From positions 1 through 49,338 of the forward strand of contig NZ_CAJXYK010000045.1 in NCBI RefSeq assembly GCF_913063425.1: 49,338 nt of DNA, given 5' to 3'. A program made the position numbers and the translations under genes. This document shows, piece by piece, positions 1-49,338 of the stretch (its first letter is position 1; every line of letters starts with the position of its first letter). Below the pieces are notes generated by a model, which saw only the letters and a program-made list of their open reading frames with translations, made no database searches and was not told the DNA's origin. This DNA comes from an uncultured Thiohalocapsa sp. (GTDB lineage: Bacteria; Pseudomonadota; Gammaproteobacteria; Chromatiales; Chromatiaceae).

Positions 1-726
1 ATGAATCTGTTGCTCTTGGTCTAAGCGGCGGCGGACCGATGGCCAGTCCCGGCCTGTGCTCATGCCGCCGACAGACATGAATGCCAAAGTCTGGTTGATC
101 GGGCGAAGGCTCATTCCTGCGAGGTAAGCTCGGAGAAAGTAATCGTAATCGAGTGCGTAGGACAGCGTCGTGCGAAATCCACCGAGTTTGTGGTGAGCAC
201 TCGCGTTGCAGAGCACGCCCTGGTGGAAGATTCCGGTTTTGAAGCGCATCCGCCAATCTAGTGAGCGAGAGCAGCGCCTTTCATAATTGTCGGGGCTGCC
301 GAAGAATATGCAGAAGGCGTAAAAGTCATAGCCGGGGGCGGTCGCAATGGCCTGCAACGCTGCTTCCAATGCGGAGGGGTCTGCGAACGAATCGTCGGCG
401 TTGAGGAAGACGTAATAATCGCCGGTGGCAGCAGTTGCGCCCTTGTTCATTGCGTCGGCGATGCCGCGGTCAGGCTCTGAGACGCAGTGGGCGAAGTGCG
501 GGCGATAGCGGTCAAGCATGGATATGGTGTCGTCCGTTGAGCCACCGTCAATAACAATATGCTCCATATTGGGGTAGGTTTGCGCTTGGACGGAAGTGAT
601 CGTGCGCTCAATGGTGTTGCCAGCGTTGAAGGCAACCGTGATAACGCTGATTTTGGGAGTGCTGTAGTGGTGCGGGCCAGATCCCTGAGTGAACTCTGGG
701 TGGTGTGGAGTGGTGCGATCGCTCAC
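1..726 (-). CDS. Glycosyltransferase family 2, C-terminus beyond window edge
   Basis: Read on the minus strand, an open frame runs from a GTG at 726 to the window edge (242 codons, no stop). It should transfer a sugar from an activated nucleotide donor during assembly of a surface glycan, in the cytoplasm or at the inner membrane face. The N-terminal GT-A signature is clear: ISVITVAFNAG, then HIVIDGGSTDDT, then SEPDRGIADAMNKG and VFLNADDS, as in WcaA/colanic-acid type GT2 enzymes. The GTG overlaps the TGA of the upstream gene (GTGA), so the two are probably translationally coupled. The frame has no stop inside the window, so its C-terminal length is unknown. The family is secure; donor and acceptor are not predictable. 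Confidence 0.85.
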   Translation of the reverse strand, partial: MSDRTTPHHPEFTQGSGPHHYSTPKISVITVAFNAGNTIERTITSVQAQTYPNMEHIVIDGGSTDDTISMLDRYRPHFAHCVSEPDRGIADAMNKGATAATGDYYVFLNADDSFADPSALEAALQAIATAPGYDFYAFCIFFGSPDNYERRCSRSLDWRMRFKTGIFHQGVLCNASAHHKLGGFRTTLSYALDYDYFLRAYLAGMSLRPINQTLAFMSVGGMSTGRDWPSVRRRLDQEQQIH

Positions 727-1814
727 GTCGTTGGCTCCATGGGGACCTGTGACAGTACAGCGTTGAAGCTCTCTGCTGCCTGGGCCCAGGTCCATGGGGG
801 GGGCAGAGGCCTGTCGGGGTTCCGCAACAGAGCGAGAGTCTGCAATGCCATGTGCTGCGCATCGTCCACGCGGTAGAGCAAGTAAGGAAAGTCGGCAAGG
901 AAACGCCCGGCGCCTCCGATCTGAGGCGCAACAAAGGGTACCCCGCAAGCGATGTATTCCATCATTTTCTGTGGGAAGCTGAAGCGCGCGAAGTCATTGT
1001 TGGAGTAGTGGATGCAGCAGACGTCGCTCGCGCAGATGGCTTGAGGCAGGGCCTGTTGTGGGAGAAGTCCGAGGTGCTTGAGATTGTGCGCCGGTAACTG
1101 TATTTCTGGCTCCACGCCGCCGGCCAACAGAAACACCGTATCCGGCACCGCTTTCCGTATCCGATCGAAAGCTTGAAAAAGCGTTTGTGAGCCTCGCTGT
1201 TTGGTGAGTGAGCCGAAATAGCCAACAATTGGAACGTCGGCAGGCAGGCCGAGGGCGCGTCTGCAGTCCAGCTTGTCAAGTGGGCGAAAGACTGTTGGGT
1301 CGACTCCGTTGGGTACGGTGCAGATTGCCCCGACACGGTGGGCATCTTGGAGATAGTCGCTGAGCGTCTGCTCGAAGGTTACGATAACGTCGGTCTTGTG
1401 TAGGGCCTGGTAGAAGAGTGGAAGTAGCAGCGGAATTCGTGCACTGGTATAAGTTTCGAAGTTGTCGTAGATATCACAAGCGCAGCGTCGGCCGACGAGC
1501 TTGGCAAGGAGAACTGCAAGGATGCAGTAGGGCATGTCGGATGAGCCTAGGATAATCTGTATTTTATCGGAGCGGGCCTGGGCGAGCAGATGAAGGAGCA
1601 TGGCACCGGCGCCGAGAATGCCGTAGCTGCGTATCGTGAAATGATCGTTGATCCGTACCCGCTCGGCGTGGCGCCATCTGTAGCTGAAGAGCACCATGTC
1701 GACGTCGAAACCGGACCGGGACAAGCGTAGGGGAAGCTCGTAGTAGCGTCCGAACCGATCCGATAGTAGGTCTTTGTGCATGTATAGGCGTTTGCTGATC
1801 CAAAGGATCGACAT
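723..1814 (-). CDS. Glycosyltransferase family 4 (group 1)
   Basis: A 363-residue GT-B fold glycosyltransferase. The N-terminal half is the acceptor domain (MSILWISKRL..., with SSDMPYCILAVLLAKLVGRR). The C-terminal half is the nucleotide-sugar domain, beginning near VPIVGYFGSLTKQRGSQTL and including KMMEYIACGVPFVAPQIGG, where E of the E-x7-E type motif would contact the donor ribose. No membrane segments are seen. The gene sits in the middle of a polysaccharide cluster, 50 bp downstream of the methyltransferase gene, and its stop overlaps the GTG of the next glycosyltransferase by 4 bases. It probably adds one sugar of a capsule or O-antigen repeat unit; which sugar cannot be told. Confidence 0.88.
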   Translation of the reverse strand: MSILWISKRLYMHKDLLSDRFGRYYELPLRLSRSGFDVDMVLFSYRWRHAERVRINDHFTIRSYGILGAGAMLLHLLAQARSDKIQIILGSSDMPYCILAVLLAKLVGRRCACDIYDNFETYTSARIPLLLPLFYQALHKTDVIVTFEQTLSDYLQDAHRVGAICTVPNGVDPTVFRPLDKLDCRRALGLPADVPIVGYFGSLTKQRGSQTLFQAFDRIRKAVPDTVFLLAGGVEPEIQLPAHNLKHLGLLPQQALPQAICASDVCCIHYSNNDFARFSFPQKMMEYIACGVPFVAPQIGGAGRFLADFPYLLYRVDDAQHMALQTLALLRNPDRPLPPPWTWAQAAESFNAVLSQVPMEPTT

Positions 1815-1863
1815 CGTGCGGTCACTTCTGTCTCTGGTTGTGCTGTTGCCGATCGCACCATGC

Positions 1864-2619
1864 TTATGATTGAGCTTGTGCGGGCTCTGGCATGGGGCTT
1901 GCGCTGAAGATTAGCGATGGCATCAGCAGGCTAAGGCGTCGCAGCGCTGCATCTGGTGTGGCCCGAAGCATGCGGGCAATCGGTCCCTGTCGCTGCGCTG
2001 CCTCCAGTCTGACGGCGGCGGGACAGATGTCCATGATGTGGAAGCCTGTTTCCGCAAACAGGGCGCGCAGTCCCTGGGGCCCGCGCGGCCAGCAGTCGTA
2101 GCGGTCGCCGCGGCCAGTCGCGCGGACGTAGCGGTCTGCCAGTCCATGCGGCAGCCAGCTGAGTGCCGGCAGATGAAAGTGTGGCTCCACTATTGCCCAG
2201 CGGTTTGGCGCGGCGAGGTAGAGCAGGCCGTCGGGGCGCAGCACCCGGCGAATCTCGCGCAAATGAACAAGCTGTGCCGGTCGCGGCCCAACATGCTCGA
2301 TGACATGGTTGGAGATGACGACATCGAAACAGCCGTCGTCGAACGGTAGCCGTGCGTCTGCGACCTGCTGGAAGCGATACCCGTCGGTGACTACCCGTTC
2401 GTCGACGACGTCCACCGCGGTCACACTGCCCGCGGCGCCGACGACGCGCGACAAGGCGCGGCTGATGATGCCCGCCCCGGCGCCGACCTCGAGAACATGA
2501 CAGTCGGCGAGCGGACGTATCTCCGCGATCAGCCGGTGAATCTTGCCGGCCTTGCGCTCGCGGTGGGCGATATCACCGTAGGCGTGGCTGCGCTTGAACT
2601 GTGCGTCGTCCGGGGTCAT
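1864..2619 (-). CDS. Class I SAM-dependent methyltransferase
   Basis: A 251-residue Rossmann-fold methyltransferase of the Methyltransf_11/23 type. Motif I is VLEVGAGAGIISRAL (around residue 40), the acidic motif II follows near VTAVDVVDERVV, and motif IV/post-motif is FDVVISNHVIEHV, a hallmark of small-molecule and glycan-associated methyltransferases. Its ATG overlaps the TGA of the upstream GT4 gene by 4 bases (ATGA), so it belongs to that operon. It may methylate a sugar or lipid-linked intermediate of the polysaccharide. The substrate is inferred only from context. Confidence 0.88.
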   Translation of the reverse strand: MTPDDAQFKRSHAYGDIAHRERKAGKIHRLIAEIRPLADCHVLEVGAGAGIISRALSRVVGAAGSVTAVDVVDERVVTDGYRFQQVADARLPFDDGCFDVVISNHVIEHVGPRPAQLVHLREIRRVLRPDGLLYLAAPNRWAIVEPHFHLPALSWLPHGLADRYVRATGRGDRYDCWPRGPQGLRALFAETGFHIMDICPAAVRLEAAQRQGPIARMLRATPDAALRRLSLLMPSLIFSASPMPEPAQAQS

Positions 2620-3911
2620 GGGACCTGACCAGGCAAGCTGGCGTCTGTGGAGCCCGAGTTGCGTCGAATCGATGCTTGGCGCTCACTGAGCAGCGAGCTG
2701 AACAGATCGGAGAAGCGTGCAGCAGTCGCTTCGCGTGAGAATTGTTGGCGGACGCGGGTCGCCGCCGCTGCGGAGAGCTGTGCCGCGAACGGCGCATCGG
2801 CGACCAGCCGCTCGATGGCCCGAGCGATTTGCCCCGGGGCGCGCTCGTCTACGAGGAGTCCGGTGTCGCCGTCGATCACGGCATCGACGATGCCACCACT
2901 GCGGGTGGCGACGACCGAGACGCCGGCGCCCATGGCTTCCAGAAACGTCAGCCCCTGGGCCTCGATCCAGCCGCCGCGCCCGGTGCGGGACGGTCCGACA
3001 AAAGCGTCGGCAGCGCGCATGTAGGCGGGGATGTCTTCGGGCGCAACCCAGCCGGTGAAGCTGGTGCAGTCGGCGATGCCAATGTCGCTTGCGATGCGCT
3101 CCATGGCCGCACGGTCCTGGCCTTCGCCGACGATCAAGGCGCGGACGTCGGGGTGGCTGCGGCGCAGCAGGCGGGTTGCCTGGAGTAGGTCTTCGACGCC
3201 CTTTTCCTCGACTACGCGGCCGACGAATAAGAGCAGTGGTCCGTTGCCGCGACGATGTGCCGCGCGGAGCTCCGCGGCGAGGGCCTGCTGGCGTGCATCG
3301 GGCGGGTTGACCGCGATGCCCATTGGGATGCGCTCAAGTCTGGGCAGTTTTTCGGCGATCTCCAGGACGGCCCGGCCCGTGGCCGAGCTGTTCACCGTCA
3401 CCGCGTCGGCGCCGCGCAGGGCTGCGCGCTTGAAGTGGCCCATCAGGCGCCCGCGCAAGCCGAAGATGTCGCCGCCGTGGACGGTCAGGACGTGTGGGAG
3501 TGGCGCGACGGCGCTTGCGATGCGCCCGGCGAAGCCTTGCGGCAGAATCCAGTGAGAATGCAGGATGTCATAGCGGCGCGAGCGTAAGCGCCTGGCGATG
3601 GCGAGCGTTTCTGCGCCGACCAGGGCCGGCAGCTTGAGCTTGTTCAGGGGGTTCTTGCGCAGGTTGATCAGCGCGCCGCCCTGATAGCACACGGTCTGCG
3701 CACGCTCGGGCCAGAGATAGCGGAAGCGCTCGACGCGCACACCGCCGAGGGTTTCGCTTTGGGAGGCATCGGGCGCATGGGGTGCGAGCACGTCCACCTG
3801 CCAGCCGAGCGCCTGCAGGTCCTGCGCCAGGTGCAGCACGAACGGGGTCGTCGAGTCCCCCGCCCAGCGGGGGAAGTTGGATGTGACGCAGAGGACTCGG
3901 CCCGCGGTCAT
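2616..3911 (-). CDS. Glycosyltransferase family 4 (group 1)
   Basis: A 431-residue GT-B glycosyltransferase. The N-terminal region shows the Gly-rich start of the acceptor domain and VLTVHGGDIFGLRGR. The donor domain contains LLLFVGRVVEEKGVEDLL (the usual beta strand-loop with the phosphate-binding Arg and Lys) and FLEAMGAGVSVVATRSGGI with the E-x7-E region. RTGRGGWIEAQGLTFLEA resembles exopolysaccharide transferases of the AmsD/WcaL/EpsD type. The ATG at 3911 is the first good start after a gene-free stretch, so this is probably the first gene of the operon reading toward position 1. The sugar specificity is unknown. Confidence 0.88.
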   Translation of the reverse strand: MTAGRVLCVTSNFPRWAGDSTTPFVLHLAQDLQALGWQVDVLAPHAPDASQSETLGGVRVERFRYLWPERAQTVCYQGGALINLRKNPLNKLKLPALVGAETLAIARRLRSRRYDILHSHWILPQGFAGRIASAVAPLPHVLTVHGGDIFGLRGRLMGHFKRAALRGADAVTVNSSATGRAVLEIAEKLPRLERIPMGIAVNPPDARQQALAAELRAAHRRGNGPLLLFVGRVVEEKGVEDLLQATRLLRRSHPDVRALIVGEGQDRAAMERIASDIGIADCTSFTGWVAPEDIPAYMRAADAFVGPSRTGRGGWIEAQGLTFLEAMGAGVSVVATRSGGIVDAVIDGDTGLLVDERAPGQIARAIERLVADAPFAAQLSAAAATRVRQQFSREATAARFSDLFSSLLSERQASIRRNSGSTDASLPGQVP

Positions 3912-4202
3912 TGATCAGCACCGTCGGGCTTGTCGCGCGGGGCGGGATGTACCGGTATTTTCAGCGGCCGGAGCTGCCGAAAGCGAATGAGCCGGCGCAC
4001 CGGACCTTGCGGCGGCGTCCGGTTCCGGGCCGACGCGGCCAATCACTGGGGTTCTCCCTGGGTGCTGGCGCAGGTCGGAGACCGGGCGCGGTGGCGTCAG
4101 TGCTTGCGCGAAGCAGGGTGGTTGTACGCTGGGCTGCATGGGATTGCTGCGCGCTGACGGGCAAGGTGCGTGAGCGGCTGGTCGTGGCCGCGAGCACTGG
4201 GG

Positions 4203-4208
4203 ATTATA
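4203..4208 (-). promoter_or_regulatory. Candidate -10 element for the left polysaccharide operon
   Basis: On the minus strand the sequence reads AAGGTATAATCCCC, a perfect TATAAT. It lies about 290 bp upstream of the GT4 start at 3911, with no gene between. No good TTGACA lies 16-18 bp upstream, so it would be a weak or activator-dependent sigma-70 promoter. Confidence 0.35.
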
Positions 4209-4372
4209 CCTTAGGAGCGATGTGGGGGCTTTGCTGTGCGGCGGCGTTCCCGACGCGATGGGTGCTGGTGGGGCGCTGGTGATTTTGGCGCTCGGGATGA
4301 GGCTCGGACGAGGCGCGGTTGCTGTGGGCGCTGCGTCCTTGCTCCGATGGGTGCTGGCTCGCGTTCTCAAAG

Positions 4373-4397
4373 TCGTCGCGGCAGGGATGCCGCTCCC
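4373..4397. repeat. REP-like palindrome (GGGAGCGGCATCC family)
   Basis: The plus strand reads TCGCGGCAGGGATGCCGCTCCC; its complement matches the repeat seen at 11469, 13199-13357 and 33649-33750. It is an imperfect hairpin. Copies lie only between genes, as expected of REP/BIME elements. Confidence 0.6.
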
Positions 4398-4457
4398 CCG
4401 GGGGGTGGTGGGCATCCGCGTAGTGCGGCGCTTCTACCGTGACGGCACGCTCTGGCG

Positions 4458-4713
4458 TCAGGACCCAGGCTCGCGGTTGGCGTAGGCCGAGACGTGGTGC
4501 CAGACCGCGAGCATGTCTTCAACGCCATCGATGAAGCGGGCCAGTGCAGCGGCCTTGAGGGACGGCGCATCGATGTATTCATGGGCCAGCTGATTGCGGA
4601 GCTCCCGCGGCGGTGAAGTGCGTTGCACGGATTTTGTTCCGTGCTTCCCTCAGCACTGCGGCATGGCGCTCGCATTCCTTTAGGGCGGCTTGGAGCGCTT
4701 GGGGGTTCGTCAC
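4458..4713 (-). pseudogene. Broken HEPN-domain toxin-like gene partnered with MNT
   Basis: Starting at a GTG that overlaps the stop of the upstream nucleotidyltransferase (GTGA), the frame reads VTNPQALQAALKECERHA and continues to RATHFTAAG before an early stop. In the +1 frame, directly after that, the sequence gives RELRNQLAHEYIDAP and runs on to ANREPGS and a stop. RELRNQLAHEY is the R-x4-H motif region of HEPN proteins, and the intact HEPN at 6403-6882 has the matching RRLRNQMIHEYVEDP. The region between the N-terminus and the motif (about 60 residues in the intact homologue) is missing, and the total length is not a multiple of three. So an internal deletion with a frameshift has inactivated the gene. 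The partner antitoxin-like gene is still intact. Confidence 0.75.
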
Positions 4714-5021
4714 AGGCGGACACCTTGCCGGCGTGCCCGGTCGTAAATGGGCGGATAGGGGCCGGCGATTGCGGGCTTGATGACGAGGTCGATCTTTTCG
4801 TCTTCGAAATCGGGCGTGGCGTGGAGCTGGGCAAGTACGCGCAGCTTGCGGTCGATGACCTCGGCGGGGTCGTCGAGGGCTGTCTCGACATAGAAGTCGA
4901 AGTCACCGCCGCGGCGTTTGTCGTCGGTGCGGGAGCCGAACAGCCATACTTGCGCATCGGCGCCGAAGTGATCGGCGACTGCCCGTTTGATCGCTTGGAT
5001 TTGGAGCCTTGTCAGTCGCAT
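4710..5021 (-). CDS. MNT-type nucleotidyltransferase (HEPN/MNT antitoxin-like)
   Basis: A 103-residue protein of the minimal nucleotidyltransferase (DNA polymerase beta) superfamily. The active-site pattern is complete: FGSRTDDKRRGGDFDF gives G-S-x10-D-x-D, and a third acidic position lies at KIDLVI. MntA/MenA-type proteins of this size neutralise HEPN toxins, in studied cases by AMPylating them. The start is placed at the ATG of MRLTRLQIQAI because the longer frame upstream is proline-rich and unlike the family. Its stop overlaps the GTG of the broken HEPN gene. With the partner ruined, this is either an orphan antitoxin or may act on the second HEPN at 6403. The family is clear; the function is inferred. 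Confidence 0.82.
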   Translation of the reverse strand: MRLTRLQIQAIKRAVADHFGADAQVWLFGSRTDDKRRGGDFDFYVETALDDPAEVIDRKLRVLAQLHATPDFEDEKIDLVIKPAIAGPYPPIYDRARRQGVRL

Positions 5022-5118
5022 GGAGTACCGGGGCGGCCCGGCCGCTGGGAAGCTCTGGGGATGTAGGAGATGCGAATCGGCGTGGCCCGACCCAGGCGCG
5101 CCGGACTTGCGGGGGTGA

Positions 5119-5144
5119 GGTGGACTGCGCTGCGCTTGTCCACC
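5119..5144. repeat. Intergenic inverted repeat GGTGGAC...GTCCACC
   Basis: A perfect 7-bp inverted repeat (GGTGGAC / GTCCACC) around a GC-rich loop that is itself semi-palindromic (GCGCTGCGC). It lies in the 190-bp gap between the Rpn and MNT genes. It resembles a REP-type hairpin and could also stop transcription coming from the Rpn gene; no T-run follows. Confidence 0.5.
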
Positions 5145-5214
5145 CTTGTCATTTGCCTGGGTAGCCATCCGTACGGTCGGGGTTGTGGTGAAGGTCTGGC
5201 GCGGCGGTGGTCGA

Positions 5215-6147
5215 TCAACTTGCTCGGAGTGCTTTGATCTGTGCTTCCGTTAAGCCGGAAGCGGTGGCGATCTGCTCGTCGGTGAGCAGATTTATCGCAA
5301 TGAGGTTACGTGCGAATTCTTCGCGAGCTTCTTCGCGAGCTTCTTCGCGGCCTTCTTTGCGGCCTTCTTCGAGTCCCTCTTTGCGGCCTTCTTCGAGTCC
5401 CTCTTTGCGGCCTTCTTCGAGTCCCTCTTTGCGGCCTTCCCGCTTCGCATCGTTGAGCAGCGAGACCTCGTCGTGCAGGGCGCGCTCGCGCACGAAGGCC
5501 AGGCGGCGCGTCTCTTCGTCGGCGCTGAGCTCGCGGAGGCGGGCCATGGCCTGTTGGACCGGCTCGTGGGTGAAGTGGGCCATGATGAGTTCCTCCTGCC
5601 AGTGTTTGAAGAAGGTGATCCAGGCGCGCAGCGGGCCGGACGTGAGACCGAGACGGTCCGCTTTCCTGAGCTCGATCAGGTTCATCTGCAGGATGTTGCC
5701 CAGCGACACGCTCGGCAGGCATTCATCGCGCATCTCGAAGCGCCAGAGCGCTTGCTGGCGCTCGGGCGCGGTGGCGGTGAACAGATCGAAGTCCAGCAGA
5801 TGCAGGCCGACCGAGGCGCGCAGCTCCTGATAATCCTTGCCGGCGGTGAGCTGTCCGCCCAGGGTACGCGCCAGGTAGAACAGTCCGCGCTTGTGCCAGG
5901 CGCCGAAGCGCCGGACCTGGACCTCTACATTGTAGCAGTGCCCGGCGGCGTCCCGAGCGAGGACATCGAGGACGATGTACTTGCCGGTGAGCTCGGTAGG
6001 CTCGACGCCGGGGTTGAGGATGTGCACCGAGGCGATGTCGGGGAGGTCGGGGCGCAGGTCGTTGATCAGGGCCACCAGCAGCTCGGGGGCCTGGGCGAAC
6101 AGGCGCTTGAAGACGTAGTCGTTGGTGGGGTCGAGTAGTGTGTGCAT
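5215..6147 (-). CDS. Rpn-family recombination-promoting nuclease / PD-(D/E)XK transposase-like
   Basis: A 310-residue protein of the Rpn (PDDEXK_2, 'putative transposase') family. It opens with LLDPTNDYVFKRLFA, the conserved start of the family. The nuclease core is visible as D61 and the E75-V-Q77 of YNVEVQV, matching D-x(n)-E-x-Q. E. coli Rpn proteins cut DNA, promote RecA-independent recombination, and some act in phage defence. From about residue 235 the chain becomes a charged coiled coil made of in-frame repeats (EGRKEGLE units), encoded by a 24-bp tandem DNA repeat. It ends in FARNLIAINLLTDEQIATASGLTEAQI, which is typical of the family. It sits between two MNT/HEPN modules in a polysaccharide locus, an accessory-island setting. 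Confidence 0.85.
   Translation of the reverse strand: MHTLLDPTNDYVFKRLFAQAPELLVALINDLRPDLPDIASVHILNPGVEPTELTGKYIVLDVLARDAAGHCYNVEVQVRRFGAWHKRGLFYLARTLGGQLTAGKDYQELRASVGLHLLDFDLFTATAPERQQALWRFEMRDECLPSVSLGNILQMNLIELRKADRLGLTSGPLRAWITFFKHWQEELIMAHFTHEPVQQAMARLRELSADEETRRLAFVRERALHDEVSLLNDAKREGRKEGLEEGRKEGLEEGRKEGLEEGRKEGREEAREEAREEFARNLIAINLLTDEQIATASGLTEAQIKALRAS
5354..5440. repeat. 24-bp tandem repeat inside the Rpn gene
   Basis: Three identical 24-bp units, TCTTTGCGGCCTTCTTCGAG plus TCCC, at 5354-5377, 5378-5401 and 5402-5425, then a partial fourth unit to about 5440. On the coding strand each encodes eight residues of the charged EGRKEGLE pattern, so copy-number change keeps the frame. Shorter 12-bp units (AGCTTCTTCGCG) lie next to it near 5326-5350 and encode the AREE stretches. 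Confidence 0.9.
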
Positions 6148-6160
6148 GGTCGGACGGGCC

Positions 6161-6348
6161 TGCGTAGTCAGGGCTTCCAGCCCTGTTTGTGTGAGGCCGG
6201 GATGGCCTGACTACGCAGTCAGCGGCTCCGGTGGTCGGCGTTATGATCAAGGCCGCTCGACCTTGATCGCTCGGATTCGAATGGCTGTCAGTCGCATCCG
6301 GCCGCTGTCCCGGCCTGACGAAACCAGGGCTGGAAGCCCTGGCTACGC
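6161..6348. repeat. TGCGTAGTCAGG-type palindromes upstream of the Rpn gene
   Basis: TGCGTAGTCAGG (6161-6172) is perfectly inverted at 6206-6217 (CCTGACTACGCA), forming one long hairpin that contains GGCTTCCAGCC. A further inverted copy of the 5' arm, CCAGGGCTGGAAGCCCTGGC followed by TACGC, lies at 6324-6348. They fill the gap between the Rpn gene and the HEPN gene. They look like REP-type elements, and I cannot tie them to a nearby transposase. Confidence 0.65.
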
Positions 6349-6402
6349 GGCATCGACCAGGCGCGGGCTGGAAAAACGATCCAGGCCGTGTCTGCCAGGG
6401 CG

Positions 6403-6882
6403 TCAGGACCACCTTCTGCGCGCAATCTCGTCAGTCATCGCTTGGCTGGCGCCGACAAGGGCGGCGACGGCCGCGTGCGCGGCTTCGAGGGCGTCAGCGA
6501 GCACTTTGGGGTCTTCGACGTACTCGTGGATCATCTGATTGCGCAGTCGGCGGAGCTGCATCCACTGCTCACTGGACGCGATGAGGCCGAGGCGCTCTGC
6601 GCGGTCCAGCATGTCGATCTTGGGGGCGGGAGTCTCTCCGAGTGCGGACAGCAGCGTGGGCAGCAGCTTGTCGCCGAGTGTGTCCTGCAAACGGCCGAAG
6701 CGACTCACGAAGGCGTCAACGCGCTCGGCGAGGTCCGGGTCATGCTGGAGGGCGGCGGCGCGCTCGGCTGTGAACGCCGTGGCGAAAAGGCGTTCGTTGG
6801 TTTCGGTCAGGTGCTTTGCCTCCTTCGAGACCACCCGAGTCAGGAAGCGCAGGCGCTGGCGGGTGCTCTCGGGAATGGTCAC
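6403..6882 (-). CDS. HEPN-domain toxin-like protein (intact MNT/HEPN pair)
   Basis: A 159-residue, mostly helical protein. The key signature is RRLRNQMIHEYVED at about residues 123-136, the R-x4-H active-site motif of HEPN ribonucleases/toxins, preceded by DMLDRAERLGLIASSEQW as in this subfamily. Its ATG overlaps the stop of the MNT gene by 4 bases (ATGA), the usual order antitoxin then toxin. In studied modules the HEPN protein is a growth-inhibiting RNase silenced by its MNT partner. The same family is present, broken, at 4458-4713. Toxicity here is inferred from the motif and the pairing. Confidence 0.82.
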   Translation of the reverse strand: MTIPESTRQRLRFLTRVVSKEAKHLTETNERLFATAFTAERAAALQHDPDLAERVDAFVSRFGRLQDTLGDKLLPTLLSALGETPAPKIDMLDRAERLGLIASSEQWMQLRRLRNQMIHEYVEDPKVLADALEAAHAAVAALVGASQAMTDEIARRRWS

Positions 6883-7178
6883 AGGAGCCGGCCCTCACGC
6901 AGGGCGATGTCGTGGATCGGCAGACGACGCAGGTTGGGCGCCAACAAGACGATGTCCACGCTGCGGCCGTGCATGGAGCGCGAAATGCGGGCGGACAGGC
7001 GCGCGCTCAGGCGGGCGGGGTGCTCGACGGCCTCCGGCAGCTCGACGAGGAGATCGAGGTCACCGCCGCGGGCGTCGTCCTGGAGGCGCGAGCCGAAGAC
7101 GCGCACCTTGGCGCAGGACCCAGCGATGTCATGGACGCTGTCAAGAATGGCTTGGATCTGTTCGGCGGTGAGGCGCAT
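6879..7178 (-). CDS. MNT-type nucleotidyltransferase (antitoxin-like)
   Basis: A 99-residue minimal nucleotidyltransferase. FGSRLQDDARGGDLDL gives the G-S-x10-D-x-D catalytic pattern, and SVDIVLL supplies the third acidic strand. It begins MRLTAEQIQAI, closely like the MNT at 4710-5021 (MRLTRLQIQAI), so the two loci are paralogous or arrived from related sources. It is translationally coupled to the intact HEPN gene downstream and starts only 20 bp after the stop of the GT2 gene, so it may be read from that gene's promoter. Confidence 0.83.
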   Translation of the reverse strand: MRLTAEQIQAILDSVHDIAGSCAKVRVFGSRLQDDARGGDLDLLVELPEAVEHPARLSARLSARISRSMHGRSVDIVLLAPNLRRLPIHDIALREGRLL

Positions 7179-7198
7179 TGCGATCCACAGACGACCCG

Positions 7199-8188
7199 TT
7201 ATTCCTTCTTGTGGACCGCGTCGGAGCCGAGGGTGGCATCGGTGCGGAAGTGGTCGAGCTCCATGCGGCGCACGCGCTCCAGGGTCATCTCCAACAGCTG
7301 GCGATTGAAGGAGATCAGGTCCGCGACCAGTCCGATCATGAAGGTGATGAAGCCCAGGATGATCAGTACGCTGCCCAGGAGCAGCGATTGAACATGGCCC
7401 CCGCCGCCGTCTGTGAAATAAAAGAACAGGAAACGCATGATCGGCAGTACGCCGATGATGGTGAGCAGCGCGCCGAGATAGAAGAACACCCGCAGTGGCT
7501 GGTACATGGCGTACATGCGCACCATGGTGCCCAGCGAGTTCTGGATGAAATGCGGAATGCTCTTGAACAGACGCGAGTCACGCGTCTTGGGATTGGTGCG
7601 GATCGGGACGGACTGCACCATGAGCTGGCGCTTGCCGGCCTGGATGACGGTCTCGATGGTGTAGCTGAAGGACGAGACCACGTTGATGCGGATCGCAGCC
7701 TCCCGGGAGAAGGCGCGGAAGCCGCTCACGGTGTCGGGCACCCAGATGCCGGCGAGCTTGCGGACGACGCCGCTGCCCAGGTATTGCAGAAATTTCTTGA
7801 CCGGTGAGAAGTGGGGGATCTTGTTGGTCTCGCGATCACCGATGACCATGTCCGCGCGGCCTTCGAGGATCGGCTGGACGAGCTTCGGAATGTCGGCGCC
7901 GGCATATTGGTTGTCACCGTCGGTGTTGACGATGATGTCCGCGCCTCGGACCAGGCAGGCGTCCAGGCCTTTGCGAAAGGTCCGGGCGAGGCCGATGTTG
8001 CGTTTGTTGCGGACGACATGATCGACGCCGATCTCCCGAGCGACCTCGACGGTGCGGTCTCGACTGCCATCATCGATGATGAGCACCTCGACCTGATCGA
8101 CGCCCTCAATGTTGCGGGGAATGTCGGCAACAGTTTGCGGCAGCGTCTGCTCTTCGTTATAGCAGGGGATTTGAACGATGAGCTTCAC
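7199..8188 (-). CDS. Polyprenyl-phosphate-type glycosyltransferase family 2 with membrane anchor
   Basis: A 329-residue protein of the DPM1/GtrB group of GT2. The catalytic domain (residues 1-220) shows IVQIPCYNEEQTLPQTV, VLIIDDGSRDRT, NTDGDNQY (the metal-binding D-x-D region) and VSGFRAFSREAA. Two hydrophobic segments follow (about 235-260 and 270-300: FFYLGALLTIIGVLPIMRFL and SVLIILGFITFMIGLVADLI). Such enzymes charge undecaprenyl phosphate with a sugar that a GT-C enzyme then uses outside the membrane. The GT39-type protein encoded just upstream (8398-10077) is a natural partner. Substrate unknown. Confidence 0.86.
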   Translation of the reverse strand: MKLIVQIPCYNEEQTLPQTVADIPRNIEGVDQVEVLIIDDGSRDRTVEVAREIGVDHVVRNKRNIGLARTFRKGLDACLVRGADIIVNTDGDNQYAGADIPKLVQPILEGRADMVIGDRETNKIPHFSPVKKFLQYLGSGVVRKLAGIWVPDTVSGFRAFSREAAIRINVVSSFSYTIETVIQAGKRQLMVQSVPIRTNPKTRDSRLFKSIPHFIQNSLGTMVRMYAMYQPLRVFFYLGALLTIIGVLPIMRFLFFYFTDGGGGHVQSLLLGSVLIILGFITFMIGLVADLISFNRQLLEMTLERVRRMELDHFRTDATLGSDAVHKKE

Positions 8189-8253
8189 GGTGCTGTTTCC
8201 GCGGTGGGGGTTTGAGCCGGCGCGCTCGGTGCTGTGATCGGACGACGCCGGGC

Positions 8254-8259
8254 ATTATA
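8254..8259 (-). promoter_or_regulatory. Candidate -10 element for the GT2 gene
   Basis: The minus strand reads GCGCTATAATGCCC, a perfect TATAAT 66 bp upstream of the ATG at 8188, in the 209-bp gap after the GT39 gene. No convincing -35 hexamer is seen at 16-18 bp. Confidence 0.4.
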
Positions 8260-8370
8260 GCGCGCGGTGAGCTGATAACCGTTCGATGTGCGTGGTGGCT
8301 CAGCCGGCGGGGTTGATTCAGCCGCAGTCGAGCTTGTGGGGGCAGCATCCCCGCCGCGGCGGGCTCTGCC

Positions 8371-8389
8371 GGGGGTTGACTTGACCCCC
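8371..8389 (-). terminator. Hairpin just after the GT39 gene
   Basis: GGGGGT and ACCCCC flank a 7-base loop 9 bp beyond the GT39 stop codon. A GC-rich hairpin here could end that transcript or shield its 3' end. There is no T-run, so factor-independent termination is doubtful. A degenerate REP-like sequence (GGGGGCAGCATCCCCGCC) lies next to it at about 8338. Confidence 0.3.
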
Positions 8390-8397
8390 ACCCTCAC

Positions 8398-10077
8398 TCA
8401 CCGCGAGCCGATGTCGCGCAGCGGTATCTGCAGCGTCTGGCCGACCACGGGCAGCCTGAGCTCCAGGACGCCGCCGGTGGGCTGCGGGCGGTTGACGTGC
8501 TCGTAAACCAACAGGTCGAGGTCGTCCAGGGGCTGTCGGGTACTCGGCTCTCCGGTATCGACAGGAATGGTCTTGCGCAGCTGATAGTCGTCGGAGGCTT
8601 TCAGGTGCTCCCGCAGGACATCGTGCGCCGGCAGCTTGATGGTGTTCCGGCTCTCTACCACGATGAACTGCGGGCCGAAGCGGTCCAGCAGCTGGTCGAT
8701 ACCTTCCGCATCCTCGATGTGGACCTCCAGCTTGTTGCGGCCGCCGATGGATGTCGAGGTGAGCAGCTTGTCGCCGCGCAGGACCCACATGGAACGCTGT
8801 GGGTCCTGCGCGCGCATGAAGTAGGTGAAGTACCCATTGTTGTAGCCGTCGAAGAAGACGGTCGGCGATTCGCTGTGCGCGAGGACATAGGCGGCGGCCT
8901 CGTCATAGCCGGTGGCGAATTTGGGCGCCTTGGCGTAGACCTGCCAGACTTGGTAGCCGCCCACCAATGCGGCGATGACCACGAGCGCCGTGCGCAGGCG
9001 GGTGCCGGGGCGGGCGAAGCCGACGGGCATGGCCGCCAGGGCGCAGAAGGCCGGTATCCAGAAGATGGGGTAGCGGCTGTTCTGGTTGGCGATGTAGGTG
9101 AAGAGCAGGTACACGGCAAGGATCAGGCTCAGCCAGAGCCAGAGCCTGCGGTCCCGGCGCACTAGTGCCCACAGTGCGCCGAGCAGGGCCAGCGCGAGCA
9201 CGGGAGGGGTCAGGTGCAGCTTATACAGGTGCTCGGGCAAGGCGAGGAGTCGGTCCGTCTGCAGCTTGGCCTGCACCGTGGCCGCCTTGCCGACACCCAC
9301 CGACTGCGCCATGTGCTGGTCGGACATCCAGAGGGTGACAGCCACCAATGGCAGCACGGCAACGATGGCGAGTATGACGGTCACCCACACACGGCGCTGG
9401 CGCAGCTGTTCCAGCAGACGCAGGCTGCCGAGGGTGTAGAGCACCATCCAGAGTGCCAGCACCATGGCCGTCTGCTTGGTGTAGAGGGCGAGCACCAAAG
9501 CGGCCGCCGTCAGCGCCAGGTCGAGCGTCGTGCCGCCACTCATGTAGCGCTGAAAGAAATACAGGGTGACCAGCGCCATGGACAGCACCGGCACCTCGGC
9601 CATGGTGTACCAGCCGTACTGGGCGACGAACGGCGTCGTGACGAGAAAGAGCGTGGCGACGGCGGCCGTCAGCCAATCGAAGGTGCGGCGCAGCAACAGG
9701 TAGAAGGTGGCGCTGCCGGCGAGTGCGAAGCTGAACAGCGCGAGGCGACTGCTCCAGATCTCGACGCCCGTCACCAGGTTGAACAGGCCCTCGACGAACG
9801 GGAAGAACGGCGGCCGGTAGCCGAGGCTCAGCGCCGGATACTGCCCGAAATAATTGATGATGTAGTCGTAGGGCTCAAGGAGCGGCAGGTCGACGAGGAA
9901 GTCGCGGAAAAAGACCCCGTCCATCAGGATGCGATCGGCGTCCGGATAGCCGAGTGCGTCGTTGAAGATCTGCCGCAGGAAGGTCAGGGCGGCGATGGCC
10001 ACGAGCCCGGCAATGATGGCAAGCTCAGCCAGCGGGCGCTGGGACATCATGCGCGGCTCGTTGGACGCTCGATTCAT
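8398..10077 (-). CDS. GT39-type (PMT/ArnT-like) membrane glycosyltransferase
   Basis: A 559-residue polytopic protein with about ten or more hydrophobic segments in the first 400 residues (for example LAELAIIAGLVAIAALTFL, LFSFALAGSATFYLLL, WVTVILAIVAVLPLVAVTLW) and a soluble C-terminal domain of about 150 residues. The first extracytoplasmic loop carries the acidic cluster YPDADRILMDGVFF and the G-Y-R-P-P-F pattern of GT-C dolichyl-phosphate-mannose or ArnT-type enzymes, which transfer sugars from polyprenyl-phosphate donors on the periplasmic side. It is probably served by the GtrB-like enzyme encoded next. It may glycosylate a lipid-linked glycan or a protein; this is inference. Confidence 0.8.
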   Translation of the reverse strand: MNRASNEPRMMSQRPLAELAIIAGLVAIAALTFLRQIFNDALGYPDADRILMDGVFFRDFLVDLPLLEPYDYIINYFGQYPALSLGYRPPFFPFVEGLFNLVTGVEIWSSRLALFSFALAGSATFYLLLRRTFDWLTAAVATLFLVTTPFVAQYGWYTMAEVPVLSMALVTLYFFQRYMSGGTTLDLALTAAALVLALYTKQTAMVLALWMVLYTLGSLRLLEQLRQRRVWVTVILAIVAVLPLVAVTLWMSDQHMAQSVGVGKAATVQAKLQTDRLLALPEHLYKLHLTPPVLALALLGALWALVRRDRRLWLWLSLILAVYLLFTYIANQNSRYPIFWIPAFCALAAMPVGFARPGTRLRTALVVIAALVGGYQVWQVYAKAPKFATGYDEAAAYVLAHSESPTVFFDGYNNGYFTYFMRAQDPQRSMWVLRGDKLLTSTSIGGRNKLEVHIEDAEGIDQLLDRFGPQFIVVESRNTIKLPAHDVLREHLKASDDYQLRKTIPVDTGEPSTRQPLDDLDLLVYEHVNRPQPTGGVLELRLPVVGQTLQIPLRDIGSR

Positions 10078-10340
10078 GCTCTAGCGCGAAAGCGTTCTCA
10101 TGGCGGAGGACGAACATGCCGCCCATCGTGACGGAGCCTGGAGAATCCATGGCTACCTGACCACTCGGCTGGTCTTGTGGGCGGCGTCCCGCAGGCGCAG
10201 GCTACGTGGCGGTGCCGGCGTCAGAGCCCGTCAGCCCGTCTCGCCGGCTTGCGCTGGACCGGCAGGGCGACAGATTGTTCGCCAGCCGCAGTGCCGCAGC
10301 AATGATACTCTCGAACGCCACGGTGCGCAGGCGCTGGTGG

Positions 10341-11426
10341 CTATTCGTTGCGGTCGAGAATGCGATAGCCCTCGCGGGCGCAGAGGGCATCGCGCTCGGC
10401 CTCGGCGAGGTCACAGCGCATCATGTCCTCCACCAGCTCCGTGAAGCTCACCTGGGGCTGCCAGCCGAGCTTCTCGCGGGCCTTGGTGGGGTCGCCGAGC
10501 AGTGTCTCCACTTCCGTCGGGCGGAAGTAGCGCGGGTCCACCGAGACAATGCACTTGCCGTTGGCGGCATCGAAGCCCTTCTCTTCGACGCCCTCGCCTT
10601 CCCAGCGCATCGAGATGCCGACGGACTGGGCGGCGGCGGCCACGAAGTCGCGCACTGAGTATTGCTGGCCCGTGGCGATGACGAAATCTTCGGGCTGCTC
10701 CTGCTGCAGCATCAGCCATTGCATCAGCACATAGTCGCGGGCGTGGCCCCAGTCGCGCTTGGCATCCAGGTTGCCGAGGTAGAGTCGATCCTGAAGCCCC
10801 AGCTTGATGCGGGCCATGGCACGGGTGATCTTGCGGGTGACGAAGGTCTCGCCGCGGATGGGGCTCTCGTGGTTAAAGAGGATGCCGTTGCAGGCGTAGA
10901 TGCCGTAGGCCTCACGGTAGTTCACCGTAATCCAATAGGCGTAGAGCTTGGCCACGGCGTAGGGCGAGCGCGGGTAGAAGGGCGTGGTCTCCCGCTGCGG
11001 GATCTCCTGCACCTTGCCGAACAGCTCGGATGTGGACGCCTGGTAGAAGCGTGTCTTGTCCTCAAGCCCGAGGATGCGGATGGCCTCCAGGAGCCGCAGG
11101 GTGCCGAGCGCGTCTGAATTGGCGGTGTATTCCGGCTCTTCGAAGGAGACGGCCACATGGCTCTGGGCAGCGAGGTTGTAGAGCTCGTCCGGGCGCACCT
11201 GCTGCATGATCCGGATCAGGCTGGAGGAGTCCGTGAGATCGCCGTGGTGCAGCACAAAGCGCTGGTTCGGGTCGTGCGGGTCCTGGTAGAGATGGTCGAT
11301 GCGATCCGTATTGAACAGCGAGCTGCGGCGCTTGATGCCGTGCACCTCGTAGCCCTTGTCCAAGAGCAGCTCGGCGAGATAGGCGCCGTCCTGACCGGTG
11401 ATGCCGGTAATTAGAGCTTTCTTCAC
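10341..11426 (-). CDS. gmd: GDP-mannose 4,6-dehydratase
   Basis: Converts GDP-D-mannose to GDP-4-keto-6-deoxymannose in the cytoplasm, the first step to GDP-fucose, GDP-rhamnose or related sugars. The NAD(P)-binding motif [15 protein letters not shown] is at the very start. The family-typical [15 protein letters not shown] follows, then the catalytic region with [27 protein letters not shown] (T/S, E and the Y-x3-K of YAVAKLY). Length is 361 residues from the GTG at 11426 (VKKALITG). An ATG at 11459 is in frame and also possible. The still longer frame to 11546 is rejected because it runs through a REP element. It directly precedes nothing co-oriented within 260 bp, while fcl lies upstream, so the two probably share a transcript. 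Confidence 0.93.
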
Positions 11427-11468
11427 GGGATTAGGTCTCGTTACGGAGCGTTCGATCATGTGGTGTTT

Positions 11469-11541
11469 GGGAGCGGCATCCTGCCGCGACGGGTAAATGC
11501 TTCTGCCCTGGAAGGTCGTCTGGCCGGGAGGCCGCTCCCAC
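11469..11541. repeat. REP pair between gmd and fcl
   Basis: GGGAGCGGCATCCTGCCGCG (from 11469) and an inverted counterpart GGCCGGGAGGCCGCTCCCAC (to 11541) form a head-to-head pair (BIME-like) that fills most of the fcl-gmd gap. Each arm is also an internal hairpin. Confidence 0.7.
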
Positions 11542-11566
11542 GGCAAGTCGGGTGCTCGACATCGCC

Positions 11567-12547
11567 TTATCGTCGCAGCTCGGCTTGATTGGCGAGGAAC
11601 CAGTCATAGGCCTGGGCCAAGCCGTCGCGCAACGGAATCTCCGCCTGCCAGCCGAGCGCCTTGAGCCGGCTCACGTCCAGGAGCTTGCGCGGCGCGCCGT
11701 CGGGCTTGGATGGGTCCAGGCGGATCTCGCCCGGAAAGCCGACCACCTCGCCCACCAGCTGCGCAAGCTCCGCGATGGTGACGTCCGAGCCGGTACCGAC
11801 GTTGATGTGCGAGATGCGCGGGTCGGTGTGCGCCTGATAGGTGGCCAGGTCGAGGTGCATCACGTGCAGACAGGCGGCTGCCATGTCGTCCACGTGCAGG
11901 AACTCCCGCCGCGGTGTGCCGCTGCCCCAGACCAGCATGTGATCTGAGCCGCCGATTTTGGCCTCGTGGAACTTGCGGATCAGCGCCGGGATGACATGGC
12001 TGTTGGCGAGGTCGAAGTTGTCGCCGGGCCCGTAGAGATTCGTCGGCATGACGCTGCGGAAGTCGGTGCCGTGCTGGCGGTTGTAGGACTCGCAGAGCTT
12101 GATGCCGGCGATCTTGGCGATGGCGTAGGGCTCGTTGGTGGGCTCGAGTGTGCCCGTGAGCAGGGCGTCTTCGCGCATGGGCTGCTCGGCGAGCCTTGGA
12201 TAGATGCAGGAGCTGCCGAGAAACAGCAGCCGCTCCACCCCCTGCTGCCAGGCCGCATGGATGATGTTGGCCTCGATCAGGAGGTTGTCGTAGATGAAGT
12301 CTGCCGGATAGGTGTCGTTGGCGTGGATGCCGCCCACCTTGGCGGCGGCCAGATACACCCGCGCGGGGCGCTCGGCGGCGAAGAAGTCCGCCACCGCGGC
12401 CTGATTGGTCAGGTCCAGCTGCGCGTGGGTGCGGGTGAGAATGTTCCGGTGCCCGGCTGCGCGGAGCGCCCGCACCAGGGCGGCGCCCACCATGCCGCGA
12501 TGGCCGGCCACGTAGACGGGGCGTTTTGGGTCGAGCTGCTCGGGCAT
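11567..12547 (-). CDS. fcl: GDP-L-fucose synthase
   Basis: An epimerase/reductase that turns the Gmd product into GDP-L-fucose using NADPH. The N-terminal Rossmann motif is [18 protein letters not shown]. Later come LGSSCIYPR, the catalytic Y-x3-K in [15 protein letters not shown], and [10 protein letters not shown], all typical of Fcl/WcaG. The ATG at 12547 (MPEQLDPKR) gives 326 residues, the normal length. A GTG 33 bp further upstream (12580) is in frame but has no ribosome-binding site. With gmd it forms a complete GDP-fucose pathway from GDP-mannose. Confidence 0.93.
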
Positions 12548-12606
12548 GGAGGGCGTGACGATTGGCTGGTCGTGGTGCACCCGGAGGTTGCTGTGGCGGC
12601 GCCCGC

Positions 12607-13158
12607 TCAGTCCGGCAGGCGCTCGCGGGGGATGTCTCGCAGCCGGGGCGCGTCGCGATCCTTGTCGGACAGCTTCGGCTCGCCGTCCCAGGGCCAGACG
12701 ATGCCGATGTCCGGGTCATCCCAGCGCACGGCGAACTGGGTTTCGGGATGATACAGGTCCGTGCACTTGTAACTGAACAGCGCCGTCTCCGACAGCACCA
12801 GGAAGCCGTGCAGGAACCCCGTCGGCACCCAGAGCTGGTGCTTGTTCTCGCTGTTCAGTCGCGCACCCGTCCAGCGCCCGAAGTGCGGCGAGCTGCGCCG
12901 CACGTCCACGGCCACGTCGAAGACCTCGCCCTTGAGCACCTGCACCAGCTTGCCCTGGCCATGCGGGTTCTGGATGTGCAGTCCGCGCAGGATGCCGCAC
13001 GCCGAGAACGATTGGTTGTCCTGCACGAAGTCCGCGTCGATGCCGGCTTCCCGATAGCGCTCGCGCTGCCAGCTCTCGACGAACCAGCCGCGGTGGTCGC
13101 CGTGGATCTGGGGCTCGATGAGCAGGACGTCGGGCAATTCGGTGGGGGTGACTTTCAT
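12607..13158 (-). CDS. rfbC: dTDP-4-dehydrorhamnose 3,5-epimerase
   Basis: A 183-residue cupin-fold epimerase (RmlC). It inverts C3 and C5 of dTDP-4-keto-6-deoxyglucose on the way to dTDP-L-rhamnose. Signature residues are present: FVQDNQSFS, then ILRGLHIQ with the catalytic His, [18 protein letters not shown], and [19 protein letters not shown] with the catalytic Tyr. Length is exactly that of the family. It lies downstream of rfbA, with a four-copy REP array in the 224-bp gap. rfbD, which would complete rhamnose synthesis, is absent from this window. Confidence 0.94.
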
Positions 13159-13198
13159 GTCAGGCGGGGCTGTGGATCACTGTGGCGCTGTGGCTTTC

Positions 13199-13357
13199 GT
13201 GGGAGCGGCATTCCTGCCGCGACCGGCGAATGCATGTGCGCTGGAAGACTGTCGCGGCCGGAGGCCGCTCCCACGTGCGCGTGCGCGTGTGGGAGCGGCA
13301 TTCCTGCCGCGACCGGCTTTGGCGCAGGGGCTGTCGCGGCCGGAGGCCGCTCCCACG
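13199..13357. repeat. Four-copy REP array between rfbA and rfbC
   Basis: Copies of GTGGGAGCGGCATTCCTGCC at 13199-13226 and 13288-13316 alternate with inverted copies GTCGCGGCCGGAGGCCGCTC at 13250-13274 and 13333-13357. That makes two BIME-like units. They are not a CRISPR: orientation alternates and spacers differ in length. Confidence 0.8.
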
Positions 13358-13382
13358 GGGTGCTTCGACGGGGAGGCCGGAC

Positions 13383-14267
13383 TCACGGCTCCTGCTCCCG
13401 GTGCAGCAGGCTCAGCAGGTACTCGCCGTAACCGCTCTTACGCAGGGGCTCGGCGATGTCCATCAGCTGCCCGGCATCGATCCAGCGCTGCTGATAGGCG
13501 ACTTCTTCGGGCGCGCACACCTTGAGCCCCTGGCGCTCCTCGATGGTCTCGATGAAATTGGCCGCCTGGATGAGTGACTCGTGGGTGCCCGTGTCCAGCC
13601 AGGCGGTGCCGCGCCCGAGCCGTTCCAGGCGCAGGTTGCCCTGCTCCAGGTAGCGGCGGTTGAGGTCGGTGATCTCAAGCTCACCGCGCGGTGATGGCGC
13701 AAGCTCCGCCGCCAGCCCGCAGACCTGGGCGTCATAGAAGTAGATGCCGGTGACGGCATAGTTGGACTTGGGCCGCGCGGGCTTCTCTTCGAGGCCGACG
13801 ACGCTGCCGTCGCGCGCGAACTCGGCGACGCCGTAGCGCTCCGGGTCCCGCACCCAGTAGCCGAACACCGTGGCACCCTCATCCTGCGCCGCCGCGGCCT
13901 TGAGGCTGTTGATGAGCCCGTGCCCGTAGAAGATGTTGTCGCCCAGGATCAGACAGCTCGGCTGCCCTGCCACGAAGTCCCGGCCGATGATGAAGGCCTG
14001 CGCCAGTCCGCCGGGCTCCGGCTGTACGGCGTAGGCAAGCCGGATGCCCCACTGGCTGCCGTCGCCGAGCAGGGCGCGGAAGGCGGGCTCGTCCCGGGGC
14101 GTGGTGATGACGAGGATCTCCCGGATGCCTGCCATCATCAGCACCGACAGCGGGTAGTAGATCATCGGCTTGTCGTACACCGGCAGCAGCTGCTTGCTGA
14201 GCGAGAGCGTCAGCGGATGCAGCCGGGTGCCGGAGCCGCCGGCGAGGATGATGCCCTTGCGCGTCAT
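13383..14267 (-). CDS. rfbA: Glucose-1-phosphate thymidylyltransferase
   Basis: Makes dTDP-glucose from dTTP and glucose-1-phosphate. The nucleotidyltransferase loop [16 protein letters not shown] is at the N-terminus (residues 4-19), followed by [18 protein letters not shown] and [13 protein letters not shown], all RmlA signatures. 294 residues is the usual size. The start is taken at the ATG of [11 protein letters not shown]; the longer frame upstream has no family similarity. Encoded 64 bp after rfbB on the same strand, so rfbB-rfbA are read together. Confidence 0.95.
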
Positions 14268-14331
14268 GGTGTCACTGTCTGCTGGTCGATGCGGCTGTCG
14301 GTGTCGCTTGCTGGTTGCGCCGCCGAGCGGG

Positions 14332-15402
14332 TCAGGGCTGGGCGGCGGCACCAGCGCCGAGTCGCTCGCCGCGGTAGCTGCCGTCCATGACCCGTTGTAC
14401 CCAGTCCTGGTTGTCCAGGTACCAGTGCAGCGTCTTCCTGAGGCCCGTCTCGAAGCTCTCCTGCGGCGTCCAGCGCAGCTCCCGCTGGAGCTTGGAGGCG
14501 TCGATGGCGTAGCGCTGGTCGTGGCCGGGGCGGTCGGTGACGAACTGCTTCAGCTGCGCGTGCGGGCGGTGCGGCGACTGGGGCAGCGCCTCGTCCAGCA
14601 GGGCGCAGAGGGTGTCCACCACCTCCATGTTGGTCTTCTCGCTGTTGCCGCCGACGTTGTAGACCTCGCCCGGCCGGCCCGCCGCCAGCACCCGGGCGAT
14701 GGCCCGGCAGTGGTCTTCCACATACAGCCAGTCGCGCACATTGCTGCCGTCGCCGTAGATGGGCAGCGGCTCGCCGGCCTGGGCCTTGGCGATCATGAGC
14801 GGAATCAGCTTCTCCGGAAACTGGAAGGGGCCGTAGTTGTTGGAGCAGTTGGTGGTGAGCACCGGCAGGCCGTAGGTGTGGTGCCAGGCCCGCACCAGGT
14901 GGTCTGAGGCCGCCTTGGACGCGGAATAGGGCGAGTTGGGCGCGTAGGCCGTGGTCTCGGTGAACGCGCCGGAGGGGCCAAGCGAGCCGTAGACCTCGTC
15001 CGTGGATACGTGCAGAAAGCGGAAGCCCGCCCTGGCATCGGCGTCGAGCCCGGCCCAGTAATCTCGCGTGCAGTCGAGCAGGTTGAAGGTGCCGACGACA
15101 TTGGTCTCGATGAAGGCCGCAGGGCCGTCGATGGAGCGATCCACGTGGCTCTCCGCGGCGAAGTTCACCACCGCGTCCACCTGATGCTCGCGCAGCAGCC
15201 GCGCCACCAGATCCGCATCGCCGATGTCCCCCTGTACGAAGACGTGCCGCGGGTCGTCGCGCACGCTGGCCAGGGTATCCGGATTGCCGGCGTAGGTGAG
15301 CTTGTCCAGGTTGACGATGCGGGCGTCCTGCGTGCTCAGCATGTGGAGCACGAAGTTGCCGCCGATGAATCCGGCGCCGCCGGTGACGAGGATGGTCTGC
15401 AT
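14332..15402 (-). CDS. rfbB: dTDP-glucose 4,6-dehydratase
   Basis: An NAD-dependent dehydratase that converts dTDP-glucose to dTDP-4-keto-6-deoxyglucose. It shows [19 protein letters not shown] (dinucleotide fold), [26 protein letters not shown] with the catalytic Thr-Asp-Glu, and [15 protein letters not shown] with the catalytic Tyr/Lys. [17 protein letters not shown] is also family-typical. The ATG at 15402 (MQTILVTGG) gives 356 residues. It is the first gene of the rfbBA(C) group. Confidence 0.95.
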
Positions 15403-15511
15403 GCCAGTGAGCCGCTGCGGGACGGGCGCCGGGCCCATGCCCTGCGCGGAAACACCGGGCATCCTACCATGCCTTGCGGGTGGGTTCAGTGCGGCTGCTC
15501 GTTGCGCGGCC

Positions 15512-17746
15512 TCATTGTGCGCGGCGCACGTCCAGCACGTCCGGCAGCTGCTTCAGGCGGGCAATGATCCGCTCCAGGTGGGCGGCGTCGATCACCGCAA
15601 CGGTGAAGTGCATGTGGGCGATGTCGGTGGTGGCGTCGGTGCGCGTATCGCTGTCGAGCACATTGGCGTCGGCGTCCGCCAGCGCCGAGGAAATGTCCCG
15701 CAGCAGGCCCCGGCGGTCCGCCGCCGTCAGCTCGACGCCCACGGCATGGGCGCTCTCCGCCGGCTGGTCCGCCCAGGTCACGTCCACCAGCCGCGCGCGC
15801 TCCTCGGCGCTCAGCTTCAGGATCTCCCGGCAGCTGCGCCGGTGCACGATGACGCCGCGGCCGACGCTCACATAGCCCACCAGCTTGTCGTAGGGCACGG
15901 GCCGGCAGCAGGCCGCCATGTGGGTCATGAGGTCGCCCACGCCCTCCACCACCACGTCGGAGCGCCCGGCGGCCTCGCGTGGGGGTGCCGGTGCGCGCGG
16001 CGGAGGCAGGGCGTCCGGCGGCTCGCGGCGCTCCGCCCGGGGCTCGCCCACCTGCCGCGCCACCTGGCCGACGGCGAGGTCGCCGCGGCCGACGGCGGCG
16101 AGCAGGTCGTCGCCCGTCTTGAGGTTGAAGCGCTCGGCGAGCTTCTCCGGCTGCGGCGAGGCCTCGATGCCGAGGCGGGTCAGCTCCCGCTCCAGCGCGG
16201 CGCGACCCTCGGCGAGGTGGCGGTCGAAGTCCTGCTGCTTGAGCCACTGCCGCACGCGGTTGCGTGCCCGCGCGGTGACCATGTAGCCGTGGTGCGGGCT
16301 GAGCCAGTCGCGGCTCGGGTGGGCGTTCTTCTGGGTCAGGATCTCCACCGTCTCGCCGCTCCTCAGCTGGTAGGTGAGCGGCACCATGCGCCCGTCCACC
16401 CGCGCGCCGCGGCAGCGATGGCCGATTTCCGAATGGATGGCGTAGGCGAAGTCGAGCGGCGTGGCCCCCCGCGGCAGCTCCACCACCTTGGCCTGCGGTG
16501 TGAGCACATAGACGTGCGCCGAGGCCAGGTCGCCTTCCAGCGGCGCCGCGTCCCCGTCGCGCCGCGCATCGCCCGCCTGCTCCAGCCAGTGGCGCATGGA
16601 CACCACGCGACGCTGGAAGTCCGGGTCGTGGCCTTTGGCCTCCTTGTAGGCCCAGTGCGCGGCGACGCCGTACTCGGCGTGCTCGTGCATGGCGTGGGTG
16701 CGGATCTGCACTTCCAGCGGCTTGTCCTCCGGACCCACGACCGCCGTGTGCAGGGACTGGTAGTTGTTGCCCTTGGGTGTGGCGATGTAGTCGTCGAACT
16801 CGGACGGGATGTGGGGCCAAAGCCCGTGCACCACGCCCAGCGCGGAGTAGCAGGCGGGCACGTCATCCACCAGGATGCGCACCGCGCGCAGATCGAAGAT
16901 CTGGTCGATGTCCACGCCCTTGCGCTGCATCTTCCGCCAGATGCTGTAGATGTGCTTGGGCCGCCCCGTGACCTCGGCCCGGATGCCGGCGGCGGCGAGC
17001 TCGGCCCGCAGCGCGGCGAGCACCCGGGCGATGTAGTCCTGGCGCTCGTTGCGGCGCTCCGCCAGGGCCTTGGCGATGCGCATGTAGGTGTCCGGCTCGG
17101 CGGCGCGCAGCGCCAGGTCTTCCAGCTCCCACTTGAGCTGCCACACCCCCAGGCGGTTGGCGAGGGGGGCATAGACGCGGCGGGTGTCGTCGGCGATTTC
17201 CAGCCGGCGCTCGGCGTCCAGGTGCTTGGTCCGGCGCAGCAGGTGCAGGCGGTCGGCGAGCACTAGCAGCACCACGCGCACGTCCTCGGCGACGCCCAGC
17301 AGCATGCGCCGCAGGTTCTCTTCCCGCGCCAGGCGGTTGCGCGCGGCGCGCTTGCCGCCCTCGGCCACGTACTCGACACGGGTCAGCTGCTCGATGCGGG
17401 CGAGATCGGCGGTCATGCGCGCCACACCGGGGCCGAAGGTTTCGGCGAGCGCCGCGGCCCCGGGGTCCCTGTGGTCCGGGCAGCCCTGCAGCAGGGCCGC
17501 GCACAGGGTGTCCGCGTCCATGCGCAGCCCGAACAGGATATCCGCCGCCGCCAGGCGGTGGCGCACGGCGCTTTCGCCGGTTTCGAGCACGGCGTCGCCG
17601 TGGCAGTCGAGCAGCAGCTCACAGGCCGCCTCGAGGCGGCGTCTGCCTGCCGCGTCGTAGCGTGCCCCGATCCGCGCGAGCCAGTGGCGCACGGCGGCGG
17701 CATCGTCCTCGACGCGCTCCGGAAGGTTGGTGGTGGTCTGCACCAT
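15512..17746 (-). CDS. relA: GTP pyrophosphokinase, (p)ppGpp synthetase I
   Basis: Ribosome-associated alarmone synthetase of the stringent response, 744 residues. Domains in order: a degenerate HD domain (about 30-180), where the motif usually read as H-D is replaced ([12 protein letters not shown]), so no hydrolase activity is expected; the synthetase domain with [12 protein letters not shown] and [20 protein letters not shown]; the TGS domain ([16 protein letters not shown]); and a C-terminal ACT domain ([16 protein letters not shown]). EFDD is the E-x-D-D signature of RelA-type monofunctional synthetases, unlike R-x-K-D in SpoT/Rel. It lies 76 bp downstream of the DUF1015 gene on the same strand. 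Confidence 0.93.
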
Positions 17747-17822
17747 GGCTGGGGGGATGGGAGCGGGGACCGGGTCGCCGCCCAGCAGGACGGGCGCCGG
17801 GCGCCGCCGGCCGCGCCGGCAG

Positions 17823-19055
17823 CTAGTCCAGCACCAGGCTCACCAGCCCGTCGGCGAGCTTCGGCTCGAACCAGGTGGACTTGGGCGGCATGATGGCGCC
17901 GGCATCCGCCACCGCCAACAGCTCGTCGATGCCGGTGGCGGGCAGTGCCAGGGCCAGCGCCGCGCGGCCCGCGTCCACGGGGGCCAAGAGCCCCGCCAGG
18001 CCGCGGCTGCCACCGACGAAGTCGATGCGCGGGTCCCGGCGCGGGTCTGTGATGCCGAGCACGGGCGCCACCAGGTGCTCGTGCAGCAGGCTCACGGCAA
18101 GGCGTGCCACCGGGTCATCCGATTGCCGCAGCAGCGTCTCATGCAGCTTGAGCCGCCACCAGCGGCCGTCGCAGTAAAGCCCGAATTCGTCGCGCACCGC
18201 AGGCTGCACCGGCGCCGGCGCAGTCGTGACCTCGAAGCGCTCGCGGGCGCGCTCCAGCAGCCAGGCGCAGTCGTGCCCGTCCAGGTCGCGGACGATGCGG
18301 TTGTAGGGCAGGATGCGCAGCTCGTCGTCGGGAAAGGTGACGGCGAGGAAGCGGGCGTGCCCGGTCTCGCCGCGCTCGGCTGCCACCCGCGCCGCCGCGG
18401 CGGAGCGATGGTGGCCGTCGGCGACGTAGAGCGCGGGCTGGGCCTCGCAGGCGGCGGTCAGCGCCGCGATCTGCGCCGCATCGGCGATGACCCAGAGCCG
18501 GTGGCGAACGCCGTCGCCATCCTGCACATCCGCGGCGGGCGGGCCCGACGCGCACACGCCGGCCAGCAGCGCCCGCAGCCGGGGCGCCGACCGGTGCACC
18601 AGAAACACCGGGCCGGTCTGTGCATCCAGCGCTGCAATCTGCCGCACCCGGTCGTCCTCTTTGGCGGGGCGGGTCAGCTCGTGCTTGCGGATACGCCCGT
18701 CGAGGTAGGCCGCGACCGAGGCGCCGGCCACCAGGCCCGTCTGGCTGCGGCCGGCGGCGTCCAGTCGGTAGGCGTAGAAGCAGGGGGCCGGGTCCTGCTG
18801 CAGCACGCCCGCGTCGCGCAGTGCGTCCAGGTTGGCGCGCGCCCGGGCATAGACCTCCGGTGCGTAGGCATCGGTGCCCGCCGGCAGGTCCACCTCGGCC
18901 CGCGAGATATGCAGGAAGCTGTGTGGGCGGCCGTCCACCAGCTGTCGGGCCTCGTCGGTGTCCACCACGTCGTAGGGCGGCGCGATGACCTCTGCGGCGC
19001 GGCCAGGGGCCGGGCGCAGGGCTGCAAAGGGGGCAAGCAAGGGTTGGTGGGCCAT
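17823..19055 (-). CDS. DUF1015 family protein
   Basis: A 410-residue soluble protein of the DUF1015 family. Recognisable features are the opening PFAALRPAPGRAAEVIAPPYDVVD, SFLHISRAEVDLP, and the central LYVADGHHRSAAAARVA with the conserved D-G-H-H-R. The biochemical role of the family is not established. It sits between an amino-acid-binding protein gene (52 bp) and relA (76 bp) on the same strand, so cotranscription with relA is possible, though no functional link is implied. Confidence 0.9.
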   Translation of the reverse strand: MAHQPLLAPFAALRPAPGRAAEVIAPPYDVVDTDEARQLVDGRPHSFLHISRAEVDLPAGTDAYAPEVYARARANLDALRDAGVLQQDPAPCFYAYRLDAAGRSQTGLVAGASVAAYLDGRIRKHELTRPAKEDDRVRQIAALDAQTGPVFLVHRSAPRLRALLAGVCASGPPAADVQDGDGVRHRLWVIADAAQIAALTAACEAQPALYVADGHHRSAAAARVAAERGETGHARFLAVTFPDDELRILPYNRIVRDLDGHDCAWLLERARERFEVTTAPAPVQPAVRDEFGLYCDGRWWRLKLHETLLRQSDDPVARLAVSLLHEHLVAPVLGITDPRRDPRIDFVGGSRGLAGLLAPVDAGRAALALALPATGIDELLAVADAGAIMPPKSTWFEPKLADGLVSLVLD

Positions 19056-19107
19056 GAATGTCGTTCCGGCCGCGGTGTGTGGCGGCCTCAGGCGCGCGTG
19101 CGGGGGC

Positions 19108-20157
19108 TCAGCGCGCGGGCGGGGCGTACATGAGGCCGCCGTCGGACCAGAGCGCGTTCAGCCCCCGCTTGATGCCGAGGCCCGAGGCCGGCCCCAGGTT
19201 GCGCTCGAACAGCTCGCCGTAGTTGCCCACGGCGCGGATGACGCGATAGCCCCAGGCGGGGTCGATGCCGAGGACGTTGGAGGTGGTGCCGTCCAGGTCC
19301 AGCAGGGCGCGGACGCGGTCGCTCTGGGCCCGGTTCTTCGCGGCGACGACATTGGTCGCGTCGATGCCGAGCTCCTCCGCCTCGATGAGCGTGAACAGGG
19401 TCCAGCGCACCAGGTCGAGCCAGCGCTCGTCGCCGGCGCGCACGGCGGGACTGAGCGGCTCCTTGGAAATCACCTCCGGCAGGATGCGCTGGGCGGCCGG
19501 GTCCGGCAGTGTCCCGCGCAGCGCGTGCAGCTGGGAGCGGTCCGTGGTCAGGGTGTCGCACTTGCCGTCCAGGTAGGCGGCGGCGGCCGTTTCCAGGTCC
19601 GGATGCACAATCAGCTCCAGCGCCATGCGGTGGCGGGTGAACCAGCGCTTGGCGTTATCGACGCTGGTGGTGCCGGAGATGGCGCAGACCTTGCTGCGGT
19701 CCAGCTCCAGGGCGCTCAGGGTGTCGGTCTTGCGCGGCACCATGAAGCCCTGGCCGTCGTAGTAGAGCACGCCGGCGAAGCTCACGCGTTCGGTGATGTC
19801 GCGCTGCCCGGTCCAGGTGGTGTTGCGGGCCAGCAGGTCCACGCTGCCGCTGCGCAGGGCGCCGAAGCGCTCGTCCGGTGTGAGCGCCACCAGCTCCACG
19901 GCGTCGGCATCGTCCAGCACGGCGGCGGCGACGGCACGGCAGAAATCCACGTCCAGGCCGCTCCAGCGCCCGTCGGCGTCGCGGTGGGAGAGGCCCGGGA
20001 CCTCGCCGTTGACGCCGCACTTGAGCATGTTGCGCTCGCGCACCTCGGCGACGGTGTCGGCGACTGCGGTGCCCGCGGTGGCCGCCCACAGCAGCAGGGC
20101 GCCGCATGCGGCGATGAGGCGCGTGCCGCGTCCGGCGGGGATGGCGATGGGGTTCAT
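19108..20157 (-). CDS. Amino-acid ABC transporter periplasmic binding protein (AapJ/BztA-like)
   Basis: A 349-residue periplasmic solute-binding protein of the general L-amino-acid (Aap/Bzt) type. The N-terminal signal peptide (AACGALLLWAATAGTAVA) would be cleaved before DTVAEVRERNMLKCGV. The ligand-binding lobes show GLSHRDADGRWSGLDVDFCRAVAAAVL and SVDLLARNTTWTGQRD, then CAISGTTSVDNAKRWF. The ATG at 20157 has a good Shine-Dalgarno (AGAGGACA), so longer upstream frames are rejected. No permease or ATPase genes for this system lie on either side, so it is an orphan or works with a distant transporter. Confidence 0.88.
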   Translation of the reverse strand: MNPIAIPAGRGTRLIAACGALLLWAATAGTAVADTVAEVRERNMLKCGVNGEVPGLSHRDADGRWSGLDVDFCRAVAAAVLDDADAVELVALTPDERFGALRSGSVDLLARNTTWTGQRDITERVSFAGVLYYDGQGFMVPRKTDTLSALELDRSKVCAISGTTSVDNAKRWFTRHRMALELIVHPDLETAAAAYLDGKCDTLTTDRSQLHALRGTLPDPAAQRILPEVISKEPLSPAVRAGDERWLDLVRWTLFTLIEAEELGIDATNVVAAKNRAQSDRVRALLDLDGTTSNVLGIDPAWGYRVIRAVGNYGELFERNLGPASGLGIKRGLNALWSDGGLMYAPPAR

Positions 20158-20291
20158 GCGCTGTCCTCTTGTGGTGGCGGCGCCGTCGCGCGGGGCCGTG
20201 CGGCGCACTGGGGCACCCGGTGTCGGCTGGGGGCTGCCTGGCGGGGCTGCCTGGAGGCGCCTGGGAATGGCGATGGCGGCATCCCGGCGGC

Positions 20292-20648
20292 TCACCAGCT
20301 CATCAGCGTCCATTGCGGCACCCGTGTGCTCAGGCCCGCTGCGTTGCGGCGCCATTCCATGTCGCCGGAGCCGTCCTCGTCCACCAGGTAGTAGGGCGCG
20401 CCGGCGGTGGGCGTGATCTTCAGCATGTAGGTGTTGTTGTTGACGCTGAAGCGCTCCACCGTGCGGTTATCGTACTCCTCGATGGTCACCGCCGGCTGGA
20501 TGTCCGCCGCGGTCACGCGCAGGTCCAGGTCCCGCAGGTCCGTGCGCGCGGCGGCTCCCCCCGTCTGCGCGGCAACGCCGCCCGTCACGACCAGCAGAGC
20601 GCCGAGCAGCAGCGTGGCGGGCGGATGGAGCGGCTGAGCGACGGGCAT
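20292..20648 (-). CDS. DUF2782 family exported protein
   Basis: 118 residues, with an N-terminal hydrophobic segment (ATLLLGALLVVTGGVAAQ) that looks like a cleavable signal. The mature part has IEEYDNRTVERFSVNNNTYM, LKITPTAGAPYYLVDEDGSG and ends in VPQWTLMSW. The I-E-E-Y, P-x-Y-Y-L-V-D-x-D-G-x-G and P-Q-W-x-x-x-S-W pattern is that of DUF2782 proteins, found throughout gammaproteobacteria (often near polA or thrH). The function is unknown; probably periplasmic. The ATG at 20648 is the only start giving the family length. Confidence 0.85.
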   Translation of the reverse strand: MPVAQPLHPPATLLLGALLVVTGGVAAQTGGAAARTDLRDLDLRVTAADIQPAVTIEEYDNRTVERFSVNNNTYMLKITPTAGAPYYLVDEDGSGDMEWRRNAAGLSTRVPQWTLMSW

Positions 20649-20689
20649 GGTGCGGCGGCGGACTCGGTGGCGGAGCGGGCGCATGATAG

Positions 20690-20854
20690 CAAGCCGGGGC
20701 GCGGGTCTCACTTTTCGCTGCCCGCAGCGACCGCGCCGGCTGGCCGGCGGAGGTGTGGGAGGACCTGGTGCTCCTGCGGCAGATCCACGAGCGCGTCCAC
20801 GGGCGCCGTCCGCCGGGCGTCGAGCCCTGGAAGCGCTGCATTCTGCACGTCTGA
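20690..20854 (+). other. Possible C-terminal gene remnant
   Basis: A stop-free plus-strand frame that lacks an ATG and ends in a TGA at 20852. Its last 40 codons read like real protein (WPAEVWEDLVLLRQIHERVH, then GRRPPGVEPWKRCILHV). There is no recognisable start, ribosome-binding site or upstream domain. It may be the leftover 3' end of a deleted gene, or chance coding-like sequence in GC-rich DNA. I do not recognise the family. Confidence 0.3.
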
Positions 20855-20914
20855 GGTGCGGGCGGCGCGCCCCCACCGCGCAACTGCGGGGGCGGGCCAC
20901 GCGGGCCGACGCCG

Positions 20915-23446
20915 TCAGCCCGCCCCGCGCAGGGCCGCCAGCGGCGGGCGCACCAGCGCGCGATAGGTGCCGAGCGTGCCGGCGAGGCCGATGGCCGCAC
21001 CGCTGCCGAGCACGCCGAAGACCCAAAGCCACGGGTTGGGGGCGAAGGGCAGGTCGAACAGCTGGCGGGCCAGCACGAAGCCCGTGATCTGCGCAAAGAT
21101 GGATGCGGTGAGCCCCGCCAGCAGCCCGGCGGCGGTGAACTCCACCAGCAGCCCGCGCAGCAGCTGCCGGCGGTTGGCGCCCAGGGTGCGCAGCACGCCG
21201 TGCTCGGCCCGGCGCACGGCGAGGCTCGCCTGGATGCCCGCATACATCACCAGGAGCCCAGCCGCCAGCGTGAACAGGAAGACGTATTCCACCGCATGGA
21301 TGCCCTGCTCGATGATGCCGCGCACCTGTGCCAGCAGTGCGCCCACGTCGATGAGGGTCACGCTCGGGAAGGCCCGCAGCAGCTCCGGCACCAGCGCCTC
21401 CCGCGATGCCGGCAGGTAGAAGCTGGTGATGTAGGTGGCGGGCTGCTCCGCGAGCAGCCCCGGCGTGCCGATGACGAAGAAGTTGACGTTGAAGCTGTCC
21501 CACTGCACCTGCCGCAGGCTGGTGACGGGGGCGCTCACCGTCTGCCCCGCCACCTGGAAGCGCAGTCTGTCCCCCAAGCGGATGCCGAGCGTCTCGGCAA
21601 TGCCTTCCTCCACCGAGAACTGCCCGGGCGCGGGCGCCGTCTGCCCGGCGCCACTCCACCAGCGCCCGGCGATGATGCTGTTGTCGGCCTGCAGCGCCGT
21701 GGCATAGCTCAGGTTGAACTCCCGGGCTGCGAGGCGCTCGGCACGCGGGTCTTCGTAGTCGTCCGGCTCGATGTCGCGCGCGCCGATGCCCGTGAGCCGG
21801 CCGCGGATCATGGGGAAGATACCCGCGCCGTCGATGTCGTGGTCAGCCAGCCAGTCCGCGAGGGCGTCGCGCTCGTGGGGCTGGATGTTGATCAGGAAGC
21901 GGTTCGGCGCCCCCTCCGGCAGTGTCTCCTGCCAGCTGCGCAGCAGGTCCACCCGCACCACCGCCAGCAGCAGCAGCGCCAGGATGCCGAGGCCGAAGCC
22001 CGTGATCTGCAGGATGGCCGCCGCCGGCCGGCGCGCCAGCCCGGCGAGCCCGAGCCGCCAGATGCCGCGGGTGCGGGCCGCCGCCAGACCTGCGAGCCAG
22101 ACCATGACCGCGCCCAGGGTCACCAGCGCCGCCACGGCGGCGACGACGCCGAGCAGCAGCTTCCAGGCCAGCTCCACATCCCCGGCCTGCCACAGGATCA
22201 TCAAGGCCAGCGCAGCGGCGGCGCCGAGCCCGGCGAAGGCCACCGACACCCGCGGCGGCCCCAGGTCCCGGCGCAGGACCCGCAGCGGCGGCACGTCCGC
22301 CAGCTGCAGCAGCGGCGGCAGCGCGAAGCCCGCCAGGGCCACCAGACCGGTGCCGATGCCGACGAAAACCGGCTGGATGGAGGCGGCGGGCAGGGGGCCT
22401 TCGACCCAATCCGCCAACAGCAGCGCGAGTCCGCGCTGGCCGAGCCAGCCCAGCAGGCAGCCGGCGAGGCTCGCCAGGAGCCCGAAGCTCAGGAGCCGGA
22501 TGGCGAAGATGCGGGTCAGCAGATGACGCGGCGCACCCAGGCAGCGCATCACCGCCACGGCGTCGGTCTGGCGGTCCACCAGCCGGCGGCTTGCGAGCGC
22601 GATGGCCGCCCCGGCCACCAGCAGCGTGGTCAGCGCCGCCAGGTGCAGGAAGCGCGAGGCCCGGTCCACCGCGGTGGCGAATTCCGGGCGGGCCTCCCGG
22701 GCGTCGATGAGCCCGGCGCTGGCCGGCAGCCGCGGCTCGGCCCATGCCGCGAAGTCCGCCACGGCATCCCGCGGCCCCGCCACCAGCAGGCGATGGCGCA
22801 CCCGGCTCGCCGCTGTCACCAGGCCCGTGGCCGGCAGCGCGTCCATGTGGATCATCACCCGCGGGGCGATCTGGAAGAAGTTTCCGCCCCGGTCCGGCTC
22901 GTAGGCGATGAGCCGGTCTGCCGTGAAGGTCGCCTCGCCGAGGTCGATGCGGGCGCCCGGGTCGGCGCCGAGCACGTACAGCAAGCGCGGCTCCACCCAG
23001 GCGACGCCGTCGCCCGGCGGACCGGGGGCGGGCTGCTCGGCGGCGTCGATGTCCGCCTTGAGGCGCATTTCGCCGCGCAGGGGATAAGCGTCGTCCACCG
23101 CCTTCACCTGCACCAGCTGGGTGTCGTCGCCGGCGAGCACCACGCTGCGGAAGGTCAGGGTGCGGGCGACCTCAAGGCCGCGGGCGGCGGCCGCATCGGC
23201 GAAGCTCGGCGGGATGGGCCGCGATGAATCGATGGCCAGATCAGCGGCGATGAGCTCGCCGCCCTGGCGCTGCATGGTGCGCTCGATGCGGTCGGTGAAG
23301 AACCCGACGGCGGTGATGGCGGCCACCGTCAGCACCAGGGCCGCAGCGAGGAGGTAGAGCTCGCCGCTGCGCCAGTCGCGCCGCAGCAGCCGCAGCGCGA
23401 GGCGCCAGGGAGCGGCGGCGGGCATGCGTGCTTTGCCGGCACTCAT
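20915..23446 (-). CDS. ybbP: FtsX-like ABC transporter permease (YbbP type)
   Basis: An 843-residue inner-membrane protein with an N-terminal membrane segment (LYLLAAALVLTVAAITAVGFF), a large periplasmic domain (about 45-260), a block of membrane helices (about 260-480), a second periplasmic domain, and three C-terminal helices carrying the FtsX signature (YVFLFTLAAGLLVMYAGIQASLAVRRAEHGVLRTLGANRRQL). That duplicated layout is the YbbP type of the MacB/FtsX superfamily. Its start overlaps the stop of ybbA (ATGA). YbbAP, with TesA nearby, is thought to act on lipid- or membrane-derived molecules; the substrate is not firmly known. Confidence 0.9.
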   Translation of the reverse strand: MSAGKARMPAAAPWRLALRLLRRDWRSGELYLLAAALVLTVAAITAVGFFTDRIERTMQRQGGELIAADLAIDSSRPIPPSFADAAAARGLEVARTLTFRSVVLAGDDTQLVQVKAVDDAYPLRGEMRLKADIDAAEQPAPGPPGDGVAWVEPRLLYVLGADPGARIDLGEATFTADRLIAYEPDRGGNFFQIAPRVMIHMDALPATGLVTAASRVRHRLLVAGPRDAVADFAAWAEPRLPASAGLIDAREARPEFATAVDRASRFLHLAALTTLLVAGAAIALASRRLVDRQTDAVAVMRCLGAPRHLLTRIFAIRLLSFGLLASLAGCLLGWLGQRGLALLLADWVEGPLPAASIQPVFVGIGTGLVALAGFALPPLLQLADVPPLRVLRRDLGPPRVSVAFAGLGAAAALALMILWQAGDVELAWKLLLGVVAAVAALVTLGAVMVWLAGLAAARTRGIWRLGLAGLARRPAAAILQITGFGLGILALLLLAVVRVDLLRSWQETLPEGAPNRFLINIQPHERDALADWLADHDIDGAGIFPMIRGRLTGIGARDIEPDDYEDPRAERLAAREFNLSYATALQADNSIIAGRWWSGAGQTAPAPGQFSVEEGIAETLGIRLGDRLRFQVAGQTVSAPVTSLRQVQWDSFNVNFFVIGTPGLLAEQPATYITSFYLPASREALVPELLRAFPSVTLIDVGALLAQVRGIIEQGIHAVEYVFLFTLAAGLLVMYAGIQASLAVRRAEHGVLRTLGANRRQLLRGLLVEFTAAGLLAGLTASIFAQITGFVLARQLFDLPFAPNPWLWVFGVLGSGAAIGLAGTLGTYRALVRPPLAALRGAG

Positions 23447-24186
23447 GGCAGCACCTCCAGGTGGCCGTCGCGCATGCCGAGGCGGCGGTCACAGCGCGCG
23501 GCGAGGGCCTCGTCGTGGGTCACCAGCACCAGGGCGGCGCCGGCGTCCGCGCGCAGCGCAAACAGCAGATCGATGATCCGCTGCCCGGTGGCGAGGTCCA
23601 GGTTGCCCGTGGGCTCGTCCGCGAACAGGATCCGCGGCCCCGGGGCGAAGGCGCGGGCGATGGCCACGCGCTGCTGCTCGCCGCCGGAGAGCTGGCGCGG
23701 ATAGTGGCCGGCGCGGGCGCTGAGACCCACGCGCTCCAGCGCCTCGCGCGCCACCGCGGTGGCGTCCGCCCCCTGCATGCCCGTGTCCGGTCGCACGCCG
23801 CCGTTGCCGCGGGCTGCCGTCTGCTCGCCGGCGGCGGCGAGCTCCAGCGGCAGGGAGACGTTCTCCAGCGCGGTCAGGGTGGGCAGCAGCTGGAAGTTCT
23901 GGAAGACGAAGCCGACGCGCCCGCCGCGCAGGGCGGCACGGCCGTCCTCGTCCAGTGTGGACAGGCGGGTGCCGCACAGCTCCACCTCGCCGCCGCTCGG
24001 GGCGTCCAGCCCCGCGAGCAGGCCGAGCAGCGTGGACTTGCCGCTGCCGGAGGCGCCGACGATGGCCACGGCCTCGCCGGCGGCGACCCGCAGCGAGAGT
24101 CCGTGCAGGATGGTCAGGCGACCGCCGGGGCCGCTAACATGTTTGGCCAGCCCATCGGCACGGCACAGGATTTCTGGGGTATTCAT
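23443..24186 (-). CDS. ybbA: ABC transporter ATP-binding protein (YbbA type)
   Basis: A 247-residue ATPase of the LolD/MacB subfamily. Walker A is GASGSGKST, the Q-loop lies in VGFVFQNFQLLPTLTALENV, the signature is QLSGGEQQRVAIARAF, and Walker B is ILFADEPTGNLD, followed by the H-loop VLVTHDEAL. An insertion rich in Gly/Thr (AAGEQTAARGNGGVRPD) separates the Q-loop from the signature. The ATG at 24186 has a clear Shine-Dalgarno (AAGGAGA), so the longer frame is rejected. It powers YbbP. The start codon shares two bases with that of the divergent tesA gene. Confidence 0.93.
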   Translation of the reverse strand: MNTPEILCRADGLAKHVSGPGGRLTILHGLSLRVAAGEAVAIVGASGSGKSTLLGLLAGLDAPSGGEVELCGTRLSTLDEDGRAALRGGRVGFVFQNFQLLPTLTALENVSLPLELAAAGEQTAARGNGGVRPDTGMQGADATAVAREALERVGLSARAGHYPRQLSGGEQQRVAIARAFAPGPRILFADEPTGNLDLATGQRIIDLLFALRADAGAALVLVTHDEALAARCDRRLGMRDGHLEVLP

Positions 24187-24880
24187 GCGGTCTCCTTGCG
24201 TAAGCTGTGCGCCCCTGTGGCGCGCGCTGCTTGTGATCATGGCGCTGCTAGCGGCGACACCGGGCCTGGCACCGGCGGACACCGTACCGACCGGCGCCGG
24301 CGGCCCGCGCGTCCTGGTGCTGGGGGACAGCCTGAGCGCGGGCTTCGGGATTGCGCTGGACCAAGGCTGGGTCGGCCTGCTCGGGCAGCGCATGGTCGCA
24401 CAGGGCCTGCCGCATCAGGTGATCAACGCCAGCATCTCCGGCGACACCACCGCGGGCGGGCGCTCGCGGCTGCCGGCGCTGCTCGCCGAGCACAACCCGG
24501 CGGTGGTGGTCATCGAGCTCGGCGCCAACGACGGCCTGCGCGGCTTTCCGCCCAAGCGCATCGCCGCGGCGCTGTCGGCCATGGTGCGGGAGGCCCGGGC
24601 CGCCGGTGCGCGGGTGCTGCTCATCGGTGTGCGTCTGCCGCCCAACTACGGCAGCGCCTATGCAGAACAGTTCCAGGGGCTCTACGACGAGGTGGCCGCG
24701 GCCACCGGCGCGGCGCTGGTGCCGCGGCTGCTCGACGGTGTGGCCGAAGACCGCGGTTTGATGCAGGCGGACGGCCTGCATCCCACCGCCGCTGCGCAGC
24801 CGCGGCTGCTCGACAACGTCTGGCCCGTGCTGCTGCCGCTGCTGCGGGAGACGCTGCCGGCCGCGGCGGACGCCGGCTGA
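24185..24880 (+). CDS. tesA: Arylesterase / acyl-CoA thioesterase I, TesA type
   Basis: A 231-residue periplasmic GDSL (SGNH) hydrolase. An N-terminal signal segment (LWRALLVIMALLAATPGLAPA) precedes VLVLGDSLSAGFGI, which holds the catalytic Ser of block I. SGDTTAGG and IELGANDGLRG are blocks II and III (Gly and Asn), and DGLHPTA carries the catalytic Asp and His of block V. TesA cleaves acyl-CoA, lysophospholipid and aryl esters. The divergent arrangement with ybbA-ybbP is conserved in gammaproteobacteria. The ATG at 24185 gives a complete signal peptide but has only a weak ribosome-binding site (GGGG) and overlaps the ybbA start. An internal ATG at 24239 would truncate the signal. Confidence 0.9.
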   Translation: MRSPCVSCAPLWRALLVIMALLAATPGLAPADTVPTGAGGPRVLVLGDSLSAGFGIALDQGWVGLLGQRMVAQGLPHQVINASISGDTTAGGRSRLPALLAEHNPAVVVIELGANDGLRGFPPKRIAAALSAMVREARAAGARVLLIGVRLPPNYGSAYAEQFQGLYDEVAAATGAALVPRLLDGVAEDRGLMQADGLHPTAAAQPRLLDNVWPVLLPLLRETLPAAADAG

Positions 24881-25026
24881 AGCAGCCCTGGCGTCCCGGC
24901 CGCTCGGGCCTGCACGAGCCCGGCGCCGCTCACCAGGGCGCTGGCCGGACATCGGTTTACACGGGCGGCAGGCACGTCCACATCCGCGCCCATTCATCCG
25001 GCGCTAAGCTTTTAGGAGATTGTCCC

Positions 25027-26154
25027 ATGCCACGCGTCAGCATCGTCGGTTCCGGCTTCGGGGCGCTCACCGCCGTCTCGTCCCTGCGCGAGGCGGATCC
25101 GAGCCTAGACATTACGGTGGTGAGCCCCAAGCCCGAGCTCATTTACTACCCCGGCCTCATCTGGGTGCCGTGCGGCCTGCGCAATGGTGAGGACCTGCGC
25201 ATCGACCTGGTGCCCTTCTTCCGGCGCATGCAGGTGACCCATCGTGCCGCGGCGGCCACGGGCCTCAGCGCCGACGGCCGCACCCTGCACACCAGCGACG
25301 GCGACATCGAGAACGACGGCCTGATCATCGCGAGCGGTGGGCGCTTCATCAAGAAGCTGCCCGGCATCGAGCACGCCATCACCCCCTGCGAAGGCATCGC
25401 CGCCGCCGAAGCCATCCGCGATCGCATCAAGGCCTTAGACGGCGGCACCGTCGCCATGGGCTTCGCGGGCAACCCCAAGGAGCCGGCCTCCATGCGCGGC
25501 GGGCCCATTTTCGAGTTCCTGTTCGGGCTCGACCGCCAGCTGCGCCGCGAGGGCCGCCGCGAGCGCTTCCGCATCGTCTTCTTCACGCCCGCCGAGCGAC
25601 CCGGCAACCGGCTCGGCCCCAAGGCCGTGGACAAGCTGCTCGGGGAGATGCAGAAGGTCGGCATCGAGACCCACCTTGGCCACAAGCTGAAGGGCTTCAC
25701 CGCCGACAAGGTCACGACCGAGGGCGGGGAATTCGCCGCCGACCTGATCGTCTTCATGCCGGGCATGACCGGCAACCAGTGGTTCGACGACACCGAGCTG
25801 CCGCGCTCGCCGGGCGGGCTGATCCAGGCCGACGCCCATTGCAGGGTGCCGGGCACCGAGCGCGTCTACGTTGCCGGTGACTCCGGCAGCTTTCCGGGCC
25901 CGGAATGGATGCCAAAGCAGGCGCACATGGCGGACCTGCAGGCCAAGGCCGCCGCGAAGAACCTGGTGGCGGAGCTCAGGGGCGAGCCGGCGACGGCCAC
26001 CTTCGACGTGGAGCTCCTCTGCATCGTCGATGCCAACGACCGCGGCATGGTGGTCTGGCGCACCGAGAAGCGGAACTGGATACTGCCCAACTCCGTGGCC
26101 TTCCACTGGCTGAAGCGGGGCTTCGAGTGGTGGTATCTCCGGCAGTATCGTTGA
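25027..26154 (+). CDS. Sulfide:quinone-reductase-like FAD-dependent oxidoreductase
   Basis: A 375-residue flavoprotein of the SQR/flavocytochrome c family. FAD binding: VSIVGSGFGALTAVSSL at the N-terminus and RVYVAGDSGSF near residue 280. LIIASGGRF follows the first half. The C-terminal NSVAFHWLKRGFEWWYLRQY is an amphipathic, aromatic-rich end that could sit on the membrane, as in SQR. Cysteines are at 49, 121, 272 and 332. By position, 121 and 332 match two of the three usual SQR cysteines, but the middle active-site one (expected near residues 147-160, where AGNPKEPASMRGGP stands) is missing. Sulfide oxidation is therefore uncertain. It starts at an ATG with a good AGGAGA site. Confidence 0.8.
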   Translation: MPRVSIVGSGFGALTAVSSLREADPSLDITVVSPKPELIYYPGLIWVPCGLRNGEDLRIDLVPFFRRMQVTHRAAAATGLSADGRTLHTSDGDIENDGLIIASGGRFIKKLPGIEHAITPCEGIAAAEAIRDRIKALDGGTVAMGFAGNPKEPASMRGGPIFEFLFGLDRQLRREGRRERFRIVFFTPAERPGNRLGPKAVDKLLGEMQKVGIETHLGHKLKGFTADKVTTEGGEFAADLIVFMPGMTGNQWFDDTELPRSPGGLIQADAHCRVPGTERVYVAGDSGSFPGPEWMPKQAHMADLQAKAAAKNLVAELRGEPATATFDVELLCIVDANDRGMVVWRTEKRNWILPNSVAFHWLKRGFEWWYLRQYR

Positions 26155-26232
26155 TGAAAGGGGCGAGGGGCGGGGGGGCGAGGGGCGGCCGGCCCCAGCA
26201 CCTGGTGGCGCTTCGCTGCTCGGCCCTGGATG

Positions 26233-26730
26233 TCAGAAAACAGGCCGCTCGCCGTATTTGCGCCGGAGGTCCTTCGCCGCGGCTGACGCGGCATCGACGA
26301 TGGCGCTGGTCCGGCCGCGGCGCTTGCCGCGGTAGACCTGGTCCAGGCCCACGGCGCCCGTGCTCTTGCGCTGCGCGCGCAGCCGCAAATCCACGCGGTT
26401 CAGGCCGCCGCTGTAGCGCTCCACGCTCACCACGCTCGGGTCGATGATCACCTCCGCCTCGTTGCTCTCGCCGCGTGCGGACAGCGGTATCACGGTGGCG
26501 AAGGCATCGGATTCGCCGATGACCCGCACGACTTCCCGCTGCAGCCAGTTGCGGTCCGTCGCCGAGGCGCCGGCGAACTGCACCGGCGATACCGCCGCCG
26601 CCAGGGGGCCGCGATAGGCCTCGTCATCGGCGATGGCGACCACCGCAGGCCCGCCGCCGGACGAGCCGCAGCCGGACAGCGCGGCGACGGCCGCCGCGGC
26701 CAGAAACGCATAAAGCAGTGCCCGCAGCAT
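26233..26730 (-). CDS. Putative lipoprotein of unknown function
   Basis: 165 residues. A lipoprotein signal is evident: MLRALLYAFLAAAAVAALSGCGSS, with L-S-G-C as lipobox, so Cys about residue 20 would be acylated and the protein anchored in the inner or outer membrane. The mature part has AFATVIPLS, RVDLRLRAQRKSTGAVGLDQVYRGKRRGR and AAAKDLRRKYGERPVF, and lacks a family I recognise. The ATG at 26730 is preceded by GGGGGAGG at the right distance. Read divergently from rpsF, and convergent with the SQR-like gene (79 bp). Confidence 0.7.
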   Translation of the reverse strand: MLRALLYAFLAAAAVAALSGCGSSGGGPAVVAIADDEAYRGPLAAAVSPVQFAGASATDRNWLQREVVRVIGESDAFATVIPLSARGESNEAEVIIDPSVVSVERYSGGLNRVDLRLRAQRKSTGAVGLDQVYRGKRRGRTSAIVDAASAAAKDLRRKYGERPVF

Positions 26731-26884
26731 CGAGATGACCTCCCCCCGGGGTCTGGTGTGTTCTGGGGCCACGCACGGCTCGCGCAGCCCGGCCGACGCG
26801 GCATTGTCGCGTCAGGCGGCGTTTCTGGCCAGCGCCGGCGCCGGCGGGTTCCGGGCATGCGCCGGCACAAAGACGCCGAGCCGG

Positions 26885-26913
26885 TTGATCCACCGGGCAG
26901 AACAGCGCACAAT
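26885..26913 (+). promoter_or_regulatory. Candidate sigma-70 promoter of the rpsF operon
   Basis: TTGATC (26885-26890), a 17-bp spacer, then CACAAT (26908-26913). Each hexamer matches four of six consensus bases. It would give a leader of about 85 nt before the rpsF ATG. Confidence 0.4.
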
Positions 26914-26981
26914 GGCCGGCTTCGCCGCTCACGCGGCGTTCTCCTTGCCTCACCGCGGCCCGGGCACGCCCGCCGACGGGA

Positions 26982-27003
26982 GGCTCATGATCCGTGAGGA
27001 GCC
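26982..27003 (+). promoter_or_regulatory. Leader hairpin that could mask the rpsF ribosome-binding site
   Basis: GGCTCA (26982-26987) can pair with TGA and GCC of TGAGGAGCC (26995-27003), leaving GGA as a bulge. The paired strand contains the Shine-Dalgarno GAGGAG of rpsF. S6:S18 autoregulation through a bulged leader hairpin is known in other bacteria. Here the structure is predicted by eye only and its bulge is not the known CCG. Confidence 0.3.
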
Positions 27004-27005
27004 CA

Positions 27006-27431
27006 ATGCGACATTACGAAGTGGTTTTTCTGGTGCACCCGAGCCAGAGCGAGCAGGTGCCGGCCATGATCGACCGGTATCGCGGCAATCTGGAAGGGCG
27101 CGGCGGCCGGGTTCACCGGCTGGAGGACTGGGGTCGGCGCCAGCTCGCTTATCCCATCAACAAGGTCCACAAGGCGCACTATGTGCTCATGAACATCGAG
27201 TGCGACAAGGAGGCCCTGGACGAGCTGGAAAACGCCTTCCGGTTCAACGACGCCGTGCTGCGCAACCTGATCATCCGGCGGGATGCCGCCGTCACCGAGC
27301 CGTCACCGCTGCTGAAGAGCGAGGAGGAGGGCGGCGAGGAGCGCAGTGATCGCGGCGAGCGCGGCGACCGCGGCGGTGAGCGCCGCAGCCGCCGAGACGA
27401 CGAGGCCCCGCGGCCGCGCCGCGACGACTGA
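27006..27431 (+). CDS. rpsF: 30S ribosomal protein S6
   Basis: 141 residues. It begins [25 protein letters not shown] and contains [29 protein letters not shown], the classic S6 core, ending near [18 protein letters not shown]. It binds S18 in the platform of the small subunit. The C-terminal tail (about residue 105 on) is long and charged, rich in Glu-Glu then Arg-Asp-Arg-Gly repeats, longer than the glutamate tail seen in E. coli S6. Start chosen at the ATG 27006, with GAGGAG upstream; the frame begins 12 bp earlier at a second ATG without a site. First gene of rpsF-rpsR-rplI. Confidence 0.96.
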
Positions 27432-27464
27432 CGCCGCCCAACCTGCTGCCAGAGGACACCCATC

Positions 27465-27689
27465 ATGGCCCGTTTCTTCCGCCGCAAGCGCTACTGCCGG
27501 TTCACCGCCGAAGGCATCACCGAGATCGATTACAAGGATCTCAACCTGCTCAAGGCCTACGTGAGCGAGTCCGGCAAGATCGTGCCGAGCCGCATCACCG
27601 GCACCTCCGCCAAGTACCAGCGCCAGCTCGCCGACGCCGTCAAGCGCGCCCGCTACCTCGCACTGCTGCCTTACACCGACGGGCACTGA
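27465..27689 (+). CDS. rpsR: 30S ribosomal protein S18
   Basis: 74 residues. It matches S18 throughout: [42 protein letters not shown] and [21 protein letters not shown]. It pairs with S6 on the 16S rRNA platform. It starts 33 bp after rpsF, with AGAGGA upstream. The 88-bp gap to rplI contains no priB-like gene. Confidence 0.98.
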
Positions 27690-27777
27690 CGGGCCTGTCG
27701 GCTGTGGGCGGCACGGTCGCCCGCCGCCGACTTGCAGCGCCGCCAGCGTGTGAACCGCATCTCCTGAGGAGACCGAA

Positions 27778-28227
27778 GTGGACATCATCCTGCTGAAAAA
27801 GGTCGGCGGACTCGGCGATCTCGGTGACAAGGTCGCCGTGCGCCCGGGCTTCGGCCGCAATTATCTGATCCCGCAGGGCGCCGCCGTGCCCGCCACCGAA
27901 GACAACCTGAAGGCCTTCGAGGCGCGCCGTGCCGAGCTCGAGGCCCAGGCCGCCGAGGCGGTGGCCTACGCCGAGCAGCGCCGCGAAAACCTGGAAGGGC
28001 TCACCGTCACCATCCCGCGCAAGGCGGGCGACGAGGGCCGCCTGTTCGGCTCAGTGGGCACCGCCGACATCGCGGGCGCCCTCACCGACGCCGGCTACGA
28101 GGTGGCCAAGAGCGAGGTGCGCCTGCCCCAGGGCGCCTTCCGCAACATCGGCGAGTACGAGGTGGAAGTCCACCTGCACTCCGACGTCAGCGTCGTCATC
28201 CTCGTCGAGGTCGTCCCGGGCGACTGA
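27778..28227 (+). CDS. rplI: 50S ribosomal protein L9
   Basis: 149 residues, starting at a GTG preceded by GAGGAGACC. It opens with [32 protein letters not shown], the N-terminal rRNA-binding domain. A long helix ([25 protein letters not shown]) and a C-terminal domain with [20 protein letters not shown] follow, the usual two-domain layout and length. Last ribosomal gene of the rpsF operon; the next gene is dnaB after a gene-free stretch. Confidence 0.97.
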
Positions 28228-28683
28228 TCGGCCCACCATCCCCGGCCCTCAACCCCGGGGACGAAGCGCTTGAGGGGCAGTCCATCGAAACCCCGGCAGC
28301 TCGGGGGCTCGGTGCACTGTCGCCTTGAATGCTGCAAATTCAGGGGACAAATTCCAGGGGACAAATTCAGGGACGGTAAACTTAATTGCCGCCGCTTTCT
28401 ACACCCCGAATTAAGGGGACGGTAAACTTAATTTGAACCGTTTCCGCGCCGCTGTCCCTGCTTTAAAGGAAAATTAAGCATACCGTCCCCGTTTTTATTG
28501 CAGGCGAAACGGGGTGTTGGGTCTGCTGTCACCGCGTCCTCCCCATGCTCATCGCCATGGCTTCGGGCTTGTCGGGTCGGTGGTCTCGGCCCACAATCTG
28601 TGGCGGTCCCAGCCTCGGTCATCCCGGCCTCCGTTGTCGCCGGCTTGGTGACTTTTACCTTGAAAAAACAGGAGGATGCCGCC
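28228..28683. other. Gene-free stretch between rplI and dnaB
   Basis: About 455 bases. The first part has a GC hairpin (CCCCGG ... CCGGGG, 28240-28260) that might mark the end of the rpsF operon, without a T-run. The middle (28341-28490) is visibly AT-richer and carries repeated GGGGACGGTAAACTTAATT-like words. The frame open from 28498 to dnaB lacks family similarity upstream of 28684, so I treat it as noncoding. No clear promoter was found. Confidence 0.6.
28341..28490. repeat. GGGACGGTAAACTTAATT repeat cluster
   Basis: CAGGGGACAAATTC occurs twice in tandem (28341 and 28356). GGGACGGTAAACTTAATT occurs at 28370-28387 and, with one more G, at 28414-28433. A near-match lies inverted at 28472-28490 (AATTAAGCATACCGTCCCC). 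Words of this kind commonly border REP-associated (IS200-like, TnpA-REP) transposase genes in gammaproteobacteria; no transposase frame remains here. Its base composition differs from the surrounding GC-rich DNA, which fits an insertion remnant. Confidence 0.6.
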
Positions 28684-30117
28684 GTGGAGCCCGATGATCA
28701 GCCAGTCCCGGAGGATGCCCCCTTCGGCGGTGATGCCTTCGGCGGCGGCGCCTTCGAGGGCATGCGCATCCCGCCGCACAATGTGCAGGCGGAGCAGTCG
28801 CTGCTGGGCGCGCTCATGCTGGAGAACGGCACCTGGGAGCTGGTGGCGGACAAGGTGCGGGAGGTGGACTTCTACCGTCGCGAGCACCAGCTCGTCTTCC
28901 GCGCGGTGGCGCTGCTGGCGGACGCCGATCAGCCCTTCGATGTCGTGACGCTGGCGGAGGCGCTGGAGAAGCGCAAGCTGCTCGATGACGTGGGCGGCAT
29001 GGACTACCTCGCCGAGATCGACCGCAACACGGCGAGCGCCGCCAATGCCGCGCACTATGCCCGCATCATCCGCTTCAACTCGGTGCTGCGCCAGCTCATC
29101 AAGGCCGGCACGGGCATTGCAGATCTCGCCTTCGACACCGGCGGGCGCTCCGAGGCGGAGATCCTCGATGCGGCGGAGGCCAAGGTCTTCGGCATCGCCG
29201 AGCAGCTAGCCCGCGGCGGCGGGTTTCAGCCCATCGAGAGCCTGCTCAAGCTCGCGGTGGACAAGATCGACGAGCTCTACCACCGTGACGAGCCCATCAC
29301 CGGGCTGCCCACGGGCTTCATGGACTTCGACATGAAGACCTCCGGGCTGCAGCCGGCGGACCTGATCATCGTCGCCGGCCGGCCGTCCATGGGCAAGACC
29401 AGCTTCGCCATGAACATGGCGGAGAATGTCGCCATCAAGACCGCCAAGGGCGTGGCCGTGTTCAGCATGGAGATGCCCGGGGACTCGCTCGCCATGCGCA
29501 TGATGTCGTCGCTGGGGCAGATCGACCAGCACCGGGTGCGTACCGGCAAGCTCACGGACGAGGACTGGCCCCGGCTCACCTCCGCCGTGCACATCCTCTC
29601 CCAGGCGCCCATGCACATCGACGACACCCCGGCGCTGTCGCCGACGGAGGTGCGCGCGCGGGTGCGCCGCCTGCAGCGGGAGCTGCAGCGCAAGGAGCAG
29701 GAGCTCGGACTCATCGTCATCGACTACCTGCAGCTGATGCAAGCTCCCACCGAGGGCGAGAACCGCGCGACGGAGATCTCCGCCATCAGCCGCGCGCTCA
29801 AGTCCCTGGCCAAGGAGCTGAACGTGCCGGTGGTGGCCCTGTCGCAGCTGAACCGCTCCCTGGAGCAGCGCCCGAACAAGCGCCCGGTGATGTCCGACCT
29901 GCGGGAATCCGGCGCCATCGAGCAGGATGCGGACCTGATCGTGTTCATCTACCGCGATGAGGTTTACAACGAGGACAGCCCGGACAAGGGGGTCGCCGAG
30001 ATCATCATCGGCAAGCAAAGAAACGGCCCCATCGGCACCGTCAAGCTCGCCTTCCTGGGGCAGTACACCAAGTTCGAGAATCTCGCCGACAATCTCTACG
30101 GCGACGAGGGTTACTGA
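28684..30117 (+). CDS. dnaB: Replicative DNA helicase DnaB
   Basis: 477 residues from a GTG with a strong AGGAGG site 8 bp upstream. The hexameric helicase unwinds DNA at the replication fork. The N-terminal collar domain starts at MRIPPHNVQAEQSLLGALML, and the RecA-like domain has Walker A GRPSMGKTS, FSMEMPGDSLAMRMMS, Walker B LIVIDYLQLMQ, ALSQLNRSLEQRPNKRPVMSDLRESGAIEQDAD and the C-terminal IIIGKQRNGPIGTVKLAF. A short acidic/Gly-Phe stretch (about 25 residues) precedes the collar. No intein is present. Followed after 56 bp by radA. Confidence 0.97.
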   Translation: MEPDDQPVPEDAPFGGDAFGGGAFEGMRIPPHNVQAEQSLLGALMLENGTWELVADKVREVDFYRREHQLVFRAVALLADADQPFDVVTLAEALEKRKLLDDVGGMDYLAEIDRNTASAANAAHYARIIRFNSVLRQLIKAGTGIADLAFDTGGRSEAEILDAAEAKVFGIAEQLARGGGFQPIESLLKLAVDKIDELYHRDEPITGLPTGFMDFDMKTSGLQPADLIIVAGRPSMGKTSFAMNMAENVAIKTAKGVAVFSMEMPGDSLAMRMMSSLGQIDQHRVRTGKLTDEDWPRLTSAVHILSQAPMHIDDTPALSPTEVRARVRRLQRELQRKEQELGLIVIDYLQLMQAPTEGENRATEISAISRALKSLAKELNVPVVALSQLNRSLEQRPNKRPVMSDLRESGAIEQDADLIVFIYRDEVYNEDSPDKGVAEIIIGKQRNGPIGTVKLAFLGQYTKFENLADNLYGDEGY

Positions 30118-30173
30118 GCGAAGCCGCCTTGAGGATCGCGGCCGCAGGCCGGGCCCACAGCACGCAGGACGAC

Positions 30174-31580
30174 ATGCCGCCACGTCCGAAGAAGCCCCGC
30201 AGCGCTTACGTCTGCAACGCCTGCGGCGCGCAGCAGCCGAAGTGGTCCGGGCAGTGCCCGGACTGCGGTGCCTGGAACAGCATCGAGGAGGCGCCGGCGG
30301 CGCCCACCGCGCCCGCCCGCGGCGGCTGGGCCGGGGGTGGCGGGCAGGGCGGCGCTGCGGTCAGCCCGGGCGCGGTGCTTTCGCTTGCAGACGTGTCACC
30401 GCAGCAGCAGACCCGTGCGCCGAGCGGCCTTACGGAGCTGGATCGGGTGCTCGGCGGCGGTCTGGTGCCGGGCTCGGTGGTGCTCATCGGCGGTGATCCG
30501 GGCATCGGCAAGTCCACCCTGCTGCTGCAGGCCGCGGCGGCTGTCGGCGCCCGCGCGCCGGTGCTCTATGTCACGGGCGAGGAATCCCCGCAGCAGGTGA
30601 GTCTGCGCGCGCATCGGCTGGGCCTCGCCGCCGACGACGCCGCGCAGGCCGGGTCGCTCAGGCTGCTGGCAGAGACCGGCGTCGAGCAGATCCTGGCCAC
30701 CGCCGCCGCGGAGCGCCCACGGGTGCTCATCGTCGATTCCATCCAGACCCTGTGGACGGATACCCTCGCGTCCGCCCCGGGCAGCGTCTCGCAGGTGCGG
30801 GAGACCGCTGCCCAGCTGGTGCGCTTCGCCAAGCTCACTGACACCACGGTCTTCCTGGTGGGGCACGTCACCAAGGAGGGTGCACTGGCGGGGCCGCGGG
30901 TGCTGGAGCACATGGTGGACACGGTGCTCTACTTCGAGGGTGAGCCGGACGGCGCCCACCGGCTCATCCGCGCCGTCAAGAACCGCTTCGGCGCCGTCAA
31001 CGAGCTCGGCGTCTTCGCCATGACCGACCGCGGCCTGCGCGAGGTGCGCAACCCCTCGGCGATTTTCCTTTCCCGTCACGACCGGCCGGTGCCGGGCTCC
31101 GTGGTGCTGGTGACCCGCGAGGGCACCCGCCCCATGCTGGTGGAGGTGCAGGCGCTGGTGGATCAAAGCCCGCTTGCCAACCCGCGGCGGGTGGCCGTGG
31201 GGCTGGAGCAGAACCGGCTCGCCATGCTGCTCGCGGTGCTGCACCGCCACGGCGGTGTGGGCATGTTCGATCAGGATGTCTTCGTCAACGCCGTCGGCGG
31301 TGTGCGCGTCACCGAGACCGCCGCCGACCTGGCCCTGCTGCTCGCGGTGCTCTCCAGTCACCGTGACCGCCCGCTGCCGCTGGACCTGGCCGTGTTCGGC
31401 GAGATCGGCCTCTCCGGTGAGATCCGGCCGGTGCCGAACGGTCCTGACCGGCTGCGGGAGGCGGCCAAGCACGGACTGAAGCAGGCCATCGCGCCGCGGG
31501 CGAATGTGCCCAAGGGCGGCATCGAGGGCCTGACGATCAAGCCGGTGCTGTCGTTGGCGGAGGCCCTGGACGCCATCTGA
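30174..31580 (+). CDS. radA: DNA repair protein RadA (Sms)
   Basis: 468 residues. Helps branch migration in recombination. Domains: N-terminal zinc finger (CNACGAQQPKWSGQCPDCGAWN, C-x2-C ... C-x2-C), RecA-like ATPase with Walker A GGDPGIGKSTLLLQ and Walker B PRVLIVDSIQT, the RadA-specific K-N-R-F-G motif (VKNRFGAVNELGVFAM), and a C-terminal Lon-protease-like domain (DLALLLAVLSSHRDRPLP, GEIGLSGEIRPV). Start at the ATG of MPPRPKKPRSAYVC. Probably cotranscribed with dnaB. Confidence 0.96.
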   Translation: MPPRPKKPRSAYVCNACGAQQPKWSGQCPDCGAWNSIEEAPAAPTAPARGGWAGGGGQGGAAVSPGAVLSLADVSPQQQTRAPSGLTELDRVLGGGLVPGSVVLIGGDPGIGKSTLLLQAAAAVGARAPVLYVTGEESPQQVSLRAHRLGLAADDAAQAGSLRLLAETGVEQILATAAAERPRVLIVDSIQTLWTDTLASAPGSVSQVRETAAQLVRFAKLTDTTVFLVGHVTKEGALAGPRVLEHMVDTVLYFEGEPDGAHRLIRAVKNRFGAVNELGVFAMTDRGLREVRNPSAIFLSRHDRPVPGSVVLVTREGTRPMLVEVQALVDQSPLANPRRVAVGLEQNRLAMLLAVLHRHGGVGMFDQDVFVNAVGGVRVTETAADLALLLAVLSSHRDRPLPLDLAVFGEIGLSGEIRPVPNGPDRLREAAKHGLKQAIAPRANVPKGGIEGLTIKPVLSLAEALDAI

Positions 31581-31636
31581 GCGCGACACCGGCGCGCCGC
31601 CAAGTGCCGCGCCCGCGCCAACCGGCTCCGGCGCTG

Positions 31637-31645
31637 TGCGATAAT
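31637..31645 (+). promoter_or_regulatory. Candidate extended -10 promoter of ubiA
   Basis: TGCGATAAT in the radA-ubiA gap: TG-n then GATAAT (five of six consensus). No -35 hexamer is evident, as allowed for extended -10 promoters. It would give a leader of about 70 nt before ubiA. Confidence 0.4.
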
Positions 31646-31722
31646 CCCGGCTTTTTGCACGCCCTGCCGGTGCCCGTCGCTCCTCGGAGAGCCGCCACCG
31701 CGGGGCGCGGAGATTCGCCACC

Positions 31723-32652
31723 ATGAGCCTCCCGGAGATCAAGCTCGGCAGGCCCCGCGCGGGCACGGACTCACCCAGTCTGCGCGAGCGCCTGGATGCC
31801 TATGTGCGGCTGGTACGGCTCAACAAGCCCATCGGTATCTTCCTGCTGATGTGGCCGTCGCTGTGGGCGCTGTGGCTCGCGGGCGCCGGTCACCCGCCCT
31901 GGGGCGTGGTGCTGATCTTCATCGCCGGCGTGGTGCTGATGCGCTCGGCGGGCTGCGCCATCAACGACTATGCGGACCGGGACTTCGACGGCCATGTGGC
32001 GCGCACCAATGCCCGGCCATTGGCGCTCGGCATCATCTCGCCGGCGGAGGCGGTGGCCGTCTTCGTGGTGCTGAGCCTCATCGCCTTCGGCCTGGTGCTG
32101 CTGCTCAACTGGCAGACGGTGGCATTGTCCGTGGTGGCCGTGGTGCTGGCGACCATCTATCCGTTCATGAAGCGCTACACGCACTTCCCGCAGCTCTTTC
32201 TGGGTGCGGCCTTCGGCTGGGCCGTGCCCATGGCCTTCATGGCTATCCAGGCGGACATCCCGGCCTTCGCCTGGGTGCTGTTCGCCGCCACGGTCGTTTG
32301 GGCGCTCATCTACGACACCGAGTACGCCATGGTGGACCGCGCGGACGATCTCAGGATCGGCATCAAGTCCACGGCCATCCTGTTCGGGCGCTATGATCGG
32401 CTCATCGTCGGCCTGCTGCAGGTGCTGATGCTGGCCATGCTCGTCTGGGTGGGGGCCGCCGCCGGCCGGGGACTCATGTACTTTGCCGGCCTTGGCGTCG
32501 CGGCCCTGCTCGCGGTCTACCAGCAATGGCTGATTCGCGAGCGCAACCCGAAACGCTGCTTCATCGCCTTCCTGAACAACAACTACTTCGGCATGGCGGT
32601 CTTCCTGGGGCTGGTGCTGGATTACCTGGTGCATCCGGCCGTCGCCGCCTGA
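31723..32652 (+). CDS. ubiA: 4-hydroxybenzoate polyprenyltransferase
   Basis: 309 residues, polytopic inner-membrane enzyme that attaches the polyprenyl tail to 4-hydroxybenzoate in ubiquinone synthesis. Early on comes RLNKPIGIFLLMWPSLWALW. The two Asp-rich diphosphate/Mg sites are CAINDYADRDFDGHVARTNAR (N-D-x2-D-x3-D) and YDTEYAMVDRADDLRIGIKS (D-x3-Y-A-x2-D-x2-D-D). About eight hydrophobic helices follow the UbiA pattern. Length normal. No ubiC is present nearby. Confidence 0.95.
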   Translation: MSLPEIKLGRPRAGTDSPSLRERLDAYVRLVRLNKPIGIFLLMWPSLWALWLAGAGHPPWGVVLIFIAGVVLMRSAGCAINDYADRDFDGHVARTNARPLALGIISPAEAVAVFVVLSLIAFGLVLLLNWQTVALSVVAVVLATIYPFMKRYTHFPQLFLGAAFGWAVPMAFMAIQADIPAFAWVLFAATVVWALIYDTEYAMVDRADDLRIGIKSTAILFGRYDRLIVGLLQVLMLAMLVWVGAAAGRGLMYFAGLGVAALLAVYQQWLIRERNPKRCFIAFLNNNYFGMAVFLGLVLDYLVHPAVAA

Positions 32653-32905
32653 GCCGCGGCCGGCGCCTGTGCCTTGCGGGCGGGCGCCCACATCTGGCAT
32701 TGGCGGCGGCTGGGTATACGACATGGCCGGCAGCAGGGCTGACGCCGTCGGCCCCGGGTGCGGGCTGTGCGGCACTGCAAGAGCCATCTGGACCACAACC
32801 GTTCGGCTCGGCGCAGCGGCGCTCGAGCCCCAGCCGCCCGAATTCAGCGCCGGCGTGTCATGCGCGCCGTGCACTTCGCGACCATCGACAGAGGAGGCCT
32901 ACGCC

Positions 32906-33619
32906 ATGAACACTCAACTGCGCATGCTGCGCCGCGTCCCGCTGCCGGCACGGGCGGGTATGCTGCTCGCCTTGCTCCTACTGGCCCTCGCCGCCGCGGC
33001 GGCGGAGAGCTTTGACGAGGGCATCGACTACCGCCTGGTGGCGGAGCCCGCCCGTGCCGAGGCGGGTGACGATGTCGAGGTGCTGGAATTCTTCTGGTAC
33101 GGCTGCCCGCACTGCTGGCAGCTGGAGCCCCAAATCAAGCGCTGGCTTGACGACAAGCCCGCGGGGGTGAGCTTCCGCCGCCTGCCCGCGGCCGCGTCGC
33201 CGCGCTGGGTGCCGCATGCGAAGGCCTACTTCGCCGCCGAGCAGCTGGGCGAGCTGGACAAGCTGCACGAGCCGTTGTTCAAGGCCCTGCACGACGAGCG
33301 CCGCAAGATCTTCACCGAGGACCAGATCATCGCCTTCGCCGCCGAGCAGGGCATCGACGCGGCGAAGTTCCGCGCCGCCTACAATTCCTTCCCGGTGGAC
33401 ATGCAGGTGCGCAAGTCTGCGGACCTGGTGCGCCGCTACCGCATCGACGGCGTGCCGTCCATGGTCGTCAACGGCAAATACGTCACCAGTGCCACCCAGA
33501 CCGGCAGCAACACGCGCATGTTCGAGGTCATTGACCACCTGGTGGCCCGCGAGAGCGGCGGCGACGCCGGGTCGCAGCCGGCCCAGGCGGCGCCGGCGAC
33601 GGACGCAGGGGCAAGCTGA
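32906..33619 (+). CDS. dsbA: Thiol:disulfide interchange protein DsbA
   Basis: 237 residues, periplasmic oxidant of cysteine pairs. An N-terminal signal (RAGMLLALLLLALAAAAA) precedes the thioredoxin-fold domain with VLEFFWYGCPHCWQLEP; C-P-H-C is the DsbA active site. The inserted helical domain follows, and the cis-Pro loop is in IDGVPSMVVNGKYVTS. The ATG at 32906 has an ideal GAGGAGG site. The end (AQAAPATDAGAS) is an extra low-complexity tail. It is convergent with the DUF3482 gene; a REP cluster fills the gap. Confidence 0.94.
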   Translation: MNTQLRMLRRVPLPARAGMLLALLLLALAAAAAESFDEGIDYRLVAEPARAEAGDDVEVLEFFWYGCPHCWQLEPQIKRWLDDKPAGVSFRRLPAAASPRWVPHAKAYFAAEQLGELDKLHEPLFKALHDERRKIFTEDQIIAFAAEQGIDAAKFRAAYNSFPVDMQVRKSADLVRRYRIDGVPSMVVNGKYVTSATQTGSNTRMFEVIDHLVARESGGDAGSQPAQAAPATDAGAS

Positions 33620-33648
33620 GGGGTCGCGGCCGCAGTCCGCCCGCCCGC

Positions 33649-33750
33649 AGGAGCGGCATCCCTGCCGCGACGGTGGCGTCGGCGGTTATCGCGGCGAGGA
33701 TGCCGCTCCCACAGCAGAGGGAAGTCATCGCGGCGAGGCTGCCGCTCCCT
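33649..33750. repeat. Three-copy REP cluster between convergent genes
   Basis: AGGAGCGGCATCCCTGCCGCG (from 33649) followed by two inverted copies, ATCGCGGCGAGGATGCCGCT (from about 33688) and ATCGCGGCGAGGCTGCCGCT (from about 33727). Same family as at 13199-13357. It lies exactly between the 3' ends of dsbA and the DUF3482 gene, where REPs often serve as transcript ends. Confidence 0.75.
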
Positions 33751-33752
33751 CG

Positions 33753-35282
33753 TCAGAGGTGAATGCGCGTATTCACGTCGCTGGTGGACAGGCTGCGCAG
33801 GATGCTGTTGATGATCTCGCGGCTCTTCTCCTCGTGCGGGGTGTCGTCCTTGCCCTTGCGGGCAGCGGCGAAGAACCTGGCCAGGGTGCGGTGGTCCTCG
33901 GCGCTCAGGCTCTCGGTGAAGCCCCGCTTGCGCCCGAGCTCCCGGTCCGGAACGCGGTTGGGCGCCGCCTCGTCCGCGGCCTGTCGGCCGTGGGCCCAGT
34001 TCATGGCCCGAGCGGCGTAGAGAATGATCCGGTCCAGCAGCACGAAGGGAAAGCGCGGGTTGGTGACCGGCCCTATGGAGAAGCGCTCCACGCCGAGGGT
34101 GCGCTGGATGTCCACCTTGGCCAGCGCGGCGCCGCCCAGCACGCCCAGGGCGCCGCCCACCAGTCCGCCGATGAGGGCGCCGGTGCCGAAGGACAGGCCG
34201 CCCACGCCCAGGTCGATGGCGCCGCCGGAGACGGCGCCGGCGGCCGCACCGGCAATGGCCAGTTGGCGCTGACGCAGCCCCAGGGCCTCTTCCACCTCCT
34301 CCGAAAACAGATCCTTGGCCAACAGTGACGTCGGCGGCAGGTCCCAGACGTTGTGCCGGAAGTGCCGGCGGATGGCCTGCTGCGCGTCCACCTCCAGCTG
34401 GCGCAGGGCCTGTTGCAGGGCCTCGGTGAGCTGGCGCTGAATGGCATCGCGCTGATCGTCGGAGGCGATGTCGTCCACCTTGACGACCCGGGTGACGCGC
34501 TTGGTCAGCGCGTCCTTCATGAGCTGGACGATGGTGTCGGTGCTCTGCTCGATGCGCCGCGCCCAGTCCTCGCGGAAGGCCCGGATGGTCTCCTCCAGCA
34601 TGGGCTCCCAGCGCTGGTCGATGGTCTTGAGGGCGCCCAGCAGGGCGAGGCGCTCGGCATAGGTGGCGCGGTGGGCGTTGAACTCGCGCACCGAGTTGAA
34701 GGACTTGTTCAGCGCGTCCTGCCACGCCGGCATGTGCTTCGTGAATTTGCTCAGGTTGTTCAGGATGGCCATGCGCGGGCGCCCGGTGAGACGCAGCAGC
34801 TCCATCTCGGTGCGGTCCTTCTCTTTGATGCGCTTGGAGCCGTCCACCACCAGGATGATGCCGGCGCCGTCGGCCACGGGGCGGAGCAGGGCGCAGTCGT
34901 GGCTGAACATGGGGTCGTCGCCGTAGGCGGCGAGGAAGGCGCCGGCGAGGTCCGGCTCGTCCGCATGGGCCTGGAACCATTCCAGGATGTCGCTCGGATT
35001 CTGGAAGCCCGGTGTGTCCACGAACATCATGACGGTCCGGCCGTCGATGATCACCGGATACTCATCCGTGGTGGTGGTGGTGCCGGCGCGCTTGTCGATG
35101 GCGATGCGGTCGTTCTCGGTAAGGGTTGCCACCACCGACGACTTGCCCGCATTCGGGTGGCCCATGATGGCCAGCACCGGCACCTGGTCGGCGGCGTCCA
35201 CGGCGTGCCTCGGCCGCGCGCCCGCGCGCTCGCTGCTGCCCTGTCGCCTGGGCATCTGGACGCGGCCTGCGCTTGCCATCAC
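33753..35282 (-). CDS. GTPase with DUF3482 domain
   Basis: 509 residues. An N-terminal Era/YfjP-like GTPase domain: P-loop GHPNAGKSS (41-49), TTTTTDEYPVII switch I, and DTPGF (89-93). The usual N-K-x-D is not evident (the region reads AILNNLSKF). The rest is DUF3482: helical, with a Gly/Ala-rich hydrophobic stretch (AIAGAAAGAVSGGAIDLGVGGLS, ALIGGLVGGALGVLGGAAL) that may insert in or press on the membrane. Its start overlaps the stop of the DUF2868 gene (ATGA). The pair is conserved in proteobacteria; its role is not established. Probably a membrane-associated GTPase acting with its neighbour. Confidence 0.85.
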   Translation of the reverse strand: MMASAGRVQMPRRQGSSERAGARPRHAVDAADQVPVLAIMGHPNAGKSSVVATLTENDRIAIDKRAGTTTTTDEYPVIIDGRTVMMFVDTPGFQNPSDILEWFQAHADEPDLAGAFLAAYGDDPMFSHDCALLRPVADGAGIILVVDGSKRIKEKDRTEMELLRLTGRPRMAILNNLSKFTKHMPAWQDALNKSFNSVREFNAHRATYAERLALLGALKTIDQRWEPMLEETIRAFREDWARRIEQSTDTIVQLMKDALTKRVTRVVKVDDIASDDQRDAIQRQLTEALQQALRQLEVDAQQAIRRHFRHNVWDLPPTSLLAKDLFSEEVEEALGLRQRQLAIAGAAAGAVSGGAIDLGVGGLSFGTGALIGGLVGGALGVLGGAALAKVDIQRTLGVERFSIGPVTNPRFPFVLLDRIILYAARAMNWAHGRQAADEAAPNRVPDRELGRKRGFTESLSAEDHRTLARFFAAARKGKDDTPHEEKSREIINSILRSLSTSDVNTRIHL

Positions 35283-37405
35283 TCTGCCTCCTCGGCGGGG
35301 CCCGCCAGCATCTCCAGGCGCAGGTAGGGGTCACCCAGCTGCTCCAGCTTGTGCTGCCAGTCCTGGAAGTCGAACTCCGCGAGCGGCGGCAGGGGGTCGT
35401 CGCCGTCCGGATCTCCCACCAGCACCAGCAGCAGCTGTGCATGCTCACCCGCCGCCGCGCGCACCGCACGCAGAAAGCGCAGCGTCTCGGTGATGGGCGG
35501 CTGCGAGCCGTCCGAGAGCAGTGCCACCCGGGCGGGTGGCGCCTGCCACTCGGCGGCTTCGATCATGCTGAGCGCCTGATTGGCCATGGCGCTGCCGCCG
35601 CCGAAGGTGGCGCTGCCCGCCACCCGCCAGCCGGAATGGCCATGCAGCAGCTGCTGCAGGCGGGCATGGTCGTCGGGCTCCAGCATGTCCGCAACATCCA
35701 CGTGCATCAGCAGCAGGCAGGCATCCGGGGCGATGGCGGCCTCGCCCCTGGCTCTGCGCAGGTCCCCTGCGGGCACTGGAGGAGTGGGGGCTGGGGGAGT
35801 GGGGGCTGGCGACCCAGCGGCTGCGGGCTCCGGGGCTTGCGGCGGCGTGGCCGGTGTCGGCGAGGACGCCGGGGGCGGCGCCTTGGCCTGCGCGGCTTCG
35901 CCGGCGGCGGGCTTGGCACGCGCCGCCGGGGCACTCGGCTGGGGCTGCGGCGCTTTCTCGGCGGGTGCTCTGCCCTTGGGCTCAGGCGCCGCCGCCGGGC
36001 GTTGCGGGGGCTGCCGCGTCGGTGCCGTTGGGCGGGGCTTTGTCCCGGCTGCCGGGGCTGGCGACCCGCCACCGGTGCGCGCAGCGGACGTGGGTGTGGC
36101 GGCGCTCGTGGGCGGCTGCGCCTGCTTCGGAGGTGCCGGGGTGGTCGCTGCCGGCGGCGGCTCTGCACGCGGCGCTGCACGCGGGACGTTCTTCGGCGTC
36201 AGCGGCCCCGGGATCGGCATCTCCGGGCCGTGGCCGCTGCCGCCGGCCGTCTCCAGCTGCGGCGTGATCATGCGGGCGTAGAGCGCCTGTGTGCGCTGGT
36301 GCGTGAACGGCAGCGCGGCGAGGGTGCGGCGCACCGTCAGCACCGACACCCCGAGCAGCACGAGCCGCGGCAGCAGGCCATAGGTGAAGACCGCGAGCGC
36401 GAGGAACCAGCGCCAGGAGCGCAGGTGCGCTGCGTCCATGATGAACAGCGGGTCCTTCAGGCTGATGCGGGTGCCTTGCACCTGCTCCAGCGTCGGCAGG
36501 CCGGTGCCCTCGCCGAGCAGCCAGGACCAGGGCAGGGCGATGATGTGCGCGAGCGCGTGGATGGTGCCGGGCTGCACGTCCAGCGCCGAGCCCCAGCCGA
36601 AGGCCAGGTCGGTGAACCATTCCAGCGCGACGGTGGTCAGGATGGCGCCGACATTGAAGCCGATGCCGAAGAGCTGGGCCGGAATCAGCATCGGCAGGTA
36701 GGCGGCCGGGCCGTACAGGGCGAAGTGACCCGAGAGCAGCCCCTGCCGCGCCTTGGCCTGCTCGCGCACGTCGGGCGGCAGATGCGCCAGGCGCTGGCGC
36801 TGCACCCAGCGTGCGGCGGCGCCGAACATGGGCTTCAGCAGATGGCTGATGAGGGAGAGGTCCTGCACCGCTGTCTGCACCGCGCGCGAGCGCCGGCTGT
36901 ACCAGGCCGCGGCGGTGCCTGCCAGCAGCAGCACCTGCAGAATCACCAGGACGAAGACGTACCAGGAGACATTCACCGGCTGGTCGCCCTCGTACTGGAG
37001 CAGGGCGGAGGCGACGCCGATGCCGGCCATGAAGCCCAGCACCGAGAGGCCGATGGCGACCAGCCGCTGCCCGCGGGCGAAGGCGGAGCCCGGCAGCAGG
37101 GCGCGGATGGCCGGGTCCTCGCCGCCGCGGCGGATGCCGAGCCAGCGGCGCAGCGCCGCGCTGCGGTGCGCGGGCGTGTGCTCCGGTGCGCGGATCTCAG
37201 CGGCGATGCGCTCGCGGTACAGACGGCGGTCGCGCTCGGCGAGCCGTTTACGCTCTGCGGGGTCCCCGCGCATGCGCTGCTCGTCGCGGTCCACGTAGTA
37301 ATCGAAGTCCAGCAGGTCCGGCAGACGCCAGCGCGTGGTGTCCGGCTCCAGGTCGGCCGACGGATGCGCGGCCGGTTCTCGGCCGGTGTGGACAGCGGGT
37401 TCCAT
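35279..37405 (-). CDS. DUF2868 membrane protein with long Pro/Ala linker
   Basis: 708 residues from the ATG at 37405 (MEPAVHTGRE). It begins with LPDLLDFDYYVDRDEQR and GDPAERKRLAERDRRLYRERI. Membrane segments include LVAIGLSVLGFMAGIGVASALL, FVLVILQVLLLAGTAAAWY, LPMLIPAQLFGIGFNVGAILT and FLALAVFTYGLLPRLVLLGV. A cytoplasmic region of about 160 residues made almost only of Pro, Ala, Lys and Thr follows, then a folded C-terminal domain (ACLLLMHVDVADML ... VALLSDGSQPPITETLRFLRAV). DUF2868 proteins are encoded with DUF3482 GTPases, as here. A GTG at 37540 extends the frame, but a promoter-like -10 abuts it, so the later start is preferred. Confidence 0.82.
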   Translation of the reverse strand: MEPAVHTGREPAAHPSADLEPDTTRWRLPDLLDFDYYVDRDEQRMRGDPAERKRLAERDRRLYRERIAAEIRAPEHTPAHRSAALRRWLGIRRGGEDPAIRALLPGSAFARGQRLVAIGLSVLGFMAGIGVASALLQYEGDQPVNVSWYVFVLVILQVLLLAGTAAAWYSRRSRAVQTAVQDLSLISHLLKPMFGAAARWVQRQRLAHLPPDVREQAKARQGLLSGHFALYGPAAYLPMLIPAQLFGIGFNVGAILTTVALEWFTDLAFGWGSALDVQPGTIHALAHIIALPWSWLLGEGTGLPTLEQVQGTRISLKDPLFIMDAAHLRSWRWFLALAVFTYGLLPRLVLLGVSVLTVRRTLAALPFTHQRTQALYARMITPQLETAGGSGHGPEMPIPGPLTPKNVPRAAPRAEPPPAATTPAPPKQAQPPTSAATPTSAARTGGGSPAPAAGTKPRPTAPTRQPPQRPAAAPEPKGRAPAEKAPQPQPSAPAARAKPAAGEAAQAKAPPPASSPTPATPPQAPEPAAAGSPAPTPPAPTPPVPAGDLRRARGEAAIAPDACLLLMHVDVADMLEPDDHARLQQLLHGHSGWRVAGSATFGGGSAMANQALSMIEAAEWQAPPARVALLSDGSQPPITETLRFLRAVRAAAGEHAQLLLVLVGDPDGDDPLPPLAEFDFQDWQHKLEQLGDPYLRLEMLAGPAEEAE

Positions 37406-37540
37406 GGCGGTTGGGCGGTGGCTGGCGTGGGTGCTGTGGCCGGGATTGCTGTGCGGCGCTGTTGGGCTGCGCTGGTGGACGGCGGCGCCACCGGCGGACG
37501 GCTGCGGCGGTGGTCGGTTGGGCTCCACCGCCTGCGGCAC

Positions 37541-37568
37541 GTTATACCTTGCTTCTGCCGCCGATCAA
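37541..37568 (-). promoter_or_regulatory. Candidate promoter of the DUF2868-DUF3482 operon
   Basis: On the minus strand, TTGATC (37563-37568), a 16-bp spacer and TATAAC (37541-37546). Transcription would start near 37534, inside the GTG-initiated longer frame, which supports the ATG at 37405 as the real start and gives a leader of about 130 nt. Confidence 0.5.
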
Positions 37569-37656
37569 GGGCTGGGCCCGATTGTGCGGCGGCGGGGGCG
37601 GCAGCGTGCGCCGCTTCCGGGCAGAATGATGGGGTCAAGCGCGGAGACATGCACCG

Positions 37657-38718
37657 ATGCCGAGTAACGGACCAGACCAGTCGCAGCCGCAGTCCGCGGG
37701 CCAGGCCCGCCGTCGCGGCGGCAGTGCGGCCGGCACCGCCCCCGCCGCCCTGTTGCAGGCGCTGGACGAGCGCCCGGATGCGGAGCGCCTCAGCGAGGCG
37801 CTGGCCCACCGCCATTACCGCGTCGTCGCGCGTGCGGCCGAGGTCGCCGCCGATGGCCTGCACTATGCGCTGGAGCCTGCGCTGATGGATGCCTTCCGCC
37901 GCTTTGCGGCGCTGGATCACAAGCGGGACCCGGGCTGCCTGGCCAAGGGTGCCATCGCCCGCGCGCTGGTGGCCCTGGACTGCCTGGACGCGACCTTCTA
38001 CCGGGAGGGCATCGCGCTGCGTCAGCCGGAGCCCGTCTGGGGCGGCAGCGTCGACACCGCCGCGGACGTGCGCGCCAGCTGCGCTATGGGGCTTGCCGCC
38101 AGCGGCGACGCGGATGCGCTGGCGGACCTGGTGGATCTGCTGGTGGACCCTGAGCATCGGGTCCGCGCCGGCGCCGTCCGCGCCATCGGCTGCACCGAGC
38201 CGCGGGCCGCCGAGGCGGTGCTGCGTACCAAGGCCCTGCTCGGCGACGCGGAGCCGGAGGTCACCGGCGAGTGCTTCCGCAGCCTGCTCGGGCTGGCGCC
38301 GGAGACGGCACCGGCCTTCGTGGGCCGCTGGCTGGACGAGGCGCCGCCTTCGGACCCGGTGCTCGCGGAGCTGGCGGCCCTGGCCCTCGGCGAGTCCAAG
38401 CTCGATGCCGCCGTCGACCTGCTGCGCCGGCGCTGGGAGGCGGAGCCGCTGCGCAGTGACCGTGACCGGACTCTGCTGCGCGCCGCCGCCCTGGCGCGCA
38501 CGCCCCGGGCACTCGACTGGCTGACGACGCTCGCGGCGGACGCGGATGCGGGCACCGCGCGCCGGGTCATCGAGGAGCTCGGTGTGCACCGGGGCCACCG
38601 CCGCGTCGCGCAGGCGCTCCACGAGCGGCTGGCGCAGCGCGGCGATGCGGCCTTGCTCGCGGTCTTCGAGACGCACTTCGGCGGCGGGCGCGATGGCACC
38701 GGGGGCACGCGGACATGA
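37657..38718 (+). CDS. HEAT-repeat (PBS-lyase-like) protein coupled to the PYP ligase gene
   Basis: 353 residues, all helical and soluble. HEAT-like repeats are visible: DVRASCAMGLAASGDADALADLVDLL, then HRVRAGAVRAIGCTEPRAAEAVL, then PEVTGECFRSLLGLAPETAP and more toward the C-terminus (ARRVIEELGVHRGHRRVAQAL). Some HEAT-repeat proteins of the 'PBS lyase' type (CpcE/CpcF) attach or detach chromophores; others are plain scaffolds. The stop overlaps the ATG of the 4-coumarate:CoA-ligase-like gene (ATGA), so the two are made together. A role in chromophore handling for the PYP photoreceptor nearby is a hypothesis. The N-terminus (Gln/Ser/Arg-rich, about 25 residues) is disordered. Confidence 0.75.
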   Translation: MPSNGPDQSQPQSAGQARRRGGSAAGTAPAALLQALDERPDAERLSEALAHRHYRVVARAAEVAADGLHYALEPALMDAFRRFAALDHKRDPGCLAKGAIARALVALDCLDATFYREGIALRQPEPVWGGSVDTAADVRASCAMGLAASGDADALADLVDLLVDPEHRVRAGAVRAIGCTEPRAAEAVLRTKALLGDAEPEVTGECFRSLLGLAPETAPAFVGRWLDEAPPSDPVLAELAALALGESKLDAAVDLLRRRWEAEPLRSDRDRTLLRAAALARTPRALDWLTTLAADADAGTARRVIEELGVHRGHRRVAQALHERLAQRGDAALLAVFETHFGGGRDGTGGTRT

Positions 38719-39944
38719 GCCCGCACGATCCGCCGCTCGCCCCCTGGTGGCGACCGCGTTGGGTGCGCGCGGTGCTCGCGGACCTGTTGCGCGACGAGCT
38801 GCGCCGGCTGCGCCCGGGTGCCGTGCCCGCGGTGCCGTCTCCGGTGGTGTCGCCGGATGCCCCGGATGCTTCGAATGCCCCGGACTCCGGGGACCCACTG
38901 GCGGAGCTGGCACTCGACTCCATCGAGCTCCTCGACCTGGCCACGGCCGTGTCGCTGCGCTTCGGGCTGCACCACCATGACCTTGACCGGCGGCTGCTGG
39001 CCGAGCCGCGACTCGCCACCTGGGCCGAGACGGTCATCGAGGGGCGCTGCCGGGACGACGCATACATCGCGTTCTTCACCTCCGGCTCCACGGGCCGCCC
39101 GCAACGGTGCCCCCACGAGATGGCCGCGCTGGTGCAGGAGGTGACGCACTGGGCCGGGCAGCTGGGCACGCCGCGCCGCGTGCTGCGCGCCGTGCCCTGC
39201 CACCACATCTACGGCTTCCTGTTCACCGTGATGCTGCCGGCGCAGCTCGGCATCGACGTCATCGACGTGCGCGGGGCGCTCCCCGCCGGTGTCCTCGCCC
39301 GCACCGAGCCCGGGGATCTGCTGGTGGGGCACCCGGGCTTTTTTGCCCTGGCTGCCGCGGATGCCGGGGCCGCGGCGAATGTCCGTGCCGTCACCTCCAC
39401 GGGCCAGTGCCCGGACTTCGTCTGGGCGGCGTTGGCCGACGCCGGGGTGAGCCGGGTGCTGGAGGTTTACGGCAGCAGTGAATGCGCCGGTATCGGCAGC
39501 CGCTTGAGCGCTGCAGCGCCCTTCACGCTGCTGCCCTGGTGGATTCCCGAGCCTGGCCGGGCGCGTCTGCTGCGCACGCTGGGCGAGCCCTGCATCGCGC
39601 AGGACCGTTGGGAATGGGTGGATCGCCGCCGCTTTCGCGTGCACGGGCGCCTGGATGGGGCCGTGCAGGTGGCGGGCGAGAACGTCTTCCCGGGCCGGGT
39701 CCGGGACGTGCTGCTGACCCACCCGGCGGTGGCGGATGCGGCAGTGCGCCCCTTCGGCGAAGACGTTGCCGTCAGGTTGAAGGCCTTTGTGGTGCCCGCG
39801 GACCCGGATGCGGATGCGCTGGCGCTGCGCCGGGCACTCGACCCCTGGCTCGCGGCGCGGCTGCGCCCGGCGGAGCGCCCACGGCGCATCGACGTGGGCG
39901 CGAGCCTGCCGCAGACGCCCGCCGGCAAGCCGGCGGATTGGTGA
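38715..39944 (+). CDS. pcl: 4-coumarate:CoA ligase, photoactive-yellow-protein type (probable)
   Basis: A 409-residue AMP-forming ligase, shorter than usual acyl-CoA synthetases and near the roughly 390 residues of the PYP-activation family. The A3 loop is FFTSGSTGRPQRCPHE, followed by VPCHHIYGFLFTVMLP, TSTGQCPD, EVYGSSECAGIGSR (A5), GRLDGAVQVAGENVFP (A8) and PAGKPADW with the A10 Lys. HHIYGFLFT and GAVQV-G-NVFP are, as I recall them, features of the PYP-linked ligases. The N-terminus holds ELALDSIELLDLATAV, which resembles a carrier-protein Ser site (S69) but may just be the family's own N-terminal domain. Activating p-coumarate as CoA thioester for the PYP Cys of the nearby photoreceptor fits the context. 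No tyrosine ammonia-lyase is in the window. An aryl/acyl ligase of other specificity is the alternative. Confidence 0.72.
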   Translation: MSPHDPPLAPWWRPRWVRAVLADLLRDELRRLRPGAVPAVPSPVVSPDAPDASNAPDSGDPLAELALDSIELLDLATAVSLRFGLHHHDLDRRLLAEPRLATWAETVIEGRCRDDAYIAFFTSGSTGRPQRCPHEMAALVQEVTHWAGQLGTPRRVLRAVPCHHIYGFLFTVMLPAQLGIDVIDVRGALPAGVLARTEPGDLLVGHPGFFALAAADAGAAANVRAVTSTGQCPDFVWAALADAGVSRVLEVYGSSECAGIGSRLSAAAPFTLLPWWIPEPGRARLLRTLGEPCIAQDRWEWVDRRRFRVHGRLDGAVQVAGENVFPGRVRDVLLTHPAVADAAVRPFGEDVAVRLKAFVVPADPDADALALRRALDPWLAARLRPAERPRRIDVGASLPQTPAGKPADW

Positions 39945-39958
39945 GCCGCGGCGACGGC

Positions 39959-39979
39959 CCGGCGCGCGCGCCGCGCCGG
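39959..39979. terminator. Hairpin between convergent genes
   Basis: CCGGCGCG and CGCGCCGG (8-bp perfect stem, 5-base loop) in the 59-bp gap between the ligase gene and the convergent PAS gene. It could end transcription from both sides. No T-run on either strand. Confidence 0.35.
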
Positions 39980-40003
39980 CCCCGGTCCTGCGCAAGCACC
40001 GGC

Positions 40004-40702
40004 TCAGTGTGCCTGCGCTGCCGCCCCGATCCGTATCTCCGGCAGCGGCTCCGGCGCGCCGTCGAGCTCGCGCACCACGGCCGTGTAGACCAGCCAGCCG
40101 CCCACATGCACTTCAGTGACCGACAGGGACAGGTCCACCTGCGTGCCGTCGCGCCGACGACCCGGTGCGCGGTGGCGGCCCACCAGCACCGGCGGCAGGC
40201 CGACATCCGGGTGCGCCTGCATCTCTGCCTCCAACCGCTCACGCAGGGGCGGCGGGAACAGCAGCGGGAAGGGCTGCCCCTTCAGCTCTGCGGCGCGAAA
40301 ACCGAAGATCCGCTCGGCGGCGGCGTTCATGCCCACCACCCGCCCGGCGGCGTCGACGTGGATGGCGCCGTCCAGCATGTTGTCAACGATGGCGCGATTG
40401 CGCGCGCGGCTCTCGGCATAGAGCGCCAGCCGACGCTCATAACGGGTCACGGTCCACAGGCAGAGCGCGCAGGCGGCGGCCACCGTGCCCAGGAGCAGCA
40501 GCAGAAAGGGCTCCAGCAGGGTCGCGGGGGGGAGCCACCAGAGCGTCGGCGCGGCTGCCGTGGCCTGCGCGAGGCCACCTGCGACCCCGAGTGCCCCGAC
40601 AGCGCCGGCCGCCAGCAGCACGGCGACGCCCGCTGCGACGAAATGGTAGAAGCGGAACCCGCCGGCGGAGGCCGCGAAGACGCTGGTGGATCTGTGTGTC
40701 AT
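40004..40702 (-). CDS. Membrane PAS-domain protein without output domain
   Basis: 232 residues. Two membrane segments near the N-terminus (HFVAAGVAVLLAAGAVGALGVAG and LLEPFLLLLLGTVAAACALCLWTV), then a cytoplasmic PAS domain (about residues 95-215) with NRAIVDNMLDGAIHVDAAGRVVGMNAAAERIFGF and LKGQPFPLLFPPPLRE, and ending YTAVVRELDGAPEPL. No kinase, GGDEF or other output follows; the stop is genuine. It is encoded 95 bp downstream of the PYP-phytochrome gene on the same strand, so may be cotranscribed and act as a partner sensor. The ATG at 40702 lacks a strong ribosome-binding site. PAS fold secure, role unknown. Confidence 0.75.
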   Translation of the reverse strand: MTHRSTSVFAASAGGFRFYHFVAAGVAVLLAAGAVGALGVAGGLAQATAAAPTLWWLPPATLLEPFLLLLLGTVAAACALCLWTVTRYERRLALYAESRARNRAIVDNMLDGAIHVDAAGRVVGMNAAAERIFGFRAAELKGQPFPLLFPPPLRERLEAEMQAHPDVGLPPVLVGRHRAPGRRRDGTQVDLSLSVTEVHVGGWLVYTAVVRELDGAPEPLPEIRIGAAAQAH

Positions 40703-40797
40703 GGGGCACGAGCCGATGACGCGCTGAATACGTCGATTGTAGTGATCTGCGCGGCGCTGCCGTTGAGCCCGGTCCCGAAATGCGCTTGCTGCTGTGG

Positions 40798-43700
40798 TCA
40801 ACTGCGCCGGGCGGGGCGCCAGGCGCCGGTGCAGGCCTGCTCCGGCGTCAGGGGCTCGGACCACAGATAACCCTGGCCCCAGTCGCAGCCGAGGCGGCGC
40901 AGTATCTCCAGCTCGGTGATGCGCTCCACCCCTTCGGCCACCACCTGCTTGCCGAGCGAGTGGGCCATGGCCACCATGCCCGCCACCAGGCGCCGATCCT
41001 GCTCGCCGGTGACGCTGCGCACGAAGGCGCGGTCGATCTTGAGGGTGGAGATGTCGAGCTCGCGCAAATGCGCCATGGAGCTGAAGCCGCTGCCGAAGTC
41101 GTCGAGCGCGAGGCGGATGCCGCCGGCGCTGAGCTGGCGCAGGGACTCGCGCACACTCGGCGTCATGCGCAGCAGCACGGCTTCGGCAATCTCGATCTCC
41201 AGCCGCGCCGGGTCCACCGCGGCATCGGCGAGGGACTGCAACAGCGAGCGCGCGAACCAGCGCGCCTCCAGGTCCACCGCGGTGACATTGACAGCCAGCA
41301 GCATGCCCGCGCCGCCTTCGCGCTGGTGCTCGCGCAGCAGGCGCACCGTGCGCGTCAGCACCGCGTCGGTCACCGCGCGCAGCAGACCGTTCTGCTGCGC
41401 AGCGTCGATGAAGTCCAGCGGCTGCAGCAGCCGGCCGTCGGTGGTGCGCCAGCGCGCCAGCACCTCGAAGCGCGGCGCCGGGTGGTTGGCGGTGATGGGC
41501 ACCTGCGGCTGCAGCAGGATCTCCACGGCGCTGTCCGGGGAGCGGCCGAGGATCTCGCGTGCGATCTCAAGCCGGGCCAGGGCGCGCTGCTGCAGGCCGC
41601 TGTCGAAGGCGCGCACGCAGTTGCGTCCCGCGTCCTTGGCCTGGTAGAGGGCGAGGTCCGCCTGCTTCAGCAGCTCGGTGCCCTGGGAGCCGCCGTGGCC
41701 CAGGGTGACGCCGAGGGAGACGGTCACCGCGAACCGGTCGTCGCCGACGGCAATGGGGCCGTGGAAGGCCTGCACCACCCGCTGCGGCATGGCATCCAGG
41801 GCGTCCTCGTGGCCCATGGGCAGCAGCAGAGCGAACTCGTCGCCGCCGAGCCGTGCCACCACCGCGCCGTCCGGGAGTGCGGCGACGATGCGTTTGGCGG
41901 CGGCCGCGAGCAGCACGTCCCCCTTGTCGTGGCCCAGGGTGTCGTTGATGGTCTTGAAGTGGTCGATGTCCAGCAGACCGAGACCGAACATGGTCCCGCT
42001 GGCCTCGGCTTGATCGATGGTGGCGGCGAGGATCTGGCGGAAGCGCTCGCGGTTCGGTAGGCCGGTGAGGCCGTCGCGCAGCGCCAGCACCTCGAAGTGC
42101 GCGGCACTGCCGACGATCACTTCCTGGGTCAGGTTGCGCAGCGCCTCGGCGGTGCCGAGCTCGGCCTGGCTCCAGGGGCGGGCGTGGTGGGTGCGCTCTT
42201 CTTCCCAGGGCTCGAAGCGGCTGCCGCCCGCGTCGCTGCCGCCGGTTGCGGCGAGCGCCAGCGCGAGAGCCCCCGGCTGGGCGCCCCAGCGCACCTTCAG
42301 GCGTGTGCGCCGGCGGCCGACGAGGAGCACGTAGTCCTCGGCCGGGCCGATGAACACGGCAATCACGCCCGCGAGCCGCTGCGGATAGGCCGCCGCCGGT
42401 CCGAATAAGCACGATAGGCAGTCCGTGCTCCAGATGCCGCCGCCGTGTCCGCGCAGGAAGCCGAGCAGGGCGCGCTGCTCGGCCTCGTCGAGGGCGAGGC
42501 CGCCCGGGTCGAGCAGTGGCGTCTCGCCGTGGAAGATCTGCACCGCATCCGCGGCGAAGAGGCCGCGCAGCAGGGCCTCGTTGCCGATGAAGCCCTGCGG
42601 GAAGGGCTTGCGGATGTCCACGCGGCCGATGATGCCGTTGACCGCTGCCACGCCCTCCTGTCGGGCCTGCAGCTGGGCGCGCTCCTCCAGCAGCGCGACG
42701 CGTGCCGACACCAGCCCCGCCAGCTCCGCAAGCCGTCGGCGCAGCGCCACGGTGATGGGGTGGGGGCGGCGATGATGGCAGATCACCAGGCCCCAGAGCC
42801 GGCCGTCGCAGACGATGGAGAGCGTCAGGCTGCCGTTGACGCCCTGCTCCTCGAGGTAGGCACGGTGAATCGGCGACAGGGCGCGCAGCTGCGCGGCGCC
42901 GATGTCGATGTCCGTGGGCGCCCCCTCGGCTGCCAGCAGCGGTACCTCCACGTGGTCGCGGCTCGGCGCGTGGCGTAACGGGGTCTCTGCGTACAGGGCA
43001 CGGGCTTGGGCAGGGATATCGGAGGCGGCGTAGCGCAGCCCGAGCACAGAGGGCAGGGCGTCGGGGGCGCAGTCCTCGGCGATGACGATGCCGTCCCAGT
43101 CCGGGCTGAAGCGGTAGGCGAGCACGCGCTCGAAGCCGGTGAGCCGGCGCACTGCCCGGACCAGGCGCGCACAGAGCACCTCGATGTCGGGCTGCGCGAG
43201 CAGGTCCCGGCCGAGGGCGCCGAAGTCGAAGGCCGCGAGCTGCGCGTCCGCGGCCATGGGTGCATGCGGCTCGATCTCCAGCAGCAGCCGGCCGCGCCAG
43301 GGGGTGAGCCGCAGGTCGAGCGCCAGGTCTGGAACCCGCGGCTGGGGCGGGGCGCGGAAGGCCTGCGGGCAGAAGGTGTCCGGGTCTTCCCGTGCATCCT
43401 GCAGGCAGGCAGCGACGCCGCCGTCGCCGGCGGGCAGCAGGGTATCGATCGCGGCGCCGAGCACGGCCTCCGGGTGCAGGCCGAGGAAGCGCTCGGTGTT
43501 GGCGCCGGCGGCGATGACCCGCAGGCTGTCCGGCGCCAGCACCAGCAGGCAGCCGTAGGGCTGCAGCGCAGCGCAGTGCGCAATGGGCTCTTCGTCGCAG
43601 CGGGTCAGGTCCACGGAGACCGCGCTCAGCGCCGTGCCGTCGCCGACCGTCGCTTGCGGCGCTGCGGTCACGCCCGCTGCGGTCGCGACGGCGGCTGGTG

Positions 43701-44103
43701 CGGCGGCTGGGGCGGCGCGTTGCGGTAGCCGCTGCAGCGGCTCGACGATGATCCAGTACTCGCCGTCGCTCTGCGCATCGCGCATGTGGATACGCACCCG
43801 CACCGGGTGCATGTCGAAGTCGTAGACGAACTCGAAGGTGCTGGAGAGCTGGCCCGCCAGCACGCCCTGGCGGAAGCGGCCGTAGAACTCAGGCACCGCG
43901 GTGCAGGGGGCCACGTCGCGGAAGAAATTGCGCCCCAGCACCTCGTCCCGGACGCGGCCGGTGAGGCTCGCCTCGGTGCGGCTGTAGAACAGGATCTTGC
44001 CGTCGGCGTCCACGCGGATGGCGCCCACGGGCAGAGCGTCCAGCTCGGCCTCGGAGAGCGTGTCGAGCCGGCTGGGATCGTGGACGTCGATGTCGATCTT
44101 CAT
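40798..44103 (-). CDS. ppd: PYP-bacteriophytochrome-GGDEF-EAL photoreceptor (Ppd type)
   Basis: 1101 residues from the ATG at 44103 (an ATG at 44133 is also in frame). Residues 20-125 are a photoactive yellow protein domain: NFFRDVAPCTAVPEFYGRF carries the p-coumaroyl Cys (C67). Y40, E44, T48 and R50 match Y42, E46, T50 and R52 of PYP. An Ala-rich linker follows (126-160). The phytochrome core is PAS (biliverdin Cys C169 in LTRCDEEPIAHCAALQPYG), GAF (LGLRYAASDIPAQARALY; H413 in PIHRAYL) and PHY (to about 650). GGDEF (753-757) is intact, with no R-x-x-D inhibitory site before it. The EAL domain reads EVL at 880-882 but keeps NV, EIAE, DDFG, LKIDR and AEGVE. It should sense blue and red/far-red light and set c-di-GMP. 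Same architecture type as Ppd of Thermochromatium. Confidence 0.93.
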   Translation of the reverse strand: MKIDIDVHDPSRLDTLSEAELDALPVGAIRVDADGKILFYSRTEASLTGRVRDEVLGRNFFRDVAPCTAVPEFYGRFRQGVLAGQLSSTFEFVYDFDMHPVRVRIHMRDAQSDGEYWIIVEPLQRLPQRAAPAAAPAAVATAAGVTAAPQATVGDGTALSAVSVDLTRCDEEPIAHCAALQPYGCLLVLAPDSLRVIAAGANTERFLGLHPEAVLGAAIDTLLPAGDGGVAACLQDAREDPDTFCPQAFRAPPQPRVPDLALDLRLTPWRGRLLLEIEPHAPMAADAQLAAFDFGALGRDLLAQPDIEVLCARLVRAVRRLTGFERVLAYRFSPDWDGIVIAEDCAPDALPSVLGLRYAASDIPAQARALYAETPLRHAPSRDHVEVPLLAAEGAPTDIDIGAAQLRALSPIHRAYLEEQGVNGSLTLSIVCDGRLWGLVICHHRRPHPITVALRRRLAELAGLVSARVALLEERAQLQARQEGVAAVNGIIGRVDIRKPFPQGFIGNEALLRGLFAADAVQIFHGETPLLDPGGLALDEAEQRALLGFLRGHGGGIWSTDCLSCLFGPAAAYPQRLAGVIAVFIGPAEDYVLLVGRRRTRLKVRWGAQPGALALALAATGGSDAGGSRFEPWEEERTHHARPWSQAELGTAEALRNLTQEVIVGSAAHFEVLALRDGLTGLPNRERFRQILAATIDQAEASGTMFGLGLLDIDHFKTINDTLGHDKGDVLLAAAAKRIVAALPDGAVVARLGGDEFALLLPMGHEDALDAMPQRVVQAFHGPIAVGDDRFAVTVSLGVTLGHGGSQGTELLKQADLALYQAKDAGRNCVRAFDSGLQQRALARLEIAREILGRSPDSAVEILLQPQVPITANHPAPRFEVLARWRTTDGRLLQPLDFIDAAQQNGLLRAVTDAVLTRTVRLLREHQREGGAGMLLAVNVTAVDLEARWFARSLLQSLADAAVDPARLEIEIAEAVLLRMTPSVRESLRQLSAGGIRLALDDFGSGFSSMAHLRELDISTLKIDRAFVRSVTGEQDRRLVAGMVAMAHSLGKQVVAEGVERITELEILRRLGCDWGQGYLWSEPLTPEQACTGAWRPARRS

Positions 44104-44219
44104 AAGCTCGCTGCCGGGGGAGCTGCGATCCAAGCCGCCCGCAAGCTGGCCTTGGGACCGGCCGGCGCGGGCTGCGGCTCAGGCTGGGCGGTGGACCGCC
44201 TGGGCGCCCGGGTCTCGTG

Positions 44220-45140
44220 TCACGCCGGATCGTCGCGGGCGTTGAGGCGCCGCTGCGCCAGATGCAGCGCTGCCGAGTCGAGCCCGCCCTCGCCCTGGCC
44301 CACCAGGGCGTTCAGGAGCTGTGTCACCAGCGCCGTGCCGGGCAGGCCCAGCCCCAGCTCGTGAGCGGCCTCCTGGACGATGCGCATGTCCTTCTGGTGC
44401 AGGGCGGCCTTGAAGCCGGGCCGGTAGTCGCCCGCCAGCATGCGCTGACCGTGCACCTCCAGGATGCGGCTGCCGGCGAAGCCGCCGAGCAGCGCCTCGC
44501 GCACGCGGGCGCCGTCCACGCCGGCGGCCTCCGCGAGCAGCAGCGCCTCGCCGACGCCGGCGATGGTCTGGCCCACCACGATCTGATTGCAGGCCTTGCA
44601 GACCTGGCCCGCGCCGTGGTCGCCGATGTGCACCACTTGCCGGCCCATAACTTGGAACAGGGGCTTGACCCGGGCGAAGGCGTCGGCGGGCCCGCCCACC
44701 ATGATAGACAGGGTGCCGTCGCGGGCACCGATGTCGCCGCCTGAGACCGGGGCGTCCAGCATCTCCGCCCCGGCGGCACCGAGCGCTGCGGCGATGTCCC
44801 GGGTCACCGAGGGTGAGATGGTGCTCATGTCCACCACGATGCCGCCGGGGCGGATGCCCGCCAGCACCGCGCGCTCGCGCTGTGCGGCGTCGGCGTCGGC
44901 CCCGGTGCCGAGGACGACCTCCACCACATCCGGCGTATCCGCGAGCATGGTGAAGACGATGTCCGTCTCGCGCGCCACCTCGGCCGGGCTTGCGCAGGCG
45001 CGGGCACCCGCGTCGGTGAGGGGGGCGAGGGTCTCGGGCCGGCGGGCATAGACGGCGAGGTCGTGGCCTGCGGCGAGCAGATTCAGGGCCATGGGCCGGC
45101 CCATGATGCCGAGACCGATGAAACCGATGCGCGCTGTCAT
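44220..45140 (-). CDS. Tartronate-semialdehyde reductase family (2-hydroxy-3-oxopropionate reductase)
   Basis: 306 residues of the beta-hydroxyacid dehydrogenase family. The NAD(P) motif is GFIGLGIMGRPMALNLLAAGHDL, then the substrate-binding DAPVSGGDIGARDGTLSIMVGG, and the catalytic Lys in GQVCKACNQIVVGQTIAGVGEALLLAE. ALHQKDMRIVQEAAHELGLGLP is the C-terminal signature. This matches GarR/GlxR, which reduces tartronate semialdehyde to glycerate, although 3-hydroxyisobutyrate dehydrogenases are close relatives. Start at the ATG of MTARIGFIG, with GGAGAT upstream. It precedes ppd by 116 bp on the same strand and diverges from nrdD. Confidence 0.88.
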   Translation of the reverse strand: MTARIGFIGLGIMGRPMALNLLAAGHDLAVYARRPETLAPLTDAGARACASPAEVARETDIVFTMLADTPDVVEVVLGTGADADAAQRERAVLAGIRPGGIVVDMSTISPSVTRDIAAALGAAGAEMLDAPVSGGDIGARDGTLSIMVGGPADAFARVKPLFQVMGRQVVHIGDHGAGQVCKACNQIVVGQTIAGVGEALLLAEAAGVDGARVREALLGGFAGSRILEVHGQRMLAGDYRPGFKAALHQKDMRIVQEAAHELGLGLPGTALVTQLLNALVGQGEGGLDSAALHLAQRRLNARDDPA

Positions 45141-45405
45141 GAGGGGGTATCTCCGTCGCCGCGTGCGCGGCGGCTCGTATTGTGAGCCCGCGCCTGGGCG
45201 CATGCTGGCCCCATAGTTTACGCCGGCCTGAAGGCGGACGCGGTTGCAGCTTGACCGATGGCGTCCGGGCCGGCGCTGGCGGCGGGCGGGCGCATGCCGG
45301 GCGTCGGGCGGGCGGTGCGCGTGCGAGCCCTGTGCAAGTGTCTGAAGCGCCGGCATGCACGGCCTCGCCCGTGACCGGCATCAACCGTCTGTCGATCAGG
45401 GGCTT

Positions 45406-45421
45406 TCGCTATATCTAGCCA
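45406..45421 (+). promoter_or_regulatory. NrdR box 1 upstream of nrdD
   Basis: TCGCTATATCTAGCCA. Its core CTATATCTAG matches the NrdR consensus core (CWATATATWG) at nine of ten bases. It lies 31 bp centre-to-centre before box 2, the usual three-helical-turn spacing. The rest of the 338-bp gap between the reductase gene and nrdD (from 45141) shows nothing else I can name, and no FNR site. Confidence 0.75.
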
Positions 45422-45425
45422 TCTC

Positions 45426-45431
45426 TATAAT
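45426..45431 (+). promoter_or_regulatory. -10 element of the nrdD promoter
   Basis: A perfect TATAAT between the two NrdR boxes, 47 bp before the nrdD ATG. No good -35 is visible at 17 bp. NrdR bound to both boxes would cover it. Confidence 0.6.
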
Positions 45432-45436
45432 CTCTG

Positions 45437-45452
45437 CCACAATATATAGTGT
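45437..45452 (+). promoter_or_regulatory. NrdR box 2 upstream of nrdD
   Basis: CCACAATATATAGTGT matches the NrdR consensus ACACWATATATWGTGT at all but the first base. NrdR is the ATP/dATP-sensing repressor of bacterial ribonucleotide reductase genes. The site begins 5 bp after the TATAAT, so it overlaps the transcription start. Confidence 0.85.
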
Positions 45453-45478
45453 AGACCCCGGGTACAGGAGCTTGACGG

Positions 45479-48400
45479 ATGGGCGCGGAAACCAAGACTT
45501 TGGCAGTGCTGCCGACGTGCGTCGCCAAGCGCGACGGCACCGAGGTGCCGTTCGACGCGGGCAGGATCGAATCCGCCATCCTGCGCGCCGGTCGCGCCAC
45601 GGGTGAATTCGACGAGCTGGAGGCGAAGCTGCTGACGGCGCAGGTGGTGAAGGTGCTGGCGCATCGCTATGGCCGCGCCGGCGCCGACGGACGGCGGTCC
45701 ATGCCGGACATCGAGGGCATCCAGGACGTGGTCGAGCAGACGTTGATCAGTGCCAACCACTTCGAGACCGCCCGCTCCTACATCGTCTACCGCGAGCAGC
45801 GCGCCAAGCTGCGCGCAGACCGCCGCACCCTGGTGGACGTGTCGAGCTCCATCAACGAGTACCTGGACCGCTCCGACTGGCGCGTGTCGGCCAACGCCAA
45901 CCAGGGCTACAGCCTGGGCGGGCTGATTCTGAACACCGCCGGCAAGATGGTCGCGAACTACTGGCTCTCCCATGTCTACCCGCCGCAGGTGGGCGAGGCG
46001 CACCGCAACGGCGATCTGCATATCCATGACCTTGACATGCTCGCCGGCTATTGCGCCGGCTGGTCCCTGCGCACCCTGCTGACGGAGGGCCTCAACGGTG
46101 TCCCCGGCAAGGTGGAGGCCGGCCCGCCCAAGCACATGTCGAGCGCGGTCGGACAGATCGTGAACTTCCTCGGCACACTCCAGAACGAATGGGCCGGCGC
46201 CCAGGCCTTCTCCAGCTTCGACACCTACATGGCGCCCTACGTGCGCATCGACCGGCTGCCCTACAAGCAGGTCAAGCAGTACATCCAGGAGCTGATCTAC
46301 AACCTGAATGTGCCGAGCCGCTGGGGTTGCCAGTGCGTCGACGCGGAGACCGAGTGCCTCACGGAGCATGGCTGGAAGCGCCACGACCAGATCGGCGAGG
46401 GCGAGCGCATCGCCACCTTCGATTGGCGGAAGAACCGCTTAGAGTACCTGGCGCCCTTGGCGATCACCGCCTACGACTTCGACGGCGACATGTACGTGCT
46501 GCGCAACCGCACCCAGGAGCAATGGGTGACGCCGCGGCACAAGGTCGTCCGCAAGGTCTTCAATTCCGAGAATCGCTGGATCCTGGAGGACATCGAAGAC
46601 GTCGCCAGGCTGCGCTCGCCGGTGATCGTGCCGAACGCCTGGGAGACGGCCTCCGAGATCGAGGTGGACGACAACCTGGTGATGCTGCTCGCCTGGGTGT
46701 TGGCGGAGGGCAACATCGACCGGCACGACGGCCGCCGTTGGGTCAGCCTGTGGCAATCCACCGGCAATCGCGAGTATGCCGCGGAGATCGAATGGCTGCT
46801 GACGGAGATGGGCCTCACCTGGCACGAGCGGCAGCAGACCGGCACCTACGCGAATCACCCCGTCTGCCGCTACCGTCTGAACAGCGAGGGCAGCGAGCTG
46901 GTGCTGCGCCATCTGGACCGCAAGTGCGTGCCGCCGCTGATCCGCACCTTGTCCGCGCGCCAGATCCGCCTGTTCCTGGACACCTACATCAAGGGTGACG
47001 GCAGCATCGAGGCGGACGGCCGGGCGCGCATCTACACCAAGGACCAGGACAACCTGGACGCCCTGCAGGAGCTGTGCGCGCTGGCAGGCTTCGGCAGCAC
47101 CGTGTATACGCGCAAGGACTCCGGCGTCCACGTGCTGAACATCATCCGCAATCGCGAGACCTACATCCAGCTCATCGAGCGCAAGCCCTATCGCGGCAAG
47201 GTCTGGTGCCCGACCACGCGCAACGGCACCTTCGTGGCCCGCCGCCGCGGCAAGGTGTTCATCACCGGCAATACACCGTTCACGAACCTGACCTTCGACT
47301 GGGTCTGCCCCGAAGACCTGCGCGATCAGGTTCCCGTCATCGGCGGCGAGGAGCAAGCCTTCACCTACGGCGAGCTCCAGGCCGAGATGGACATGATCAA
47401 CCGCGCCTACATCGAGGTGATGACCGAGGGCGACGCCAAGGGCCGGATCTTCACCTTCCCGATCCCGACCTACAACATCACGCCGGACTTCCCGTGGGAG
47501 AGCGAGAACGCGGAGCTGCTGTTCGCCATGACGGCCAAGTACGGGTTGCCGTACTTCCAGAACTTCATCAACTCCGAGCTCTCGCCCAACATGGTGCGCA
47601 GCATGTGCTGCCGGCTGCAGCTGGACCTGCGTGAGCTGCTGGCCCGCGGGAATGGGCTCTTCGGCTCGGCGGAGCAGACGGGCTCACTCGGCGTGGTCAC
47701 CATCAATTGCGCGCGTCTGGGCTTCACCCACGCCGGCGACGAGGCGGGCCTGCTGGCGCGCATCGAGGAGCTGATGGAGCTTGCGAAAAAGAGTCTGGAA
47801 TTGAAGCGCAAGGTCATCCAGCGGCACATGGACGCCGGATTGTTTCCCTACACCAAGCGCTACCTCGGCACCCTGCGCAATCACTTCAGCACCATTGGTG
47901 TCAACGGCATCAACGAGCTGATCCGCAACTTCACCGGTGACGCCGAGGACATCACCACCAGCTGGGGCCACGCCTTCGCAGCGCGGCTGCTGGACCACGT
48001 GCGCGCGCGCATGGTGCAGTTCCAGGAGGAAACGGGGCACATGTACAACCTGGAGGCGACCCCGGCGGAGGGGACCACCTACCGCTTCGCCCGCGAGGAC
48101 AAGAAGCGCTTCCCGGGCATCATCCAGGCCGGCACCGAGCAGGCGCCGTACTACACCAATTCGTCCCAACTGCCGGTGGGCTTCACCGACGACGCCTTCG
48201 AGGCGTTGGATGCCCAGCAGGAGCTGCAATCCAAATACACCGGCGGCACCGTGCTGCACCTCTACATGGGTGAGCAGGTCAGCTCAACCGATGCCTGCAA
48301 GCGCCTGGTGCGCCGCGCGCTCACCAATTTCCGCCTGCCCTACATCACCGTCACGCCCACCTTCTCCATCTGCCCGCACCACGGCTACATCGAGGGCGAG

Positions 48401-48508
48401 CACGAGTTCTGCCCCAAGTGCGATGCGGAGCTGATCGAAAAGAAACGGAGCGAGTTGCGAGAGGCGAGCGGTGAGGCTGAAGAGGTGCCGACCGCGCTGA
48501 TCGGTTGA
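45479..48508 (+). CDS. nrdD: Anaerobic ribonucleoside-triphosphate reductase, large part, with intein
   Basis: 1009 codons; 696 residues remain after removal of the intein (residues 286-598). The ATP-cone is at the N-terminus (CVAKRDGTEVPFDAGRIESAI). The reductase barrel has HIHDLDMLAGYCAGWSL, PSRWGCQ joined to TPFTNLTFDW after splicing, and the cysteine pair in NMVRSMCCRLQLDL, which probably holds the thiyl-radical Cys. The Zn site is SICPHHGYIEGEHEFCPKC near the end. The chain stops soon after (EVPTALIG) without the glycyl-radical motif; that domain is encoded by the next gene. AGGAG precedes the ATG. Makes dNTPs without oxygen. Confidence 0.93.
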   Translation: MGAETKTLAVLPTCVAKRDGTEVPFDAGRIESAILRAGRATGEFDELEAKLLTAQVVKVLAHRYGRAGADGRRSMPDIEGIQDVVEQTLISANHFETARSYIVYREQRAKLRADRRTLVDVSSSINEYLDRSDWRVSANANQGYSLGGLILNTAGKMVANYWLSHVYPPQVGEAHRNGDLHIHDLDMLAGYCAGWSLRTLLTEGLNGVPGKVEAGPPKHMSSAVGQIVNFLGTLQNEWAGAQAFSSFDTYMAPYVRIDRLPYKQVKQYIQELIYNLNVPSRWGCQCVDAETECLTEHGWKRHDQIGEGERIATFDWRKNRLEYLAPLAITAYDFDGDMYVLRNRTQEQWVTPRHKVVRKVFNSENRWILEDIEDVARLRSPVIVPNAWETASEIEVDDNLVMLLAWVLAEGNIDRHDGRRWVSLWQSTGNREYAAEIEWLLTEMGLTWHERQQTGTYANHPVCRYRLNSEGSELVLRHLDRKCVPPLIRTLSARQIRLFLDTYIKGDGSIEADGRARIYTKDQDNLDALQELCALAGFGSTVYTRKDSGVHVLNIIRNRETYIQLIERKPYRGKVWCPTTRNGTFVARRRGKVFITGNTPFTNLTFDWVCPEDLRDQVPVIGGEEQAFTYGELQAEMDMINRAYIEVMTEGDAKGRIFTFPIPTYNITPDFPWESENAELLFAMTAKYGLPYFQNFINSELSPNMVRSMCCRLQLDLRELLARGNGLFGSAEQTGSLGVVTINCARLGFTHAGDEAGLLARIEELMELAKKSLELKRKVIQRHMDAGLFPYTKRYLGTLRNHFSTIGVNGINELIRNFTGDAEDITTSWGHAFAARLLDHVRARMVQFQEETGHMYNLEATPAEGTTYRFAREDKKRFPGIIQAGTEQAPYYTNSSQLPVGFTDDAFEALDAQQELQSKYTGGTVLHLYMGEQVSSTDACKRLVRRALTNFRLPYITVTPTFSICPHHGYIEGEHEFCPKCDAELIEKKRSELREASGEAEEVPTALIG
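46334..47272 (+). mobile_element. Intein with LAGLIDADG-like homing endonuclease inside NrdD
   Basis: 313 in-frame codons, residues 286-598 of the precursor. It begins with Cys (CVDAETECLTEHGWK, splicing block A) and ends at Asn (GKVFITGN) followed by Thr of the C-extein. Block B is WVTPRHKVV (T-x-x-H). Block F is YRGKVWCPTTRNGTFVARRRG. The endonuclease motifs are LLAWVLAEGN (403-412) and LFLDTYIKGDGS (498-509), with the acidic residues present. The penultimate residue is Gly, not the common His, as in other inteins ending G-N. Splicing restores SRWGCQ-TPFTN, a highly conserved spot in this NrdD group. Confidence 0.92.
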
Positions 48509-48619
48509 GCACACACCAAGGCGGCTTCCTTGGCGCTCGGCTCTGGGCCCTCGCCAAAGGGAGCACCCTGAATCGCCGGCGAAGTATTCGAGTATTTGTA
48601 ACCAACGAGGAGCGAAGCA

Positions 48620-48814
48620 ATGGCGATTGATAACATCGAAATCCACGACGAAGAACGTACCCGCTGCGAGGTCTGGACCCGCGTCATGGGCTACCACCGG
48701 CCGGTGAGCGCCTTCAACGCGGGCAAGCAGTCCGAGCACCGCGACCGCGTCTGCTTCAGCGAGCAGCCGAGCGGCGTCCACGCAGGTCGTCCGCGCCGCG
48801 CCGAGGCCGCCTGA
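48620..48814 (+). CDS. Separate glycyl-radical domain of NrdD
   Basis: 64 residues. DEERTRCEVWTRVMGYHRPVS then AFNAGKQSEHRDRVCF is the C-terminal glycyl-radical segment that ends ordinary NrdD proteins (R-V-x-G-Y pattern then F-N-x-G-K-Q-x-E); G24 would carry the radical. The gene has its own GAGGAG site 7 bp before the ATG and starts 111 bp after the nrdD stop. The upstream gene has lost exactly this part, so the enzyme must be assembled from two chains and activated by NrdG. The last 20 residues are an unrelated tail. Confidence 0.88.
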   Translation: MAIDNIEIHDEERTRCEVWTRVMGYHRPVSAFNAGKQSEHRDRVCFSEQPSGVHAGRPRRAEAA

Positions 48815-48826
48815 GAGGCATTGACT

Positions 48827-48958
48827 CGTGCCGAGGCTCCGCCTTGGCACGTCGTCTTGGCGGCTCTGCCGCCCAGGGTGCGCGCAGTACCGCAGCACCA
48901 GCGCGGCCCCCGGCGGCATAGCCGCTAAAGCCCGGTGCCGCGGCAGAGCCGCGGCACC
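48827..48958. repeat. Two GC-rich hairpins between the glycyl-radical gene and nrdG
   Basis: CGTGCCGAGGCTCCGCCTTG with its closing GCACG (48827-48851) folds into a near-perfect hairpin. GGTGCCGCGGC-AGA-GCCGCGGCACC (48934-48958) is a perfect 11-bp stem with a 3-base loop. They share the GTGCCG..CGGCAC ends and look like REP-type elements. They lie inside the presumed nrd operon and may set how much nrdG is made. Confidence 0.65.
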
Positions 48959-49006
48959 AGCCAGTCCGATTTGAACATGCAGCGTCAAACCAGGGACCCA
49001 TCGGTA

Positions 49007-49338
49007 ATGAGCAGATTTGCGCCAAGTGCCGATCAGCTGCGTCTGGGCGGCCTCACCCCGCTCACCAGCCTCGACTACCCGGGCGAGCTGGCCGCCGTCG
49101 TCTACTGCCGCGGCTGCCCCTGGCGCTGCCCCTACTGCCACAACGCCGACCTCCAGGACGCGCACGGCCCGAGCGAGCCCACCTGGCCCGAGGTGCTGGA
49201 CTTCCTCGCGCGCCGCCGCGGCCTGCTGGACGCCGTGGTCTTCTCCGGTGGCGAGCCCACCGCCCAGCGGGCGCTCGGCGCCGCCATGGCCGAGGTCCGC
49301 GCAATGGGCTTCAAGGTCGGCCTGCACACCGGCGGCCC
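49007..49338 (+). CDS. nrdG: Anaerobic ribonucleotide reductase activase, C-terminus beyond window edge
   Basis: The first 110 codons are present. Radical-SAM enzyme that makes the glycyl radical on NrdD. The opening is [22 protein letters not shown], followed by the iron-sulfur motif [14 protein letters not shown] (C-x3-C-x2-C) and [11 protein letters not shown], the SAM-binding G-G-E. The ATG at 49007 is preferred; another at 48977 is in frame but lacks a ribosome-binding site. Its position after the split nrdD genes confirms the function. Confidence 0.92.

Follow-up and report, generated by a model that had tools for sequence, protein, structure and literature searches.

A single protein that joins a photoactive yellow protein (PYP) domain, a bacteriophytochrome and the GGDEF and EAL domains of c-di-GMP synthesis and breakdown raises the question of how two photoreceptors might act on one pair of enzymes, and of how the PYP chromophore would be supplied. 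Such a gene, ppd, lies in the window, the whole 49,338-nucleotide stretch of DNA that was analyzed, which is contig C45 of a 5.9-Mb genome. The features of the window that bear on this question are:

38715..39944, plus strand: p-coumarate:CoA ligase of the PYP-activation type (TIGR02372), putative PYP chromophore loader
40004..40702, minus strand: small PAS protein (Pfam), 232 amino acids, with a hydrophobic stretch near its N-terminus, directly 3' of ppd
40798..44103, minus strand: ppd, 1101 amino acids, PYP-PAS2-GAF-PHY-GGDEF-EAL (open reading frame, Pfam and NCBIfam profiles)
43729..44103, minus strand: PYP domain, residues 1-125 (TIGR02373 and structure-relative alignment; Pfam PAS 19-114)
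43612..43728, minus strand: Ala/Pro-rich PYP-to-phytochrome linker, residues 126-164 (alignment and AlphaFold confidence)
42112..43611, minus strand: bacteriophytochrome PAS2-GAF-PHY, residues 165-664 (Pfam PAS_2 169-226, GAF 306-465, PHY 501-664)
42076..42171, minus strand: PHY-to-GGDEF joining helix, residues 645-676 (linker-length comparison and AlphaFold)
41608..42084, minus strand: GGDEF domain, residues 674-832 (Pfam GGDEF 674-828, 5.5e-41; motif GGDEF at 753-757)
40852..41523, minus strand: EAL domain, residues 861-1084 (Pfam EAL, 3.1e-57; EVL at 880-882)
44220-45356: dehydrogenase upstream of ppd (NAD_binding_2 Pfam family; best model tartronate semialdehyde reductase)

The ppd reading frame starts with ATG and has no internal stop; an alternative TTG at 44133 would add ten residues, and the relatives align from approximately the ATG. 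As an earlier note on this DNA had proposed, PYP, bacteriophytochrome, GGDEF and EAL follow one another in a single chain with PYP at the N-terminus; the domain matches, to which NCBIfam profiles for PYP (TIGR02373) and BphP can be added, are far beyond chance. This domain order and the approximately 50-75% identity to 21 Ppd relatives across nearly the full length bear out the identity of the protein, which, judged by its sequence, is an intact Ppd, a new member of an already described family. The nearest named Ppds belong to Thiohalocapsa halophila (75% identity) and Thiohalocapsa isolates (71-72%), and the host genome has two photosynthetic reaction-centre (Photo_RC) matches in tandem, which places the host among the purple sulfur bacteria of the Thiohalocapsa group. 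The idea that Ppd/Ppr hybrids occur in a few purple bacteria understated their spread: Ppd was found in 24 of 210 genomes of the order, among 27 that have strong PYP matches. The available portion of PMC12826048 reports 15 PYP-PHY-GGDEF/EAL and 37 PYP-PHY-kinase proteins and places the PYP-PHY architecture primarily in Methylobacteriaceae and Chromatiaceae. When 398 genomes of the phylum were searched, three of the 397 others matched at E 1e-20; because their open frames of 900-910 amino acids are too short, these three loci, all outside the order, are not counted as Ppd. No report of a Thiohalocapsa Ppd was found in the main texts of the literature searched, and supplementary lists may contain some. 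Motif counts below refer to 22 full-length Ppds (the window protein and 21 others), excluding those of Allochromatium warmingii (G106, residues 316-960 missing), G006 (frame breaks) and PL23a_bin.8 (L044 in G210, PYP deleted); the linker and tree sets comprise 23 Ppds, the 22 plus L044. In the tree, the window Ppd belongs to a clade of six with support of 100/100. The AlphaFold model of the whole protein is mediocre (pLDDT 68.4), with confidence below 50 over residues 44-72 in PYP, 129-182, and 663-678 in the PHY-GGDEF helix.

The PYP domain matches TIGR02373 at 2.4e-39 with 134.3 bits, short of the curated cut-off of 143.05, which is passed in only 6 of the 210 genomes of the order; low coverage by this model is noted in the accessible part of PMC9664959. 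Its best solved relative is the PYP of Ppr (1mzu, 1.1e-35). Halorhodospira halophila PYP aligns without gaps at the constant offset of 2 that had been reported, so that Y40, E44, T48, R50 and C67 of the window protein correspond to Tyr42, Glu46, Thr50, Arg52 and Cys69; these H. halophila numbers are used below. Residue roles carried over to aligned positions are assumed from H. halophila PYP except where a paper is named. Cys69, Tyr42 and Glu46, expected of a PYP that binds p-coumarate, are all present. The claim that every pocket residue is kept went slightly too far: eight of the nine residues listed in the available text of PMC12826048 match, and F96 is replaced by Tyr94. Two other highly conserved positions, F28 and N43, are Val26 and Ser41. 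Position 46 is Glu in only three of the 22 full-length Ppds (the window protein, L065 and L086), Gln in 17, His in one and Leu in one, and the two fragmentary Ppds of A. warmingii and G006 retain Cys69 with Gln46. PMC9664959, as far as its available text goes, links E46Q to Ppd and suggests subfunctionalization; the clade of the window Ppd holds exceptions to that link. According to PMC12826048, the absorption of six PYPs that have Thr50 lies at 445 +/- 2.7 nm; because Thr50 is kept, absorption of the window PYP is expected by analogy near 445 nm rather than at the 430 nm suggested earlier. The dN/dS of the window PYP against three relatives is 0.36-0.44 (NG86, a rough estimate), inside the range of the other domains of the protein.

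The putative loading enzyme is a short CoA ligase; 853 bases lie between its gene and the 3' end of ppd. Its best model is TIGR02372, with 283.1 bits against a curated cut-off of 334.7 that none of the 210 genomes of the order reaches, for which reason its function is argued from co-occurrence; Gln replaces the Lys of its P-loop. A best TIGR02372 match of at least 153 bits, a line set after inspection of the list, occurs in 25 of 27 genomes with PYP and one of 183 without; a further 32 genomes score no more than 128 bits, presumably through other CoA ligases. Up to eight candidates per genome were scored, and five genomes were fully rescored, including the ligase-less G153, G159 and G210. At 16 of the 23 Ppd loci compared from other genomes, spread over six genera, the ligase lies near ppd (the copy at L087 is short and divergent); it is the most widespread neighbor of ppd, the next being found at 7 of 23 loci. 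The two PYP genomes that have no such ligase are G159 and T. halophila (G153). In the Ppd of T. halophila, Cys69 is replaced by Ala and position 46 is Gln; in L044, residues ~39-166, comprising most of PYP and the linker, are deleted in frame, and the best TIGR02372 match in that genome (G210) is 41.5 bits, so that it too has no such ligase. The T. halophila and window Ppds are sisters in the tree (100/100), as are L044 and L065 (100/100), and the window genome and L065 have both an intact PYP and the ligase. Since each broken-PYP Ppd has such a sister, PYP has been disabled twice independently, each time with the ligase absent and with the frame through phytochrome, GGDEF and EAL staying open. 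There are counterexamples: G159 (83% complete) retains Cys69 and has no ligase, the usual place being empty of it, and G021 has the ligase without PYP. A Fisher test of ligase presence against PYP integrity, which takes in the 24 Ppd genomes of the order and G210 and ignores relatedness, gave p 0.01 (table 22, 1, 0, 2). Clear decay of the T. halophila PYP is not supported, its dN/dS being 0.36-0.37 (NG86, rough). Measured against L065 and L066, its dN is higher than that of the window protein by a factor of 1.3-1.5, much the same as for its PAS2-GAF part (also NG86, rough). Because this PYP is not clearly relaxed, a role that needs no chromophore is possible for it.

The presence of the ligase raises the matter of its substrate. 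Aromatic ammonia lyase (PF00221) was absent from the window genome in a profile search, and a tyrosine-ammonia-lyase-type (TAL) gene of this family occurs in none of the 23 Ppd-only genomes. PF00221 was found in 5 of the 210 genomes. In three of these, the gene of a stand-alone PYP is clustered with those of the ligase and the lyase (pyp-ligase-lyase); G051, a fourth genome in which PYP stands alone, has the ligase and no lyase. In the available part of PMC12826048, TAL is described as rare in pyp operons and distant genes or uptake are suggested; distant genes of the PF00221 family were sought genome-wide in the Ppd-only genomes and none was found. Genome-wide absence of the lyase from Ppd genomes is not reported in the main texts of the literature searched. 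The p-coumarate of the window cell probably does not come from an aromatic ammonia lyase, and the lack of lyase in the searched Ppd-only genomes points to an external or unknown source. Among the recurrent neighbors of ppd at the 23 loci, no clear substitute for TAL was found: they include a shikimate-dehydrogenase-like gene at 7 loci, an NAD_binding_2 dehydrogenase at 4 and a DUF2939 gene at 4, each in genera g4 and g42, as well as ALAD at 5 loci in g42. Of these, the shikimate-type gene is a candidate lead for p-coumarate synthesis. The dehydrogenase upstream of ppd in the window is 28-30% identical to the recurrent NAD_binding_2 neighbors, and the small PAS protein has no blastp match (E 1e-10) in the compared ppd loci of relatives. 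Because the ligase is present and no aromatic ammonia lyase is, Ppd could detect the coincidence of light with a phenolic from outside the cell, with the blue channel armed only upon uptake of algal or plant p-coumarate and the protein otherwise serving as a red-light c-di-GMP switch, a reading that is distinctly unlikely as it stands; if it were true, T. halophila and PL23a_bin.8 would have made the red-only state permanent by losing PYP function and the ligase. For biliverdin, the single heme oxygenase match of the host lies on contig C1, next to another phytochrome; PF01126 matches occur in 19 of the 24 Ppd genomes, and within 2 kb of ppd in only two (G049, G055).

Cys169 for biliverdin, the S-D-I-P loop (S361-P364) and H413 are at the places first assigned to them, and the biliverdin Cys, DIP (362-364 in the window Ppd) and His413 are present in 22 of 22 full-length Ppds; their roles are assumed from DrBphP except where a paper is named. 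The tongue of the window phytochrome reads GGSRF. The PRxSF motif is missing from it, as from all 22 Ppds, 15 of which have P-x-R-x-F and two P-R-x-x-F (L086, L076). The linker between PYP and phytochrome in the window Ppd is without the LPPRNE..A..LI..KF stretch that relatives outside the clade conserve; for this reason, coupling between the two photoreceptors may be weak. At the other end of the phytochrome, 33 residues separate the last tongue Trp from the D of DxLT in 6 of 6 clade members versus 54 in 17 of 17 others, which makes the PHY-GGDEF helix of the clade 21 residues, or three heptads, shorter (the chance that a length change is divisible by seven is 1 in 7). The same stretch has 45 residues in aligned IsPadC, equal to +7 in the counting of PMC9587094 as far as that source was available; on this count the linker is -5 in the window clade and +16 in other Ppds, both of which are +2 modulo 7. 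Among the characterized PadCs with a +2 linker in PMC9587094, light has almost no influence on one, red light inhibits two, and a fourth produces no measurable c-di-GMP. Given the '+2' heptad phase of its helix, the window Ppd is expected to show weak or inverted control of the cyclase by red light rather than strong activation, and a red-light-activated cyclase would not be the best guess; since Ppds fail the PadC definition for lack of PRxSF, the comparison is an analogy.

The enzyme domains are less exceptional than the earlier note held; greater interest attaches to Glu46, to the length of the linker and to the joint loss of ligase and PYP. GGDEF (753-757) is intact and the RxxD of the I-site, sought at a spacing that is assumed, is indeed absent, which is nothing special, as it is absent from 22 of 22 Ppds; that the cyclase would escape product inhibition is inferred from the sequence. 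Similarly, the EAL triad does read EVL at 880-882, but so it does in 22 of 22 full-length Ppds, and PMC9587094 accepts EXL as an intact EAL motif. The other metal-binding residues of EAL remain, as claimed: the checked residues E880, N939, E971, E974, D1001, D1002, K1022, E1057 and Q1077 are all kept. The checked EAL residues are complete in 21 of 22 Ppds, the exception being L086 (D1002N), in which GGDEF is kept. Cyclase activity is predicted for the window Ppd, in which both the GGDEF signature and the metal-binding stretch LDIDHFKTINDT are intact.

The probable joint explanation of these observations is a two-photoreceptor c-di-GMP enzyme with a ligase-loaded PYP, a red-switching phytochrome, a '+2' helix and a PYP that acts on phytochrome recovery. 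The neighboring CoA ligase would activate p-coumarate, which would bind Cys67 to give a PYP absorbing near 445 nm with E44, taken to be the Glu46 that is the classical proton donor of PYP. The phytochrome would bind biliverdin at Cys169, supplied via the heme oxygenase encoded on contig C1, and switch with red light; its state would be relayed through the PHY-GGDEF helix to the enzymes and decide the ratio of c-di-GMP synthesis to breakdown, EAL activity contributing to output alongside a weakly or inversely red-controlled cyclase. By analogy with Ppr, PYP would alter the recovery of the phytochrome and not the enzymes directly. The window Ppd would in this way be a two-color c-di-GMP switch, as proposed earlier; against this stands the statement of PMC8877833 that no interaction between Ppd domains has been demonstrated.

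Three other readings compete with parts of this explanation. The output might be mainly that of a phosphodiesterase, with GGDEF binding GTP in order to regulate EAL, and with c-di-GMP breakdown set by light, which is a possible if somewhat doubtful reading: it fits the near-universal completeness of the checked EAL residues and the remark, in the portion of PMC9587094 available, that EAL may matter more in PadC-EALs, which have odd linkers including -5, as here, but the intact GGDEF signature and LDIDHFKTINDT stretch lead cyclase activity to be expected too, and L086 shows the opposite pattern, with GGDEF kept and EAL altered. That PYP is a structural or vestigial cap, with phytochrome, GGDEF and EAL doing the work and blue light without effect, is unlikely; it would account for the disabling or deletion of PYP twice in the same clade with the rest intact, for an Ala/Pro-rich linker modeled with low confidence, and for the dN/dS of only 0.36-0.37 in the T. 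halophila PYP that has no Cys69, yet the window protein keeps the attachment Cys, the rare Glu46, eight of nine pocket residues and the ligase. Least probable, and hard to credit, is that the joint loss of ligase and PYP integrity reflects coincidence or missing contigs, the ligase serving another pathway. Of the three ligase-less genomes, one is incomplete (G159, 83%) and for another the completeness is not told (G210), the independent contrasts number only two, the Fisher p of 0.01 takes no account of relatedness, and other genes also recur near ppd; against this, the T. halophila genome is listed as 100% complete and retains the HEAT gene of the ppd neighborhood while the ligase is absent, no other neighbor of ppd is as widespread (16 of 23 loci in six genera against 7 of 23), and the ligase is found in 25 of 27 PYP genomes against one of 183 others.

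The clade provides natural experiments: sister proteins that differ in whether PYP works, in whether the ligase is present, and in having Glu or Gln at position 46, as well as a signal helix shortened by three heptads for comparison. The window and T. halophila Ppds could separate blue from red input by means of natural variants, and the supply line of PYP is testable, as close relatives have lost the blue sensor along with its putative loading enzyme.

Among known systems, the Ppds of Thermochromatium tepidum and other Chromatiaceae have the same domain order as the window protein, and Ppds share the biliverdin Cys, DIP, EVL and the absent I-site (22 of 22) as well as the lack of PRxSF (0 of 22). 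The window Ppd differs from most other Ppds by Glu46, by a PHY-GGDEF helix 21 residues shorter and by a pre-phytochrome linker that is not conserved; it has Thr50 where T. tepidum Ppd has Ala50, according to the available text of PMC12826048. The Ppr proteins of R. centenum and methylobacteria likewise have an N-terminal PYP fused to a bacteriophytochrome, 1mzu being the best solved match, but their output is a histidine kinase instead of GGDEF-EAL. In the tongue, the three PYP-phytochrome loci outside the order (frames of 900-910 amino acids, output part not read) carry a canonical PRRSF, unlike Ppd. PadC and PadC-EAL proteins, such as IsPadC (5llw, to which the window Ppd aligns over 312-830 with E 1.9e-64), also join PAS-GAF-PHY by a helix to GGDEF and, in PadC-EAL, EAL. 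PRXSF in the PHY tongue is part of the PadC-EAL definition and a -5 linker is described in one PadC-EAL, as far as the accessible portion of PMC9587094 goes; the window Ppd has the biliverdin Cys, DIP, GGDEF and EXL of that definition, but adds PYP, has GGSRF in place of PRXSF, and has a linker of -5 versus +7 in IsPadC. Finally, the pyp operon of H. halophila (pyp-pCL-TAL) resembles the window in its combination of PYP with a TIGR02372-type ligase and differs in its lyase, since the window genome has no aromatic ammonia lyase.

The Ppd of Allochromatium warmingii (L059/L072), a photoreceptor of the PYP-bacteriophytochrome-GGDEF-EAL type, is missing residues 316-960, a gap that covers the remainder of the GAF domain, the PHY and GGDEF domains and the start of EAL, and the two leftover pieces are in different frames from each other; despite this loss, the p-coumarate attachment site of PYP (Cys69) and the adjoining PYP-type p-coumarate:CoA ligase are retained. 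Alone among the 22 aligned Ppds, that of L086 has, in its EAL domain, Asn in place of D1002 in the DDFG motif and Ser in place of G1006, and therefore its phosphodiesterase is probably inactive. A search of the same genome (G159) found no PYP-type ligase. A match to this ligase is present in genome G021, which has no PYP match:

G021:C22:27893-28810, PYP-type CoA ligase match (L122), 204.9 bits

At phytochrome position 444, where the HH pair of GAF has its second His, the Ppds of L077, L079 and L083 have Asn and that of L087 has Gln; thus, phytochrome tuning may differ in these four proteins. Two other phytochromes are encoded on other contigs of the host genome:

L092 7620-9242 (contig C1), minus strand, second phytochrome, PAS_2-GAF-PHY
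L093 6481-10644 (contig C2), minus strand, third phytochrome

The second has a stop inside the matched stretch and adjoins the sole heme oxygenase (PF01126) match of the host genome; the third is a fusion with several PAS domains, a histidine kinase and a receiver domain.

A shikimate-dehydrogenase-like gene is close to ppd in seven of 23 loci, representing two genera, and is followed in four of the seven by an NAD_binding_2 dehydrogenase. This gene may be a clue to how aromatic precursors are supplied.

L069 5741-6643, shikimate-dehydrogenase-like gene (also at six further ppd loci)

The window also contains:

45479-48508, plus strand, insert-containing anaerobic ribonucleotide reductase gene, LAGLIDADG-type domain match

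The insert of approximately 300 residues, which contains the LAGLIDADG-type domain, is probably an intein. The anaerobic ribonucleotide reductase of L065 has a comparable long form (1051 aa), whereas the frames in Thiohalocapsa halophila, L066 and L086 are 696-735 aa.
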